Below are positions 1 through 53,327 of a stretch of 53,327 nucleotides of DNA, piece after piece (the first letter of the stretch is position 1; each line of letters opens with the position of its first letter). A program made the translations under genes and the position numbers. The notes under the pieces were generated by a model. The model was not told the origin of the DNA and made no database searches. It saw only the letters and a program-made list of their open reading frames with translations. Source of the stretch: an uncultured Mycoplasmatota bacterium (GTDB lineage Bacteria; Bacillota_I; Bacilli_A; RF39; UBA660); assembly GCA_947646095.1 (NCBI GenBank), contig CANSFI010000010.1:1-53327 (forward strand), read 5' to 3'.

Positions 1-3
1 CAA

Positions 4-19
4 TGTTCCACGTGAAACA
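4..19. promoter_or_regulatory. parS: parS site 1
   Basis: The 16-mer TGTTCCACGTGAAACA is a perfect match to the Bacillota parS consensus, which is bound by ParB/Spo0J. An identical copy lies 28 bp downstream. parS sites cluster near the replication origin, which fits the tadA-dnaX-recR gene order that follows. No parA or parB gene is in the window. Confidence 0.95.
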
Positions 20-31
20 AAAAACAAACAA

Positions 32-47
32 TGTTCCACGTGAAACA
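32..47. promoter_or_regulatory. parS: parS site 2
   Basis: This is the second identical copy of the 16-bp parS palindrome. The two copies sit inside a 28-bp direct repeat that also includes the AAAAAACAA spacer. Tandem sites would help nucleate ParB spreading and SMC loading; scpA and scpB, which encode the SMC partners, occur later in this window. Confidence 0.95.
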
Positions 48-55
48 AAAAACAA

Positions 56-84
56 TTGATTTAAAATGAAAAATAGTATATATT
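56..84 (+). promoter_or_regulatory. Sigma-A promoter of the SRP RNA
   Basis: TTGATT at 56-61 and TATATT at 79-84 are separated by 17 bp. The predicted start near 91 coincides with the first base of the terminal helix of the SRP RNA, so the promoter and the RNA end support each other. Confidence 0.7.
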
Positions 85-90
85 ATATGT

Positions 91-166
91 AGCACAACAT
101 TTATATTTGAACTAGGTCAGGATTGGAAAATAGCAGCCTTAAGAATCACTAAATGTGTGTGCTTTT
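91..166 (+). ncRNA. ffs: Signal recognition particle RNA, small type
   Basis: The conserved domain IV core is visible: GGTCAGG at 114-120, an ATT-GGAA-AAT tetraloop hairpin, then AGCAGCC. This is the Ffh-binding surface. The ends pair as AGCACA (91-96) with TGTGCT (158-163) and ACATTT (97-102) with AAATGT (151-156), and a short T run follows. The molecule is about 75 nt and lacks the Alu domain found in the roughly 270-nt Bacillus scRNA. It lies just upstream of tadA and dnaX, the scr position in B. subtilis. The RNA directs membrane proteins to Sec translocation together with Ffh and FtsY. Confidence 0.9.
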
Positions 167-182
167 ATTATGGTGGTGGAAT

Positions 183-623
183 ATGAATGAATATATGAAA
201 ATAGCAATCAATGAAGCAAAAAAAGCATATAAAAAAAATGAAGTTCCAGTAGGCGCTGTTATAGTTAAAAATGGTAAAATAATAGCTAAGGCACATAATA
301 AAAAAGAAAATAAGAAAATTTCAATTTATCATGCTGAAATATTGGCTATAATTAAAGCATGCAAAAAATTAAAAACATGGAGATTAGATGATTGTGAATT
401 ATATGTTACGTTAGAACCATGTTTAATGTGTGCTGGAGCAATAATTCAATCAAGAATAACTAAATTATATTTTTCAACAACAAATGAAAAATTTGGATAT
501 ATATCTAGTATAGATAATATATTAAATAAAAAAAATAATCATAAAATCCAAATTCAAGAAGGTATGTATAAAAAAGAATCACAAAAATTATTAACTAGTT
601 TTTTTAAAAACAAAAGAAACTAA
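183..623 (+). CDS. tadA: tRNA-specific adenosine-34 deaminase TadA
   Basis: TadA converts A34 to inosine in the anticodon of tRNA-Arg(ACG), a zinc-dependent deamination in the cytoplasm. The 146-residue product has the deaminase signature HAE (His50, catalytic Glu52) and PCLMC (Cys80 and Cys83), which bind zinc and perform catalysis. The start is placed at ATG 183 because GGTGG precedes it; an in-frame upstream ATG at 153 would lie inside the SRP RNA and add an unrelated leader. The length fits the family at about 150-160 residues. It sits between the SRP RNA and dnaX, close to B. subtilis yaaJ-scr-dnaX. No deviation from the family is seen. Confidence 0.95.
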   Translation: MNEYMKIAINEAKKAYKKNEVPVGAVIVKNGKIIAKAHNKKENKKISIYHAEILAIIKACKKLKTWRLDDCELYVTLEPCLMCAGAIIQSRITKLYFSTTNEKFGYISSIDNILNKKNNHKIQIQEGMYKKESQKLLTSFFKNKRN

Positions 624-632
624 TTTATTTTC

Positions 633-661
633 TTTTATTGTAATCCTTAAAATGTTATAAT
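633..661 (+). promoter_or_regulatory. Extended -10 promoter of dnaX
   Basis: TGTTATAAT at 653-661 is a perfect extended -10 element. The region 17 bp upstream (TTTTAT) is a weak -35. The predicted transcript starts about 15 nt before the GTG start codon, so the leader is very short. Confidence 0.6.
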
Positions 662-684
662 AAGTAAGGATTAGAGGTGATTTA

Positions 685-2388
685 GTGTATCAAGCTTTAT
701 ATAGAAAATATAGGCCGACAAATTTTGATGAGGTAGTGGGTCAAGATGTAATTATAAGAACATTGAAAAATGCAATATTAAACGACAAAATATCCCATGC
801 TTATTTATTTGCAGGCCCACGAGGAACTGGTAAAACAACTATAGCAAAAATCTTAGCAAAAGTTGTTAATTGTGAAAATTTGACAAATCTAAATCCATGT
901 AATAAATGTGATAATTGTATGCAGATAATTAGTAAGCAATCAACAGATATAGTAGAAATAGATGCAGCTTCTAATAATGGCGTCGATGAAATAAGAGAAA
1001 TTAGAAATAAAGTAAATTTAGTTCCCTCAATTGGTAAATATAAAGTTTATATTATCGATGAAGTTCATATGCTTACAGTAGGAGCATTTAATGCATTGCT
1101 AAAAACTTTAGAGGAACCTCCATCTCACGTAATTTTTATATTAGCAACTACAGAACCTCATAAAATACCATTAACAATTCTTTCTAGATGTCAAAAATTC
1201 GACTTTAAGAGAATACCAACAAGTAAATTAGTGGAAAGATTAAAAACAATTTCTAATGAAGAAAATATTGATATAACAGAAGATGCGTTATTTGAAATTG
1301 CACGATTATCTGAAGGTGGCATGCGTGATTCCATTAGTACATTAGATCAAGTATTATCATATGCCGATGATAAAATAACAATAGAAGATGTTCATGAAGT
1401 TAATGGAACATTAACACAAGATGTATTAAGCAATTTTGTTGATAATATAATTAATAAGAATATATTAGAAGTATTGAAATCAATTGATAACTTCAATGAT
1501 TTAGGTAAAAATATATCTAAACTTTCAGAAGAAATAATTATATTATTAAAAAATATACTAATTAGTAAAAATGTTGAAAAATATTTTGATGAATCACATA
1601 ATACTACTTTGTATAAGAAATTAGGAAATAATATAGATAATAATTCATTAATAGCATTAATTGATATTTTTAATGAAGGTATTGTGAAAATCAAACAGAG
1701 TAGTGATCCAAAATTAATTTTAGAATTATTAGTGATTAAATATATAAGTAACATAAGTGATATGAAAAACAAAACATCAAGAAAATTAGAAAACTCTAAA
1801 CAAATAAATGTTTGTGACGAACAAAAAGAGGAATCAATAAAAAAAATTTATATATCAGCAAAGGATGAAAGTGAATCAATAAAATTAGATGAAAATATAA
1901 AAACAGAAAATAATCGACAAGAATTATCAAAAAGTTTAGATGATATCGTAAAGATAAGAGTGAATAATACATTGGCAGGATTTAATAAAAAACATTTTGT
2001 AAAAGTAAAAGAAGATCTAGAAAATATTAAAGATTTACTTTTAATTCCTGAATATAGTCAAATTATTTCTACTATACTAGATGGAAATTTGAGAGCAGCT
2101 AGTGAGAAAAATTTAATTTTTGTTTATGATACAATTAATTTGGCTAATTACTTTAACGAAAATATAATATTGATTGAAGAATTGTTAGAAAAAAATTATA
2201 ATAATCATTATGATGTTATAGGTGTAGATAATGATTCATGGGAAATTATAAAAAGAGAGTTTAACAGTAAAACAAAAGAATATAAATATCAAAAAGAAAA
2301 TTTTAATATTTATGATTTATTAAAAAAAAATGATGATACAACTGAACTAAATAATTTATTTGGTGAAATTGTAGAAGTAATTAATTAG
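685..2388 (+). CDS. dnaX: DNA polymerase III subunits gamma/tau
   Basis: This is the AAA+ clamp-loader subunit of the replicative polymerase. It starts at GTG 685 after AGAGGTGA. The N-terminus MYQALYRKYRP is typical. Walker A (GPRGTGKT) lies at residues 44-51 and four zinc Cys at about 63, 72, 75 and 78. Walker B (IIDEVH) is near 123-128 and the SRC sensor near 167-169. The C-terminal half is charged and poorly conserved, as in tau. At 567 residues it matches Bacillus DnaX. It is followed after 13 bp by ybaB and then recR, the conserved dnaX-ybaB-recR order. No evidence of a programmed frameshift producing a short gamma form was seen. Confidence 0.97.
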   Translation: MYQALYRKYRPTNFDEVVGQDVIIRTLKNAILNDKISHAYLFAGPRGTGKTTIAKILAKVVNCENLTNLNPCNKCDNCMQIISKQSTDIVEIDAASNNGVDEIREIRNKVNLVPSIGKYKVYIIDEVHMLTVGAFNALLKTLEEPPSHVIFILATTEPHKIPLTILSRCQKFDFKRIPTSKLVERLKTISNEENIDITEDALFEIARLSEGGMRDSISTLDQVLSYADDKITIEDVHEVNGTLTQDVLSNFVDNIINKNILEVLKSIDNFNDLGKNISKLSEEIIILLKNILISKNVEKYFDESHNTTLYKKLGNNIDNNSLIALIDIFNEGIVKIKQSSDPKLILELLVIKYISNISDMKNKTSRKLENSKQINVCDEQKEESIKKIYISAKDESESIKLDENIKTENNRQELSKSLDDIVKIRVNNTLAGFNKKHFVKVKEDLENIKDLLLIPEYSQIISTILDGNLRAASEKNLIFVYDTINLANYFNENIILIEELLEKNYNNHYDVIGVDNDSWEIIKREFNSKTKEYKYQKENFNIYDLLKKNDDTTELNNLFGEIVEVIN

Positions 2389-2401
2389 AAAGAGGGAAAA
2401 T

Positions 2402-2698
2402 ATGAATATTCAAGCTATGATGAAACAAGCTCAAAAACTACAAAAAGAAATGTTAACAGCAAAAGAAGAAATTAATAATAAACTATTTGAGGGAAAATCT
2501 TCATTTGTAACAGTTTCAATACAAGGTAATAAAGAAGTAAAGAATATTAAAATAGACATGGATACAATAGAAAAAGATGATATTGAAATGTTGCAAGATA
2601 TAATAGTTGTAGCGATTAATGATGCGATGAAACAAATAGATGAAGAAACAGAAAAAAAATTAGGTAAATTTACTCAAGGTATGCCAGGATTATTTTAA
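2402..2698 (+). CDS. ybaB: YbaB/EbfC family nucleoid-associated protein
   Basis: This is a 98-residue member of the YbaB/EbfC family of small dimeric DNA-binding proteins. The start MNIQAMMKQAQKLQKEM is diagnostic, and the helical N- and C-terminal parts flank a beta region (VTVSIQGNKEVKNIKI). The end KLGKFTQGMPGLF matches the family's GLxxMPGLF tail. It has a good ribosome-binding site (AGAGGG) and overlaps recR by one base (TAATG), which suggests translational coupling. The family binds DNA without strict sequence specificity and is commonly linked to recR and dnaX. Its precise role in this organism is not visible. Confidence 0.93.
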   Translation: MNIQAMMKQAQKLQKEMLTAKEEINNKLFEGKSSFVTVSIQGNKEVKNIKIDMDTIEKDDIEMLQDIIVVAINDAMKQIDEETEKKLGKFTQGMPGLF

Positions 2699-3300
2699 TG
2701 AACTATCCATTAACTATTAGAAATTTAATAGAATGTTACAAAAAACTACCTGGCATAGGTGAAAAAACAGCTGAACGATTAGCCTTAGCAACTTTATCTA
2801 TAAATCAGGAAACATTAGATATATTTGCTGATTCAGTCGCAAATGTTAAAAAGAGAACAAAACGATGTAGAAAATGTAATAATTTATCAGAAAATGATTT
2901 ATGTGAAATATGTAGTGACCAAAATCGTGATCAAAAAACAATATGTGTAGTAGAAGATCCTAAAAATGTTATTTTATTTGAAAAAGTAGGAACTTATAAA
3001 GGCGCTTATCATGTTTTAGACGGACTTATTTCTCCATTAGATGGGATAACACCAGATCAAATCAAAATCAATTTACTTTTAGAAAGAATTAACAATGATA
3101 ATATAGAAGAAATTATCATTGCTGTAAAGCCTAGTATTGAAGGAGAAACAACATCTCTCTATATTTTAAAACTATTAGAAAATAAAAATATTACAGTATC
3201 AAAAATTGCTCATGGTATTCCTTTAGGAGCTGATATGGAATATATTGATTCATTAACACTAGAAATGGCTTTAGAAGATAGAAAAAAAATATCAGAATAA
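2698..3300 (+). CDS. recR: Recombination mediator RecR
   Basis: RecR acts with RecF and RecO to load RecA on gapped DNA. The 200-residue product shows the helix-hairpin-helix (LPGIGEKTAERLA, about 17-29), a four-Cys zinc finger (Cys57, 60, 69, 72), and a Toprim domain from about residue 80 that includes VVEDPKN. The C-terminal segment with AHGIPLGADMEYID is the Walker-like RecR signature. The length equals the family norm. The start ATG overlaps the ybaB stop codon, so its translation is probably coupled to ybaB. It is followed by bofA, as in B. subtilis, but without yaaL. Confidence 0.97.
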   Translation: MNYPLTIRNLIECYKKLPGIGEKTAERLALATLSINQETLDIFADSVANVKKRTKRCRKCNNLSENDLCEICSDQNRDQKTICVVEDPKNVILFEKVGTYKGAYHVLDGLISPLDGITPDQIKINLLLERINNDNIEEIIIAVKPSIEGETTSLYILKLLENKNITVSKIAHGIPLGADMEYIDSLTLEMALEDRKKISE

Positions 3301-3346
3301 TCATAAAAAAAACTCAATAAACATAAGTTTTAATGAGGTGGACAAA

Positions 3347-3535
3347 ATGATAAAAAAAATATTTAGTCTTATTAAAAAAATATTATTTAGTGTTTTTTTA
3401 ATATATGGTTATAACTTAATAGCATCACCACTTAATCTCATTGTACCAATAAATATGATTACAGTTGGTTTAATCACCATATTAGGCTTACCGGCATTTT
3501 TTTCTTTAATCGTTATATTATTAATTGTATTTTAA
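3347..3535 (+). CDS. bofA: BofA-like pro-sigma-K processing inhibitor
   Basis: This 62-residue membrane protein has two hydrophobic stretches and ends with the BofA pattern of a conserved N-T-V-G stretch followed by LGLPAF and a hydrophobic tail. In Bacillus, BofA holds the SpoIVFB protease inactive in the outer forespore membrane until sigma-K is needed. Its place directly after recR is the same as in B. subtilis. ATG 3347 is chosen because GAGGTGG (3335-3341) sits at the right distance; the in-frame GTG at 3338 lies inside that site. The match rests on the short C-terminal motif and on synteny, so the assignment is good but not certain. Confidence 0.75.
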   Translation: MIKKIFSLIKKILFSVFLIYGYNLIASPLNLIVPINMITVGLITILGLPAFFSLIVILLIVF

Positions 3536-3547
3536 GTAGGTGAAAAA

Positions 3548-4483
3548 ATGTTAGATGACTATAAAGACCAACAACCAATTGTTTATAAAATGCTTATAAA
3601 TGCGATCAAAAAAAATAGAAATTCCCATGCATATTTATTTGAGACACATGGCAACTCGAAAGCATTAGAAATAGTACTTTCTTTTGTAAAATATGTTTTA
3701 TGCCCTAAAAATTATAGCAATAGGGAATTTTGTAAAAATTGTAATCAATGTAAAACAATTGATGATAATAATTATATAGAACTTAAAATAATTAAACCTG
3801 ATGGTCTATGGATAAAAAAAGAAGAATTAACAGAGCTCCAAAAAGAATTTTCTAAAAAAGCAATAACAGGAAATAAAAAAATATATATAATAACAGAAGC
3901 AGATAAATTGAATCAAGCCTCTGCCAATTCAATTTTAAAATTTCTAGAAGAACCTGAAGAAAATATAATTGCAATATTAATGGTAGAAAACAAATATCAA
4001 TTACTAGATACAATATTATCACGTTGCCAAATTTTATCATTATTGAATACAGAAAAAAATAATTCAAATAATTATTATGATAAAATAAATAATATAATAA
4101 ATAATGAACAGATAGATGCAGAAATAACAAATAAAATAATTGAATTTATTAATTTTTATGAAAAAAATGGAATTGATACCTTATTGCATCTTCAAAAATT
4201 GTGGCATCAGTATTTTCAAGATAAAAAAATAATAGCTGATGCTTTTGAAATAATGTTATTATATTATATGGATGTTTTAAATATTTCTTGTGGCTATAGC
4301 ATTAATATATTTGATTCAAATAGTAAAGAATTAGAACTAATCAAAAATAATAATACAATAAACCAATTAATTTATAAAATCAATACTATTTTAAAATTAA
4401 AAGAAAATATTAAGTTTAACATTAATTCTAATTTATTAATGGACAAGCTTATATTAGAATTTGAGGAGGGAAAAAATGACTGA
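3548..4483 (+). CDS. holB: DNA polymerase III subunit delta'
   Basis: This is the delta' subunit of the clamp loader, a partner of DnaX and HolA. The 311-residue product has the AAA+ fold start (SHAYLFETHG, 26-35) in which the Walker A Gly-Lys-Thr is lost, as is normal for delta', which does not hydrolyse ATP. Cys52, 62, 65 and 68 form the zinc module. ASANSILKFLEEPEE and the SRC motif at 158-160 match DnaX-type proteins. The gene overlaps ricT by 8 bp. In B. subtilis tmk, yaaQ and yaaR lie between bofA and holB; these are absent here. Confidence 0.93.
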   Translation: MLDDYKDQQPIVYKMLINAIKKNRNSHAYLFETHGNSKALEIVLSFVKYVLCPKNYSNREFCKNCNQCKTIDDNNYIELKIIKPDGLWIKKEELTELQKEFSKKAITGNKKIYIITEADKLNQASANSILKFLEEPEENIIAILMVENKYQLLDTILSRCQILSLLNTEKNNSNNYYDKINNIINNEQIDAEITNKIIEFINFYEKNGIDTLLHLQKLWHQYFQDKKIIADAFEIMLLYYMDVLNISCGYSINIFDSNSKELELIKNNNTINQLIYKINTILKLKENIKFNINSNLLMDKLILEFEEGKND

Positions 4484-5264
4484 AGTTATAGGAGTTTCTT
4501 TCAAAGAAAAAGGAAGAATATATTATTTTTCTCCTAAAAAACTAAAATTAAAAAAAAACATAACAGTAGTTGTTGAAACTGAAAGAGGTTTGCAATTAGG
4601 ACATGTAGTAACAGATATTATTAAAATAGATGAAAAAAATTTGAAGGCACCATTAAAAAATATAATAAGAATTGCTTCAAAAAAGGATTATGAAAATTAT
4701 AAAAAAAATAAGAAAGATGCTATAAGTGCGTTATTAAAATGTAAAAAATTAGTAATAAAACATAATTTAGATATGCAAATTATAGATGCTATGTATACTT
4801 TAGATAGAGATCAGTTAGTGTTTTATTTTATATCTGACAATCGTGTTGATTTTCGTAATTTAGCTAAAGATCTTGCAACGATATATAAAACTAGAATAGA
4901 ACTTAGACAAGTGGGGGTTCGTGATAAAGCAAAAGAAATAGGTGGAATAGGTCCTTGTGGAAGAAAATTCTGCTGTGCTAATTTTTTGAATGATTTTGAT
5001 AGTGTTTCTATAAGTCACGCAAAAAATCAAAATTTATCACTTAATCCTGCTAAAATAAATGGAGTATGTGGAAGATTACTTTGTTGTTTAAATTATGAAA
5101 ATGATAATTATAAAGATTGTCGTAAATGTTTGCCAGAGATAGGTGATAAAATTGAAGTAGATGGAAAAATAGGAACAGTTATTAGCTTAGATATATTAAA
5201 TAAGAGTTATGTTTTAGAAGTTCCAGAAATTGGTAGAATTAAAATGGATAAATCATGCAAATAA
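4476..5264 (+). CDS. ricT: PSP1-domain protein RicT (YaaT)
   Basis: RicT is part of the RicA-RicF-RicT complex, which binds iron-sulfur clusters and in B. subtilis promotes RNase Y-dependent mRNA processing, competence, biofilm formation and sporulation. The 262-residue product contains the PSP1 core (GIGPCGRKFCC) and a second cysteine cluster (VCGRLLCC). The cysteines are at 161, 166, 167, 198, 203, 204, 215 and 218, matching cluster ligands. ATG 4476 follows GAGGAGGG; an upstream TTG in frame would start before the ribosome-binding site. The holB-ricT order is conserved. RicA and RicF are not in the window, so a complete complex cannot be confirmed. Confidence 0.92.
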   Translation: MTEVIGVSFKEKGRIYYFSPKKLKLKKNITVVVETERGLQLGHVVTDIIKIDEKNLKAPLKNIIRIASKKDYENYKKNKKDAISALLKCKKLVIKHNLDMQIIDAMYTLDRDQLVFYFISDNRVDFRNLAKDLATIYKTRIELRQVGVRDKAKEIGGIGPCGRKFCCANFLNDFDSVSISHAKNQNLSLNPAKINGVCGRLLCCLNYENDNYKDCRKCLPEIGDKIEVDGKIGTVISLDILNKSYVLEVPEIGRIKMDKSCK

Positions 5265-5980
5265 AAAATTATTTACTTGGATATAAAAATATGTACATTA
5301 TTCAAGATACAGACATGTTTAATTTTTCATTAGATTCAGTTTTACTTCCTAATTTTGTAACTATAAATAAAAATATAGAAAAAATATTAGATATTGGATG
5401 TGGAAATGCACCAATACCACTAATATTATCAACAAAAACTAGCGCTCATATAACAGGAGTAGAAATTCAAAAAAAAGTATTTGCTTTAGCAAAGGAATCT
5501 ATTAAGATAAATAATTTAGAACATCAAATTAGTATTATTAATGACGATATAAATGAATTATATAAAAATATGGAAACTGAAAGTTTTGATATCATAACTT
5601 GCAATCCTCCATTTTTTAAAGTATCAGAAAATTCAAACTTAAATGATAGTGAATATAAGAAAATAGCTCGTCATGAAATAAAGCTCAATTTAAATAATAT
5701 TATGAAAGTAAGTAAAAAATTACTTAAAAATAATGGTGTTTTAGCACTCGTTCATAGACCAGAAAGATTAATTGAAATAATTGAATTAATGCACAAAAAT
5801 AATATAGAACCAAAAAGAATTCAATTTGTTTATCCAAAGACAAACAAAGAGTCTAATATTTTATTAATAGAAGGAACAAAGAATGGAAAACCTGGTTTAA
5901 AAATATTACCACCTCTTTATTCTCATAATGATGATGGTAGTTATACAATAGAAATTCAAAAATATTTTGAAAATAGGTGA
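5255..5980 (+). CDS. TrmN6-family SAM-dependent methyltransferase
   Basis: The 241-residue protein resembles B. subtilis YabB and E. coli TrmN6, which methylates N6 of A37 in tRNA1-Val. It has a SAM-binding motif I (ILDIGCGNAPIPLIL, near 47-61), an acidic motif II (GVEIQKK) and the NPPF tetrad typical of N6-adenine methyltransferases. The start overlaps the ricT stop by 10 bp and no strong ribosome-binding site is visible, which suggests coupling to ricT. The stop overlaps the Shine-Dalgarno of rsmI. The family assignment is firm; the exact RNA substrate is inferred from position (yabB before rsmI in B. subtilis). Confidence 0.88.
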   Translation: MQIKNYLLGYKNMYIIQDTDMFNFSLDSVLLPNFVTINKNIEKILDIGCGNAPIPLILSTKTSAHITGVEIQKKVFALAKESIKINNLEHQISIINDDINELYKNMETESFDIITCNPPFFKVSENSNLNDSEYKKIARHEIKLNLNNIMKVSKKLLKNNGVLALVHRPERLIEIIELMHKNNIEPKRIQFVYPKTNKESNILLIEGTKNGKPGLKILPPLYSHNDDGSYTIEIQKYFENR

Positions 5981-5985
5981 TAAAA

Positions 5986-6822
5986 ATGTCGCAAAAAAGT
6001 TATAATAATACGCCAACTTTATATTTGATTCCAACTCCAATAGGTAATATGGATGATATAACTTTAAGAGCAATAAATACTTTAAAAGAAGTTGAAGTTA
6101 TTTTTTCAGAAGATACTAGAGTGACTGGAATTTTACTAAAACATTTAAATATAAAGAAGAAATTAATTGCTAATCATGAGTATAATGAAATAAAAAATCA
6201 AAAATTAGCTTTAGATTATCTTAGTCATGGTTATAATATAGGGATTGTAACTGACAGAGGAACTCCTATTATTAGTGATCCTGGATATGAGATAGCTAAA
6301 TTTATTATAGATCAAGGTTATAATGTAGTTGGTCTTCCTGGAGCTACTGCTTTAATACCAGCTTTAATAGTGTCTGGATTAACACCTTCACCTTTTATGT
6401 TTTATGGTTTTTTAAACAGTAAAGAAGCAAAAAGAAAAAAAGAATTAGAAAATTTAAAAAATATTAAAGCAACATTAATCTTTTATGAAGCACCTCATAG
6501 AATTACTAGAACTCTTGAAAATATGTTAGAAATTATGGGAAATAGACAAATAAGCATTTCCCGGGAAATAAGCAAAAAATATGAGGAAATATATCGTGGA
6601 CAAATAGAAGACATAAAAGAACAATTAGTTGACGCTAAAGGAGAATTTGTTATAATATTAGATGGTGATAATACTATAAAAAATTATGACAATTTGACAA
6701 TTGTTGAACATGTAAATCTTTATGTAGATGATGAAATAGCATTAATGGATGCAATAAAAAAAGTAGCAAAAGAAAGAAACATAAACAAAAGTGAAGTTTA
6801 TAATGAATATCATAAAAAGTAG
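5986..6822 (+). CDS. rsmI: 16S rRNA 2'-O-methyltransferase RsmI
   Basis: RsmI adds the 2'-O-methyl group to C1402 of 16S rRNA. The 278-residue product has the tetrapyrrole-methylase fold: LIPTPIGNMDDITLRA at the N-terminus, SEDTR, the DRGTPIISDPG loop, and GLPGATALIPALIVSGL. Length is standard. The start is ATG 5986, preceded by AGGTGA, which contains the stop codon of the previous gene; an in-frame GTG at 5977 overlaps the ribosome-binding site and is unlikely. It is followed after 8 bp by pth. B. subtilis has yazA (a GIY-YIG protein) just before this gene; it is missing here. Confidence 0.95.
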   Translation: MSQKSYNNTPTLYLIPTPIGNMDDITLRAINTLKEVEVIFSEDTRVTGILLKHLNIKKKLIANHEYNEIKNQKLALDYLSHGYNIGIVTDRGTPIISDPGYEIAKFIIDQGYNVVGLPGATALIPALIVSGLTPSPFMFYGFLNSKEAKRKKELENLKNIKATLIFYEAPHRITRTLENMLEIMGNRQISISREISKKYEEIYRGQIEDIKEQLVDAKGEFVIILDGDNTIKNYDNLTIVEHVNLYVDDEIALMDAIKKVAKERNINKSEVYNEYHKK

Positions 6823-6830
6823 GTGGTAAA

Positions 6831-7388
6831 ATGAAATTAATAGTTGGTTTAGGAAATCCTGGAAAAGAATATGAAAACACACGTCATAATATTGGTTTTA
6901 TGATGATAGACAAAATACTGCAGTCACTTAATATTAATAATGGAAGAGAAAAAATGGGTGGCATTTATTATGAAGCTAATATCAATGGAGAAAAAATAAT
7001 TTTTTTAAAGCCATTAGAATATATAAATCTTTCAGGAAATGTTATAAATAGATATATGAAATTTTATAAAATATCAGTTGATGATATATTTGTAATTCAT
7101 GATGATTTAGATTTAGAATTAGGTGTTTTTAAATTAAGAGAAAAAGGCAGTAGTGGAGGTCATAATGGACTTAAAAATATTGAAGCCAACTTAAAAACAA
7201 AAAATTATCATCGTATGAAAATAGGAATTTCTAATAATAAAAGTATAGATACTAAAGATTATGTATTGGGACATTTAGGAAATAATGAAAAAACAAAATT
7301 AAATGATATAATTGATTTAGGACCAAAAATATTACACGATTATCTTAATTTATCATTTAGCAATTTGATGAATAAATATAATAGGTGA
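6831..7388 (+). CDS. pth: Peptidyl-tRNA hydrolase
   Basis: Pth recycles peptidyl-tRNAs dropped from the ribosome. The 185-residue product contains the signature LIVGLGNPGKEYENTRHN with Asn9 and catalytic His19, the HDDLDL motif with an active-site Asp near 91-94, and SSGGHNGLKNIE with His111 and Asn112. Length matches the family. TAGGTGGT precedes the start at good spacing. It lies between rsmI and mfd; pth-mfd adjacency, with fin between in Bacillus, is a conserved arrangement. No unusual residues were noticed. Confidence 0.97.
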   Translation: MKLIVGLGNPGKEYENTRHNIGFMMIDKILQSLNINNGREKMGGIYYEANINGEKIIFLKPLEYINLSGNVINRYMKFYKISVDDIFVIHDDLDLELGVFKLREKGSSGGHNGLKNIEANLKTKNYHRMKIGISNNKSIDTKDYVLGHLGNNEKTKLNDIIDLGPKILHDYLNLSFSNLMNKYNR

Positions 7389-7432
7389 TACTTAAATTTG
7401 TATCATTTTTATCGTATTAAGTAGGTGATAAT

Positions 7433-10400
7433 ATGTCTATATTTAAAAATATAATAACTTTTGATAAAAATAAATATGAATTATCTGGTTTAACAAATGA
7501 ATTAAAAGCCATATATATTAATAACGCATTTGAAAACAATAATAAAAATATATTAGTAGTTACTAATTCATTATATGATGCTAGTAAATTATATCAAATA
7601 CTATCTAATTATAATAAAAATGTCTTATTTTTTCCAATGGATGATTTTCTAACTAGTGAAGCACTTGCTATTAGTCCAGAATTAAAAACAACTAGATTAG
7701 AAACTTTAAATACAGTAATAGAATCAAATAAAAATATTATAATTACTAATTTAATGGGATATTTAAGATTTCTTCCTACTCTTAATACATATAAAAGAAG
7801 CAAATTAATAATTGATAAAAATTCTGACTATAAAGTTAATGAGTTGATAGAAAGACTGTATAAATTAGGGTATCGCAAAGAAACAATTGTTAATAAGACA
7901 GGAGAAATAGCTGTAAGAGGATTTGTTATTGATATATTTCCCATAAGTTCAGATAATCCAATTAGAATTGAATTTTGGGGAGATACTGTAGATTCAATAA
8001 GAATTTTTAATGTAAATAATCAGCTTACTTTAAAAACAATTGATAAAATAGAAATTAATTCAAATACAGAATTTTTAATTAATTATGATATAGATACTTT
8101 TAATTTAAAACAAAGAGATATAATTAAATATGAAAAAGAAACTAGTATAATTGATTATTTAAATAAGCCATTTATTTTTTTTGATGATTACTTAAATTTA
8201 GAAAATAGTTATAAATTATTACTAGAAGAAATTTCAGAATATAGCAATTCTCAAGAAAATTTAAATACAACTTATATGAATGATTTATATAAAATCACTC
8301 CAAATAATACCTATAAATTTTCATCTTTTGATAATGAAATAAGTAATAATTATAATTCAATTGAAATATCAGAATTTTTAGGAAATAATTTAGAGAATGC
8401 TTTAAAACAGTATTTAAATAATTATAATAAAGTAATAATCTGTCTTAGTAATCGTTATAAAGTAAATAAAATATTAGATACCATAGATAATAGTATCTTA
8501 GTTTTTACTAATGAATCAGAATTATTTGATCATAAAGTTAATTTGATTATTAAAAATATAAATAATGGATTTATATATAATAATGTGGTATTTTTAAGTG
8601 AAAAAGATATTTTTAATACTAAAGAAAAAGATACAATTTATAAAACTAATTTTAAATTAGGTACTAAAATAAGAGATATCAATAAACTTCAAAAAGGCGA
8701 TTATATAGTTCATGCTATTCATGGAATAGGTCGCTATGAAGGTATTAGAACATTAACTAAAAATGGTTTAAAAAAAGATTATTTAAGTATTTCTTATAAA
8801 GGTAATGATAAATTATATATACCTGTAGAAAAAATAGAATTAATAAGTAAATATTCAGCTAAAGATGGCATTGTTCCTAAAGTAAATAAATTGGGAGGAA
8901 CTGAATGGGCAAAGACAAAATTAAAAGCTCAAAAAAGAGTTCAAGACATAGCTTTAGAATTATTAAAATTATATGCTCTAAGGGAATCAAGTGTGGGTTA
9001 TGCTTTTCCACAAGATACCAAAGAACAAATTGAATTTGAAAAAGAATTTCAATATACAGAAACAATTGATCAATTAAAAGTTGTTGATGAAATAAAAAAA
9101 GATATGGAAAAATCACAACCTATGGATAGATTATTATGCGGAGATGTTGGTTATGGAAAAACAGAAGTTGCATTTAGAGCTATGTTTAAGGCAATAATGG
9201 GTGGTAAACAAGTCGCACTTCTTTGTCCAACAACAATTCTTTCTAATCAACATTTTCAAAATGCTATACAAAGATTTAAATCATTTCCAATTAATATTGC
9301 ATTATTAAATAGATTTGTTACAACAAAACAAACAAATGAAATAGTAAAAAAATTAAAAGAGGGTAAAATTGATATTTTAATTGGTACACATAGAATATTA
9401 AGCGATGATATATCATTTAAAGATTTAGGATTACTTGTAATTGATGAAGAACAAAGATTTGGAGTTAAACATAAAGAAAAAATAAAAAAATATAAAAACA
9501 ATGTAGATGTTTTAACTTTATCAGCCACACCAATTCCTAGAACCTTACAAATGTCTATGGCAGGTCTTAGAAGTTTGTCATTAATTGAAACGCCACCTGT
9601 TAATAGATATCCTATTCAAACTTATGTCTTAGCTTACAATAATCAAATAATTAAAGATGCTATATATAAAGAATTATCTAGAAATGGTCAAGTATTTATT
9701 TTATATAATAAAATAGAAGATATGGATTCCAAAGCATTAGAAATATCTAAACTTGTTAGAGAAGCTAGAATTGTAACAGCACATGGTCGTATGAATAAAA
9801 CAGAATTAGAAGATATTATGATTAAATTTACTAATAGAGAATTTGATATTTTACTTTGTACAACCATTATAGAAACTGGTATAGATATTCCAAGTGTTAA
9901 TACATTAATTATAATAGATGCCGATCATTTTGGTTTATCACAATTATATCAAATTAGAGGAAGAGTAGGTAGAAGTAATAAAATAGCTTATTGTTATTTA
10001 ATGTATGATAAAAGAAAAATTCTTTCTGAGATAGCTGTTAAAAGATTAAATGCAATCAAAGAATTTACTGAGTTAGGAAGTGGTTTTGCAATTGCCATGC
10101 GCGATTTATCTATTAGAGGAGCAGGAGATATACTAGGTAGCGAACAAGCGGGTTTTATCGATACTGTTGGTATTGAAATGTTTATGGAAATGCTTAATAA
10201 TGAAATAAAATTGTTAAAAGGAGAACCAATAGAAGATAAAAATATTGAAACACAACCTTTATTAGATGTAGAAACTGCAATTGATGATAATTATGTAAAT
10301 GATGAAGAATTAAAAATAGAAATTCATAAAAAAATTAACGAAATTGATTCCTATGAAAAATTACATATAACAAAAGAGGAATTAGAAGATAGGTTTGGAA

Positions 10401-10702
10401 ATATTAGTGAAAATTTACTTGTATATATGTATGAAGAATGGTTTGAAAAAATGGCTAATAAACTTAATATAAAACAGGTAAAACAAACTAAAAACTTTAT
10501 AGAAATTATATTACCTAAAGAAATAACTGAAAAAGTTAATGGAGAATTGTTATTTATTGAAGCTAGTAGAATAACTAGAATGTTTAGGTTTTCTTTAAAA
10601 AACAAAAATCTTATTATTACTTTAGACACTATAAAATTAGAAAAACATTTTATTTATTATTTAATAGAACTTATGGAAATAGTAAATAAGGCACTAAGTT
10701 AA
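7433..10702 (+). CDS. mfd: Transcription-repair coupling factor Mfd
   Basis: Mfd removes RNA polymerase stalled at lesions and recruits UvrA. The 1089-residue product has an N-terminal UvrB-like region, an RNAP-interacting CarD-like domain (LQKGDYIVHAIHGIGRYEG, near 420) and a RecG-like helicase. Walker A GDVGYGKT is at 570-577, DEEQ at 671-674, TLSATPIPRTL follows, and motif VI QIRGRVGRS is present. The C-terminal TRCF domain follows. Size is slightly under the Bacillus protein (1177), mainly from a short N-terminal half. The start ATG follows TAGGTGAT. In B. subtilis spoVT is directly downstream; here a remnant gene and ppaC intervene. Confidence 0.97.
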   Translation: MSIFKNIITFDKNKYELSGLTNELKAIYINNAFENNNKNILVVTNSLYDASKLYQILSNYNKNVLFFPMDDFLTSEALAISPELKTTRLETLNTVIESNKNIIITNLMGYLRFLPTLNTYKRSKLIIDKNSDYKVNELIERLYKLGYRKETIVNKTGEIAVRGFVIDIFPISSDNPIRIEFWGDTVDSIRIFNVNNQLTLKTIDKIEINSNTEFLINYDIDTFNLKQRDIIKYEKETSIIDYLNKPFIFFDDYLNLENSYKLLLEEISEYSNSQENLNTTYMNDLYKITPNNTYKFSSFDNEISNNYNSIEISEFLGNNLENALKQYLNNYNKVIICLSNRYKVNKILDTIDNSILVFTNESELFDHKVNLIIKNINNGFIYNNVVFLSEKDIFNTKEKDTIYKTNFKLGTKIRDINKLQKGDYIVHAIHGIGRYEGIRTLTKNGLKKDYLSISYKGNDKLYIPVEKIELISKYSAKDGIVPKVNKLGGTEWAKTKLKAQKRVQDIALELLKLYALRESSVGYAFPQDTKEQIEFEKEFQYTETIDQLKVVDEIKKDMEKSQPMDRLLCGDVGYGKTEVAFRAMFKAIMGGKQVALLCPTTILSNQHFQNAIQRFKSFPINIALLNRFVTTKQTNEIVKKLKEGKIDILIGTHRILSDDISFKDLGLLVIDEEQRFGVKHKEKIKKYKNNVDVLTLSATPIPRTLQMSMAGLRSLSLIETPPVNRYPIQTYVLAYNNQIIKDAIYKELSRNGQVFILYNKIEDMDSKALEISKLVREARIVTAHGRMNKTELEDIMIKFTNREFDILLCTTIIETGIDIPSVNTLIIIDADHFGLSQLYQIRGRVGRSNKIAYCYLMYDKRKILSEIAVKRLNAIKEFTELGSGFAIAMRDLSIRGAGDILGSEQAGFIDTVGIEMFMEMLNNEIKLLKGEPIEDKNIETQPLLDVETAIDDNYVNDEELKIEIHKKINEIDSYEKLHITKEELEDRFGNISENLLVYMYEEWFEKMANKLNIKQVKQTKNFIEIILPKEITEKVNGELLFIEASRITRMFRFSLKNKNLIITLDTIKLEKHFIYYLIELMEIVNKALS

Positions 10703-10726
10703 GAATGTATAAAGCATTCTTTTTTA
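10701..10726 (+). terminator. Intrinsic terminator after mfd
   Basis: AAGAATG (10701-10707) pairs with CATTCTT (10715-10721) and a run of T follows. It begins at the mfd stop codon and would end the long upstream operon. Confidence 0.75.
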
Positions 10727-10999
10727 TTTTGAAAAAATTAAGAAAAAATGTAATTTGTTAGATTAATAATATTTAAATAAAGTATTGTAAAAAAATTAAA
10801 AAAGTATTCACATATATATCTAAAATTGCAATAAAATATATTTAAAATATCAAAAATATTCATTTTTAATTAAATATATAATATGATATTATTATTTTGG
10901 AAAGAAAGAATAATAATGATTGATTTATTGAAAACAGTATAATAAATACTATGATAAAAAATAATTTTATGAAGTAAAATTGTTAGAAAGGATGATTAT
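10727..10999. other. AT-rich noncoding gap before the PDDEXK remnant
   Basis: This stretch of about 270 bp is almost pure A and T with many homopolymer runs. No open frame continues the following truncated gene upstream. A TATAAT at 10938-10943 could be a -10 box, but no convincing -35 lies 17 bp upstream. The block may be decayed sequence of the missing N-terminal part of the next gene, which is inference only. Confidence 0.5.
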
Positions 11000-11605
11000 A
11001 TGGATAAAAAAAATATAGGTTTAGAAATTAATATTAATAACAGTATTGAACAAATGGAAAAAAATATCTATAATATTTTTGATATTTATTCAGAAGTAGG
11101 AAATGGTGAACTTAAGTATTCACAAGCAATTCAACTTAATATCAATAATTTTTCTTTTAAGGAAGATGATGAAATAGTTGAAGTATATAAGTTTAGAAAT
11201 GAACGAGGAGAAATACTTACTGATAGTATAGTAATTATAGAAATTTATGTACCTAATTTAATAAAGAAATGGCAAATAAAAGGTATCGAAAGTCTAAGTG
11301 ATTCGGAAAAATATTTATTAGCATTAATAATACCAGATGTAGAAATGTCGTTAGAATTAGCTAACAATAATGATGTTGCTTTAGAATATATTAAAGATGC
11401 AGTTGAAGTAAGCCAAAATAATGGTGTATTAGAAGCATATAATGAAGAATTGAGATTAAAAGAAGAAAAATTATATGAAAAAAAAGATTTTGTTATTTCA
11501 ATGTTGAAAAATGGTATTGATATTGACTTAATAGTTAGAATAACTAAACTTGATATTAATGAGATAAATAAAATAAAAGAACAAATGAAAAGTAATTCAG
11601 ATTGA
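11000..11605 (+). pseudogene. N-truncated PDDEXK_2/Rpn-family nuclease remnant
   Basis: The 201-residue product looks like the C-terminal two thirds of Rpn/PDDEXK_2 (recombination-promoting nuclease, often called transposase) proteins. It has the AIQLNINNFSF strand, an alternating charged middle, and the closing helix-turn-helix-like signature (VISMLKNGIDIDLIVRITKL, then DINEINKI). The N-terminal nuclease region with the catalytic Asp and Glu-x-Lys is not present, and no frame upstream supplies it. It has a plausible ribosome-binding site (GAAAGGA), so it may still be translated. Two readings remain: a truncated pseudogene, or a shortened protein kept for another role. The family assignment is by pattern only. 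Confidence 0.55.
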
Positions 11606-11620
11606 TGAATTACTTTTTTT
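11588..11620. terminator. Bidirectional terminator between convergent genes
   Basis: AAAAGTAATTC (11588-11598) pairs perfectly over 11 bp with GAATTACTTTT (11607-11617), leaving an 8-nt loop and T runs on both strands. The stop codon of the plus-strand gene lies in the loop and the ppaC stop lies in the stem, so one hairpin serves both genes. Confidence 0.88.
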
Positions 11621-13232
11621 CTAATATTTCCATAATATTTGGTATAACTTGTTTTTTTCTAGAAATAATTCCTTTTAAATAATATCCTTGTTTTAATCCA
11701 TTTACCTTAAAACAATTGTCTAATATGTCTTCTGAGTTTTTATTGTAATAAATATAAGAGCCATTATTTAAAATGTCAGTTACTAAAAATATTAATATAT
11801 AATAATCATTATTTTTAGCAATTTTTTCAATTAAATTAATATAATCAATACTTGTTTTTTCAAATTCTTCAGTATTAACAGTAGATATTTGACTTACCCC
11901 AATTTTTTTATTACTAATAGTGAAATTTTTAAAATCAGTGTATAAAATTTCTTCATGACTTTTTCCATTTAAAGTAGAACCTGCTTTGAACATTTCCAAT
12001 GCATATTTTTCCATATCAATGTCAGCAATCTTAGCAAGTTCTAAACCTATTTGTTTATCTTTTTCAGTAGTTGTAGGAGAAGCAAACAATAGAGTATCAG
12101 AAATTAATCCAGAAAGCATTAAACCTGCAATATGTTTAGGAATTTCAATATTATTTTCTTTATATAACATATAAACAATAGTATTAGTACTACCAACTGG
12201 CATATTTCTAAAATTAATTGGAATACTGGTTCCAATAGTACCTAATTTATGGTGATCAATTATTTCTAAAATTTCAGCCTCATCTAATCCATCAACACTT
12301 TGTTCATATTCATTATGATCAACTAAGATTACTTGTTTTTTATGTTTATTGGAAACATCAGCAAGTTTAATTAAGCCTAAACAATTATCATTTTTATTAA
12401 TGACAGGAAAGTAACTAAATCTTGTTTTATTAGCGATATCTACAAAATCATTAACATCTTCATTTTCATCAAAACAAATAATTCCATCTTTATTTGCAAT
12501 AGTTTCAACATAATTAGCTAAACCTATCAATCTGGCAACCATAAATGAATGATAATCAGTTTTTATAATATTTACATGATTTTTTTCAGCAATTTTTAAA
12601 TGTTCATCTTTAATTTTGCTACTACCTGTTAAAATAATCAATTTAACCTTGCTATTAACAGCATATTCAATAATACTATGTCTATCTCCTACTATTAATA
12701 TAGTATTATTATCAATTTTAACATTTTCAATAAATGTAGTACTTTTATATGAAGCAATTAAAACATTACCAATTATTTCCTCATTAAATTTTAATAGTTC
12801 TTTTCCAGATAAAGTTTCTAAAATATTATTGTAAGAAGTATTTAAATTATCAATATCTCCCATAATTAGATTTTTTGTAATATCTTTCATAGATGTAGTA
12901 CCTAAGAATTTTTTATTACAATCAATAATTGGAACATTGCTAATTTTATTCTTGTTCATATAATTATAAATTGAGAATAATGACATTTTTTTATCAACAT
13001 AAAAATTTTTTAAATAATCTAAATCTTTAATTTGGAGTTTTACATCATTTAAATAGTTAGGAATATCAACATTAAAATATTTTAATACAAATTTGGTTTC
13101 GTTATTAATTTCTCCTAAAACCATTGGAATTGTATTAAATCCAAGTTTATTTTTTAAATAAGATAAACTAATCGCACTACATACACTATCAGTATCTGGA
13201 TTTTTATGTCCGAATATAAAAATTTTATTCAT
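11610..13232 (-). CDS. ppaC: Manganese-dependent inorganic pyrophosphatase with CBS-DRTGG insert
   Basis: This is a family II (DHH) pyrophosphatase that splits pyrophosphate to drive biosynthesis. The 540-residue protein starts MNKIFIFGHKNPDTDS, with metal ligands His9, Asp13 and Asp15. It has the DHH core motif (EIIDHHKLGT) near residue 330 and a C-terminal DHHA2 domain. Between them is an insert of about 240 residues with two CBS halves flanking a DRTGG domain, the adenine-nucleotide-regulated type known from Clostridium and Moorella. ATG 13232 is preferred over an in-frame GTG at 13250 because AAAAGAG precedes it and the family N-terminus begins there. It is transcribed alone on the minus strand. 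Confidence 0.92.
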   Translation of the reverse strand: MNKIFIFGHKNPDTDSVCSAISLSYLKNKLGFNTIPMVLGEINNETKFVLKYFNVDIPNYLNDVKLQIKDLDYLKNFYVDKKMSLFSIYNYMNKNKISNVPIIDCNKKFLGTTSMKDITKNLIMGDIDNLNTSYNNILETLSGKELLKFNEEIIGNVLIASYKSTTFIENVKIDNNTILIVGDRHSIIEYAVNSKVKLIILTGSSKIKDEHLKIAEKNHVNIIKTDYHSFMVARLIGLANYVETIANKDGIICFDENEDVNDFVDIANKTRFSYFPVINKNDNCLGLIKLADVSNKHKKQVILVDHNEYEQSVDGLDEAEILEIIDHHKLGTIGTSIPINFRNMPVGSTNTIVYMLYKENNIEIPKHIAGLMLSGLISDTLLFASPTTTEKDKQIGLELAKIADIDMEKYALEMFKAGSTLNGKSHEEILYTDFKNFTISNKKIGVSQISTVNTEEFEKTSIDYINLIEKIAKNNDYYILIFLVTDILNNGSYIYYNKNSEDILDNCFKVNGLKQGYYLKGIISRKKQVIPNIMEILEKK

Positions 13233-13260
13233 AAAATCAACTCTTTTCACTAGCTAGAAT

Positions 13261-13269
13261 ATTATACCA
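13261..13269 (-). promoter_or_regulatory. Extended -10 element for ppaC
   Basis: On the minus strand TGGTATAAT is a perfect TGnTATAAT element about 30 bp before the ppaC start. No clear -35 is seen, as is common for extended -10 promoters. Confidence 0.5.
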
Positions 13270-13337
13270 TAATTTACTTATTATAAGTATAAAAAATTAT
13301 AATTAACACAAAATACTATTTAGAAAGAGAGGTAATT

Positions 13338-13871
13338 ATGAAAGCAACAGGTGTAGTTAGGAGAATAGATGAACTTGGACGTATTGTTATACCAAAAGAA
13401 ATAAGAAAAACATTAAGAATTAAAGAAGGAGAAAATTTAGAAATATTTATAGATGATAAAGAAAATATTGTATTAAAAAAATATTCTACAATGAACAAGA
13501 TAGAAGATTTTGCCCAAGAACTTACAGATTCAATTTATGCTTTTTTTAAGCATAATATTATCATAACCGATAATGATACTATTATAGCAGCATCTGGAAA
13601 ATATAAGAAAAAGTATCTTAATAAATCAATTAGTTCATATTTAGAATCTGCTTTATTAAATAGAGAAAAAAGTATAGAAAAATATAATAAAAAAATTAAT
13701 ATAATTGAAGAAGAAGTTTTAGAAGGAACATATGCTATATCAACTATTATATCAAATGGTGATGTAGTAGGACTTGTTATTATTTTTGATAATGAAGCAG
13801 TAATAGATGATCAAGAATTTCAAATATGTCAAATAATTTCTAATTTTTTAGGTAAGCATCTTGAAGATTGA
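13338..13871 (+). CDS. spoVT: Stage V sporulation transcription factor SpoVT
   Basis: SpoVT is an AbrB-family regulator that adjusts sigma-G-dependent genes in the forespore. The 177-residue protein has the swapped-hairpin DNA-binding domain at 1-50 (MKATGVVRRIDELGRIVIPK, then EIRKTLRIKEGE) and a C-terminal GAF-like domain. Its length is within one residue of the Bacillus protein, and the presence of a GAF domain separates it from short AbrB. GAGAGGTAATT precedes the start. The end of the gene carries the -35 box of the next transcription unit. In B. subtilis it follows mfd; here two genes separate them. Confidence 0.92.
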   Translation: MKATGVVRRIDELGRIVIPKEIRKTLRIKEGENLEIFIDDKENIVLKKYSTMNKIEDFAQELTDSIYAFFKHNIIITDNDTIIAASGKYKKKYLNKSISSYLESALLNREKSIEKYNKKINIIEEEVLEGTYAISTIISNGDVVGLVIIFDNEAVIDDQEFQICQIISNFLGKHLED

Positions 13872-13889
13872 TTAAGTGTGTGCTATAAT
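13861..13889 (+). promoter_or_regulatory. Promoter of the T-box/dut/metG operon
   Basis: TTGAAG (13861-13866) and TATAAT (13884-13889) are 17 bp apart, and TGC before the -10 makes it an extended -10 element. The -35 lies inside the 3' end of spoVT. Transcription would start near 13896, at the beginning of the T-box leader. Confidence 0.8.
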
Positions 13890-13895
13890 ATCGAC

Positions 13896-14120
13896 AAATG
13901 AAAATGTTTTGAGGGAAAGAAGAATAAGATAGTTTCAAAGAGAATTTAGATAGGTGGGAGCTAGATAAATGATGCTTATTTCGAATGATTCCTGAACTTT
14001 TTAGTCGATATGTAGGCTAAAACGTATATATGCGTTAAATATTTAAGGTAAACTCAAAAGTTTATAAATTAAGGTGGTACCACGTAAATCACGTCCTTAT
14101 AATTAAGGATGATTTTTTTT
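13896..14120 (+). promoter_or_regulatory. T-box riboswitch, methionine type
   Basis: The leader has the AGAGAA element (13939-13944), GGTGGGAG (13953-13960) and the hallmark AAGGTGGTACCACG (14071-14084), which pairs with the uncharged tRNA acceptor end. An intrinsic terminator, TCCTTA (14094-14099) with TAAGGA (14104-14109) plus eight T, overlaps the following ribosome-binding site. A likely specifier codon is ATG at 13985-13987 within GAATGATT, agreeing with metG downstream. Uncharged tRNA-Met should favour the antiterminator and switch on dut and metG. The specifier assignment is inferred from position and gene content; the T-box itself is certain. Confidence 0.93.
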
Positions 14121-14130
14121 GGAGGAAATT

Positions 14131-14604
14131 ATGAGAAAATTTGAAAAAATTAGTTTTGAACAATTTAAAAAAGATATAATTGATGATATAAAATTATATA
14201 ATGATTTAGAATTACCTAAAAGAAGTACTAAAAAAAGTGCTGGATATGATTTTAGAAGTATATTAAATATAACTTTAGCACCAAATGAAATTGTAAAAAT
14301 CCCAACCGGAATTAAAGTATGTATGAATGATAATGAGGTATTAATGCTTTATATTCGTAGTAGTATGGGATTTAATAATAATATACGGATGTGCAATCAA
14401 ACAGGAATAATAGATGCAGACTATTATGGAAGCAAAAGTAATGAAGGTCACATTTTTATTAAAATTCAAAATGAAGGAAATAAAGAATTTAAAATTAATA
14501 TTGGTGATAAAATATGCCAAGGAGTATTTATAAATTTTTTAACAATTGATAATGAAGAAGAAATAACAAATGAAAGGTTTAGTGGAATAGGTTCTACTAA
14601 TTAG
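14131..14604 (+). CDS. dut: dUTPase (deoxyuridine triphosphatase)
   Basis: This enzyme hydrolyses dUTP to dUMP and keeps uracil out of DNA. The 157-residue product has all five trimeric dUTPase motifs: AGYDFRS, RSSMG, GIIDADYYG with the catalytic Asp, GDKICQGVF, and RFSGIGSTN at the C-terminus. The N-terminus carries about 35 extra residues (EKISFEQFKKDI...), slightly longer than E. coli Dut. ATG 14131 follows GGAGG; an in-frame TTG at 14119 lies in the terminator T run. It is the first gene after a methionine T-box and sits 8 bp before metG, so a nucleotide-hygiene enzyme seems to be co-controlled with a tRNA synthetase. Confidence 0.93.
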   Translation: MRKFEKISFEQFKKDIIDDIKLYNDLELPKRSTKKSAGYDFRSILNITLAPNEIVKIPTGIKVCMNDNEVLMLYIRSSMGFNNNIRMCNQTGIIDADYYGSKSNEGHIFIKIQNEGNKEFKINIGDKICQGVFINFLTIDNEEEITNERFSGIGSTN

Positions 14605-14612
14605 GTGATAAT

Positions 14613-16139
14613 ATGGAAAAGTTTTATATTTCAACAGCAATAGCTTATGCTTCAAGTAAGCCACATATAGGCAATACTTATGAAATAGTATTAGCTGATG
14701 CTATAGCACGTTTTAAAAGATATCAAGGATATGATGTTTATTTTCAAACTGGTACAGATGAACATGGTCAAAAGATAGAAGAAAAAGCAAAAAATAATAA
14801 TGTTAATCCGCAAGAATATGTAGATAATATAGCACAGGAAGTTAAAAATATTTGGGATACTATGAATACTAGTTATGATAAATTTGTAAGAACAACAGAT
14901 TCAAAACATAAAGAAATTGTATCTAAAATATTTAAAAAATTGTATGATCAAGGAGATATTTATAAAGGAAAATATGAAGGTTGGTATTGTACACCTTGTG
15001 AATCTTTTTTTACAGAAAATCAATTAATAGATGGTAAATGCCCAGATTGTGGTAGAGAAGTTAGCAAGGAAGAGGAAGAAGCATATTTTCTAAAATTGGA
15101 GAAATATTCTAAAAAATTAGAACAGTATATTGAAGAACATCCTAATTTTATTGAACCCAAACTTAGAAAAAATGAAATAGTAAATAATTTTATTAAGCCT
15201 GGACTACAAGATTTATGTGTTTCTCGTACTTCCTTTAAATGGGGAGTACCAGTAAATTTTGATGATAAGCATGTAGTATATGTATGGATAGATGCTTTAA
15301 GCAATTATATTACTTTTTTAGGATATGATTTAGAAAATAGTAGTAAAGAATTTAAAAAATATTGGCCTGCTGATGTCCATTTAATTGGTAAAGATATTTT
15401 AAGATTTCACACTATATATTGGCCTATTATGTTGATGGCTTTAAATTTACCACTTCCTAAAAAAATATTTGGTCATCCTTGGTTACTTTCAGGTGATGAT
15501 AAAATGAGTAAATCTAAAGGAAATATTGTATATGCTGATGAATTAGTTAATCTATTTGGTGTAGATGCAGTTAGATATTATTTATTACATGAAATACCTT
15601 TTTCTCAAGATGGAACTTTCACTTATGAACTTTTAATTGAAAGAATTAATTCTGATTTGGCCAATGTTTTGGGTAATTTAGTAAATAGAACAATAGCAAT
15701 GGCTAATAAATATTTTGATGGGCATGTTTCAAATAAGGCTCAAGTTCAAGAAATAGATAATGATTTATTTAATACTATAAATAATGCTTATATTAAAACA
15801 TCAGAAAAAATGAATGACCTTCGAGTAGCTGATGCAATTGATGAAGTATTTGAAATATTTAAACGAGCTAACAAATATATTGATGAAACTACACCTTGGA
15901 TATTAGCGAAAGATCCAAACTCTAAAGAAAGATTAGAAACAGTAATTTATAATTTATTAGAAACAATTAGAAAAGGCAGCATTCTACTAGAACCATTTTT
16001 ACCAGATACATCAAAAGAAATATTAAGACAATTAAACACAAATAAAAATGAAAAAGTTTTAGAATATAATGTAATTGAACCTAAACCTATATTTATTCGT
16101 ATTGATAAAGAAGCAAAATTAAAAGAAATATTTAGCTAA
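14613..16139 (+). CDS. metG: Methionyl-tRNA synthetase
   Basis: MetG charges tRNA-Met. The 508-residue class I enzyme shows HIGN at 18-21, KMSKSKG at 297-303, and a zinc knuckle with four Cys (CTPCESFF and CPDCGRE, near 129-150). The anticodon-binding helices occupy the last 150 residues. It stops without the C-terminal EMAP-like tRNA-binding domain found in the longer Bacillus enzyme, so it is the short form. TAGGTGAT precedes the start. Control is by the T-box at 13896, two genes upstream. metG before tatD and the YabE-like gene matches the B. subtilis metS-yabD-yabE order. Confidence 0.96.
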   Translation: MEKFYISTAIAYASSKPHIGNTYEIVLADAIARFKRYQGYDVYFQTGTDEHGQKIEEKAKNNNVNPQEYVDNIAQEVKNIWDTMNTSYDKFVRTTDSKHKEIVSKIFKKLYDQGDIYKGKYEGWYCTPCESFFTENQLIDGKCPDCGREVSKEEEEAYFLKLEKYSKKLEQYIEEHPNFIEPKLRKNEIVNNFIKPGLQDLCVSRTSFKWGVPVNFDDKHVVYVWIDALSNYITFLGYDLENSSKEFKKYWPADVHLIGKDILRFHTIYWPIMLMALNLPLPKKIFGHPWLLSGDDKMSKSKGNIVYADELVNLFGVDAVRYYLLHEIPFSQDGTFTYELLIERINSDLANVLGNLVNRTIAMANKYFDGHVSNKAQVQEIDNDLFNTINNAYIKTSEKMNDLRVADAIDEVFEIFKRANKYIDETTPWILAKDPNSKERLETVIYNLLETIRKGSILLEPFLPDTSKEILRQLNTNKNEKVLEYNVIEPKPIFIRIDKEAKLKEIFS

Positions 16140-16185
16140 TTGTGTAAAATGTTGTAAATTGTCGCATAAAAACAAATAAAAACCT

Positions 16186-16214
16186 TTGAAATCCTTAACT
16201 TAAAATGGTATATT
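16186..16214 (+). promoter_or_regulatory. Promoter of the 57-residue membrane protein gene
   Basis: TTGAAA (16186-16191), 17-bp spacer, TATATT (16209-16214), with TGG before the -10 as an extended element. This is one of the best promoters in the window and it drives only a tiny gene. Confidence 0.75.
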
Positions 16215-16245
16215 TATACTGTTGATAAAATAGTAAGGAGAAATT

Positions 16246-16419
16246 ATGAAAACTAATAATAACAAGAATCATACAGTAATAGGAATTTTTATAGCTTTGT
16301 TTGTTGTTATTTGTTGTAGTGTTTTATATAAAAGAAATTATGTTGACATAGCATATTTACTAGTAGTATTGGTATATTTTACTAGATATATCTATATAAA
16401 AAGAAAATCCATAAGTTAA
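16246..16419 (+). CDS. Small two-pass membrane protein, 57 residues
   Basis: This gene has a strong ribosome-binding site (AAGGAG), an ATG start, its own promoter at 16186 and a hairpin over its stop codon, so it is very likely real. The product has a polar N-terminus (MKTNNNKNH), a first hydrophobic segment (about 11-28, with two adjacent Cys), a short loop with KRN, a second hydrophobic segment (about 34-49) and a basic end (IKRKSIS). I do not recognise the family. It lies between metG and tatD, where B. subtilis has no gene. A toxin-like, stress or membrane-adaptor role is possible, but nothing in the sequence decides it. Confidence 0.7.
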   Translation: MKTNNNKNHTVIGIFIALFVVICCSVLYKRNYVDIAYLLVVLVYFTRYIYIKRKSIS

Positions 16420-16436
16420 TTATGGATTTATTATAT
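16405..16436 (+). terminator. Hairpin terminator over the small-gene stop codon
   Basis: AAATCCATAA (16405-16414) pairs over 10 bp with TTATGGATTT (16420-16429); the loop holds the stop codon. The T tract after it is interrupted by A, so termination may be partial. Confidence 0.6.
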
Positions 16437-16507
16437 TATCTAAATTTTATTGGATTCCTTCTAAAACTTTACTACTTTGTGATAAAATACTATAAAGGTG
16501 ATTAATT

Positions 16508-17260
16508 ATGATGATAGATACACATTGTCATTTAGATGAATATGAAAATATTGATGAAATTATAAAACATATGGGTAATAATATTATAATTGTAAGTGGA
16601 GTTGATGATAAAACAAATAAACAAGTAATAGAACTTATAAATAAATATCCTAATATTTATGGAGTAATTGGAATTCATCCAGAAGAAATAGATAATATAA
16701 ATAGTAATAGTTTTAAAATAATAGAGGAAAATATTAACAATCCTAAAATAGTTGGAATAGGAGAAATAGGCTTAGATTATCATTTTATAAAAGATAATAA
16801 AATAAAACAACAAGAAATATTTATAAAACAAATAGAATTAGCTAATAAATATAAAAAAACTATAGTTATTCATAGTCGTGATTCTATAAATGATACATAT
16901 AATATATTAAAAAAATATTTAAATACAAAAGCAGTTATACATTGTTATAGTTCAAGTTTAGAAATGGCACATAAATTTATTAAATTAAACATAAAATTAG
17001 GTATAGGGGGAGTAGTAACATTTAAAAATTCTAAAATACTAAAAGAAGTAGTTGAAAATATTTCTTTAGACAATTTACTTTTAGAAACAGATAGTCCTTA
17101 TCTTTCTCCAGAACCTTTAAGAGGAAAGATAAATGAACCTTATAATATAATATATGTAGCTAAAAAAATAGCTAAACTTAAAAATATAAGCTTAGAAGAA
17201 GTATTAAATAGAACGACTGTTAATGCGATAGAACAATTTGACTTACCAATTGAATTATGA
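16508..17260 (+). CDS. tatD: TatD-family metal-dependent hydrolase (YabD)
   Basis: The 250-residue TIM-barrel hydrolase carries the TatD metal ligands: DTHCHLD (His6, His8), GEIGLDYH (Glu86), IHSRD (His122), His145, and LETDSPYL with an Asp near 200. TatD proteins act as 3'-5' exonucleases or deoxyribonucleases on single-stranded or damaged DNA. Length is typical at about 255. AAGGTGAT precedes the start; a second ATG follows directly and cannot be excluded. Its place after metG and before the YabE-like gene matches the metS-yabD-yabE order of B. subtilis. Confidence 0.94.
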   Translation: MMIDTHCHLDEYENIDEIIKHMGNNIIIVSGVDDKTNKQVIELINKYPNIYGVIGIHPEEIDNINSNSFKIIEENINNPKIVGIGEIGLDYHFIKDNKIKQQEIFIKQIELANKYKKTIVIHSRDSINDTYNILKKYLNTKAVIHCYSSSLEMAHKFIKLNIKLGIGGVVTFKNSKILKEVVENISLDNLLLETDSPYLSPEPLRGKINEPYNIIYVAKKIAKLKNISLEEVLNRTTVNAIEQFDLPIEL

Positions 17261-17299
17261 TACCATTTATATGTACTACCAAAATATAAGAGGTGAATT

Positions 17300-17995
17300 A
17301 TGAGTATATATTTACTGCAGTTGATTAGTAAATTATTTAGTTTGTTAGTTATGTCAATTGCATCTATATTTGGTACTTTTGACTTATCTAAAGAAATAAT
17401 TAATGTTAACAATTATGATAAAGATAAAGGATCAAAAATTGTAAGTACAATCGTACAGTATGACACAGTTATAAAATATAATTCAAAAGTTCCTGCTGAA
17501 AACAAAAGAGTATTAGTTAAAGGTGAGGATGGAATTATATATCAAGATGAACAAGGAGAAACTGTAAAAACCTTAAAAGAAAAAGTTGATGAAGTAGTAG
17601 AAGTTGGTACTGGTAAACAAGGAGAATATACAGGAACATTAACACTATATGGGCCAGACTGTGTTAGTTGTAGTGGTGATGGTAGTGTAGCTTGTTCAGT
17701 TAATGGAAAGCATTATAGCCTAAAAACAGATGGGATCCATTTTAATGATAGTTATTATGGCGACATACGTATTTTAGCAGCTCCATTACAACAATTTCCT
17801 TGTGGAACAATAATAGAAATTAATAATAGTGATATGAGTAAAACTTTAGGCATAGTTTTAGATACAGGTGGTGCGTTAATAAATGCTTATAATAATGGGA
17901 ATATTTTAATAGATTTAGCTCATACAACTGAAAATGATATAGTAAATGGAACAAATTCCAATACAAAATTTAGCGTAAAAAGATGGGGTTGGTAA
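17300..17995 (+). CDS. YabE-like G5 and 3D domain cell-wall protein
   Basis: The 231-residue exported protein starts with a hydrophobic segment (about 3-24) followed by a G5 domain (about 45-103, ending VVEVGTG) and a C-terminal 3D domain with three conserved Asp, including IVLDTGGA and ILIDLAH. 3D domains have the double-psi barrel fold of MltA lytic transglycosylases, so a peptidoglycan-cleaving role in growth or spore germination is expected. B. subtilis YabE is longer, with extra DUF348 repeats, which are absent here. It has its own AGAGGTGA site. The rnmV and ksgA genes that follow yabE in B. subtilis are missing. Confidence 0.85.
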   Translation: MSIYLLQLISKLFSLLVMSIASIFGTFDLSKEIINVNNYDKDKGSKIVSTIVQYDTVIKYNSKVPAENKRVLVKGEDGIIYQDEQGETVKTLKEKVDEVVEVGTGKQGEYTGTLTLYGPDCVSCSGDGSVACSVNGKHYSLKTDGIHFNDSYYGDIRILAAPLQQFPCGTIIEINNSDMSKTLGIVLDTGGALINAYNNGNILIDLAHTTENDIVNGTNSNTKFSVKRWGW

Positions 17996-17998
17996 TCT

Positions 17999-18026
17999 AA
18001 ACATAGATATATTCTATGTTTTTGTT
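17999..18026 (+). terminator. Intrinsic terminator after the YabE-like gene
   Basis: AAACATAGA (17999-18007) pairs with TCTATGTTT (18013-18021), with a 5-nt loop and a T-rich tail. Confidence 0.85.
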
Positions 18027-18069
18027 TTAAATCAAAAAATTTTATAGTATAATTATAGTGGTGATAAGT

Positions 18070-19020
18070 ATGCATAAAAAAGTTGTATTATTAGGTGGAG
18101 GAACAGGACTATCTACTTTGCTTAGAGGCTTAAAAGAGTATCCTTTAGATATAACTGCTATAGTTTCAGTTTGTGATGATGGTAAAAGTACAGGTAGGCT
18201 TAGAAAAGAATTTAATACTCCAGCTGTTGGTGATATTAGAAAAGTATTAGTAGCCTTATCTGAAACAGAACCTTTGGTTGAAGAATTATTTAATTATCGT
18301 TTTAAAACTACAAGTGATTTAAATGGTCATACAGTTGGTAATTTACTACTTACAGCTATGACTAATATTACAGGTAATTTATCTGATGGAATCGAATCAT
18401 TAAGTAAAGTGCTTAATTTAAAAGGAAGAATTTTGCCATTAACAGAGGATAATGTAGTATTAATGGGAAAAATGGAAGATGGTTCTATTGTTGAAGGAGA
18501 ACACAATATAACTTTAACAGATAAAAATATCAAAGATGTTTATTATAAACAAATACCTATTATAAATAATGAAGTGTTAAAGACAATTAAAGAAGCAGAT
18601 TTAATAATTTTAAGTATGGGTAGTTTATTTACTAGTATAATGCCTAATTTACTTTGCAAAGAAATCATTAAAGAAATAGATGAAAGTAAAGCTAAAATAA
18701 TGTATGTTTGTAACCTTATGACACAACCAGGAGAAACAGATAATTTTAATGTTAGTCATCATGTAAAATTATTAAACAAGCATTTAGATAAAAGAAAAAT
18801 TGATATAGTAATTGCCAATAATGGCAAAATTGCACCAAATGTGGTTAAAAGATATGAAACCCTAGAACAAAAAGATCCTGTTATTCTAGACTATGAGAAT
18901 ATAAAAAAATTAAATGTTGATATTATTGAAGATGATTTTATTGCTATAGAAAATGGAACTATAAGACATGATGTTGTTAAATTAGCATTTTATATTTTTT
19001 CAACCTTGTTAAATAAGTAA
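18070..19020 (+). CDS. yvcK: YvcK-family gluconeogenesis factor
   Basis: The 316-residue protein belongs to the CofD/YvcK family. In B. subtilis YvcK is needed for growth on gluconeogenic carbon sources, binds UDP-sugars and affects cell shape with MreB-type proteins. The glycine-rich VVLLGGGTGLSTLLRGLK start and VCDDGKSTGRLR are diagnostic, and AVGDIRK and GHTVGNLLL follow. ATG 18070 is chosen since GGTGAT precedes it; a GTG at 18058 lies inside the site. A TATAAT at 18048-18053 is only 17 bp upstream. It is followed directly by whiA, as in yvcJ-yvcK-whiA operons, but rapZ/yvcJ is absent here. Confidence 0.93.
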   Translation: MHKKVVLLGGGTGLSTLLRGLKEYPLDITAIVSVCDDGKSTGRLRKEFNTPAVGDIRKVLVALSETEPLVEELFNYRFKTTSDLNGHTVGNLLLTAMTNITGNLSDGIESLSKVLNLKGRILPLTEDNVVLMGKMEDGSIVEGEHNITLTDKNIKDVYYKQIPIINNEVLKTIKEADLIILSMGSLFTSIMPNLLCKEIIKEIDESKAKIMYVCNLMTQPGETDNFNVSHHVKLLNKHLDKRKIDIVIANNGKIAPNVVKRYETLEQKDPVILDYENIKKLNVDIIEDDFIAIENGTIRHDVVKLAFYIFSTLLNK

Positions 19021-19021
19021 A

Positions 19022-19939
19022 ATGTCATTTACAAGTATTGTTAAAAATGAAGTTAGTAAACTTGAATTAACCAATATCGAAGCAATAGCACTATTATCAT
19101 CTATCATAATAAATAGTGAAATTACAGAAAATACAATAAAAATATCTTCTGAAAACTCTTCTTTAGCACGACTTCTTTTTATAGAAATAAAAAGATTATA
19201 TGGTGTTATACCTAAAATAACAGTTAGAAAAGGTTATAATTATAATAAAAATTATATATATATATTAGATATAAATAATAATGTTACAAAGATATTATAT
19301 TCTTTAGGAATATTTGATAAACGAGTACTTAATAAACCCAAAGAATATATAATTGAAGATGATGACACTATTAGGGCATATATAAGAGGATTATTCTTAA
19401 TAAATGGAAGTATTAATGATCCTAAAAAATCTAGATATCATTTAGAATTTTTATTATCAAACGAGGAGTATGTAAATTTTATAATTGAACTTTTAAATAA
19501 ATATAATTTAAATAGTAAATATATTAAAAGGGAAAATAAATATATGGTTTATATAAAAGAAGCAGAAAAAATAGGTGACTTTTTAAGAATAATAAATGCA
19601 ACTAATGCGCTTTTATATTATGAAGATATTAGAATTTATAGAGATCATAAAAACATGGTAAATAGGTTGAATAACTGTGAACAAGCTAATGTAGATAAAA
19701 TAGTAATAACTGCAACCAAACAAGTGAACGATATTAATAAAATAAAAGATAAGTGTGGTTTAGATATTTTAGATGATAAAATCAAGGTAGTTGCAGAATA
19801 TAGATTAAAATATCCTGAAGCTTCTTTACTTGAATTAAGTGAAATTATTAGTATTGAAACAGGCAAAACAATTACTAAATCTGGTGTAAACCATAGAATT
19901 AAAAAAATAGAAGATATCGCAAGTAAAATAAATTTCTAG
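19022..19939 (+). CDS. whiA: WhiA sporulation/cell-division regulator
   Basis: WhiA combines a degenerate LAGLIDADG homing-endonuclease fold with a C-terminal helix-turn-helix and controls cell division or chromosome segregation in Gram-positives. The 305-residue product shows the N-terminal MSFTSIVKNEVSKLE, the central IRAYIRGLFLINGSIND strand-helix, and a C-terminal HTH with LLELSEIISIETGKTITKSG followed by VNHRIKKI. Length is as expected. The gap to yvcK is a single base, and no strong ribosome-binding site is visible, so it is probably translated by coupling to yvcK. Confidence 0.95.
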   Translation: MSFTSIVKNEVSKLELTNIEAIALLSSIIINSEITENTIKISSENSSLARLLFIEIKRLYGVIPKITVRKGYNYNKNYIYILDINNNVTKILYSLGIFDKRVLNKPKEYIIEDDDTIRAYIRGLFLINGSINDPKKSRYHLEFLLSNEEYVNFIIELLNKYNLNSKYIKRENKYMVYIKEAEKIGDFLRIINATNALLYYEDIRIYRDHKNMVNRLNNCEQANVDKIVITATKQVNDINKIKDKCGLDILDDKIKVVAEYRLKYPEASLLELSEIISIETGKTITKSGVNHRIKKIEDIASKINF

Positions 19940-19957
19940 ATAATCTAGGAGTTTTTT
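19935..19957 (+). terminator. Short terminator after whiA
   Basis: CTAGA (19936-19940) and TCTAG (19944-19948) form a short stem across the whiA stop codon, with six T at 19952-19957. The stem is brief, so termination may be weak. Confidence 0.5.
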
Positions 19958-19995
19958 GTTTAAATTTATGTATAATAAATTTATAAGAATAAATG

Positions 19996-20024
19996 TTTCA
20001 AAATAATAATAATTATAGTATAAT
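19996..20024 (+). promoter_or_regulatory. Promoter of rplI
   Basis: TTTCAA (19996-20001), 17-bp spacer, perfect TATAAT (20019-20024). The start codon is 22 bp after the -10, giving a leader of about 15 nt. Confidence 0.65.
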
Positions 20025-20045
20025 ATATATGCTGAGGTGAAAATC

Positions 20046-20492
20046 ATGAAAGTAATTTTTATTAAAGATTTAAAAGGCCAAGGTAAATGTGGCGAAATAA
20101 AAAATGTTAAAGATGGTTATGGTCAAAACTATTTAATTAAAAATGGTTACGCTGTATTAGCTAGTAATAGTAATCTAAAACATTTAGAAACACAAAATTT
20201 AAAAAAGGAAATAGAAGAAAAAACTTTAGTACAAGAATGTGAAGAAATAAAAAAAGAATTAGAAAAAATAAAATTAAAATTTAAACAAAAAACTGGTAAA
20301 ATGGATCAAGTATTTGGTAGTGTAAGTACTAAACAAATAGTAACAGAATTAAAAAATAAAGGTTTTAATATTGATAAAAAACAAATAATACTTGATAATC
20401 AATTATCTACTTTAGGCTTTCATGAATTAAAAATAGAACTTCATAAAAAAGTAATAGCGAATTTAAAAGTTGAATTAGTAAAAGAAAGCTAG
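20046..20492 (+). CDS. rplI: Ribosomal protein bL9
   Basis: bL9 is a two-domain protein of the large subunit that binds near the L1 stalk. The 148-residue product starts [18 protein letters not shown], has the YLIKNGYA segment, a long connecting helix rich in Glu and Lys, and the C-terminal domain ([12 protein letters not shown]). Length is the family standard when starting at ATG 20046, which follows GAGGTGA; an in-frame GTG at 20037 lies in that site. It is the first gene of a unit with dnaC, the same rplI-dnaC pairing as in B. subtilis and many other Bacillota. Confidence 0.97.
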
Positions 20493-20500
20493 GTGGTTTT

Positions 20501-21847
20501 ATGGCTGAAAAAGTTATGCCCCATAATATAGATGCAGAACAAGCTGTTTTAGGTTCAATGTTTTTGAGTAAATATGCTGCACAAAAATGTGTTGAAAATT
20601 TAACAGAAGATTTATTTTATTTAGATATACATAATAAAATATTTATAGTTTTAAAAGATTTATTAGAAAATAATACGCCTATAGATATAACAACAGCAAC
20701 AGCTGAATTAGATAATCGTAAATGGTTAAAGGCAGTTGGTGGGGTTAGCTATATAACAGAACTAATAGATAGTATAGCAAGTCCAACTAATGTAGATGAA
20801 TATATTAAAATAGTTAATGATAAAGCTATATTACGAAGACTTATAGAAGAAGCCACAGATATAATAACAGCAGGATATAATTCAACAGATTCTTTATCCG
20901 AAGTTTTAGATAAAGCTGAATCTAAAATTTTAAATGTTGTAAAAACTAGAAAAGGTACAGAATTTAGAACAATTCAAGATGTTCTTTTTAAAACACAATC
21001 TGACTTAGAAAAATTGGCTCAAACTAAAGGTGAAATAACTGGAATACCTAGTGGTTTTTATGATTTGGATAAAGTAACATCAGGATTTCATCCTAATGAA
21101 CTTATAATTATTGCAGCTCGTCCAGCAATGGGAAAAACAGCTTTTGCTCTTAATTTAGCTACTAATATAGCTATGAAAACTGATAAAACAGTCGCATTAT
21201 TCAATATGGAAATGGGTGCAGAACAATTGGCTTTACGTATGCTTTCTTCAGTTGGACAAATTGATAACAATAAGTTAAAAAGTGGATATCTTGAGCATAA
21301 TGACTGGAAAAGAGTTAATGAAGCAATATCTCGTTTAGCTGATACAAAAATATTTATTGATGATACTCCAGGTATGACTATTAGTGAAATAAAAGCTAAA
21401 TGTCGTAGACTGGCTAGTTCAAATGATGGATTAGGTATTGTTATAATCGATTACTTAACACTTATTCAAGGATCTAGTCGCTACTCTGGAAACAGGCAAC
21501 AAGAAGTGTCTGAAATATCAAGAGCTTTAAAAACAATGGCTATGGAACTTAATATACCAGTTATTGCTTTAGCTCAGCTTTCTCGTAATGTAGAAGGAAG
21601 AGAAGATAAACGACCTCTTTTAAGTGATTTAAGAGAATCAGGTTCTATAGAACAAGATGCTGATTTAGTAGCTTTTCTTTATAGGGATGATTATTATACT
21701 AAACAAGTATCAGAAAATCCTTTTGTAAGTGAAAGTGAATTTATAATCGCTAAGCATCGTAATGGACCTACAACAACTATTAATCTTTTATTTCAGCGAA
21801 ATACAAGTACATTTGTAAATTTTGTAAAAACAGAAGAAAATGGGTGA
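20501..21847 (+). CDS. dnaC: Replicative DNA helicase DnaC (DnaB family)
   Basis: This hexameric helicase unwinds DNA at the replication fork; B. subtilis names it DnaC. The 448-residue product has the N-terminal primase-binding domain (MPHNIDAEQAVLGSMFL), a linker, and a RecA-type core with Walker A PAMGKT at 208-213, a Walker B stretch IVIIDYLTLIQG, the QEVSEISRALK motif and the arginine-finger region RHRNGPTG-like (KHRNGPTTT). TAGGTGGTT precedes the start. It overlaps the ribosome-binding site of the next gene. No intein or truncation is seen. Confidence 0.97.
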   Translation: MAEKVMPHNIDAEQAVLGSMFLSKYAAQKCVENLTEDLFYLDIHNKIFIVLKDLLENNTPIDITTATAELDNRKWLKAVGGVSYITELIDSIASPTNVDEYIKIVNDKAILRRLIEEATDIITAGYNSTDSLSEVLDKAESKILNVVKTRKGTEFRTIQDVLFKTQSDLEKLAQTKGEITGIPSGFYDLDKVTSGFHPNELIIIAARPAMGKTAFALNLATNIAMKTDKTVALFNMEMGAEQLALRMLSSVGQIDNNKLKSGYLEHNDWKRVNEAISRLADTKIFIDDTPGMTISEIKAKCRRLASSNDGLGIVIIDYLTLIQGSSRYSGNRQQEVSEISRALKTMAMELNIPVIALAQLSRNVEGREDKRPLLSDLRESGSIEQDADLVAFLYRDDYYTKQVSENPFVSESEFIIAKHRNGPTTTINLLFQRNTSTFVNFVKTEENG

Positions 21848-21851
21848 TAAT

Positions 21852-23315
21852 ATGAAAAAAGACTCAACCAAAATTTTATTAGTAGTATTAAGTATTATAA
21901 TATTTTTATTAGGTTTTCAAAGAAGAAACAGTGAAGGACCTAATACATACTATCAAGTATATTTAGATGATCAAATACTTGGAACTATTAAGTCAAAAGA
22001 AAAATTAGAAAGCTATATTGATAAAAGGGGTAATTATATAAAAAAGCAATATGGTGTTTCAAATGTTTATGCTCCTAATGGATTAGAAATTAGAAAAGTT
22101 ACTACTTATGATAATAAAATTTCTAATGTTAAAGAGGTATATGAAAAATTAGAAGAATTAAAGCCATTTACAATAAAAGGATATCAATTTTCAATTAAAG
22201 AAAAAGATGGAAATTCTGAACAAATTTATGTAACAGATAAAGATGTATTTAGTAAAGCCTTAGAAAGTACTGTTGTCACATTTGTTGGTGAAGATAATTA
22301 TAAATTATATATTAACGATGAACAAGTCAAAATAGAAACAACAGGAACACTTATTGATAATGTTTATATAGATGAAACAATTACAATAAAAGAAACAAAT
22401 ATTCCAATTAGTGAAACAATATATAATGATGTTGCTGATTTATCACAATACTTATTATTTGGTAAAGATAATCAGACTAAAGATTATACTGTTAAATTAG
22501 GAGATACAATAGAAACAGTTTCATTTAATAACAAAATAAATGTTGAGGAATTTTTAATTGCAAATCCTGAATTTTCAAGCTCTGATAACTTACTTTATCC
22601 AGGTCAAATAGTATCAATCGGAGTTGTTAATCCTAAAGTTAGTGTAGTAGTAGAAACAACTACAGTTAAAGATCAAGAAAGTAAATATCGTGTTGAAGAA
22701 AGAAAAGACTCTAATATGATAATTGGAGATGAAGAGGTTTTACAAAATGGTGAAAATGGTTTAGAGCGTCTTACTATTAAAACTAAAAAAATAAACGGAA
22801 CTACTAATCAAGTAGAAACAATTTCTAAAGAAGAACTAAGGCCAATGACACCAAAAATAGTCAAAGTTGGTAGTAAATATCAAACTAACATTGGTGGACA
22901 ATATTGGGGATGGCCAACTGAAAGTGGTTGGGTTATTACATCTAATTATGCATGGAGATATAGCCCATTTAGTGGTACTCGTGAACATCATAGAGCTTTA
23001 GATATATCTGGTACAGGTTATGGATCTAGAATATATGCTGTTAATCATGGAACTGTTATAACAGCGGGTTGGCATTATAGTTATGGTAACTATGTTATTA
23101 TAAATCATAATAATGGATATTATACTTTATATGGTCATATGTCTTCTTTAAACACTAGAGCAGGAGCTACAGTTGGTCGTGGACAAGTAATTGGTTATAT
23201 GGGAGCAACTGGAGATGCTACTGGACCACATCTTCATTTAGAAGTTTGGGTTGGTGGAGAACCTTGGCGTGGAGGTATTAATGTAAATCCTTGTAGGTCA
23301 ATATTTGCTTGTTAG
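21852..23315 (+). CDS. Membrane-anchored LysM-G5-M23 peptidoglycan endopeptidase
   Basis: The 487-residue protein has an N-terminal signal anchor (about 7-22), a variable region, a LysM-like domain (KDYTVKLGDTIETV, near 210-260), a G5 domain (about 265-340) and a C-terminal M23/LytM peptidase with zinc ligands in HHRALDISG (His and Asp), YTLYGHMS and HLHLEVW. All ligands are present, so an active D,D- or glycyl-endopeptidase that cuts cell-wall peptides is expected. ATG 21852 follows GGTGAT; an earlier in-frame ATG at 21840 overlaps dnaC. It sits where walRK-yycHI are found in B. subtilis; those genes are absent here. Confidence 0.9.
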   Translation: MKKDSTKILLVVLSIIIFLLGFQRRNSEGPNTYYQVYLDDQILGTIKSKEKLESYIDKRGNYIKKQYGVSNVYAPNGLEIRKVTTYDNKISNVKEVYEKLEELKPFTIKGYQFSIKEKDGNSEQIYVTDKDVFSKALESTVVTFVGEDNYKLYINDEQVKIETTGTLIDNVYIDETITIKETNIPISETIYNDVADLSQYLLFGKDNQTKDYTVKLGDTIETVSFNNKINVEEFLIANPEFSSSDNLLYPGQIVSIGVVNPKVSVVVETTTVKDQESKYRVEERKDSNMIIGDEEVLQNGENGLERLTIKTKKINGTTNQVETISKEELRPMTPKIVKVGSKYQTNIGGQYWGWPTESGWVITSNYAWRYSPFSGTREHHRALDISGTGYGSRIYAVNHGTVITAGWHYSYGNYVIINHNNGYYTLYGHMSSLNTRAGATVGRGQVIGYMGATGDATGPHLHLEVWVGGEPWRGGINVNPCRSIFAC

Positions 23316-24064
23316 TTAGTGTTTTAGCAAGTGGTTCAAAAGGAAACTGTACTTATATTCAATCAGGCGAACATAAATGCCTGATTGATGTAGGTATGAG
23401 TTTTTTATATATTAATACAAAACTCCAAGAATTAGGAATTAACCCAAAAGAAATAGACTCTATTTTTATTACACATACTCACAAAGATCACATATATGGA
23501 TTAAAAAAATTTATGAAAGAAGTTAATCCTAATATATATTTAACTGAAAAAATGTGCAATGAAATAGATTATCCATTGACAAACTATCATTTAATAGATA
23601 AAGATTTTATTTTAGACGATTTAAAAATAGAAATAATTAAATTATCTCATGATACAGAAGATATAAATGGCTATATTTTATCTAGTAATGATAAATCAAT
23701 TGTATACATTACTGATACAGGATATATAAATGTTAAAAATCATAATAAATTAAAAAATAAAAATATTTATATAATGGAAAGCAATCATGATGTAAATATG
23801 CTTATGAAAGGGAAATATCCATATTATTTGAAAATGAGAATTTTAGGAGATAAAGGTCATTTATCTAATAAAGATTCTGCTAATTATTTATCAAAGTTTA
23901 TAGGTGATAATACTAAATTTATTGTTTTAGCTCATCTTAGTCATGAAAATAATGATCCAGAAATAGCTTTAAATAATTTAAAAAAAATTTTGAAAGAAAA
24001 AGAAATTAATACCAATATTTTAGTAGCAACTCAAGATAATAGAACGGAATTAATAGAAATATGA
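23309..24064 (+). CDS. walJ: WalJ/YycJ-type MBL-fold hydrolase
   Basis: This 251-residue metallo-beta-lactamase-fold protein is of the YycJ/WalJ/VicX family, thought to coordinate cell division and DNA processing. It shows the start VSVLASGSKGNCTYI, the HTHKDH motif (HxHxDH), the ITDTGY Asp and a later His in VLAHLSHENN. The gene overlaps the M23 gene and seems to start with TTG 23309, preceded at 10 bp by TAGGTC; no ATG lies near the family N-terminus. It is followed by rlmH with an ATGA overlap, the conserved walJ-rlmH neighbourhood of B. subtilis (yycJ ... rlmH). Confidence 0.88.
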   Translation: MLVSVLASGSKGNCTYIQSGEHKCLIDVGMSFLYINTKLQELGINPKEIDSIFITHTHKDHIYGLKKFMKEVNPNIYLTEKMCNEIDYPLTNYHLIDKDFILDDLKIEIIKLSHDTEDINGYILSSNDKSIVYITDTGYINVKNHNKLKNKNIYIMESNHDVNMLMKGKYPYYLKMRILGDKGHLSNKDSANYLSKFIGDNTKFIVLAHLSHENNDPEIALNNLKKILKEKEINTNILVATQDNRTELIEI

Positions 24065-24516
24065 TAAAAATATTATGTGTTGGAAAAATAAAAGAAAAAT
24101 TTTTTAAAGATTCTATAGAGGAATATTTAAAAAGATTAAATAAATATACAAAAATAGAAATAATAGAAGTAAATGATGTAGATTTAAATAATAAAGAATT
24201 AACTTTAGAAAAAGAAAAGAATAATATGATTAAATATATTAATGATAAAGATTATATTATTACCTTAGAAATCGAAGGAAAACAAATAAGTAGTGTAGAA
24301 TTTTCTAATCTAATAGATAAAACACTTATAAATAATTCGAATATTACTTTTATTATAGGTGGATCTTATGGAATTCATGAAGATATAAAAAATAAAAGCA
24401 ATTTTAAATTATCTTTTTCTAAAATGACTTTTCCACATCAATTATTTAGAATTATTTTATTAGAACAAATATATAGAGGATTTAAAATAATCAAAAATGA
24501 AAGTTATCATAAATAA
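24061..24516 (+). CDS. rlmH: 23S rRNA pseudouridine-1915 N3-methyltransferase RlmH
   Basis: RlmH methylates pseudouridine 1915 of 23S rRNA in assembled ribosomes. The 151-residue SPOUT methyltransferase starts MIKILCVGKIKEKF and shows the glycine loop FIIGGSYGIHEDIK and the C-terminal LLEQIYRGFKIIKNESYHK, almost identical to the family end. It overlaps walJ by four bases (ATGA). Length is slightly under the usual 159. It ends in a strong terminator that separates it from spoIIR. Confidence 0.97.
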   Translation: MIKILCVGKIKEKFFKDSIEEYLKRLNKYTKIEIIEVNDVDLNNKELTLEKEKNNMIKYINDKDYIITLEIEGKQISSVEFSNLIDKTLINNSNITFIIGGSYGIHEDIKNKSNFKLSFSKMTFPHQLFRIILLEQIYRGFKIIKNESYHK

Positions 24517-24529
24517 TGATAATTTTTTT
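24504..24529 (+). terminator. Intrinsic terminator after rlmH
   Basis: TTATCAT (24504-24510) pairs with ATGATAA (24516-24522) and seven T follow. The stem overlaps the last codons and stop of rlmH. Confidence 0.85.
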
Positions 24530-24575
24530 GTATAAAATTATAAAATAGGAATCAATACTTAATAGGTGATAACAA

Positions 24576-25097
24576 ATGAAAAATTTTATAATAATTCTTG
24601 GAATATTAATAACTTATCTAATTATTGGAAATACAAGTGTAGAAGCTGTTAAAATACCAAATGAAGCTATAAGATTTAGAGTAATTGCTAATAGTGATTC
24701 TAATTATGATCAAAATATTAAAATAAAGGTAAAAAATGAAATAGAGAAAGAACTATTTAAACTTTTAAAAGAATCTAAAGGAATATCAGAAGCTAGAAAA
24801 ATTATAAATGATAATTTAAATAATATTGAAAAAAAAGTAAATGATTTACTTATAAAAGAAAAATATACATTAGGTTATAAGGTTAATTTTGGATATAATT
24901 ATTTTCCAGAAAAAGAATTTAACGGGGTTACTTATGAAGAGGGAATGTATGAATCTTTACTTATAACATTAGGGGAAGGAAAAGGAGAAAATTGGTGGTG
25001 TGTTTTATTTCCACCTTTATGTTTATTAGAAGCAGAAGAAAGTGATAAAGTAGAATATAAGTTTTTTGTTCAAGAATTAATAGAGAAGTATTTATAA
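24576..25097 (+). CDS. spoIIR: Stage II sporulation protein R
   Basis: SpoIIR is secreted from the forespore and triggers SpoIIGA to process pro-sigma-E in the mother cell. The 173-residue product has a signal peptide (about 1-22, ending VEA) and the hallmark IRFRVIANSDSNYDQN (about 32-47). Later come GYNYFPEKEF and the GEGKGENWWCVLFPPLCLL stretch, all diagnostic for SpoIIR. TAGGTGAT precedes the start. In B. subtilis it is transcribed by sigma-F; a GTATA at 24530 and GGAATCAATA at 24548 are suggestive but spaced and matched only loosely. The presence of this gene argues for real endospore development. Confidence 0.93.
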   Translation: MKNFIIILGILITYLIIGNTSVEAVKIPNEAIRFRVIANSDSNYDQNIKIKVKNEIEKELFKLLKESKGISEARKIINDNLNNIEKKVNDLLIKEKYTLGYKVNFGYNYFPEKEFNGVTYEEGMYESLLITLGEGKGENWWCVLFPPLCLLEAEESDKVEYKFFVQELIEKYL

Positions 25098-25180
25098 AAT
25101 GGGTGAAATATATAAGTAAAAATTATGTTATAATTTTACTCTACAATTTCATTTTATATATAATAAAATGGGTGAGCATT

Positions 25181-26254
25181 ATGAGTAAGAAAGCATTTAC
25201 TTTAATAGAACTCTTAGGAGTAATAATAATATTAGGAATAATAGGAGTAATAACAGTACCAATCGTATTAAATATAATAGAAAGAGTAAATAAAGAATCG
25301 TTTAAAGATTCAGCATATAACCTAATAAAAGCAGGTACCTTATATTATAATGAACAAGATATGTTAGGAAATAGTTTAGAAGAACAAGAATTTATATTAC
25401 CCAATAAAGAATTAAAGGTAAAAGGAACTATACCTAAAGGATATATGTTAATAAATGAAGAAGGAGATATAGGAATAGCTATATATAATAATAAATATTG
25501 TATTAAAAAAGGTTATACTGATTCAGATATAGAAATAGATGAAAATATAAAAAATTGTAAATTAAATGAAATACAAAAACTAAAATATAAAAATAAAATA
25601 ATGAAATCAAATGATGAATGTATAATGGGAGAATCAATTTGTTCAAATGGTACAAAAATAAATGTTCAAGTAAATGATAAAGAAGATTATAATTTTTATG
25701 TAATCAAAGATGATGGTAAAGAAGTAACATTAATAATGAATAAAAACTTAGGTAATAGAGTAGCATGGATTTCTAAAGAAGATTATATAGCTGCAGGAGG
25801 AATAGAAAGTGATTATGGAAGTAATGGAAATAATAATAAAGGGCCATTAACAGCTTTAAAACAATTAGAAAATTTAACAAAAAATTGGACTAACTTAAAA
25901 TCATATGATTATATATTAGAGGATGATCGACCATCAAAATGGATAGAATTAGGTGGACCATCAGAAATAATGTATCAGAGGGTAAAAAGGATGAATATAA
26001 AAGCAAGGTTGCTAATGTTAACAGATATAGAAAATATTGTTGATTGGGAAACATTAAAAATTCCAACATATTTATATGAAAATTTAAGCCAAGATAATAT
26101 ATCTGATATTCATCAAAGTTATTGGTTATCTACTGCCTATTATTTTGGTCATAGTTTAATTGTTAGTTCTAAAGGTAACGTTTTTGATAATTATGTACAT
26201 TATGGAGCTAGTGTTGGTGTCCGCCCAGTTATAAAAATATCAAAAACAATATAA
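25181..26254 (+). CDS. Type IV prepilin-like protein with large C-terminal domain
   Basis: The 357-residue protein starts MSKKAFTLIELLGVIIILGI, a class III signal peptide with the prepilin peptidase site before Phe and Glu at +5, followed by the hydrophobic helix. After about 30-130 (pilin-like region with several Cys) comes a globular region ending YWLSTAYYFG and VGVRPVIKI, resembling the DUF6273 or lectin-like tail seen in gut Bacillota surface proteins. ATG 25181 is chosen because GGTGAG precedes it and the prepilin signal begins there. No prepilin peptidase, ATPase or inner-membrane pilus protein is in the window. It may be a minor pseudopilin or a stand-alone adhesin; the C-terminal match is tentative. 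Confidence 0.75.
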   Translation: MSKKAFTLIELLGVIIILGIIGVITVPIVLNIIERVNKESFKDSAYNLIKAGTLYYNEQDMLGNSLEEQEFILPNKELKVKGTIPKGYMLINEEGDIGIAIYNNKYCIKKGYTDSDIEIDENIKNCKLNEIQKLKYKNKIMKSNDECIMGESICSNGTKINVQVNDKEDYNFYVIKDDGKEVTLIMNKNLGNRVAWISKEDYIAAGGIESDYGSNGNNNKGPLTALKQLENLTKNWTNLKSYDYILEDDRPSKWIELGGPSEIMYQRVKRMNIKARLLMLTDIENIVDWETLKIPTYLYENLSQDNISDIHQSYWLSTAYYFGHSLIVSSKGNVFDNYVHYGASVGVRPVIKISKTI

Positions 26255-26268
26255 AAATAATTAGAATA

Positions 26269-26308
26269 AAAAAGTCTTCTATAAATAAAATTTTATAGGA
26301 GGCTTTTT
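26269..26308 (+). promoter_or_regulatory. 17-bp hairpin burying the mntP ribosome-binding site
   Basis: AAAAAGTCTTCTATAAA (26269-26285) pairs over 17 bp, with two G-U pairs, with 26292-26308, which contains AGGAGG (26297-26302) and ends one base before the mntP start. The 3' arm ends in five T, so the hairpin may terminate the upstream gene and also block initiation of mntP. No known metal riboswitch aptamer (yybP-ykoY) was recognised. Confidence 0.7.
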
Positions 26309-26845
26309 ATGGAACTTTTAATACTATTTACGATAGCAGTTAGTCTTAGTATGGATGCTTTTTCACTTTCTTTAGCATATGGGACTTTAAATTTAGAAAA
26401 AAAAGATATAAATAATTTATCATTAATAGTAGGTATATATCATTTTTTTATGCCACTTTTAGGTATGTTTATAGGAAATATAGTTTTAAAATTTATACCT
26501 ATTAAACCAGATGTAGTGGTTTTTATAGTTTTATTATTTATTGGGATTCAAATGGTTTTTGAAAGTTTTAAAAAAGAAGAAAAGATAGAACCAATGTCAA
26601 AAATAGAATTACTTTTATTTGGTTTAGCCGTTAGCATTGATAGTTTTTCAGTAGGAATAGGATTAAATACAATTACAAAAAATTACTTATTATCTTCAAC
26701 TCTATTTTCTATTTCAGCTTTTCTATTTACTTATTTAGGTCTCATTTTGGGTAAAAAAATAAGCGAAATAATAGGAAGAGTAGCTACTACTATAGGAGGA
26801 TTAGCCTTAATTATAATAGCATTTATCTATTTATTTAAAATGTAA
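26309..26845 (+). CDS. mntP: Manganese efflux pump MntP
   Basis: The 178-residue integral membrane protein has six predicted transmembrane segments in two repeats (LLILFTIAVSLSMDAFSLSL and LLLFGLAVSIDSFSVGIGL), each with the conserved Asp that binds manganese. This is the MntP (formerly YebN, DUF204) family, which exports Mn(II). Length is typical (about 180-190). The start ATG follows AGGAGG with six bases between. That site lies inside a long hairpin directly upstream, so translation is likely conditional. Neighbours (prepilin-like gene and fba) give no functional hint. Confidence 0.9.
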   Translation: MELLILFTIAVSLSMDAFSLSLAYGTLNLEKKDINNLSLIVGIYHFFMPLLGMFIGNIVLKFIPIKPDVVVFIVLLFIGIQMVFESFKKEEKIEPMSKIELLLFGLAVSIDSFSVGIGLNTITKNYLLSSTLFSISAFLFTYLGLILGKKISEIIGRVATTIGGLALIIIAFIYLFKM

Positions 26846-26956
26846 CAAATCTTTTTAAATACTAAATATTTTTAAATTAAGTAAAGTTATGTATAATATT
26901 TTTAAGGAATAATTGCCTTTTATAAAAAAAAACTATATAATTAAATTGGTGATAAT

Positions 26957-27808
26957 ATGTTAGTTAATATGAAAGAAATGTTAGAAAAGGCAAAACAAAA
27001 TAAATATGCAGTCCCACATTTTAATATTAACAATTTAGAATGGACAAGATTTATTTTAGAAGAGTGTGAAATTTTGAAAAGTCCTGTTATTTTAGGAGTA
27101 AGTGAAGGTGCTATTAAATATATGGGTGGTTATAAGGTAGTAGCTGACATAACAAAAAATTTAATAAATTCTTTGGAAATAACTATTCCAGTTTCATTAC
27201 ATCTAGACCATGGAAGTGATTTTGCTAATTGTAAAAAAGCAATTGATTCAGGTTTTACTTCAGTTATGATTGATGCTTCAAAATATAATCTAGAAGAAAA
27301 TATAAATAAAACAAAAGAAGTAGTAGAATATGCTAAAAAATTCAACGTAACTGTAGAAGCAGAAATTGGACATATAGGTGGTAGTGAAGATAATGTAAAT
27401 AGTGGTATTTTATATGCTGATGTTGATGAATGTATTAAGTTAGTAAATAATACAAATATTGATTTTTTAGCTCCAGCTTTGGGAAGTGTTCATGGACTTT
27501 ATAAAGGTGAGCCAAATTTAGACTTTAATCGTATGGAAGAAATAAGTAAAAAAGTTAATTTACCATTAGTTTTACATGGAGGAACAGGAATACCAGATTT
27601 TCAAATAAAAAAAGCTATTGCTTGTGGAACATCTAAAATAAATGTTAATACAGAATTACAAATTGCTTGGACAAAAGGAGTAAGGATTTTTTTAGATAAT
27701 GATACAAGTACCTATGATCCAAGAAAAATAATAAAAAGTGGTGAGGATAGTATGAAACAAGCAATTAAAGATAAAGTAGAATTATTTGGTAGTAAAAATA
27801 GGGCTTAA
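26957..27808 (+). CDS. fba: Class II fructose-bisphosphate aldolase
   Basis: This zinc aldolase splits fructose 1,6-bisphosphate in glycolysis. The 283-residue product shows YAVPHFNINNLEW at the N-terminus, the SLHLDHGSDF motif with catalytic Asp84 and zinc His85, AEIGHIGG, LGSVHGLYKG and LVLHGGTGIPD with further zinc His. Length matches B. subtilis FbaA (285). Substrate specificity toward tagatose bisphosphate cannot be excluded from sequence reading. TTGGTGAT precedes the start. It is next to murA, as in several Bacillota where fbaA and murAB are linked. Confidence 0.93.
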   Translation: MLVNMKEMLEKAKQNKYAVPHFNINNLEWTRFILEECEILKSPVILGVSEGAIKYMGGYKVVADITKNLINSLEITIPVSLHLDHGSDFANCKKAIDSGFTSVMIDASKYNLEENINKTKEVVEYAKKFNVTVEAEIGHIGGSEDNVNSGILYADVDECIKLVNNTNIDFLAPALGSVHGLYKGEPNLDFNRMEEISKKVNLPLVLHGGTGIPDFQIKKAIACGTSKINVNTELQIAWTKGVRIFLDNDTSTYDPRKIIKSGEDSMKQAIKDKVELFGSKNRA

Positions 27809-27861
27809 AACACCAAATTTTATAAATTACATATTAATATAGTAGTTGTGGAGGTTTTGTT

Positions 27862-29115
27862 ATGTTGCAAATGAAAATAGAAGGAAATCGTATATTAGAG
27901 GGTATAGTTAAAGTTGGTGGAGCTAAAAATAGCGCAGTAGCATTAGTTCCAGCTTCTATTCTTTCAGATGGTGTTATAACTATTGATAATATACCTAATA
28001 TATCTGATATAGATGCCTTAAATGAAATATTAGAATTCTTAGGAGCTAAGGTAGAAAAAAAAGAAGGAACAATGACAATAGATTCTAGTACTATCACTAA
28101 CAAAGAAATACCAGAAAAAATATCTAAAAAACTTAGGGCTTCATATTACTTTATGTCAGCTTTACTTGGAAAATATAAACATGTAGAAATGTATTTCCCA
28201 GGAGGTTGTTCAATAGGAGCTAGACCTATAGATCAAACCTTAAAAGGTTTTAAAACTTTAGGAGCAAAAGTAAAAGAAGAAGGAAATAAATTTATAATAG
28301 ATGCAGAAGAATTAATTGGTGGGCATGTATATTTAGATATGCCAAGTGTCGGAGCAACTATTAATACTATTTTAGTAGCAGTAAAAGCTAAAGGTGAAAC
28401 AATTATAGAAAATGCTGCAAAAGAACCAGAAATAGTTAATATTACAACCTTTTTAAATAATATGGGAGCTAAAATAACAGGAGCAGGAACTAGTGAAATT
28501 AGAATTAAAGGTGTAGAAAAATTAGGTAAATGTTTTACTGAAGTAATTCCTGATCGTATTGAAGCCGGAACATATATTCTAGCTGGTGCTCTTATGGGAA
28601 ATAAATTAAGAATAGAAAATATTATACCTGATCATGTAGAAACATTAACTTTAAAATTAAAAGAAATGGGAGTTCCAATGGAAATTGGCGATGATTATAT
28701 TATTGTTTCTAAAACAGATAATTTAAAACCAATTAGAGTTAGAACTTTGGGTTATCCAGGTTTTCCTACAGATTTACAACAACCATTAACAACATTACTC
28801 ACATTAGGTAATGGAGTATCAGAACTAGAAGAAACTATATATGAAAATAGATTTCAAAATGTTGAATATTTAAATAAAATGGGTGCTAACATAATAATAG
28901 ATGGAAGAAAAATTAAAATAATAGGTCCTACAGTTTTCCATAGTGAAACAGTTAAAGCTACAGACTTAAGAGCAGGTGCTTGTTTAATATTAGCCGCTTT
29001 AAAATCAGATAGAATAACAACTATTACAGAAATAGAACATGTTTTAAGAGGTTATGAAAATATTGTAGAAAAACTTAGTAATATAGGTGCTAAAATAAGT
29101 ATAGAAGAAATATAA
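27862..29115 (+). CDS. murA: UDP-GlcNAc 1-carboxyvinyltransferase MurA
   Basis: MurA performs the first committed step of peptidoglycan synthesis, moving enolpyruvate from PEP to UDP-GlcNAc; it is the fosfomycin target. The 417-residue product contains the substrate-binding Lys22-Asn23 (VGGAKNSAVALVPAS) and the PGGCSIGARP loop with the reactive Cys116, so a fosfomycin-sensitive Cys form is predicted. Length is standard. GGAGG precedes the ATG at 7 bp; a second ATG three codons in is less well spaced. In B. subtilis murAA lies before spoIID; here ten genes further on the spoIID cluster occurs. Confidence 0.96.
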   Translation: MLQMKIEGNRILEGIVKVGGAKNSAVALVPASILSDGVITIDNIPNISDIDALNEILEFLGAKVEKKEGTMTIDSSTITNKEIPEKISKKLRASYYFMSALLGKYKHVEMYFPGGCSIGARPIDQTLKGFKTLGAKVKEEGNKFIIDAEELIGGHVYLDMPSVGATINTILVAVKAKGETIIENAAKEPEIVNITTFLNNMGAKITGAGTSEIRIKGVEKLGKCFTEVIPDRIEAGTYILAGALMGNKLRIENIIPDHVETLTLKLKEMGVPMEIGDDYIIVSKTDNLKPIRVRTLGYPGFPTDLQQPLTTLLTLGNGVSELEETIYENRFQNVEYLNKMGANIIIDGRKIKIIGPTVFHSETVKATDLRAGACLILAALKSDRITTITEIEHVLRGYENIVEKLSNIGAKISIEEI

Positions 29116-29118
29116 TTT

Positions 29119-29142
29119 AGTAGAGAAAACTCTACTTTTTTT
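29119..29142 (+). terminator. Intrinsic terminator after murA
   Basis: AGTAGAG (29119-29125) and CTCTACT (29130-29136) form a perfect stem with a 4-A loop and a run of eight T. Confidence 0.88.
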
Positions 29143-29153
29143 AGGAGGAAAAT

Positions 29154-29870
29154 ATGAAAAAAATATTAGTTATAGCTTTAATTATATTATCAGTATTCTT
29201 TATATATTTAAATACAATTGATAAAAAAGTATATTACTTAGTTTTAGGAGACTCTATAGCAGCTGGTGTAAATTCTAGTGGTAGTGAAGATTATGGATAT
29301 GGCGATTATATAAAAAAATATCTAGAAAATAGAGATTTACTTGAAACATATATTGATCAGTTTGCTATAAGTGGTTATAGATCAATTGATTTAAAAAGGG
29401 ATATAGAGGATAATAAAAAAATAACAATCAATGATAAAAATATAACCTTAAAAAATGCTTTAATAAAAGCTGATTTAGTAACACTATCAATAGGTGCTAA
29501 TGATTTCTTTTATTATATAAATGCTGATGAAAGTGATGTCTATGATCATATTATCAATGTTATAAATGATGTTGAAAATTTATTTAAATTAGTTAGACAA
29601 TATTGTAAAGAGGATATAGTAGTAGTTGGTTATTATACACCATTTAAAGAACATGAAAATATAGAAAAAATGGATGAAATAATAAAATTTGCTAATAAAA
29701 AATTAGAAGAATTGTGTAAGGAATATAAAATGTACTATGTAGATATATTTGATCTCTTTAAAAATAATGATTATTTACCTAATCCAAAAGATATACATCC
29801 ATCTATAGAAGGATATGAGGCAATATCTGAAGAAATAATTAAGGTGATTGATAAAACTTTATTTAAGTGA
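29154..29870 (+). CDS. Membrane-anchored SGNH/GDSL esterase-like hydrolase
   Basis: The 238-residue protein has an N-terminal signal anchor (about 2-20) followed by an SGNH hydrolase domain. Block I LGDSIAAG holds the nucleophile Ser34, ISGYRSIDL gives the block II Gly, SIGANDFF is the GxND block III, and DIHPSIEGY contains the Asp-x-x-His of the catalytic dyad. These enzymes deacylate lipids, glycans or peptidoglycan. The substrate is unknown; the outer-surface location next to cell-wall enzymes suggests an envelope role. AGGAGG precedes the start. The stop codon TGA is part of the next promoter. Confidence 0.88.
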   Translation: MKKILVIALIILSVFFIYLNTIDKKVYYLVLGDSIAAGVNSSGSEDYGYGDYIKKYLENRDLLETYIDQFAISGYRSIDLKRDIEDNKKITINDKNITLKNALIKADLVTLSIGANDFFYYINADESDVYDHIINVINDVENLFKLVRQYCKEDIVVVGYYTPFKEHENIEKMDEIIKFANKKLEELCKEYKMYYVDIFDLFKNNDYLPNPKDIHPSIEGYEAISEEIIKVIDKTLFK

Positions 29871-29876
29871 TATACT
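29848..29876 (+). promoter_or_regulatory. Promoter of the VanY-type carboxypeptidase gene
   Basis: TTGATA (29848-29853), 17 bp, TATACT (29871-29876), with TGA before the -10 as an extended element; that TGA is also the stop codon of the preceding gene. Confidence 0.75.
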
Positions 29877-29897
29877 AAAAGTAGTATGAGGTAAGAT

Positions 29898-31013
29898 ATG
29901 AAAAAAAATAAAGTAGTAATAGCATTAATAATTATATTAATAGTTCTAGCATTTATCATAATAGTATATTTGAATAGTAAAAAAATAAAAAGTAAAGATA
30001 TTGAATTAAATGTTATTCTTTCTGATAATTTAAAATTAGAAATAAATACGGAAATTAAAATCTTAAATCTTATTAAAAAAATAAAAAATGGTAAGATTTT
30101 AATAAAAAATGTAAATACTGATACATCTAAATTAGGAAAGAAAAAAATAATTGTTCCTATTCTTTATGGAACAATTATATATAATTATGATTTTAATATA
30201 GAAATAGTTGATACTATTCCTCCAGTAATCGAATCCCAAAAAGAAATAAATATAAATATTGGAAATAATATAGATATAACAAAAAGTATTAAAGTTACAG
30301 ATAATTCAAAAGAAAATATTAAAGTTGAAATAGAAGGAAACTATGATACTAATAAACAAGGAAATTATAATTTAGTTTTGCTTGCTACTGATTTATCTGG
30401 AAATAAAACAAAGAAAGATTTAGTTTTAAAAGTTAATAGTGACCCTAATAATAGAGTAATCACTACTTCTAAAGGATATACTTTAAAAGTAGTTAATGGA
30501 GTTACTTATATAAATGGGATATTAATAGCTAATAAAAGCTATAAATTACCTAGTACATATGGTAGTGGTATTACTAATGATACTATTAATTCTTATAATA
30601 GTATGAAAGCAGCTGCTACAACAGATGGAATAAATATATATATAATTAGTGGATATCGTTCTTATTATGATCAACAGTATCTTTATAATAATTATGTGAG
30701 TAGAGATGGTAAAATAGCAGCTGATAGATATTCAGCAAGACCTGGACATTCTGAACATCAGACAGGTTTAGCCTTTGACCTTAATAGTGTTGATTTTTCA
30801 TTTGAAAATACTATAGAAGCTAAATGGATAAATAATAATTGTTATAAATATGGATTTATTTTAAGATATCCTAAAGGAAAAGAAAGTATTACTGGTTATA
30901 TGTATGAACCATGGCATTTAAGATATGTTGGTGTAGATTTAGCTAAAAAATTATATAATAATGGCAATTGGATAACATTAGAAGAATACTTTGGAATAGA
31001 TAGTAAATATTAA
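29898..31013 (+). CDS. D-alanyl-D-alanine carboxypeptidase, VanY/M15 family
   Basis: The 371-residue protein has an N-terminal membrane anchor (about 7-25), an Ig-like DUF5011 region (IPPVIESQKEININIGN, near 110-190) and a C-terminal M15B peptidase. SEHQTGLAFDLN supplies the zinc His and Asp, EPWHLRYVG the catalytic Glu and third ligand, and SGYRSYYDQQ is also typical. It should trim the terminal D-Ala from peptidoglycan precursors. A glycopeptide resistance role is not implied; such housekeeping enzymes are common. Gene context is with other envelope enzymes. Confidence 0.92.
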   Translation: MKKNKVVIALIIILIVLAFIIIVYLNSKKIKSKDIELNVILSDNLKLEINTEIKILNLIKKIKNGKILIKNVNTDTSKLGKKKIIVPILYGTIIYNYDFNIEIVDTIPPVIESQKEININIGNNIDITKSIKVTDNSKENIKVEIEGNYDTNKQGNYNLVLLATDLSGNKTKKDLVLKVNSDPNNRVITTSKGYTLKVVNGVTYINGILIANKSYKLPSTYGSGITNDTINSYNSMKAAATTDGINIYIISGYRSYYDQQYLYNNYVSRDGKIAADRYSARPGHSEHQTGLAFDLNSVDFSFENTIEAKWINNNCYKYGFILRYPKGKESITGYMYEPWHLRYVGVDLAKKLYNNGNWITLEEYFGIDSKY

Positions 31014-31014
31014 G

Positions 31015-31043
31015 TTTACAAAATTATTTATTTATATTATACT
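31015..31043 (+). promoter_or_regulatory. Promoter of the BI-1 family gene
   Basis: TTTACA (31015-31020), 17-bp spacer, TATACT (31038-31043). Both boxes are close to consensus. Confidence 0.65.
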
Positions 31044-31073
31044 TAATATATAAATAAAATGGAAGGTGATTAG

Positions 31074-31715
31074 ATGGAAGAAAAAAAATTATTCTCAGGT
31101 GTATTTACTTGGATGTTTGTAGGATTGTTGATTACTTTTTTTACAGGGTTTTATGTATCTAATAATATCAATATGATATATAATGTTTTTAATAATATGT
31201 GGCTAATAATTGTAATTGAATTTGCCTTAGTACTAGTGTTATCATTTTTTTCACATAAAATGAATTATTTAACAAGTATAATTTTATTTATGCTTTATGC
31301 ATTAGTTACAGGATTAACTTTTTCATCGATATTTATTGTATATCAAATGAGTTCAATTATTAGTATATTTTTAGTATCAGCACTTATATTTGGATTATTT
31401 GCTTTTCTAGGTTATAAAACTAATATAAATTTAGCAAAATATTCTACTATTATGTATATGATATTATTAGGTGGTATTATTGTTACAATAATAAATTTAT
31501 TCTTAGGAAATGCTATGGTAGATATAATTATATCTTGGATTATTTTGATTGTTTTCTTTGGTATAACAGCATATGATATTCAAAAAATAAAGACAGTTGC
31601 GTATCAAATAGAAGATCCTAAAAAAGTAACAATAATTTGTGCATTAGATTTATATTTAGATTATATTAATATTTTCCTTAAATTAATTAGTTTATTTGGA
31701 AAAAGTAGAGATTAG
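31074..31715 (+). CDS. Bax inhibitor-1/YccA family membrane protein
   Basis: The 213-residue integral membrane protein has seven hydrophobic segments and the family ending CALDLYLDYINIFLKLISLFG, where bacterial BI-1 proteins have GALxLYLDFINLFLxLLxL with the pore-related Asp residues. YAYDIQKIK-like GITAYDIQKIK before the last helix is also typical. The structurally studied relative, B. subtilis YetJ, is a pH-sensitive calcium leak channel; that role is possible here but not shown. AAGGTGAT precedes the ATG. Confidence 0.88.
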   Translation: MEEKKLFSGVFTWMFVGLLITFFTGFYVSNNINMIYNVFNNMWLIIVIEFALVLVLSFFSHKMNYLTSIILFMLYALVTGLTFSSIFIVYQMSSIISIFLVSALIFGLFAFLGYKTNINLAKYSTIMYMILLGGIIVTIINLFLGNAMVDIIISWIILIVFFGITAYDIQKIKTVAYQIEDPKKVTIICALDLYLDYINIFLKLISLFGKSRD

Positions 31716-31717
31716 TA

Positions 31718-31746
31718 TTGCACAACTATAAAAAAGTTGTTATAAT
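31718..31746 (+). promoter_or_regulatory. Promoter of rpmE with a palindrome in the spacer
   Basis: TTGCAC (31718-31723), 17 bp, TATAAT (31741-31746). ACAACT (31722-31727) and AGTTGT (31735-31740) form an inverted repeat across the spacer, which could be a repressor operator or part of a terminator of the preceding gene. Confidence 0.7.
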
Positions 31747-31765
31747 AAAAAAGCATTAAATTACT

Positions 31766-31783
31766 ATGACTATTATTAGTCAT
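31766..31783 (+). promoter_or_regulatory. Leader hairpin upstream of rpmE
   Basis: ATGACT (31766-31771) pairs with AGTCAT (31778-31783) with a 6-nt loop in the 5' leader, 11 bp before the Shine-Dalgarno. It may be an autoregulatory L31-binding leader; L31 leader RNAs are known in Bacillota, but I cannot match this one to a described class. Confidence 0.4.
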
Positions 31784-31801
31784 GGCGGAAGGAGAGTTAA
31801 A

Positions 31802-32011
31802 ATGAAAAAAGGAATTCATCCTGATTACGTTGAAACAAAAGTTACATGTGCATGCGGAAATACTTTTACAGTTAAATCAACAAAACCAGATTTACATGTA
31901 GAAGTATGTGATAAATGTCATCCTTTCTATAATGGAACTAATGAACAAGTAAGTAAAAGAGGACGTGTAGAAAAATTCAATCGTAAATATGGTTTTACAT
32001 CAGAAAAATAA
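31802..32011 (+). CDS. rpmE: Ribosomal protein bL31, zinc-binding form
   Basis: bL31 bridges the two ribosomal subunits. The 69-residue product starts MKKGIHPDY and carries the four zinc Cys of the C+ type (Cys16, 18, 36, 39), followed by [20 protein letters not shown], which is diagnostic. ATG 31802 after AAGGAG is the only sensible start; upstream in-frame codons lie in the leader hairpin. Zinc-binding L31 is often swapped for a zinc-free paralogue under Zur control in other Bacillota; no second copy is seen here. A terminator follows the stop directly. Confidence 0.97.
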
Positions 32012-32034
32012 AACAGTTTATCTGTTTTTTTTGT
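32011..32034 (+). terminator. Intrinsic terminator after rpmE
   Basis: AAACAG (32011-32016) pairs with CTGTTT (32022-32027), with a long T run. It starts on the last base of the rpmE stop codon. Confidence 0.85.
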
Positions 32035-32066
32035 TTTTTATGTAGTATAATAATATTGGTGGTAAA

Positions 32067-32504
32067 ATGAAAATAGGAATAGCATCAGATCATCATGGTA
32101 TAAAAGCAAAAGCAAAAATAAAAAAGTATTTAGAACATTTAGGACATGATGTAATAGATTATGGAAGCAATAATTTAGATAGTGTTGATTATCCAATCTA
32201 TGCTTTTAAGGTAGGAGAATCTTTAAAAAAAGAAGAAATACAAATAGGAATTTTAATTTGTGGTACAGGAATAGGAATGTCCATTACAGTTAATAAAGTA
32301 AAAGGTGTAAGATGTGCATTAGTTCATAACATAAAAGAAGCAAAATTATCTCGTCTTCATAATAATGCTAATTGTATAGCTTTTTCTTCTAATTTAAATA
32401 TGTTTAGGATAAAAGATATTTTAGATGTATTTATAAAAACTAAATTTTCAGAAGAAGAAAGACATACACGTCGTATTGAAATGATTGATAATTATGACAA
32501 TTAA
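32067..32504 (+). CDS. rpiB: Ribose-5-phosphate isomerase B
   Basis: RpiB interconverts ribose 5-phosphate and ribulose 5-phosphate in the pentose phosphate pathway. The 145-residue product has the RpiB/LacA fold: IGIASDHHGIKAKAKI, DYGSNNLDSVDYP, the ILICGTGIGMSI loop with the catalytic Cys, and ALVHNIKEAKLSRLHNNANC. Cys in the loop argues for RpiB rather than the galactose isomerases LacAB. TTGGTGGT precedes the start. A TATAAT at 32046-32051 lies only 16 bp before the ATG. The end overlaps the next gene by 11 bp. Confidence 0.94.
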   Translation: MKIGIASDHHGIKAKAKIKKYLEHLGHDVIDYGSNNLDSVDYPIYAFKVGESLKKEEIQIGILICGTGIGMSITVNKVKGVRCALVHNIKEAKLSRLHNNANCIAFSSNLNMFRIKDILDVFIKTKFSEEERHTRRIEMIDNYDN

Positions 32505-32694
32505 AGCAGTTTTATATTTATTTTCTATTCCTTTGGTTCTTTATAGCATGGATGGTATTAATATAAACTTTATATTTAAAAAAAATAGAATTTGGCAAGC
32601 TAGAATATTTTATTTAATTATTTGTTTAGTACTATCATATTTATTAGTTAATTTTATATACGATTTTGGGTTAAACAATCAAATTGTAGGGTAG
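32494..32694 (+). CDS. DUF1146 (YwzB-like) small membrane protein
   Basis: The 66-residue protein has two hydrophobic helices (about 3-17 and 39-58) joined by the FIFKKNRIWQAR loop, the DUF1146 pattern of B. subtilis YwzB. In B. subtilis ywzB lies close to murAA and spoIID, and here the gene is also just before spoIID, which supports the assignment. Function is unknown in the family. ATG 32494 lies within the end of rpiB; there is no obvious Shine-Dalgarno, so coupling to rpiB translation is likely. Confidence 0.72.
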   Translation: MTIKAVLYLFSIPLVLYSMDGININFIFKKNRIWQARIFYLIICLVLSYLLVNFIYDFGLNNQIVG

Positions 32695-32797
32695 AATTAA
32701 AAAGTTGCATAAATACTAGTTTTTTTAATATTAAATTAATATATGGTAATAAAAGAATATTTATATAAAAATTTAAGTATGTTAAAAAAACTATATA

Positions 32798-32823
32798 ATT
32801 CAGTTCTATAACTGGATTTTTTT
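32798..32823 (+). terminator. Intrinsic terminator before spoIID
   Basis: ATTCAGTT (32798-32805) pairs over 8 bp, with one G-U, with AACTGGAT (32810-32817), and seven T follow. The preceding 100 bp are AT-rich noncoding sequence. Confidence 0.8.
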
Positions 32824-32893
32824 GACAATTTTTTTCAATATTAAAGATTATAATTATAAAAAAAGTGAATAATATTAAGAAGAAGGTGATATT

Positions 32894-33805
32894 ATTAAAA
32901 AAATAATTTTAGTAACACTCTTGATAATTATTATTCCCGTTTTAATTGTAAATATTTTTATAAGAGATGATGAAATAAAATTTTTATATCATGAAAACAT
33001 GTTTATAAGAGTTAAAAGAAGTGATAATAATATAGATAATGTTCCATTTGAACAGTATATAATAGGAGTTTTGGCAGGTGAAATGCCTGTAAGTTTTGAT
33101 TTAGAAGCACTAAAAGCACAAGCAGTAGCTTCTCGCAGTTATGTAATGAAAAAAATGGCATATAATAAAGATAATGATTATGATGTAGTAGATACAGTTG
33201 ACAATCAAGTATATCTGGATACAAATTATTTAAAAGAAGCTTGGAAAGATAAATATACAGAATATATTAACAAATTGAAAACAGCTGTATTAGAAACTAA
33301 GGGAGAATATTTAGAATATAACAATGAAGTAGTAGAAGCTTTCTTTTTTTCAACTTCAGCTGGTTTTACAGAAAATAGTGAAGATATTTTTGGTAAAAAA
33401 CTAAATTATTTAAGAAGTGTTGATTCTAATTGGGACTCAGAAGTATCACCATTATTTAATTCAAATAATTATTTTACTTTAAATGATTTTTGTAATAAAT
33501 TAAGTATTAATTGTACTAATAAAATAAATATAAATATAATAAATACAACTAGTACTGGTAGAATTAAAAAAATTAAAATAAATGATAAAACATTTGAAGG
33601 AAGTAAAGTAAGAGAATTACTAAATCTAAAATCTACTTTTTTTAGTATTTCTCAAGATGCTTCTAATATAACAGTTACAACTAAAGGATATGGTCATGGT
33701 GTAGGAATGAGTCAATATGGAGCACTTGCTATGGCTAAAAAAGGATATAAATATGATCAAATTTTAAAATACTATTATCAAGGTGTAGAAATTAAAAAAA
33801 TTTAA
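32894..33805 (+). CDS. spoIID: Stage II sporulation protein D, apparent ATT start
   Basis: SpoIID is a lytic transglycosylase of the DMP engulfment complex that degrades septal peptidoglycan. The 303-residue product shows the catalytic region GVLAGEMPVSFDLEALKAQ with the essential Glu and AVASRSY, then GYGHGVGMSQYGA and ILKYYYQGVEI at the C-terminus. There is no ATG near the N-terminus. AAGGTGAT (32884-32890) is followed at the genome's usual spacing by ATT 32894, which yields a basic start (KK) and a full hydrophobic anchor (about 4-22). The next alternative, TTG 32921, would drop the basic residues and has no ribosome-binding site. A rare AUU start is therefore the best reading. Confidence 0.88.
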   Translation: MKKIILVTLLIIIIPVLIVNIFIRDDEIKFLYHENMFIRVKRSDNNIDNVPFEQYIIGVLAGEMPVSFDLEALKAQAVASRSYVMKKMAYNKDNDYDVVDTVDNQVYLDTNYLKEAWKDKYTEYINKLKTAVLETKGEYLEYNNEVVEAFFFSTSAGFTENSEDIFGKKLNYLRSVDSNWDSEVSPLFNSNNYFTLNDFCNKLSINCTNKININIINTTSTGRIKKIKINDKTFEGSKVRELLNLKSTFFSISQDASNITVTTKGYGHGVGMSQYGALAMAKKGYKYDQILKYYYQGVEIKKI

Positions 33806-33858
33806 AAAAAGAGTATATTTTTTCATTTTTTGCTCAAAATTAAAATAGAGGTGAGAAA

Positions 33859-34491
33859 ATGAAAAAATACAAATTAAAAAAACCAGCAGTGATAGGATTA
33901 TATGGACTTGCTATAGTAACTTTTCTAGGGACTTTATTTGTAGTTGAAAAGTCATATTTTGAAGAGAATACATCAGATCCTGATTATGATTATGTATCAC
34001 AGACTATATTTGATAAAGATATTCCAGTAGTTAATACAACAACAACAATTATTAGACCTTATACAGATAAAAGTGTCAAAATAGTTAAAGATTTTTATGA
34101 CTATAAAGCAGATGAAGAAAAACAAAAAAATTCTATAATCTATTATGAAGCAACATATTTGCAAAATAGTGGTGTTTCCTATGGTGGAATAGAAGGGACT
34201 TTTGATGTAGTATCAATTCTAGATGGAAAAGTAACAGAAGTAAAAGAAGATAATACACTAGGAAAAATAGTAGAAGTAAGACATAGCAATGATACAGTTA
34301 GTGTATATCAAAGCTTAAGTGAAGTTAATGTTAAAAAAGATGATGAAATAAAACAAGGAACAATTATAGGAAAAAGTGGTTCTTCCAATATTTCTAAAGA
34401 TTTAAATAATCATTTACATTTTGAACTTATTATTAAAGGCCAAATAGTTAATCCTGAAAATTATTATGACAAAAAAGTAGATGAGTTATAA
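33859..34491 (+). CDS. spoIIQ: SpoIIQ-like LytM-domain protein, catalytically degenerate
   Basis: SpoIIQ is made in the forespore and pairs with SpoIIIAH to hold the engulfing membranes together. The 210-residue protein has a membrane anchor (about 10-29) and a degenerate LytM domain (about 95-205). The C-terminal HLHFEL (185-190) is kept, but the first zinc-binding His and Asp of M23 enzymes are replaced in NSGVSYGG, so it should not be an active peptidase, as in B. subtilis SpoIIQ. Assignment rests on this domain layout plus the spoIID-spoIIQ-spoIIID-mbl order. GAGGTGAG precedes the ATG. Confidence 0.85.
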   Translation: MKKYKLKKPAVIGLYGLAIVTFLGTLFVVEKSYFEENTSDPDYDYVSQTIFDKDIPVVNTTTTIIRPYTDKSVKIVKDFYDYKADEEKQKNSIIYYEATYLQNSGVSYGGIEGTFDVVSILDGKVTEVKEDNTLGKIVEVRHSNDTVSVYQSLSEVNVKKDDEIKQGTIIGKSGSSNISKDLNNHLHFELIIKGQIVNPENYYDKKVDEL

Positions 34492-34552
34492 CTCTCTCTT
34501 TTTTAGGTATATTAATTCCTTAAATTTATATAATATACCAGAGGGGTGTTAT

Positions 34553-34807
34553 ATGAATTCTAATATAGCTAAAAGGGTTATTGATGAAGCTAATTATATA
34601 ATTAAAACTGAAAAAACAGTACGTGAATTGGCCTCCATATTTGGAGTATCAAAAAGTACAGTTCATAAAGATTTACACGAACGACTTTTAGAAATAGATA
34701 AAAATAAATATATAGAAGTTGATAACATATTAAAATATCATATTGATATAAGACACTTAAGAGGTGGAGAATCAACTAAAAATAAATATTTAAAATCAAA
34801 TAGTTAG
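34553..34807 (+). CDS. spoIIID: Stage III sporulation regulator SpoIIID
   Basis: SpoIIID is a small DNA-binding protein that switches mother-cell sigma-E genes on or off. The 84-residue product has the strongly conserved helix-turn-helix VRELASIFGVSKSTVHKDL (about 23-41) and the C-terminal DIRHLRGGESTKNKY, nearly the same as the Bacillus protein. ATG 34553 follows AGGGGTG; earlier in-frame codons would overlap spoIIQ. It lies 16 bp before mbl, the conserved spoIIID-mbl pair. Confidence 0.96.
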   Translation: MNSNIAKRVIDEANYIIKTEKTVRELASIFGVSKSTVHKDLHERLLEIDKNKYIEVDNILKYHIDIRHLRGGESTKNKYLKSNS

Positions 34808-34823
34808 AAAAGAGGTGAAAAAA

Positions 34824-35813
34824 GTGTTTGCCAAAGATATAGGAATAGATTTAGGAACAGCAAATGTACTTATATATGTTAAAGGACAAGGGATAGTTTT
34901 AAATGAACCAAGTGTAGTTGCAATAGATTCAGAAACAAGAAGACCTTTGGCAGTTGGTACAGAAGCAAGAGACATGCTTGGAAGAACTCCAGGAAAAGTA
35001 AAAGCAGTAAGACCTCTAAAAGATGGTGTTATTGCTGACTTTGAGATAACTGAAATCATGCTTAATAGTTTTATAAAAAAGATAAATGGAAAGAATTTGT
35101 TTACTCGACCAAGAATTTTAATATGTTGTCCTTCTAATATAACTCAAGTTGAAAAAAATGCTATTAAAGAAGCTGCTGAAAGAACAGGCGCTAAAAAAGT
35201 TTATTTAGAAGAAGAACCTAAAGTAGCAGCAGTAGGAGCAGGACTTGATATATCTAAACCAAGTGGTAATATGGTAATAGATATTGGAGGAGGAACAACA
35301 GATGTAGCAATTTTATCATTGGGAGGAATTGTTACAAGTGCTTCAATAAAAGTTGCTGGTAATGTATTTGATAGTGATATTATGAAATTTATAAAAGATA
35401 AATATAAATTATTAATTGGAGATAGAACAGCTGAAGAAATAAAACTAAATATAGGGACTGTTTATCCAGATTCAAGAAGTGAAAAAATGGAAGTAAGAGG
35501 TAGAAATATAGTGACTGGTTTACCTCATACAGTAACTATAACTTCTAAAGAAATGGAGGAAGCTTTAAGAGAAAGTGCTTATACAATAGTAAGAACAACT
35601 AAATCTGTATTAGAACAAACTCCACCAGAATTATCTGCAGATATAATAGATAAAGGTATAGTTATTACAGGTGGCGGGGCTTTAATGGATGGAATGGATA
35701 AATTGTTAGAAAAAGAGCTAAAAGTTCCTATTTATATAGCAGAAAGCCCATTAACTTGTGTAGCAGAAGGTACTGGAATTATGCTTGATAATATTAATTT
35801 AATTGATAATTAA
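34824..35813 (+). CDS. mbl: MreB/Mbl rod-shape actin homologue
   Basis: This bacterial actin organises lateral cell-wall synthesis. The 329-residue product starts FAKDIGIDLGTANVLIYV after a GTG codon and shows the phosphate-binding loops DIGGGTTDVAIL and VITGGGALMDGMDKLLEKEL. GTG 34824 gives the exact Mbl N-terminus and follows GAGGTGA; a GTG at 34815 is inside that site. Position after spoIIID marks it as the Mbl orthologue, though it may be the cell's only MreB-type gene, which cannot be judged here. RodZ, MreC and MreD are not in the window. Confidence 0.95.
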   Translation: MFAKDIGIDLGTANVLIYVKGQGIVLNEPSVVAIDSETRRPLAVGTEARDMLGRTPGKVKAVRPLKDGVIADFEITEIMLNSFIKKINGKNLFTRPRILICCPSNITQVEKNAIKEAAERTGAKKVYLEEEPKVAAVGAGLDISKPSGNMVIDIGGGTTDVAILSLGGIVTSASIKVAGNVFDSDIMKFIKDKYKLLIGDRTAEEIKLNIGTVYPDSRSEKMEVRGRNIVTGLPHTVTITSKEMEEALRESAYTIVRTTKSVLEQTPPELSADIIDKGIVITGGGALMDGMDKLLEKELKVPIYIAESPLTCVAEGTGIMLDNINLIDN

Positions 35814-35838
35814 CTACTTAATTTTTTAAGTAGTTTTT
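35812..35838 (+). terminator. Intrinsic terminator after mbl
   Basis: AACTACTTAA (35812-35821) pairs over 10 bp with TTAAGTAGTT (35826-35835), with a 4-T loop and a T tail. It overlaps the mbl stop codon. Confidence 0.88.
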
Positions 35839-35846
35839 GTTATAAT
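35838..35846 (+). promoter_or_regulatory. Extended -10 promoter of the m5U methyltransferase gene
   Basis: TGTTATAAT follows the mbl terminator with no gap and lies 24 bp before the next start codon. The -35 region (TTAATT) falls in the terminator stem. Confidence 0.6.
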
Positions 35847-35869
35847 ATAATTAGAAAAGATGTGATTTT

Positions 35870-37120
35870 ATGGAAAAAGTGTTAATTGAAAAGTTAGATC
35901 ATCAAGGACGTGGGATTGGTAAATTAAATAATAAAATAATTTTTGTTGAAAATACTTTACCAAAAGAAATTGTAAATGTAGAAATAACTTTAGAAAAAAA
36001 GAATTATTATGAAGGAAAAGTAATAGAATTTATAAAAAAAAATAAAAATCGTAACAATATTAAATGTCCTTATTTTAATGAATGTGGTGGATGTGACTTA
36101 TTACACATATCATATAATAATCAATTACAATTTAAACAAAACAAAGTAATCGATATTTTAAAAAAATATAGTAATATTGATGATATTGAATTTAAAGTAA
36201 AACTAATTATTCCAAGTGAAAATATTTTTAATTACCGAAATAAAGTAACATTTCAAGTTGTTAATGATATTGGATTTTATAAAAAGAAAAGTTATCAATT
36301 AATTCCTATATCAGAATGTTTTCTAATAACTAAAGATATGAATGAAATCTTAAATTTAATTAAACAAAATTTAGAATTAAAAAATATTAATAAAGTAGTA
36401 ATTAAAGATATGAAAAATTGTCAAGTAATGTTGACTATTTATTTACACAATTCTAAAGAAATAGATAGAATAATTAAAATATTTCAAAATAAAGTTTGTA
36501 GTTTAAATATATATATAGAAAATAAACTATATAAAACAATAAATAAAAGTAATATAATCGCAAAACTCAACAATTTTAATTTTTTAGTATCAAGTGATTC
36601 TTTTTTTCAAGTTAATTTAAATCAAACTGTAAAGTTATATGATAAAGTATTAGAATATAGTTCATTAAATTTTGATGATTTTGTTTTAGATTTGTATTGT
36701 GGAACAGGAACTATTGGTATTTATTTAAGTAAATATTGTAAAAGAGTTTTAGGAGTAGAAATAAATAAAGAAGCTATAAAAAATGCTAACGAAAATAAAA
36801 AATTAAATAATATATCTAATATACAATTTATGGTAGGAGATACTAAAGATATTATTAAAAAAGTAAAAGATAAACCAGATATTATTATTGTTGATCCTCC
36901 TAGAAGTGGGTTAAATATATCTGTTATTAATGATATAAAAAAATTAAAATCTAGAAAGCTAATATATGTTTCATGTGACCCTATTACATTGTCTAGAGAT
37001 CTATCTTTATTAAAAGATAGTTATGAAATAAAAGAAATAACTCCTATAGATATGTTTCCTAATACAGCTCATGTTGAATGTGTGGCATTACTTAAATTAA
37101 AAGATATTGAAAATAAATAA
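35870..37120 (+). CDS. rlmCD: 23S rRNA (uracil-C5)-methyltransferase, RlmCD/RumA type
   Basis: The 416-residue enzyme has an N-terminal TRAM domain (LDHQGRGIGKLNNKIIFVEN), four iron-sulfur Cys at 66, 72, 75 and 150 (CPYFNECGGC...), a SAM site (VLDLYCGTGTIGIYL), the VDPPRSGL motif and a catalytic Cys in YVSCDP. RlmCD of B. subtilis methylates U747 and U1939 of 23S rRNA; a single-site RlmD-like or TrmA-like enzyme cannot be ruled out. Length is a little under the Bacillus homologue (459). GATGTGATTTT precedes the start, a weaker site than most here. Confidence 0.9.
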   Translation: MEKVLIEKLDHQGRGIGKLNNKIIFVENTLPKEIVNVEITLEKKNYYEGKVIEFIKKNKNRNNIKCPYFNECGGCDLLHISYNNQLQFKQNKVIDILKKYSNIDDIEFKVKLIIPSENIFNYRNKVTFQVVNDIGFYKKKSYQLIPISECFLITKDMNEILNLIKQNLELKNINKVVIKDMKNCQVMLTIYLHNSKEIDRIIKIFQNKVCSLNIYIENKLYKTINKSNIIAKLNNFNFLVSSDSFFQVNLNQTVKLYDKVLEYSSLNFDDFVLDLYCGTGTIGIYLSKYCKRVLGVEINKEAIKNANENKKLNNISNIQFMVGDTKDIIKKVKDKPDIIIVDPPRSGLNISVINDIKKLKSRKLIYVSCDPITLSRDLSLLKDSYEIKEITPIDMFPNTAHVECVALLKLKDIENK

Positions 37121-37202
37121 TCTTTAAACTATAATAACTAAATTTTGTTCTGTTAAAAAATTATAGTATTTAAGCAATGCTTAATGTAATTATATTTATT
37201 AT

Positions 37203-37231
37203 TTGTAAAAAAGGAAAAATTTATATATAAT
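37203..37231 (+). promoter_or_regulatory. Promoter of the PH-domain gene
   Basis: TTGTAA (37203-37208), 17 bp, TATAAT (37226-37231). The ATG is 18 bp after the -10, so the leader would be about 10 nt. Confidence 0.6.
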
Positions 37232-37248
37232 AAGAATGAGGTGGCAGT

Positions 37249-37677
37249 ATGAATTCAAAAATAAAAAAAAAGCAATTTATGTTTTCTAGTGTTGTTAATA
37301 CAAAAGAGTTACCAGCATATGTTAGACAATATATAAAAAATGAACAAATTTTGACAATTTATAAAACAGAACGAGATTATGGAGCATTTACAGATAAAAA
37401 AATAGTCTTATTTGATAATAAAGAAAAAACAAAACAAATATATTCTATTCCATATAAATCAATTTCTAACTCATTGATAACATTCAATGAAAATAATGCA
37501 CAATTAAGTTTTATTTTAAACTCTAATTATTTAATTCCTTTAAATTTTATAAACATGGATGGCAAAGATAAACGTAGATTAAGAATATTATATATATGTA
37601 TAGATAGTTTTATTAATGAGCAAGAACCTATAAAAGAAGATATAGATAATCTGATTAATAATAATATTAAATTATAA
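37249..37677 (+). CDS. PH domain-containing protein (YvbH-like)
   Basis: The 142-residue cytosolic protein fits the bacterial PH-like domain family (bPH, YvbH type): a leading IKNEQILTIYKTERDYGAFT strand pair, then KKIVLFDNKEKTKQIYSIPY and SISNSL, and a closing helix (RRLRILYICIDSFI). Such domains form rings or oligomers; their role is generally unknown. It has its own promoter and terminator and no functional link to neighbours. GAGGTGG precedes the ATG. Family assignment is by the characteristic DxxFTDKRI-IPY pattern and is good but not certain. Confidence 0.7.
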   Translation: MNSKIKKKQFMFSSVVNTKELPAYVRQYIKNEQILTIYKTERDYGAFTDKKIVLFDNKEKTKQIYSIPYKSISNSLITFNENNAQLSFILNSNYLIPLNFINMDGKDKRRLRILYICIDSFINEQEPIKEDIDNLINNNIKL

Positions 37678-37702
37678 AAGTATAAAAAATATACTTTTTT
37701 TC
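37676..37702 (+). terminator. Intrinsic terminator after the PH-domain gene
   Basis: AAAAGTATA (37676-37684) pairs over 9 bp with TATACTTTT (37690-37698), with a loop of five A and a T run. It begins in the stop codon. Confidence 0.85.
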
Positions 37703-37760
37703 TTAATTTAAAAGGTTTTTTGATAATATATGTCGTACTATATTAGTGGAGGCGTATATA

Positions 37761-38972
37761 ATGTATAAAAAATACTTAATTTTAACAGTGATTTTTTTTA
37801 GTTTATTCTTTATTAATAGTAAAGCTTTAGCTGAAACTTTGAAACAGACTTATGATAATAGTGTTTGGTATGCGATGAGTGGAGGAGGTAAACCATATTT
37901 TTCAAGACAATATGTATCTTATGAAATAGAAGGTAAAGTAGTATATTGTATTCAACCTGGAGTAGAAATAAATACTGATGATTATATAGGAAATGAGGGA
38001 ATTGGTAGTTCTCCTTATGATGAAAAAATTAATAAAAAAATAGAACTAATAGGTTATTATGGATATGATTATCCTAATCATCAAACTTTAAAATATAGAA
38101 TGGCTACTCAAGCATTAATATGGGAAATAGTCAGTGGCCAGAAAGTTGAATTTTGGACAAAACAATATAGCTATGGTGATAATATTAATGTAGATTATGA
38201 AAAAAATGAAATAATGAAATTAGTTAATAATCATTATAGTAAAATAAGTTTTAATGATATTGAGTTAAAAGTAGATGAAGAACAAATATTTGACAATGAA
38301 ATATTAAAAGATTATGAATTAGTAGATAGTGAATATTTAGAAGCTAAAATAGAAGAAAATAAACTATATATAAAAGCTTTAAAACCAGGAAATTTAAAAT
38401 TGAATTTAAAAAAGAAAAATTATGATAATAATATTACTATAATATATAAAGGAAATGGTATTGAATCTCAAAATGTAGGATTTTTTAGAATATCAGATCC
38501 AATACTTACTTCTATAAATATTTATAGTAAAGGAAAAATAGAAATAAAAAAATTAGGAGAAGTAACTAAATTTAATAATAATATATTATCATATGACTAT
38601 GAAAGTTTAAGTGGAGTTGAATTCTCATTATATGCATTTGATACTATAAAGGATTTTAATGGAAATATAATATATAATAAAGATGAATTAATAAATGTTA
38701 GTAAATCAAATGAATTAGGACTAGCTATATTTGATGATTTATATTTAGGTAAATATAAAATAAAAGAAACTAAAACTATTGATGGATATATTTTAGATAA
38801 TAAAGAATATATTGTAGATGTAAATTCACTTCAAAATAAAATAACTTTAGAAATAAAAAATGAATTAGAAAAAAATATTGTAGAAGTACCAAATACATTG
38901 AAAAATAATAACAAATTTATTAATTGTATAATTATAGTGATAGGACTAATGGTTTGTGCTAAAAAAATATAG
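37761..38972 (+). CDS. Thioester-domain surface protein with C-terminal sorting signal
   Basis: The 403-residue protein has a signal peptide (1-24, ending ALA) and a thioester domain. Cys63 in VYCIQPG and Gln117 in ATQALIWE are the pair that forms the internal thioester in Gram-positive adhesins and pilus tips. A middle beta region and a SpaA/Cna-B-like domain (LSGVEFSLYAFDT to IKETKTIDGY, near 285-345) follow. The end has VEVPNT (residues 374-379), a hydrophobic stretch and CAKKI, a sortase sorting signal with Leu where Gly is usual after Thr. It overlaps a sortase gene by 17 bp, so the two probably work together. The likely role is covalent host-surface attachment. Confidence 0.85.
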   Translation: MYKKYLILTVIFFSLFFINSKALAETLKQTYDNSVWYAMSGGGKPYFSRQYVSYEIEGKVVYCIQPGVEINTDDYIGNEGIGSSPYDEKINKKIELIGYYGYDYPNHQTLKYRMATQALIWEIVSGQKVEFWTKQYSYGDNINVDYEKNEIMKLVNNHYSKISFNDIELKVDEEQIFDNEILKDYELVDSEYLEAKIEENKLYIKALKPGNLKLNLKKKNYDNNITIIYKGNGIESQNVGFFRISDPILTSINIYSKGKIEIKKLGEVTKFNNNILSYDYESLSGVEFSLYAFDTIKDFNGNIIYNKDELINVSKSNELGLAIFDDLYLGKYKIKETKTIDGYILDNKEYIVDVNSLQNKITLEIKNELEKNIVEVPNTLKNNNKFINCIIIVIGLMVCAKKI

Positions 38973-39495
38973 TTTTATTTTAGTTTTATTAGTATTCTTA
39001 ATACTAAAAATAAATTTAAATTCAGAAATAGAAATAAAAATATCTAATCAAGAAGAATTAAAGATACAATATAATAAAATAAAAGAACAATCTTCGTTTG
39101 CTAGAATAATTGTTCCCAAAATAAATTTAGATAATAAGTTATTTGATAAAAATTCTAGTTTAAATAATGTAGATAAAAATATTCAAATAATAAGAGAATC
39201 AAATATGCCTGATGTAAAAAATGGTAATTTTATTTTAGCAGCCCATTCAGGTAATTCTAATGTATCTTACTTTAAAAGTATTAATAGATTATTAAAAAAT
39301 GATAGTGTTTTTATTGAATACAAAAATATAAAATATGAATATAGAGTTAAAAATAGTTATGTAGTAAAAAAAACTGGTGAGGTTCATATTGTTAGAAATA
39401 ATAACATTAATACTTTAACATTAATTACTTGTATAGAAAATACTAATAATCAATTAATAATTATTTGTGAACTTTATAAATCATCAAAATTATAG
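38956..39495 (+). CDS. Small sortase with Gln in place of the active-site Arg
   Basis: The 179-residue protein has an N-terminal anchor (about 5-18) and a sortase core. It shows RIIVPKINLDNKLF, the catalytic His97 in ILAAHSGNS and Cys159 in TLTLITC. The strand after the Cys reads NNQLIIICEL, where sortases normally have an Arg; here Gln166 holds that place. It starts at GTG 38956 inside the end of the thioester-protein gene. It should cleave the VPNT signal of its partner and attach it to the wall or a pilus subunit. Either Arg is supplied from another residue or this is a divergent class. It is shorter than class A-D enzymes. Confidence 0.82.
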   Translation: MLKKYSFILVLLVFLILKINLNSEIEIKISNQEELKIQYNKIKEQSSFARIIVPKINLDNKLFDKNSSLNNVDKNIQIIRESNMPDVKNGNFILAAHSGNSNVSYFKSINRLLKNDSVFIEYKNIKYEYRVKNSYVVKKTGEVHIVRNNNINTLTLITCIENTNNQLIIICELYKSSKL

Positions 39496-39515
39496 TAGAA
39501 TTAATTGATACTATT

Positions 39516-39524
39516 TGATATAAT
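39516..39524 (+). promoter_or_regulatory. Extended -10 promoter of the glycoside-hydrolase-like gene
   Basis: TGATATAAT ends 16 bp before the ATG of the next gene. No good -35 is visible. Confidence 0.5.
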
Positions 39525-39540
39525 TAAAATAGTGGTGAGT

Positions 39541-41205
39541 ATGGGTAAGATAAAAAATGTTTTAATATTTATAATTGTTATTTTAATACTATGTGTAGTA
39601 ACTTATTTTTTAACAATTTATGTATCTAAATTAAGTAAAAAAAATATAGAAAATACTAATGAAGCTTATTTAAGTTCAACTTCTATAAAAATAAAATTAT
39701 ATAATGAAGATTATAAGGAAATTGAGTCAGTAATTAGGGGTACTAAAGTAGTATTATATGAAAAAGAAGTAGATAATGAAGGAATAATATATAAAAAAAT
39801 AAAATATAATAATAAAATTTATTTAGTAAATGCTGATAATGTTGTTAATAAATTCGAAGATGCTGTTAAAGAAAAAGAAGTCTATGTAAGAACTAGCCTA
39901 ACTATATATAAAAGTTTTGATAATGTCGATATAGTAGGTTATAGTAAAAAAGGTACTAAATTAAAGGTAATTGGTTTTGATAAAATAAAAGATGATGGTA
40001 CTGTTAATATGTATAAAGTAAGCATAGACGAAATAGAAGGTTATGTTTATTCTAAATATGTTGTTGATACCTTAGAAAAAGCTACAGCTGTATATAATGA
40101 AAATGGAATTTATGATTATCATAAAGACAGAACATATTCTTTTGAATTATATGGTGGATATGCTAAAAACCTAGATTATTATCCAGTAAATAAACCTGAT
40201 TTTGAAAACAATAAATTATTAGCAGAATCAAAAACATACTATTTAACTGGTAGTTATTATGTTTTGTCAGAAATTGATAAGTATATAGAACTTGCTAAAA
40301 AAGTAAAAGCAAATGCATTTGTAGTAGATATTAAAGATGGAGCCTTGGCATATAAATCGGATATATCTAAAGAATATTCTAAAACAAGTTATGATAAAGC
40401 TATGAACTCAGTAGAATTTTATGGTAACGTAATAAAAAAATTAAAAGATGAAGGTTTTTATGTAATAGGAAGAATAGTTATTTTTAATGATTCTACATAT
40501 GCATCAGATAATCCTGATGATTGTATTAAAAATAATAATGGAAATAGTACTAGTTGGGTTAGTGCTTATAGTAGAAGAGCTTGGGAGTATAATGTTAAAC
40601 TTGCTAAAGAATCTATTAAGTTATTTGGTTTTAATGAAATTCAATTTGATTATGTAAGATTTCCAGAAGCTTCATATAATTGGTCCAAATATAATTATGA
40701 TTTTAATAATAAATATAATGAGGAAAAGGCAGAAGCTATTCAAACTTTCCTTTATTATGCAACAGATGAAATACATAAAGATGAAACTTATTTATCAGTA
40801 GATGTTTTCGGTGAATCATCTGATACTTATGTAACTGCTTATGGTCAATATTGGCCAGCTATTTCTAATGTAGTAGATGTTATCAGTGCTATGCCATATA
40901 CTGATCATTTTGATAGAAATGACAGTACATATTGGACAAATCCTTATCAAACTGTAAAAAATTGGGCAATAACTGGAGCTGCTCGTCAAAAAGAAATACC
41001 AACTCCTGCTAAAGTTAGAACTTGGATTACTGCTTATGATACTCCCTATTGGAATGTTACTACTATATATGGTGCCGATGAAATTTCAGCTCAAATTCAA
41101 GCTTTAGTTGATGCTGGTTTAGGTCCAGGATTTATTACTTGGAATAGTTTATCAAGCTATACTAAATATCAAGCAATTGCTCCAGCTTTTAATAAAACAT
41201 ATTAG
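39541..41205 (+). CDS. Secreted SH3-like and putative glycoside hydrolase (DUF4015) protein
   Basis: The 554-residue protein has an N-terminal membrane anchor (about 8-30), one or two SH3-like wall-binding repeats (about 45-175; EVYVRTSLTIYKSF starts one) and a TIM-barrel domain of the DUF4015 type. Typical pieces are TYYLTGSYYVLS, ANAFVVDIKDG, FNEIQFDYVRFPEA, LSVDVFGESSDTYVTA and GFITWNSLSSY. FDYVRFP and VDVFG hold acidic residues that could be catalytic. The family is assigned to glycosidases but no substrate is known. GTGGTGAGT precedes ATG 39541; a spurious upstream start lies in the promoter. Confidence 0.85.
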   Translation: MGKIKNVLIFIIVILILCVVTYFLTIYVSKLSKKNIENTNEAYLSSTSIKIKLYNEDYKEIESVIRGTKVVLYEKEVDNEGIIYKKIKYNNKIYLVNADNVVNKFEDAVKEKEVYVRTSLTIYKSFDNVDIVGYSKKGTKLKVIGFDKIKDDGTVNMYKVSIDEIEGYVYSKYVVDTLEKATAVYNENGIYDYHKDRTYSFELYGGYAKNLDYYPVNKPDFENNKLLAESKTYYLTGSYYVLSEIDKYIELAKKVKANAFVVDIKDGALAYKSDISKEYSKTSYDKAMNSVEFYGNVIKKLKDEGFYVIGRIVIFNDSTYASDNPDDCIKNNNGNSTSWVSAYSRRAWEYNVKLAKESIKLFGFNEIQFDYVRFPEASYNWSKYNYDFNNKYNEEKAEAIQTFLYYATDEIHKDETYLSVDVFGESSDTYVTAYGQYWPAISNVVDVISAMPYTDHFDRNDSTYWTNPYQTVKNWAITGAARQKEIPTPAKVRTWITAYDTPYWNVTTIYGADEISAQIQALVDAGLGPGFITWNSLSSYTKYQAIAPAFNKTY

Positions 41206-41214
41206 GAGGATACT

Positions 41215-41682
41215 ATGAAAGAAGTTGTTAATAGATTAATTGAATTAAATAGGACTATTTCTACTATGGAATCTTGTACAGGCGGAGGTTTAGTAAATGC
41301 CATAACAAATATAGAAGGTTCTAGTAGGGTAATTAAATATAGTGCTATAACTTATTCAAATGAATTTAAAATTAAAATGGGTGTATCAAAGGAAATAATT
41401 GATAAATATACTGTTTATAGTTTAGAAACAGCAAAAGAAATGAGTAAAAAAATATCTTTATTTACTGATTCTGACTATGGCATTGGTATAACAGGCAAAC
41501 TTAATAGAGTTGATGAAAACAATTTATATGGAAATGATAACAGAGTATTTATTAGTTTTTATGATAAAAATAATGACAATTATTACACTTTAACAATAGA
41601 TGTTGATGAAAAAAGTAGAGAAGATAATAAATCTTTGATTATAAATATTATAAGTAATGAATTGATATCGTTTATAAGTTAA
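41215..41682 (+). CDS. pncC: Nicotinamide-nucleotide amidase PncC (CinA C-terminal type)
   Basis: PncC deamidates NMN to nicotinic acid mononucleotide in NAD recycling. The 155-residue stand-alone domain has ISTMESCTGGGLVNAITNI with the ESCTGG signature, AITYSNEFKIKMGVS, and GIGITGKLNR where the family has GIxGPGG. The replacement of the GPGG turn by GKLN is slightly unusual. The COG1058 domain of full CinA is absent, as in the short PncC. AGGAGG precedes the start. It forms the end of a unit with the glycoside-hydrolase-like gene. Confidence 0.85.
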   Translation: MKEVVNRLIELNRTISTMESCTGGGLVNAITNIEGSSRVIKYSAITYSNEFKIKMGVSKEIIDKYTVYSLETAKEMSKKISLFTDSDYGIGITGKLNRVDENNLYGNDNRVFISFYDKNNDNYYTLTIDVDEKSREDNKSLIINIISNELISFIS

Positions 41683-41722
41683 TTGAATTTAGAAAAACTA
41701 AAAAGTCTTAATTAAAAAATGT

Positions 41723-41775
41723 AAAAAAGAAAGTATTTTAGAAGTATAAAATTTTTTCTAAAAAACTTTCTTTTT
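41723..41775. terminator. Long bidirectional-type hairpin after pncC
   Basis: AAAAAGAAAGT (41724-41734) pairs over 11 bp with ACTTTCTTTTT (41765-41775), and TTAGAA near 41738-41743 can pair with TTCTAA near 41756-41761 inside. The poly-A and poly-T arms suit termination in both directions. Confidence 0.7.
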
Positions 41776-41786
41776 AAAATAAAATT

Positions 41787-41795
41787 TGATATAAT
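41787..41795 (+). promoter_or_regulatory. Extended -10 promoter
   Basis: TGATATAAT lies 24 bp before the ATG of the membrane-anchored protein at 41819. Confidence 0.55.
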
Positions 41796-41818
41796 TTATT
41801 TATGATAGGAGGATAAAA

Positions 41819-42442
41819 ATGAAAAATAAACCAGGATTTAAAGCAAATGTAGGTGGAGAAACAATAATGTATATTGTTTTTGGAATTTTAATAGTTATTT
41901 TTGTTGTATTTATGCCTAAAATATATAAATTTATTTCAGATGTAAAAACAGGTAATGCATTTAAGAAAAATAATCCTATAGTTGAGGAAAATAAAAATGA
42001 TAAAAACCCTAAAAAAGAAGATGACAATATTAAAGAACCAGAAGGCGATACAAAATTAACTTGTACATTAACTACTTCAGAGGCTGATGGAAATCTAGTT
42101 GATACATATATATTTTATTATAATGATGATAAATTAAATAGTTTTAAAAACGAAAAAAATTATGATGCAATAGCAGACGACTATTTAAATTATGTTTATT
42201 CAGAACAAGCAAAATTTAATAGTATGAACAGTTTATATAAAACAGTTCCAGGATTTAGTTACACTTCTAAATTTGAAAGTAGAAATTTGATTGCTACATT
42301 TATTTATGATTTAACTAAGTTAAATCCAGAATCTTTAAAAAATACAGATGAAAGTTTATCTATAAACCTAGATGTAAGTAAAGACCAAACATTAGATGAT
42401 GTTAAAGGAATTTACGAAGGATTAGGTTATAGTTGTAAATAG
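41819..42442 (+). CDS. Single-pass membrane protein of unknown function with two Cys
   Basis: I do not recognise this 207-residue protein. It has a short basic N-terminus (MKNKPGFKAN), one transmembrane helix (about 17-36), a charged low-complexity linker rich in Lys, Asn and Glu (about 50-80) and an extracellular domain of about 125 residues with only two Cys, in KLTCTL and the final SCK, which could form a disulfide joining the ends. The last part (LDVSKDQTLDDVKGIYEGLGY) loosely resembles DUF1307-like lipoprotein ends, but no lipobox is present. It is followed after 7 bp by another membrane-anchored protein, so they may be co-expressed. GGAGG precedes the start. Confidence 0.75.
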   Translation: MKNKPGFKANVGGETIMYIVFGILIVIFVVFMPKIYKFISDVKTGNAFKKNNPIVEENKNDKNPKKEDDNIKEPEGDTKLTCTLTTSEADGNLVDTYIFYYNDDKLNSFKNEKNYDAIADDYLNYVYSEQAKFNSMNSLYKTVPGFSYTSKFESRNLIATFIYDLTKLNPESLKNTDESLSINLDVSKDQTLDDVKGIYEGLGYSCK

Positions 42443-42449
42443 GTGTTTT

Positions 42450-43259
42450 ATGAATGATAATAAAGAAAATTTAAATTATGATTTTGGTTTTGAAAATCAA
42501 GTTAATTATGAAAATACTGAAAATAATTCAACATCAACCAATCATTATTCAGATTTAGATTCAAGTGAATTTTTATCACAAGATTTATTTTCGATACCAA
42601 ATAATGTGCAAACTGAATCAAATTATATGGATATTAATGAACAACCAACAATAATAGATAATTATATGAGTCAACCAGAAACAAAAGAATCAGAAATACA
42701 ACCAACAATAATGGATAATTATATGAGTCAATCAGAAACAAAAGAGCCAGAAATACAACCAGTAATAATAGATAATTATATGAATCCACTAGAAACAAAA
42801 GAATCAGAAATACAACCAGTAATAATGGATAATTATATGAGTCAACCAGAAACAAAAGAACCAGAAATACAACCAGTAATAATGGATAATTATATGAATC
42901 CACTAGAAACAAAAGAGCCAGAAATACAACCAGCAATAATGGATAATTATATGAATCCACTAGAAACAAAAGAACCAGAAATACAACCAGTAATAATGGA
43001 TAATAATGTATATAATACTCAACAAAACGATATTAATTCATTAAATAATTCAATTGATAATGTTAATGAAGATTTGATAGCTAATTCTCCAACAGTTAAT
43101 ATTGAACAACCAAGAGAAGTAAATGATGTTGAAGAACCTAAAGTAGACTATAATAATCTAAAAGAAAAAAAGAATAATGTATTTATCATTATTATATTTG
43201 TTATTTTAATTTTATTTATTATATTTTTACCAAAGATTTTTGCTATTATAGGATTATAA
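42450..43259 (+). CDS. Tail-anchored protein with 19-residue tandem repeats
   Basis: This 269-residue acidic, Asn- and Glu-rich protein has no signal peptide. It has about seven copies of a 19-residue unit built on ETKEPEIQPVIMDNYMNPL (residues about 64-185), then a linker and a C-terminal hydrophobic helix (about 245-264) after a KEKKN basic patch. It is probably a cytosolic protein anchored by its tail, or exported by the preceding protein's pathway. The repeats are near-identical in DNA, so copy number may vary between strains. I recognise no family. AGGTGTTT precedes the ATG, which is 8 bp after the previous stop. Confidence 0.75.
   Translation: MNDNKENLNYDFGFENQVNYENTENNSTSTNHYSDLDSSEFLSQDLFSIPNNVQTESNYMDINEQPTIIDNYMSQPETKESEIQPTIMDNYMSQSETKEPEIQPVIIDNYMNPLETKESEIQPVIMDNYMSQPETKEPEIQPVIMDNYMNPLETKEPEIQPAIMDNYMNPLETKEPEIQPVIMDNNVYNTQQNDINSLNNSIDNVNEDLIANSPTVNIEQPREVNDVEEPKVDYNNLKEKKNNVFIIIIFVILILFIIFLPKIFAIIGL
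42639..43005 (+). repeat. 57-bp tandem coding repeats
   Basis: Seven copies (the outer ones partial) of a 57-bp unit encode QPxIxDNYMxxxETKExEI. Variation is mostly at four residues: Thr/Val/Ala, Ile/Met, SQP/SQS/NPL, and Ser/Pro. The pattern of SQP and NPL types suggests expansion by unequal crossing over or slippage. The opposite strand also stays open here because of the repeat, with no sign of a gene. Confidence 0.9.
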
Positions 43260-43262
43260 TAT

Positions 43263-43310
43263 AAAAAAGAATTAGTGAAATATTAAAAAATTTCATTAAA
43301 TTCTTTTTTT
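43263..43310. terminator. Bidirectional terminator
   Basis: AAAAAAGAATT (43263-43273) pairs with AATTCTTTTTT (43299-43309), and TGAAAT (43276-43281) with ATTTCA (43290-43295). It lies between the plus-strand repeat gene and the minus-strand RNHCP gene and has T runs on both strands. Confidence 0.85.
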
Positions 43311-43379
43311 TATTATCAATATGTTTTTATTTTTATATTAATAAATATAGTTTTTTAATTATAAACTATTAAATAAATT

Positions 43380-43682
43380 TTATTTTTGTATAGATAGTTC
43401 AATAATTAAATCCATGTTATCATCAGTCGATACAATATTTTTATGGATATTTTTACATTTGTCACATTTATATATAATTTTATAAGAATTTTTGAATTTT
43501 TCAATACCAATAGGCTTTAATAAACCTAAACAATTATTTAATCTATCACCAGGATTTATATCAACATGTTTAGAATATAAACAAAATGGACAGTGATCTC
43601 GTGCTGTGTATTTTAGTGTATCAACAATTTTATGACAATTTTCACAAATAAATTCTTCGTCACGCATTGTAAATCTTTTCAT
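43380..43682 (-). CDS. RNHCP-domain zinc-ribbon protein
   Basis: The 100-residue protein has three zinc-binding parts: FICENC (Cys13, 16), the name-giving motif here RDHCPFCLYSKHVD (Cys31, 34), then PGDRLNNC and YKCDKC (Cys73, 76). The family motif is RNHCP; Asp replaces Asn. The function of the family is not established; nucleic-acid binding is a guess from the zinc ribbons. ATG 43682 follows AAGGTGA on the minus strand; a GTG nine bases upstream is within that site. It diverges from scpA with a facing extended -10 promoter. Confidence 0.85.
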   Translation of the reverse strand: MKRFTMRDEEFICENCHKIVDTLKYTARDHCPFCLYSKHVDINPGDRLNNCLGLLKPIGIEKFKNSYKIIYKCDKCKNIHKNIVSTDDNMDLIIELSIQK

Positions 43683-43699
43683 ACTATTCACCTTATTTA

Positions 43700-43732
43700 A
43701 TTATATCATATAATTGATATTTATGGTATAAT
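43700..43732. promoter_or_regulatory. Divergent extended -10 promoters
   Basis: Minus strand: TGATATAAT (43708 down to 43700) for the RNHCP gene. Plus strand: TGGTATAAT (43724-43732) for scpA. The two -10 boxes lie 20 bp apart, so the polymerases probably exclude each other. Confidence 0.6.
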
Positions 43733-43754
43733 GATACTGTTTGGAGTGGTTATT

Positions 43755-44468
43755 ATGGAATATAAAATAATGTGCCCTGAATTTGAGGGACCATTAGATT
43801 TACTTTTGCACTTAATTAAAGAATCTAACATTGATATTTGTGATATTAGTATAGAATTAATTACTAAGCAATACTTAGATTATATTAATAAGATGGAAGA
43901 GCTTAATTTAAATATAGCTAGTGAATATTTAGTAATGGCAGCTGAATTATTAGAAATGAAATCTTCGATTTTATTACCTAAAAAGGAAACAAATAATCAA
44001 GATGAATATGAGGAAGATCCAAAAAAAGAATTAATTCGTAGATTGTTAGAATATGAGCGATATAAGAGTATAACACAGGCTTTAAAAGAATGTGAATTAA
44101 AAAGAAGTGAAGTATATACTAAAACTCCAACTGATTTGGATCAATTTATAGTTAATAATCAATTAGAAGAAACATTTTGTTTAGAAGATTTAACGCAGGC
44201 CCTAGTTAAAATGTTAGAAAGAAAAGAATTAGATAAACCACTAAATACTAAAATAACTAAGAAAGAGTATAGTGTTCATCAAAGAAGTGAAGAAATTAGG
44301 AATATTCTAAAAAATAGAAAAAAGGTAGAATTTACAGAGTTGTTTGAAAACTATTCAAAAGAATATTTAGTTGTAACCTTTTTGTCTATTTTAGATTTAG
44401 CAAAAAAACAGGAATTAACAATTAATCAAAATAATAATTTTAATAAAATTTATTTAGAAACAAAGTAG
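43755..44468 (+). CDS. scpA: Segregation and condensation protein A
   Basis: ScpA is the kleisin that closes the SMC ring in chromosome condensation. The 237-residue product begins MEYKIMCPEFEGPLDLLLHL and has ISIELITKQYLDYI, EYLVMAAELLEMKSSILLP, and a C-terminal winged helix. Length is near the usual 250. ATG 43755 gives the family N-terminus; earlier in-frame ATG 43731 would overlap the -10 box. It is followed after 8 bp by scpB. With the parS sites at the start of this window, two parts of the segregation system are encoded or located here; smc itself is not. Confidence 0.96.
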   Translation: MEYKIMCPEFEGPLDLLLHLIKESNIDICDISIELITKQYLDYINKMEELNLNIASEYLVMAAELLEMKSSILLPKKETNNQDEYEEDPKKELIRRLLEYERYKSITQALKECELKRSEVYTKTPTDLDQFIVNNQLEETFCLEDLTQALVKMLERKELDKPLNTKITKKEYSVHQRSEEIRNILKNRKKVEFTELFENYSKEYLVVTFLSILDLAKKQELTINQNNNFNKIYLETK

Positions 44469-44476
44469 GTGGAAAT

Positions 44477-45043
44477 ATGGATTTACATGGTGTGTTAGAA
44501 GGGATACTATTCGTTGTTGGCGATGAAGGAATTTCACTTGAACAATTGAGAAAAGTTTTGAATATATCAGATAATAAAATAAATGATTTATTATCTGATT
44601 TAATGGATGATTATGATAGTTCTAAAAGAGGTTTTAAAATAAAGTGTTTTGGAAACAAATATAAATTAATAACTAAGGTAGAACATAAAGAATATTATGA
44701 ACATTTAGTAGCAGAAGAAAAAAGTGAAAAATTAAGTCAAGCAGCCCTTGAAACTTTAGCTGTAATAGCGTATAATGGACCTGTAACACGTTTGATCGTT
44801 GATGAAATAAGAGGAGTAGATAGTTCTCATATGATTAGAAAATTATTACTTCGAAATTTGATTAAAGAAGCTGGAAGATCAGATTTACCAGGTAAACCTA
44901 GATTATATAGTGTTACAGATGAATTCCTTGATTATTTAGGTTTATCTTCTGTTGAAGAATTACCTAAGTTAGAAAGCATTGAAATCAAAGATGAGAATAT
45001 AGATGATTTAGATTTATATGAATCTAAATATAAAGAAAATTAG
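44477..45043 (+). CDS. scpB: Segregation and condensation protein B
   Basis: ScpB forms a dimer that binds ScpA. The 188-residue product has two winged helices: the first with LHGVLEGILFVVGDEGISLEQLR, the second with LSQAALETLAVIAYNGPVTR, and GVDSSHMIRKLLLRNLIKEAGRSDLPGKP-type sequence is diagnostic (the segment at about 117-147). Length matches B. subtilis ScpB (197). TAGGTGG precedes the start. It is the last chromosomal protein gene before tRNA-Leu and the mobile element. Confidence 0.95.
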   Translation: MDLHGVLEGILFVVGDEGISLEQLRKVLNISDNKINDLLSDLMDDYDSSKRGFKIKCFGNKYKLITKVEHKEYYEHLVAEEKSEKLSQAALETLAVIAYNGPVTRLIVDEIRGVDSSHMIRKLLLRNLIKEAGRSDLPGKPRLYSVTDEFLDYLGLSSVEELPKLESIEIKDENIDDLDLYESKYKEN

Positions 45044-45064
45044 TATATATTTATATACTTATAT

Positions 45065-45150
45065 GCCTGTGTGGTGAAATTGGTATACACGAAGCACTCA
45101 AAATGCTTTGGGCAATGCTCGTGTCGGTTCGAGTCCGACCACAGGCACCA
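45065..45150 (+). tRNA. tRNA-Leu (CAA anticodon)
   Basis: The acceptor stem GCCTGTG (45065-45071) pairs with CACAGGC (45140-45146), followed by discriminator A and an encoded CCA end. The anticodon arm AAGCA-CTCAAAA-TGCTT gives anticodon CAA, which reads UUG leucine. A long variable arm makes it class II. The T arm contains GGTTCGAGTCC. A mobile element begins shortly downstream, but the tRNA 3' end is intact. Confidence 0.97.
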
Positions 45151-45190
45151 TTGACGAATCTGTTCGAACTATTCGAACTTTGATATATAG

Positions 45191-45216
45191 AATCAATCGA
45201 AAGATTGGTTTTTTTC
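45191..45216 (+). terminator. Intrinsic terminator after tRNA-Leu
   Basis: AATCAATC (45191-45198) pairs with GATTGGTT (45203-45210), one G-U pair, GAAA tetraloop, then a T run. It probably marks the end of host sequence before the mobile element. Confidence 0.8.
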
Positions 45217-45251
45217 TGTTTTAAGAAAAAATCATAGAAAGGTTGGTGTCT

Positions 45252-45401
45252 ATGATTAAAGTAATCAAAAAAGAAATTGATATGGAGGAATCTTTAAAGA
45301 AACGATTGGAGATAATATTCGATTTTTGTAATATTACTCCAACAATTATTAATGGTAGTATTCGTAAGATTGATAAGACTAACCTAGTGTATACCAAATG
45401 A
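45252..45401 (+). CDS. Small ORF A of the mobile element, 49 residues
   Basis: This small ORF starts at ATG 45252 after GGTTGGTG, a weak site, and encodes 49 residues rich in Lys, Ile and Glu. The N-terminal half (IKKEIDMEESLKKRLEII) should form an amphipathic helix; a single Cys follows. It overlaps the next small ORF in the ATGA manner, which supports translation of both. I recognise no family; small helical proteins upstream of relaxases sometimes help relaxosome assembly or regulation. Confidence 0.5.
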   Translation: MIKVIKKEIDMEESLKKRLEIIFDFCNITPTIINGSIRKIDKTNLVYTK

Positions 45402-45535
45402 CACACAATAATAAAATTTATGATTTGCTTTATTTTAAAGGGATTATTGAAGATTATAATATAAAATTAGAATCCATACAAAATGAAAAAGTAGATGATG
45501 AAAACTTAAAAATAGTTGTATCAGTAATAAAATAA
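45398..45535 (+). CDS. Small ORF B of the mobile element, 45 residues
   Basis: It begins at ATG 45398, overlapping the stop of ORF A by four bases, and encodes 45 residues (MTHNNKIYDLLYFKGIIED...) with a helical, acidic character. Overlap and codon use resemble real genes of this element. No family recognised. It could be an accessory of the relaxase at 45682 or a small regulator. Confidence 0.45.
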   Translation: MTHNNKIYDLLYFKGIIEDYNIKLESIQNEKVDDENLKIVVSVIK

Positions 45536-45618
45536 ATAAAAATAGTTGTGTTCTTAAAAATTATTGATATAAAGATTTATAAATAGTAAAAATATAAAAT
45601 TAGTTTTGAATAAGTTGC

Positions 45619-45642
45619 AGATGTATGAGTAAAATCATATCT
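45619..45642 (+). repeat. Inverted repeat before the relaxase gene, possible oriT
   Basis: AGA (45619-45621) and TATGA (45624-45628) pair with TCATA (45635-45639) and TCT (45640-45642), with a 2-nt bulge and a 6-nt loop. MobV relaxases nick at an oriT that often lies just upstream of their own gene near such repeats. No nick-site consensus was recognised, so this is only a candidate. Confidence 0.3.
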
Positions 45643-45681
45643 TTTAATTTTGTAGAAATTTAAAGATTGGAGGTTTGATAT

Positions 45682-46968
45682 ATGAATTTAAATTATGCAA
45701 TATTTAGAAGTGAACCTATTTATACAATAAACGATTTAGCACAAATAGGTTCCCATAACAAAAGAGAGAAACAGGCTTATAATTCTAATCCAGATATTAA
45801 GTTAGAATTAAGCAAAAATAATATAGAATTGGTACCCTTAACAGAAAAATATGTTAAGGGTTTTAAAATGCTCGTAAAAGATTATGAAAAGGAACATCTG
45901 ATGCGAATGAAAACTGAACGTGATGATAGAAAAAGAACTTTTAATCAAATGTTAGATAAATCAAAGAATGTTGTTGCAGATGAGTTATTATTTACTGCTA
46001 CAAATGAATTTTTTAAAGAAATGACAAGAGAAGATATACTTGATTGGGCTAATACTTGTATGGAATTTGTTTATAATGATTTAGGTTATACCAAAGAACA
46101 AGTTTTACATAGTGTTATCCATTTAGATGAGGCAACACCACATATACATTGCGTTGTTGTTCCACTTGTTAAAAAGCTTGATAAAAGAACGAATACAGAA
46201 AGATTTACTATTTCTAAAAAACAATATATTAGAGACAAAATACACTTATCTGAATTGCAAGATAAATACCATAAAAGATTAACTGATAAAGGCTATGATT
46301 TAGAAAGAGGTATTAAAGGAAGTGATAGAAAGCATATTAAAATTAAAGATTATAAAAAAATAAATAGAAAACTAGAACAAAACTTAAATACTAGAAATGA
46401 TAGACTTGATAATATTATGAATGAATTAGATAAAAAAATGGAAACCACTAAAACTATTCCTTTTGATAAAAAACATATTATAGTAGAAAAAGATACTTTT
46501 GATACTATGCATAAAGTTATAAATGAATCTAAAAAAGTTATAGAATTGCAACCTAAAATAAATGAGGTATTTAATGAGATAAATAATTATGTAGATAGTT
46601 ATAACTCTTTAGAAAAAGATAATCAAAAATATCAAAGAGAGATTAAATCATTAAAAACTAAAAATAGTAATCTATTACAAGAAAATAATAAACTAAGAGC
46701 CTATATAGACACGATTTTAGGGGTTATAAAGAAGTTTTTTAGAAAACTACTACAAATTGGTAATGAACCTACAAAAAAAGCCACAACTACCGAAATTAAA
46801 GATTATTATGATAATCAAGATTTTAATTCTAATGATATTTATGAAATAGCAAAAAATACTACAAAAGAAGATGAATTATTTGATTATACAAATATACCTA
46901 GTTATTTAAAAACAAGTAAAAGGACTTACAACGACAAAGAAAAGGATGATTATGAGCTTAGCATGTAG
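45682..46968 (+). CDS. MobV (Pre/Mob) family relaxase
   Basis: The 428-residue relaxase would nick oriT and pilot a DNA strand into a recipient. Motif I has GSHNKREKQAYNSNPDI (His24, Asn25, Arg27), and the histidine triad is HLDEATPHIH (147-156) followed by CVVVP. The second half (about 230-370) is a Lys/Glu-rich coiled coil, typical of Pre/MobM. The size is that of plasmid Mob proteins (about 400-490). GGAGG precedes the ATG. Presence on an integrated element without conjugation genes marks it as mobilizable. Confidence 0.93.
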   Translation: MNLNYAIFRSEPIYTINDLAQIGSHNKREKQAYNSNPDIKLELSKNNIELVPLTEKYVKGFKMLVKDYEKEHLMRMKTERDDRKRTFNQMLDKSKNVVADELLFTATNEFFKEMTREDILDWANTCMEFVYNDLGYTKEQVLHSVIHLDEATPHIHCVVVPLVKKLDKRTNTERFTISKKQYIRDKIHLSELQDKYHKRLTDKGYDLERGIKGSDRKHIKIKDYKKINRKLEQNLNTRNDRLDNIMNELDKKMETTKTIPFDKKHIIVEKDTFDTMHKVINESKKVIELQPKINEVFNEINNYVDSYNSLEKDNQKYQREIKSLKTKNSNLLQENNKLRAYIDTILGVIKKFFRKLLQIGNEPTKKATTTEIKDYYDNQDFNSNDIYEIAKNTTKEDELFDYTNIPSYLKTSKRTYNDKEKDDYELSM

Positions 46969-47038
46969 TAAAAAAAGTGAATTTGTAGTATAATTTATTC
47001 AACGAGAAAAGTCCAAAAAGAAAGGAGATTTAATAATT

Positions 47039-48157
47039 ATGAATCTAAATGAAATAAATCAAAGAATTAGTGATAGATCAGATTGTTTTTATTGGCAAAC
47101 TGATAGAAAAATAAGTGCTGAAGAAGCTGCTATGATTTGGAAAGATAGACATTCTGCTATAACAAATGAAGAATTGTTAGATAAGATTAATACAGAATTA
47201 AAGGATAATAAATTATCATATATCAAACAATTTGATAAAAATGCTCAAACGAGTTTAGGAAATGTTAATTCAATACGAGTTGGTGTTTTAGAAAATGGTA
47301 AAGAAGTTATCATAAGATGCCATCCAAAAGGAGTTAGAAATGGTTATTTTTATGCTGAAAGTTTATCATCTCAAATTGCATTAGATAATGGACTTCCAGC
47401 TTATAAAACTTACTTAATTCATGAATTAGAAAACGAAAAAGATATTTCATATCAAGTTATAGAGAAACTAAATGGAGATACAGTTCAATTTTGTTTAAAA
47501 GAACATCCTGAAAAGGAAGAACAACTTGTTATTGAAATGGGAAAAGCAATGGTAAGACTTCATAAAATAAAAGTTAATGGATTTGGTCCTTTTGATAACG
47601 AACAAGCTAAGAATGGTAATTTAAAAGGAATACACAAATCACTAAAAGATTCTATAAATGCAGGATTAGAAGAAAATCTTGAAAGATTAGTTACATACAA
47701 TATTTTAACAAAAGAAATAGCAGATAAAATGAAAACATTATTTGATGATAATGAATTACTTAATTCAGATATGTCAGTTCTAATTCATAATGATTTTGCT
47801 GATTGGAATTTATTAACCGATGGTAATACTATAACTGGTGTTATAGATTGGGATGAATGTGTTGCAGGAAATCCAATTCAAGAAATAGCTTGTTGGTCAA
47901 CATTCTTTGATCCAGAAAGAATAAAGCCATTTCTAAAAGGATATTTTAGTGAAACACCAGTATATGATAATTTTGATGAAATGTTTCAATTAATGAGATT
48001 AAGATATACAATATCAAAAATGGCATTGAGAATTAAAAGATATACTTATGAACAAACTCCATTTTTAAAAAGTATGATTGAAAAAGGAGAGAAACATTTA
48101 GAAGAATTATCGAACATATTCAATCTAACAGAACAAAATCAAAAAAGGAAAATGTAA
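47039..48157 (+). CDS. Aminoglycoside phosphotransferase-family kinase
   Basis: The 372-residue protein has an APH/choline-kinase-like fold. An N-terminal extension of about 50 residues precedes the nucleotide-binding lobe (SIRVGVLENGKEVIIRCH). The catalytic loop is LIHNDFADWNLL (His250, Asp252, Asn257), and the metal-binding motif is GVIDWDE (Asp270). These are intact, so it should transfer phosphate from ATP or GTP. The substrate is unknown; it is not a recognised resistance enzyme. It begins the cargo block, 2 bp before an RNase Z-like gene, with AAAGGAGATT upstream of the ATG. Low similarity to the common APH(3') family leaves detoxification, metabolic kinase or defence roles open. Confidence 0.8.
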   Translation: MNLNEINQRISDRSDCFYWQTDRKISAEEAAMIWKDRHSAITNEELLDKINTELKDNKLSYIKQFDKNAQTSLGNVNSIRVGVLENGKEVIIRCHPKGVRNGYFYAESLSSQIALDNGLPAYKTYLIHELENEKDISYQVIEKLNGDTVQFCLKEHPEKEEQLVIEMGKAMVRLHKIKVNGFGPFDNEQAKNGNLKGIHKSLKDSINAGLEENLERLVTYNILTKEIADKMKTLFDDNELLNSDMSVLIHNDFADWNLLTDGNTITGVIDWDECVAGNPIQEIACWSTFFDPERIKPFLKGYFSETPVYDNFDEMFQLMRLRYTISKMALRIKRYTYEQTPFLKSMIEKGEKHLEELSNIFNLTEQNQKRKM

Positions 48158-48159
48158 TT

Positions 48160-48969
48160 ATGGAGAAAATTATAGTTTTAGGTACAGGAACTGCAAGTGT
48201 TGTAAATAGTTTTAATACTTGCTTTGTATTAGAAGATAATAAAAATAATTATTTACTTGTAGATACAGGTGGAGGGAATGGTATTTTAAAACAACTTAAA
48301 ATGGCAAATGTAGAAATAAATAAAATTCACAATGTATTTATTTCACACAAGCACATTGATCATTTATTTGGTATGTTATGGATATATAGATTTGTGGATA
48401 TTGCTATGGCAAAAGGCACTTATGAAGGAAATTTAAACATATTTTGTCATGATGAAGTTGCTAAAATTCTTCGTGATCAAATTCATACTTTATTAAGAAA
48501 AGAACAACAACGATTTATTGACAAAAGAATTTTCATTAATGTTGTAAATAATCATGAAAAAATAAAAGTTTTAAATTATAATTTAGAATTTTTAGATATT
48601 ATATCTAAATCTGATAAACAATATGGGTTTAAAACAACATTGAATAATGGTAAAACACTCTCATTTCTGGGAGATGAGCCACTAGATGAGAATTTATATG
48701 ATGATGTAAGAAATAGTGATTACCTATTGCATGAGGCATTTTGTTTAGAAACAGAAGCAGACAAATTTAAACCTCGAGAAAAAAATCATGATACTGTAAA
48801 ATCAGCTAGTATAAAGGCACAAAAAATAGGTGTGAAAAATTTGGTATTGTGGCATTCACAAGAAAATTTAGGCAATGATAGAAAAGAATCATATATAGCT
48901 GAAGCAAAAGCTAATTTTACAGGAAATATATATGTACCTAATGATTTTGATATAATTGAACTTATCTAA
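48160..48969 (+). CDS. RNase Z-like MBL-fold metallohydrolase
   Basis: The 269-residue protein has the metallo-beta-lactamase fold of the RNase Z/phosphodiesterase branch: start IIVLGTGTASVV, the motif SHKHIDHLFG with His63, His65, Asp67 and His68, LLHEAF, then NHDTVKSASIKAQ and LVLWHSQENLG. All metal ligands appear present. It could act on RNA, cyclic nucleotides or small phosphoesters. It starts 2 bp after the APH-like kinase, so they are almost certainly translated as one unit. No exosite arm of true tRNase Z was recognised, so tRNA 3' maturation is unlikely to be its role. Confidence 0.82.
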   Translation: MEKIIVLGTGTASVVNSFNTCFVLEDNKNNYLLVDTGGGNGILKQLKMANVEINKIHNVFISHKHIDHLFGMLWIYRFVDIAMAKGTYEGNLNIFCHDEVAKILRDQIHTLLRKEQQRFIDKRIFINVVNNHEKIKVLNYNLEFLDIISKSDKQYGFKTTLNNGKTLSFLGDEPLDENLYDDVRNSDYLLHEAFCLETEADKFKPREKNHDTVKSASIKAQKIGVKNLVLWHSQENLGNDRKESYIAEAKANFTGNIYVPNDFDIIELI

Positions 48970-49020
48970 AAAGAAACAGAAAAGTGAAATAAAAATGTTA
49001 GATTGAATTGAGGAAACTGA

Positions 49021-49485
49021 ATGAGAAGATTAACAAAAAGATTTATTATAAATTCTTTGGATGGTTTAAATTTAAGTGAGGCAATTAGATACGAAAGATA
49101 TTATATTAATGATAATTTAAGAATACAAAGAAAAAATAATGCCTACCAAAAAGAAGTATTAGATGATAGTAATAATATTATTGATAAAATTTGTATATCA
49201 GAAGATGAATTTTTGAGTTTAAAGGAAAAATCTTATTCTGAAATAATTAGAGATAGTTATCTATTTCTGGATGACAATAATATTTCTATAAAAAAATATT
49301 TAGGAAAATATAATGGTCTATTTAGAGTAGAAGTTAAATTTGCTTCATTAGATGAAATGAACAGTTATGTTAAAGAAGATTGGATGGGAGAGGAAATAAC
49401 AGAGTCCCCATTAGCTTTTGATAAATATTTAGGTAAACTATCTGATAAAGAATTTCATAACGAATTAAAAAAATATACAAAATAA
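49021..49485 (+). CDS. CYTH-fold protein lacking the usual ExExK motif
   Basis: The 154-residue protein resembles the CYTH/triphosphate tunnel family: RYERYYINDNLRIQRKNN, repeated Lys/Arg strands, and the C-terminal GLFRVEVKFASLDEMNSYV followed by WMGEEIT, as in CYTH proteins that end EVEFxSxEEAxxFxPPxWxGxEIT. The N-terminal EIERK motif that binds metal and triphosphate is replaced by LTKRF, so catalysis is doubtful, or the protein binds a nucleotide without cutting it. It follows the RNase Z-like gene by 51 bp with GAGG upstream. Together with the kinase and hydrolase it suggests a phosphate-based module. Function is not known. Confidence 0.75.
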   Translation: MRRLTKRFIINSLDGLNLSEAIRYERYYINDNLRIQRKNNAYQKEVLDDSNNIIDKICISEDEFLSLKEKSYSEIIRDSYLFLDDNNISIKKYLGKYNGLFRVEVKFASLDEMNSYVKEDWMGEEITESPLAFDKYLGKLSDKEFHNELKKYTK

Positions 49486-49493
49486 TAAAAATA

Positions 49494-49537
49494 TAGAAAT
49501 CCAAAAAAACTTCGTAACTAATGGATTTCTACTTTTT
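49494..49537 (+). terminator. Terminator after the cargo genes
   Basis: TAGAAATCCA (49494-49503) pairs over 10 bp with TGGATTTCTA (49522-49531), followed by CTTTTT. It ends the APH-MBL-CYTH unit. Confidence 0.8.
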
Positions 49538-49539
49538 AA

Positions 49540-49671
49540 ACTATTTCAGTCGAAATAGTAACCCACTACTAAGTCGGTAAACCAACTTAGGTGGGCAAAG
49601 GGATAAATCCCCCTTTTGAAACCCCATAAGCAACATATTACAAACTAACGTAAGTAATATTGTTGCCTTTT
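49540..49671. other. Block of four hairpins, possible structured RNA or oriT
   Basis: Four stems follow each other. ACTATTTC/GAAATAGT (49540-49559) has a 4-nt loop. CCCAC-CTAAGT/ACTTAG-GTGGG (49562-49595) has a 2-nt bulge and 10-nt loop. AAAGGG/CCCTTT (49597-49616) is next. GCAACA-TATTAC/GTAATA-TGTTGC (49630-49666) follows, with T after it. The block is noticeably richer in G and C than its surroundings. No protein is encoded. The CCCCATAAGCAAC stretch between the third and fourth stems could be a nick region. I cannot assign a known RNA family. Confidence 0.6.
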
Positions 49672-49707
49672 TATTACACTCACGTTTCATAAAAAGAAAA
49701 AAGACTA

Positions 49708-49753
49708 CTACTTTCATTTGTTAAAGCAAACAAAACGAAAGTAGCCTTTTTTA
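49708..49753. terminator. Hairpin terminator
   Basis: CTACTTTC (49708-49715) pairs with GAAAGTAG (49737-49744), with inner TTTGTT/AACAAA pairing and T runs on either strand. It may stop transcription from either side. Confidence 0.7.
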
Positions 49754-49755
49754 TG

Positions 49756-49805
49756 AAAATAACCTTAATTGCTAAAGTCTAACGACTAAAGCAAAAGGTT
49801 ATTTT
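49756..49805. terminator. Long hairpin at the end of the XRE gene
   Basis: AAAATAACCTT (49756-49766) pairs with AAGGTTATTTT (49795-49805); inside, TTGCT (49769-49773) pairs with AGCAA (49790-49794), and AGTC (49776-49779) with GACT (49784-49787). It overlaps the stop of the minus-strand XRE gene and should terminate it, and can work on the plus strand too. Confidence 0.8.
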
Positions 49806-50407
49806 TCTTCATCTATAAATTTTCCTGTAAGAGTATTTAATTTTGTTGTAGATTTTATTTCAGTTGTAGGAAATACGCCTCTATCAAATTCAGGGTATTT
49901 TTCTTTATCTAGTTTTTCTAGGTTAGGTCTAATCATAGGTATTAATTCTTTTAATCTATCTAATATTTCATCATTTGATATTGTTTTATTTTCTATTTTT
50001 GAAAGTTCTAATTTATCAATTAAATCAGCAATTCCACCTTTAATGGCAAAGTCAGTTTTTCTTCTTGTTTCTATTTCTTCTAAAATAGCAAAATAGAATT
50101 GTTCGTAAGATTTGATTTGCTCTTGATAATCAGTTGTAGATCTTTTATTTGATAAATCTTTGCCCCAATTTATATCTATATCATCATACCCAGCAAGTTT
50201 CATAAGTTTAACTAAACTTAAGCCTAGTGTTTCAGCAATACCTTTTAAATACAAAACATTTGGCTTTAATCTTTTACCTGCCTCTATTCTTGATACTTCG
50301 GCACAATCCATATTTGATTTACGAGCAAGTTCTCTTTGTGATATTCCTAGTTTTTCTCTTGCTTCACTTATAGTTTTACCAAGTTCAGTAGTATTTTTCT
50401 TCAACAT
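49799..50407 (-). CDS. XRE-family transcriptional regulator
   Basis: The 202-residue protein has an N-terminal helix-turn-helix of the Cro/CI (XRE) type (ISEAREKLGISQRELARKSN, then MDCAEVSRIEAGK; about 13-45). The C-terminal part is helical and may allow dimerisation or sensing; no peptidase motif (as in ImmA-type partners) is fused. It is transcribed away from the gene at 50559 from overlapping promoters, the usual arrangement for a repressor of transfer or excision genes. AGAGGTG precedes the ATG on the minus strand. It is likely to bind the TTGTTG/CAACAA repeat in the intergenic region. Confidence 0.88.
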   Translation of the reverse strand: MLKKNTTELGKTISEAREKLGISQRELARKSNMDCAEVSRIEAGKRLKPNVLYLKGIAETLGLSLVKLMKLAGYDDIDINWGKDLSNKRSTTDYQEQIKSYEQFYFAILEEIETRRKTDFAIKGGIADLIDKLELSKIENKTISNDEILDRLKELIPMIRPNLEKLDKEKYPEFDRGVFPTTEIKSTTKLNTLTGKFIDEEK

Positions 50408-50439
50408 TTACATACACCTCTTTTTCGTTTCTTGAATTA

Positions 50440-50468
50440 AGTATAACATATATTGTTGTAATAATCAA
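50440..50468 (-). promoter_or_regulatory. Promoter of the XRE gene
   Basis: On the minus strand TTGATT (50468-50463), 17 bp, TATACT (50445-50440), with TGT before the -10. The -35 overlaps the operator-like repeat. Confidence 0.65.
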
Positions 50469-50471
50469 CAA
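50453..50471. promoter_or_regulatory. Operator-like inverted repeat between divergent genes
   Basis: TTGTTG (50453-50458) and CAACAA (50466-50471) form an inverted repeat with a 7-nt spacer. It covers the minus-strand -35 and lies 17 bp before the plus-strand -35, a natural site for autorepression by the XRE protein. Confidence 0.5.
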
Positions 50472-50487
50472 AATAGTAATTATTATG

Positions 50488-50516
50488 TTGACAAACTCAT
50501 TTTATAATGTTATAGT
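50488..50516 (+). promoter_or_regulatory. Strong promoter of the gene at 50559
   Basis: Consensus TTGACA (50488-50493), 17 bp, TATAGT (50511-50516), with TGT as an extended -10. This is the best -35 match in the window and fits a regulated lytic-type or transfer promoter. Confidence 0.85.
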
Positions 50517-50558
50517 AGTATCAGTTTTGATGTAAAAATCATCAAAAAGAAAGGAGGA

Positions 50559-50816
50559 ATGCTTATAAGGAAGTTTCAAATACCAAAGAAGATTTGGAAA
50601 GATAAAAGAATTCCAAAAGAAACAAAGTATATTTACTCTTATATTTATCAAAAGGGATTTGATAGAATTATAACTGATATAAATATAGGAGAAATACAAC
50701 AAACCATTAAAATAAAAAATAAGGGTTTGAAGAAAAGTTTAGATATATTAGAACAATTAAAATATCTAGTATATCAAGAGTATAGTACAGGAATGTACAC
50801 CATAACACTTAACTAA
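50559..50816 (+). CDS. Small putative DNA-binding or initiator-like protein
   Basis: The 85-residue basic protein begins with FQIPKKIWKDKRIPKETKYIYSYIY, resembling the N-terminal winged-helix of replication-initiator-like proteins found in Bacillota mobile elements, and ends in a probable wing (MYTITLN). It is driven by the strong promoter at 50488 and diverges from the XRE repressor. The start is unclear: ATG 50559 is only one base after GGAGG (50553-50557), too close for efficient use, while ATA 50565 would be at proper spacing and would give RKFQIPK. It may start replication or control excision of the element. The family assignment is tentative. Confidence 0.55.
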   Translation: MLIRKFQIPKKIWKDKRIPKETKYIYSYIYQKGFDRIITDINIGEIQQTIKIKNKGLKKSLDILEQLKYLVYQEYSTGMYTITLN

Positions 50817-51176
50817 AAAGTTTATAGGAACGTAGTTAAGTAAGGTACAGTAAGATGAAAGGCTTATGTTAGTACCTATTCTAGTAATAGAATGAATCTA
50901 GTTTGAAGTAAGACATAATTCAAAGAACAAATTAAAAAGAATTAAGGGGTAATAAAAATAGTATGTGTTATTTCAAACAATATAATCTTAGGGGCGAAGA
51001 TTTAAAATAATGCCTCTAGGATAACTCTGTCTAATTTTAGAAGTATGACTTGTAGATAATACAGGTTTTTTTGTTGTTTCTTAAAACTTGTTTGTTTAAA
51101 TATTTAAAATAATGGAAAGGAATGAGATTAGCTATGAAAAACTATGATTAAAAATTAAAAGAAAGGGGGAATCTTA
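50817..51176. other. Noncoding stretch with several inverted repeats
   Basis: About 360 bp without a convincing gene. It holds AGGTAC/GTACCT (50843-50877), ATTCTA/TAGAAT (50878-50893) and TAGGGGC/GCCTCTA (50989-51018). CTTGT/ACAGG (51049-51065) is followed by seven T, which looks like a terminator or attenuator. The block lies between the strong promoter unit and the recombinase unit, so it may be a regulatory leader or replication origin. No known RNA family was recognised. Confidence 0.45.
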
Positions 51177-51329
51177 TTGGCTGATGAAAAGAACTTAACA
51201 CAAATAGAAATTGATAATTTAATTGATGAAACAATTAACCTATCAATTTTATCAAAATTATTAAAATTAAATTTAATTACAAATAAAGAGTTTTATACAC
51301 TTAAAGAAAAAATAAAGAATTTCTATTAA
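51177..51329 (+). CDS. Small 50-residue ORF before the recombinase
   Basis: It starts at TTG 51177 after GAAAGGGGGA, a strong ribosome-binding site with 6 bp spacing, and encodes 50 residues (MADEKNLTQIEIDNLIDE...). The end LLKLNLITNKEFYTLKEKI resembles SHOCT-like short domains (L-x-x-G-x-I-T-x-x-E-F). Small ORFs of this type often precede large serine recombinases in Bacillota elements and could act as directionality factors, but nothing here proves it. Confidence 0.6.
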   Translation: MADEKNLTQIEIDNLIDETINLSILSKLLKLNLITNKEFYTLKEKIKNFY

Positions 51330-51421
51330 AGGGATACAGAATCTATAAAAAATATTATATAATATTCTTAAGAACACGACTGCAGTTCGTAAAAAAACTA
51401 AAAATGAAAGTGAGGTATTAA

Positions 51422-53089
51422 ATGGCACAAGTTGAGATTATTGCAGCTAATCTCAAAACTAATAATAAAAATTCCATAAATAGAAATATAAAACGAGTTT
51501 GTGCTTATGCAAGAGTAAGTACAGATTTAGAAGAACAACAAACAAGTTATGCATCACAAATAAAACATTATTCTGAACAAATAAAATCTAACCCTAATTA
51601 TGAATTTGTAGGGATATATGCTGATGAGGGTATTAGTGGTACTCAAGTTAAACATAGAACAGAATTTATGAGAATGATAGATGATGCTAAAAATGACAAA
51701 ATTGATATGATTATCACAAAATCTATTTCAAGATTTGCAAGAAATGTTGTAGATACTCTAAAGTATGTAAGATTACTTAGGGAACACAATGTTGATGTTT
51801 ATTTTGAAAAAGAAAATATCCATACTCTAGATTTAGATAGTGAAATGTTTTTAACATTTTATAGTGCATTTGCTCAAGCAGAAAGTGAATCTATATCTCA
51901 AAATGTTAAAATAGGACTAAAAGCTAAAATGAAACGTGGAGAGTTAGTTGGAAATTGTTGTTGCTATGGCTATAAAAGAGGAAAAGAAAAAGGTACATTA
52001 GAAATTGTTGAAGAACAAGCAGAAGTTGTTAGAGATATATTTAATTGGTATATTTCTGGACTAGGATATAAATGTATTGCTAAAAAATTAAATGATTTAG
52101 GGATACCTACTCTTAAAAATAAGAAATGGCTAGGTACAACAATTCAACATATCATTATGAATGAAAAATATGTTGGTGATTTATTAAATCAAAAATCGTA
52201 TAGTGTTGATCCATTAACCCATAAAACAATTAAAAACTATGGAGAAAAAGAAAAGTATTATGTTAAAAATCATCATGAACCTATTATTTCAAGAGATACT
52301 TGGAATTTAGCACAAGAAATCTTAAAAGAAAGAAATTCTAAAGGAGATTATGGACCTAATAGTGTTCATGCAATGCATTACCCTTTAAGTAAGAAAATAG
52401 TTTGTGGCTTATGTGGTTATAATTTTGTTAGAAGAATGAGAAGTAGAAAATATACAAGAATTTATTGGAAATGTTTTAGAAGAACAGAACATCAAGATTG
52501 TAATGCTATTTCTTTAAGAGAAGAATATTTGGAAGAAATGTTTATAGAAATATATAACTCTATTGTTAAAAATAAGCATAAAACAAAAGAAAAGTTATTA
52601 AATGCAATTAAGGAAACTATAACTGATAATGATTATAAGAAACAAATAGATAAATTAAAAAAAGAACAAGACATTCTTCAAAATCGTTTATCAAATTTAA
52701 TAGATATGAAACTAGATAACTTTGCTAATAAAGAGGCTTATATCGTTAAAGAAAAAGAAATTAGTGAAAGACTAAAATCTATTGATAAGGAAATACAAAA
52801 TTATGAATCACTAGATAAAGAAAATAAATCGTTATCTAAAAAACTAAAAGAGATAGAAGAAATACTAGCAGAAGATGAAACTATAACAGAGTTTGATAGA
52901 GAAACATTTGAAAATATTGTTGGTAGAATTGTTGTTGGAGAAAAAGATGAGTTTGGTAATGAAAATCTTAATGTTGTTCGTTTTATATTAAAGACAGGTA
53001 CAGAGTATACTTATACTCTTGATACTAGTAATGAAACTAGTGTGTCATTTGGTACAAAAAACAAATTTAAATTATATCGAACCACATAG
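51422..53089 (+). CDS. Large serine recombinase (integrase)
   Basis: The 555-residue integrase has a resolvase catalytic domain with the nucleophile Ser33 in CAYARVSTD, the DEGISGTQVKHR loop and ITKSISRFARN. A recombinase domain (about 190-290) and a zinc ribbon (CGLCGYNF and CFRRTEHQDC, about 335-365) follow. A long coiled coil (about 400-480) ends near the C-terminus, as in TndX/TnpX-type enzymes. It would integrate and excise the element at short att sites with a 2-bp crossover, without leaving long repeats. TGAGGT precedes the ATG. It is the last gene of the window. Confidence 0.95.
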   Translation: MAQVEIIAANLKTNNKNSINRNIKRVCAYARVSTDLEEQQTSYASQIKHYSEQIKSNPNYEFVGIYADEGISGTQVKHRTEFMRMIDDAKNDKIDMIITKSISRFARNVVDTLKYVRLLREHNVDVYFEKENIHTLDLDSEMFLTFYSAFAQAESESISQNVKIGLKAKMKRGELVGNCCCYGYKRGKEKGTLEIVEEQAEVVRDIFNWYISGLGYKCIAKKLNDLGIPTLKNKKWLGTTIQHIIMNEKYVGDLLNQKSYSVDPLTHKTIKNYGEKEKYYVKNHHEPIISRDTWNLAQEILKERNSKGDYGPNSVHAMHYPLSKKIVCGLCGYNFVRRMRSRKYTRIYWKCFRRTEHQDCNAISLREEYLEEMFIEIYNSIVKNKHKTKEKLLNAIKETITDNDYKKQIDKLKKEQDILQNRLSNLIDMKLDNFANKEAYIVKEKEISERLKSIDKEIQNYESLDKENKSLSKKLKEIEEILAEDETITEFDRETFENIVGRIVVGEKDEFGNENLNVVRFILKTGTEYTYTLDTSNETSVSFGTKNKFKLYRTT

Positions 53090-53327
53090 AATTATTATCA
53101 ATAACACAATGTTTCTTGCCTTTAATTATTCAAATGAAATCTATATCAATAATTTAAGTAAGAAGATTAAAATATCAGAGCTTGAAAACTACATAAAAAC
53201 TATGAACTAATGCTTATTCCCTACAAATGGATAATAGACAAAATAAGAAAAATGTTGTATTATGTAATTGACTTACAAAGACTTATTTTGAGAAGTAAAA
53301 GTATTAGTTTGTAGTACCTTTACTTCT
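53090..53327. other. Noncoding tail with a terminal inverted repeat
   Basis: After the recombinase no convincing gene is seen. The last 37 bp contain AGAAGTAAA (53291-53299) and its exact complement TTTACTTCT (53319-53327), separated by 19 bp. Attachment sites of serine integrases are imperfect inverted repeats next to the integrase gene, so this may be the right att site; a terminator is another reading. Confidence 0.4.

Follow-up and report, generated by a model that had tools for sequence, protein, structure and literature searches.

The window, a stretch of 53,327 nucleotides from an uncultured Mycoplasmatota bacterium, encodes a thioester-domain (TED) adhesin together with an overlapping sortase, which carries Gln166 in the position of the catalytic Arg and an invariant lysine, Lys139. 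Judged by their sequences, such Gln/Lys sortases constitute a large, previously undescribed group. We favor the reading, with a rough probability of 0.55, that the two genes form an anchoring module in which Lys139 and Gln166 take over the substrate-positioning role of the Arg.

Architecture of the adhesin and its thioester residues

The adhesin gene is located directly upstream of the sortase gene, whose start overlaps the end of the adhesin gene by 17 bp. The following features were assigned to the adhesin:

37761..38972, plus strand: surface adhesin (sortase substrate) with a class II TED and one SpaA/CnaB-type domain, 403 aa from ATG (Pfam, PDB 6fx6, AF2 model)
37947..37949, plus strand: Cys63, thioester cysteine of the [YFL]C motif (YCIQ), aligned to SaTIE Cys296
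38109..38111, plus strand: Gln117 of the TQxxPhiW motif (ATQALIW), accessory residue and not the thioester partner (PMC6194298)
38469..38471, plus strand: Gln237, predicted thioester partner of Cys63, aligned to SaTIE Gln467
38511..38885, plus strand: SpaA/CnaB-type stalk domain (Pfam SpaA, conservation of Lys264 and Glu336)
38886..38969, plus strand: cell wall sorting signal made up of VPNTL, a hydrophobic stretch and AKKI (sequence, layout shared by relatives)

Both domains exceed the curated Pfam cut-offs (TED 1.5e-8, SpaA 6e-13), and the protein matches the SaTIE thioester domain (PDB 6fx6) with an E-value of 2e-11. The AF2 model of the adhesin (pLDDT 84) showed fold matches to SaTIE 6fx6 (TMt 0.72) and BaTIE 6fwv. 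The adhesin combines all features of class II TEDs, namely the YC motif, TQxxPhiW, a downstream Gln and a fold match to solved TEDs.

The original prediction had paired Cys63 with Gln117 in the thioester. While the cysteine holds, the glutamine has to be exchanged: Cys63, Gln117 and Trp121 are each found in 64/64 partner TED rows and Gln237 in 63/64, but class II TEDs use the TQxxPhiW glutamine as an accessory residue and have the bond partner farther downstream, as in the Cys296-Gln467 pair of SaTIE (PMC6194298). The match of SaTIE Gln467 to Gln237 uses a four-residue offset in chain numbering, deduced from the construct limits and Cys296. Based on the 6fx6 alignment, the conservation in the TED rows and the class II precedent, we predict a thioester bond between Cys63 and Gln237.

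Among the partner adhesins, Lys264 of the stalk is conserved in 97% and Glu336 in 100% of the aligned domains, and these two are probably the isopeptide residues; Asn367 is suggested as a further one by inference. The predicted VPNTL sorting signal was recovered at residues 376-380, and the tail reads VPNTL...GLMVCAKKI. The adhesin has the complete anatomy of a sortase substrate, with xPxTx, a hydrophobic stretch and a basic tail, from which cleavage and anchoring to peptidoglycan would be expected. In four relatives (L036, L038, L039, L041), the partner adhesins have a hydrophobic end after VPxTx without a clear basic tail, which is unusual for a sorting signal.

Catalytic residues and class of the sortase

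The sortase comprises the following features:

38956..39495, plus strand: dedicated sortase, 179 aa from GTG (Pfam Sortase 1.2e-17, AF2 model, Foldseek)
38971..39021, plus strand: single N-terminal membrane helix, residues 6-22 (AF2 secondary structure)
39244..39246, plus strand: His97, catalytic, 131/131 in the clade described below
39370..39372, plus strand: Lys139, invariant, at the conserved-Pro position of solved sortases, 130/131 in the clade and absent in 61/67 Arg-sortases
39427..39432, plus strand: Thr158-Cys159, oxyanion Thr (role according to PMC9520033) and nucleophile, 130/131 each
39451..39453, plus strand: Gln166 in the position of the catalytic Arg, Gln in 125/131 of the clade, the rest Tyr, His or Arg

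The protein reaches 64.3 bits with the Pfam model PF04203 (cut-off 26.6), and its AF2 model (pLDDT 87) matched 133 chains at E <= 0.001 in Foldseek, with hits to class A, C, D and E sortases (best E 4e-10). Sequence comparison places it nearest to the Clostridium perfringens sortase 4d70 (class D type), and its fold most resembles that of class A SrtA. The NCBIfam models for classes C, D and E stayed below their curated cut-offs (62/160, 41/165 and 46/160 bits), and the generic sortase model TIGR01076 scored 39.1 with a cut-off of 39.35. With sortases of classes A to F the enzyme shares the fold, the N-terminal membrane helix, the His-(Thr)Cys arrangement and a substrate with xPxTx and a hydrophobic tail. 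In contrast to these classes, it has Gln instead of Arg, its beta6/beta7 loop reads Lys-x-Gly and not Pro-x-Asp, and its substrate carries Val instead of Leu at P4.

In agreement with the original prediction, sequence and register confirm an overlapping sortase with the catalytic His97 and the Cys of the TLxTC motif (Cys159), in which the Arg register is occupied by Gln166. Gln166 is positioned at Cys+7, exactly as the Arg of 4d70 and of close Arg-type relatives, and the local motif is NKRLIV in the latter and NKQLIV in the Gln-types. Because the spacing to the Cys is equal, the Gln represents a substitution and not a register shift. A shift that places the Lys or Arg of position 165 in the Arg site was considered and rejected, as the Cys spacing is unchanged and Arg-types, too, frequently have Lys at position 165. 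A conserved Arg elsewhere in the sortase that could fill the site, which had been named beforehand as a refuting observation, was not found; the conserved Lys139 is a candidate for the site.

Gln-type sortases form a clade

An order-wide search supplied 167 non-redundant sortases for a first alignment, which was later extended to 226. The Arg column of the 226 sequences contains Gln in 153, Arg in 67, Tyr in four and His in two cases. A tree from which the two trait columns (positions 139 and 166) had been removed places the Gln rows together in a single clade of 131 to 133 rows, which also holds a small number of Arg, Tyr and His members; the clade is moderately supported (80-90), and many of its inner forks stay open. 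The topology is compatible with the Gln/Lys state having arisen once, so that the link between the two residues reflects one event that was retained and not repeated covariation; with one origin, an independent-pairs test of Lys and Gln carries no information. The coherence of the clade and the lack of an NCBIfam class model above cut-off support the earlier suggestion of a distinct sortase group.

The catalytic Arg has been stated to be universal in all sortase classes (PMC13257024), and our literature search for sortases without it retrieved no natural case among the papers covered. In one close relative of the clade (L122:3737-4387), an Arg replaces the catalytic Cys (LITRRHNTNKQ) and the pair is otherwise intact; this is either a dead copy or a sequencing or assembly error.

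Lys139 as a candidate for substrate positioning

Within the alignment of 226 sequences, Lys is present at position 139 in 152 of 153 Gln-sortases (in L018, the exception, the Lys is placed one residue earlier) and in 6/6 Tyr/His sortases, yet only in 6/67 Arg-sortases. A similar distribution was observed for the 38 scorable sortases of an order-wide Pfam list, which was chosen independently of similarity to the window and whose members belong to the 226: 20 were Arg/no Lys, 14 Gln/Lys, one Tyr/Lys and three Arg/Lys. Conservation of Lys139 in the clade equals that of the nucleophile Cys159 (130/131 each) and exceeds that of Gln166 (125/131). In the alignment with five solved sortases, the position falls on the proline of a VxPxD-like loop motif. 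Two residues further on, at position 141, Gln-types mostly have Gly (148/153) and Arg-types Asp or Glu (57/67).

Whether the Arg serves the oxyanion or positions the substrate is openly disputed (PMC9520033). In spySrtA, R216 forms hydrogen bonds with the P4 and P3 carbonyls and not with the oxyanion, the oxyanion site is formed by Thr207, and in one protomer the carbonyl of Pro188 is in contact with the group preceding P4 (PMC9520033). Using the pattern V-x-P-x-x-V-x-V, we infer that spySrtA Pro188 corresponds to saSrtA Pro163 and to Lys139. As the spySrtA Arg binds P4/P3 and the matched Pro188 adjoins P4, Lys139 is a plausible substitute in substrate positioning, and we put forward as a hypothesis, at about even odds, that it replaces the catalytic Arg. 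Published Arg-to-Ala mutants of other sortases, which lose all or almost all of their activity (PMC9520033, PMC13257024), speak against this reading. Lys is compatible with Arg, since six Arg-sortases also carry it. L282, L289 and L318 are Arg-type sortases with Lys139, two of them with LPxTG partners, and are possible intermediates between the two states.

An alternative assigns the hydrogen bonds to the P4/P3 backbone to Gln166 alone, with Lys139 acting otherwise, for example in lipid II binding or fold stability. Gln is able to hydrogen-bond carbonyls and is 95% conserved in the clade, and an evolved saSrtA with an Arg to Ser exchange is active on another motif (PMC9520033). Nevertheless, we regard this explanation as rather unlikely, as the six clade-type members with Tyr or His instead of Gln keep Lys139, and Lys139 is the more conserved residue of the two.

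Enzyme-substrate pairing and the sorting signal

In 137/153 Gln-sortases, the partner ORF lies directly upstream and overlaps the sortase gene, usually encoding a TED/SpaA protein. Both this dominance of one-to-one pairs and the relaxed P1' residue would fit a scenario in which co-translation delivers the partner to a dedicated sortase, the site is relaxed and the Arg becomes dispensable. The Arg position shows no drift, however, with Gln in 153/159 clade-type rows and Lys nearly invariant, and 21 other overlapping one-to-one pairs from the same order keep the Arg, which leaves this scenario with little probability. A second one-to-one pair type of the same order (L280, L281, L283, L284, L285, L290, L300, L301) consists of an Arg-type sortase and a partner with MPxT[S/Y/F/D], the genes again overlapping.

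Even less credible is a catalytically dead sortase or regulatory pseudo-enzyme, with the adhesin bound to the membrane by its tail. The lost residue is essential elsewhere (PMC13257024), and L122 carries Arg at the position of the Cys; but His, Thr and Cys are retained in 130-131/131 rows across deep divergence and the partners keep an intact sorting signal. Judged by the anatomy of the pair, the sortase is very probably active and anchors its partner adhesin.

A clear difference between the two types of pairs was observed at P4, which is Val in 127/137 Gln-sortase pairs, whereas Arg-sortase pairs have Leu (18/31), Met (10/31) and only once Val (1/31). At P1', the 137 Gln-sortase pairs contain Gly (56), Leu (16), Asp (12), Glu (11), Ser (10), Ala (9) and others in lower numbers. 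As the sortases L183 and L136 are 80% identical, one being paired with a VPNTL and the other with a VPNTG protein, P1' drifts freely. The originally proposed co-evolution of substrate and enzyme is therefore reflected in the co-variation at P4, and the alignments indicate that this position (Val versus Leu/Met), not P1', accompanies the enzyme change. Matched changes of P1' Leu and of Gln at the Arg site, proposed from their co-occurrence in the window and in keeping with P1' Leu in 16 Gln-type pairs, can practically be dismissed: Gly is the commonest P1' of Gln-type pairs, its frequency is not associated with the sortase type (56/137 versus 17/31, Fisher p = 0.17, a measure of association and not of independent events because the pair counts come from related sequences), another Gln-sortase of this genome is paired with a VPNTG protein, and Arg-type SrtA enzymes accept P1' Leu peptides in vitro, streptococcal SrtA cleaving them alternatively too (PMC10763551).

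Genomic context and distribution

The source genome encodes three sortases, each adjoining one substrate. Besides the window pair (VPNTL substrate, Gln/Lys sortase), contig C5 carries a TED adhesin of 839 aa that has four SpaA stretches and VPNTG, next to a Gln/Lys sortase, and contig C3 a 308-aa VPKTG protein next to an Arg sortase (GRLVV), which looks class-B-like. A degenerate DNA-pattern search of the genome for VPNT/IPDT-like proteins returned, among the subset of matching loci that was read, the known partners as the only convincing sorting-signal proteins. As MraY and five transpeptidase proteins are encoded, a cell wall (peptidoglycan) acceptor is plausible; for RF39, probably the GTDB order searched here, m-DAP peptidoglycan genes and sortases have been reported (PMC10868615). 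Contigs C6 and C19 of this one small genome contain two MraY-type genes above the curated cut-off.

All named records that the searches returned belong to uncultured MAGs, for the most part of animal gut origin, with labels such as Bacilli, Clostridia, Tenericutes and similar. In class- and phylum-wide samples, strong matches were confined to the family of the window, and weak matches outside it were Arg-type wherever the states were read.

Elsewhere in the window, positions 42450-43259 encode a protein built of near-identical tandem repeats (ETKEPEIQPVIMDNYMNPL-like) with a membrane helix at the end. A large serine recombinase with Resolvase and Recombinase domains is located near the window end (51422-53089), with an HTH regulator in the same region (49799-50407, minus strand); this region is possibly a mobile element.

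Proposed mechanism

In our model, the adhesin would be exported via its signal peptide, as suggested by the sequence, and would present the thioester domain with Cys63-Gln237 as reactive binding head (by homology) on the SpaA domain as stalk, with Lys264 and Glu336 (by conservation). The co-translated sortase would serve a single substrate, its overlapping adhesin. By homology, VPNT would be recognised and the bond between VPNT and Leu cut by Cys159 and His97, with the oxyanion site at Thr158, and the adhesin may then be transferred to lipid II. The clade would have lost the Arg, which holds the backbone of the first sorting-signal residues, to Gln, and the Pro of the beta6/beta7 loop would have changed to the invariant Lys139. 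Lys139 and Gln166 would then most likely position the substrate, in a pocket retuned for Val at P4. Taken as a natural sortase class with a Cys-His-Lys/Gln site, in which both residues replace the Arg along with a switch from LPxT to VPxT, the proposal has slightly less than an even chance.

Comparison with known systems and implications

The class II TED adhesins BaTIE, SaTIE and EfmTIE86 (TIE proteins) share with the window adhesin the Cys of the YC motif, TQxxPhiW, the downstream Gln, a SpaA/CnaB stalk and a sorting signal. Unlike them, the window adhesin is shorter, with one SpaA domain, carries VPNTL and has its own sortase in an overlapping pair. The pLS20 TIE adhesin p34 is likewise a class II TED adhesin in a Gram-positive organism; it lacks a sorting signal and does not depend on a sortase (PMC8092201), whereas the window adhesin has both. 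On the enzyme side, the evolved saSrtA specific for LMVGG is active without the Arg (PMC9520033), but it is a laboratory product, whereas the window sortase belongs to a natural clade with conserved Lys and Gln.

If the proposed role of Lys139 and Gln166 is true, the His-Cys-Arg triad would not be universal among sortases. A natural clade in which His, Thr and Cys were kept, Arg was lost, Lys was fixed and P4 shifted makes the disputed role of the Arg directly testable. In addition, the clade could yield VPxT-specific ligases for protein engineering that tolerate many P1' residues.
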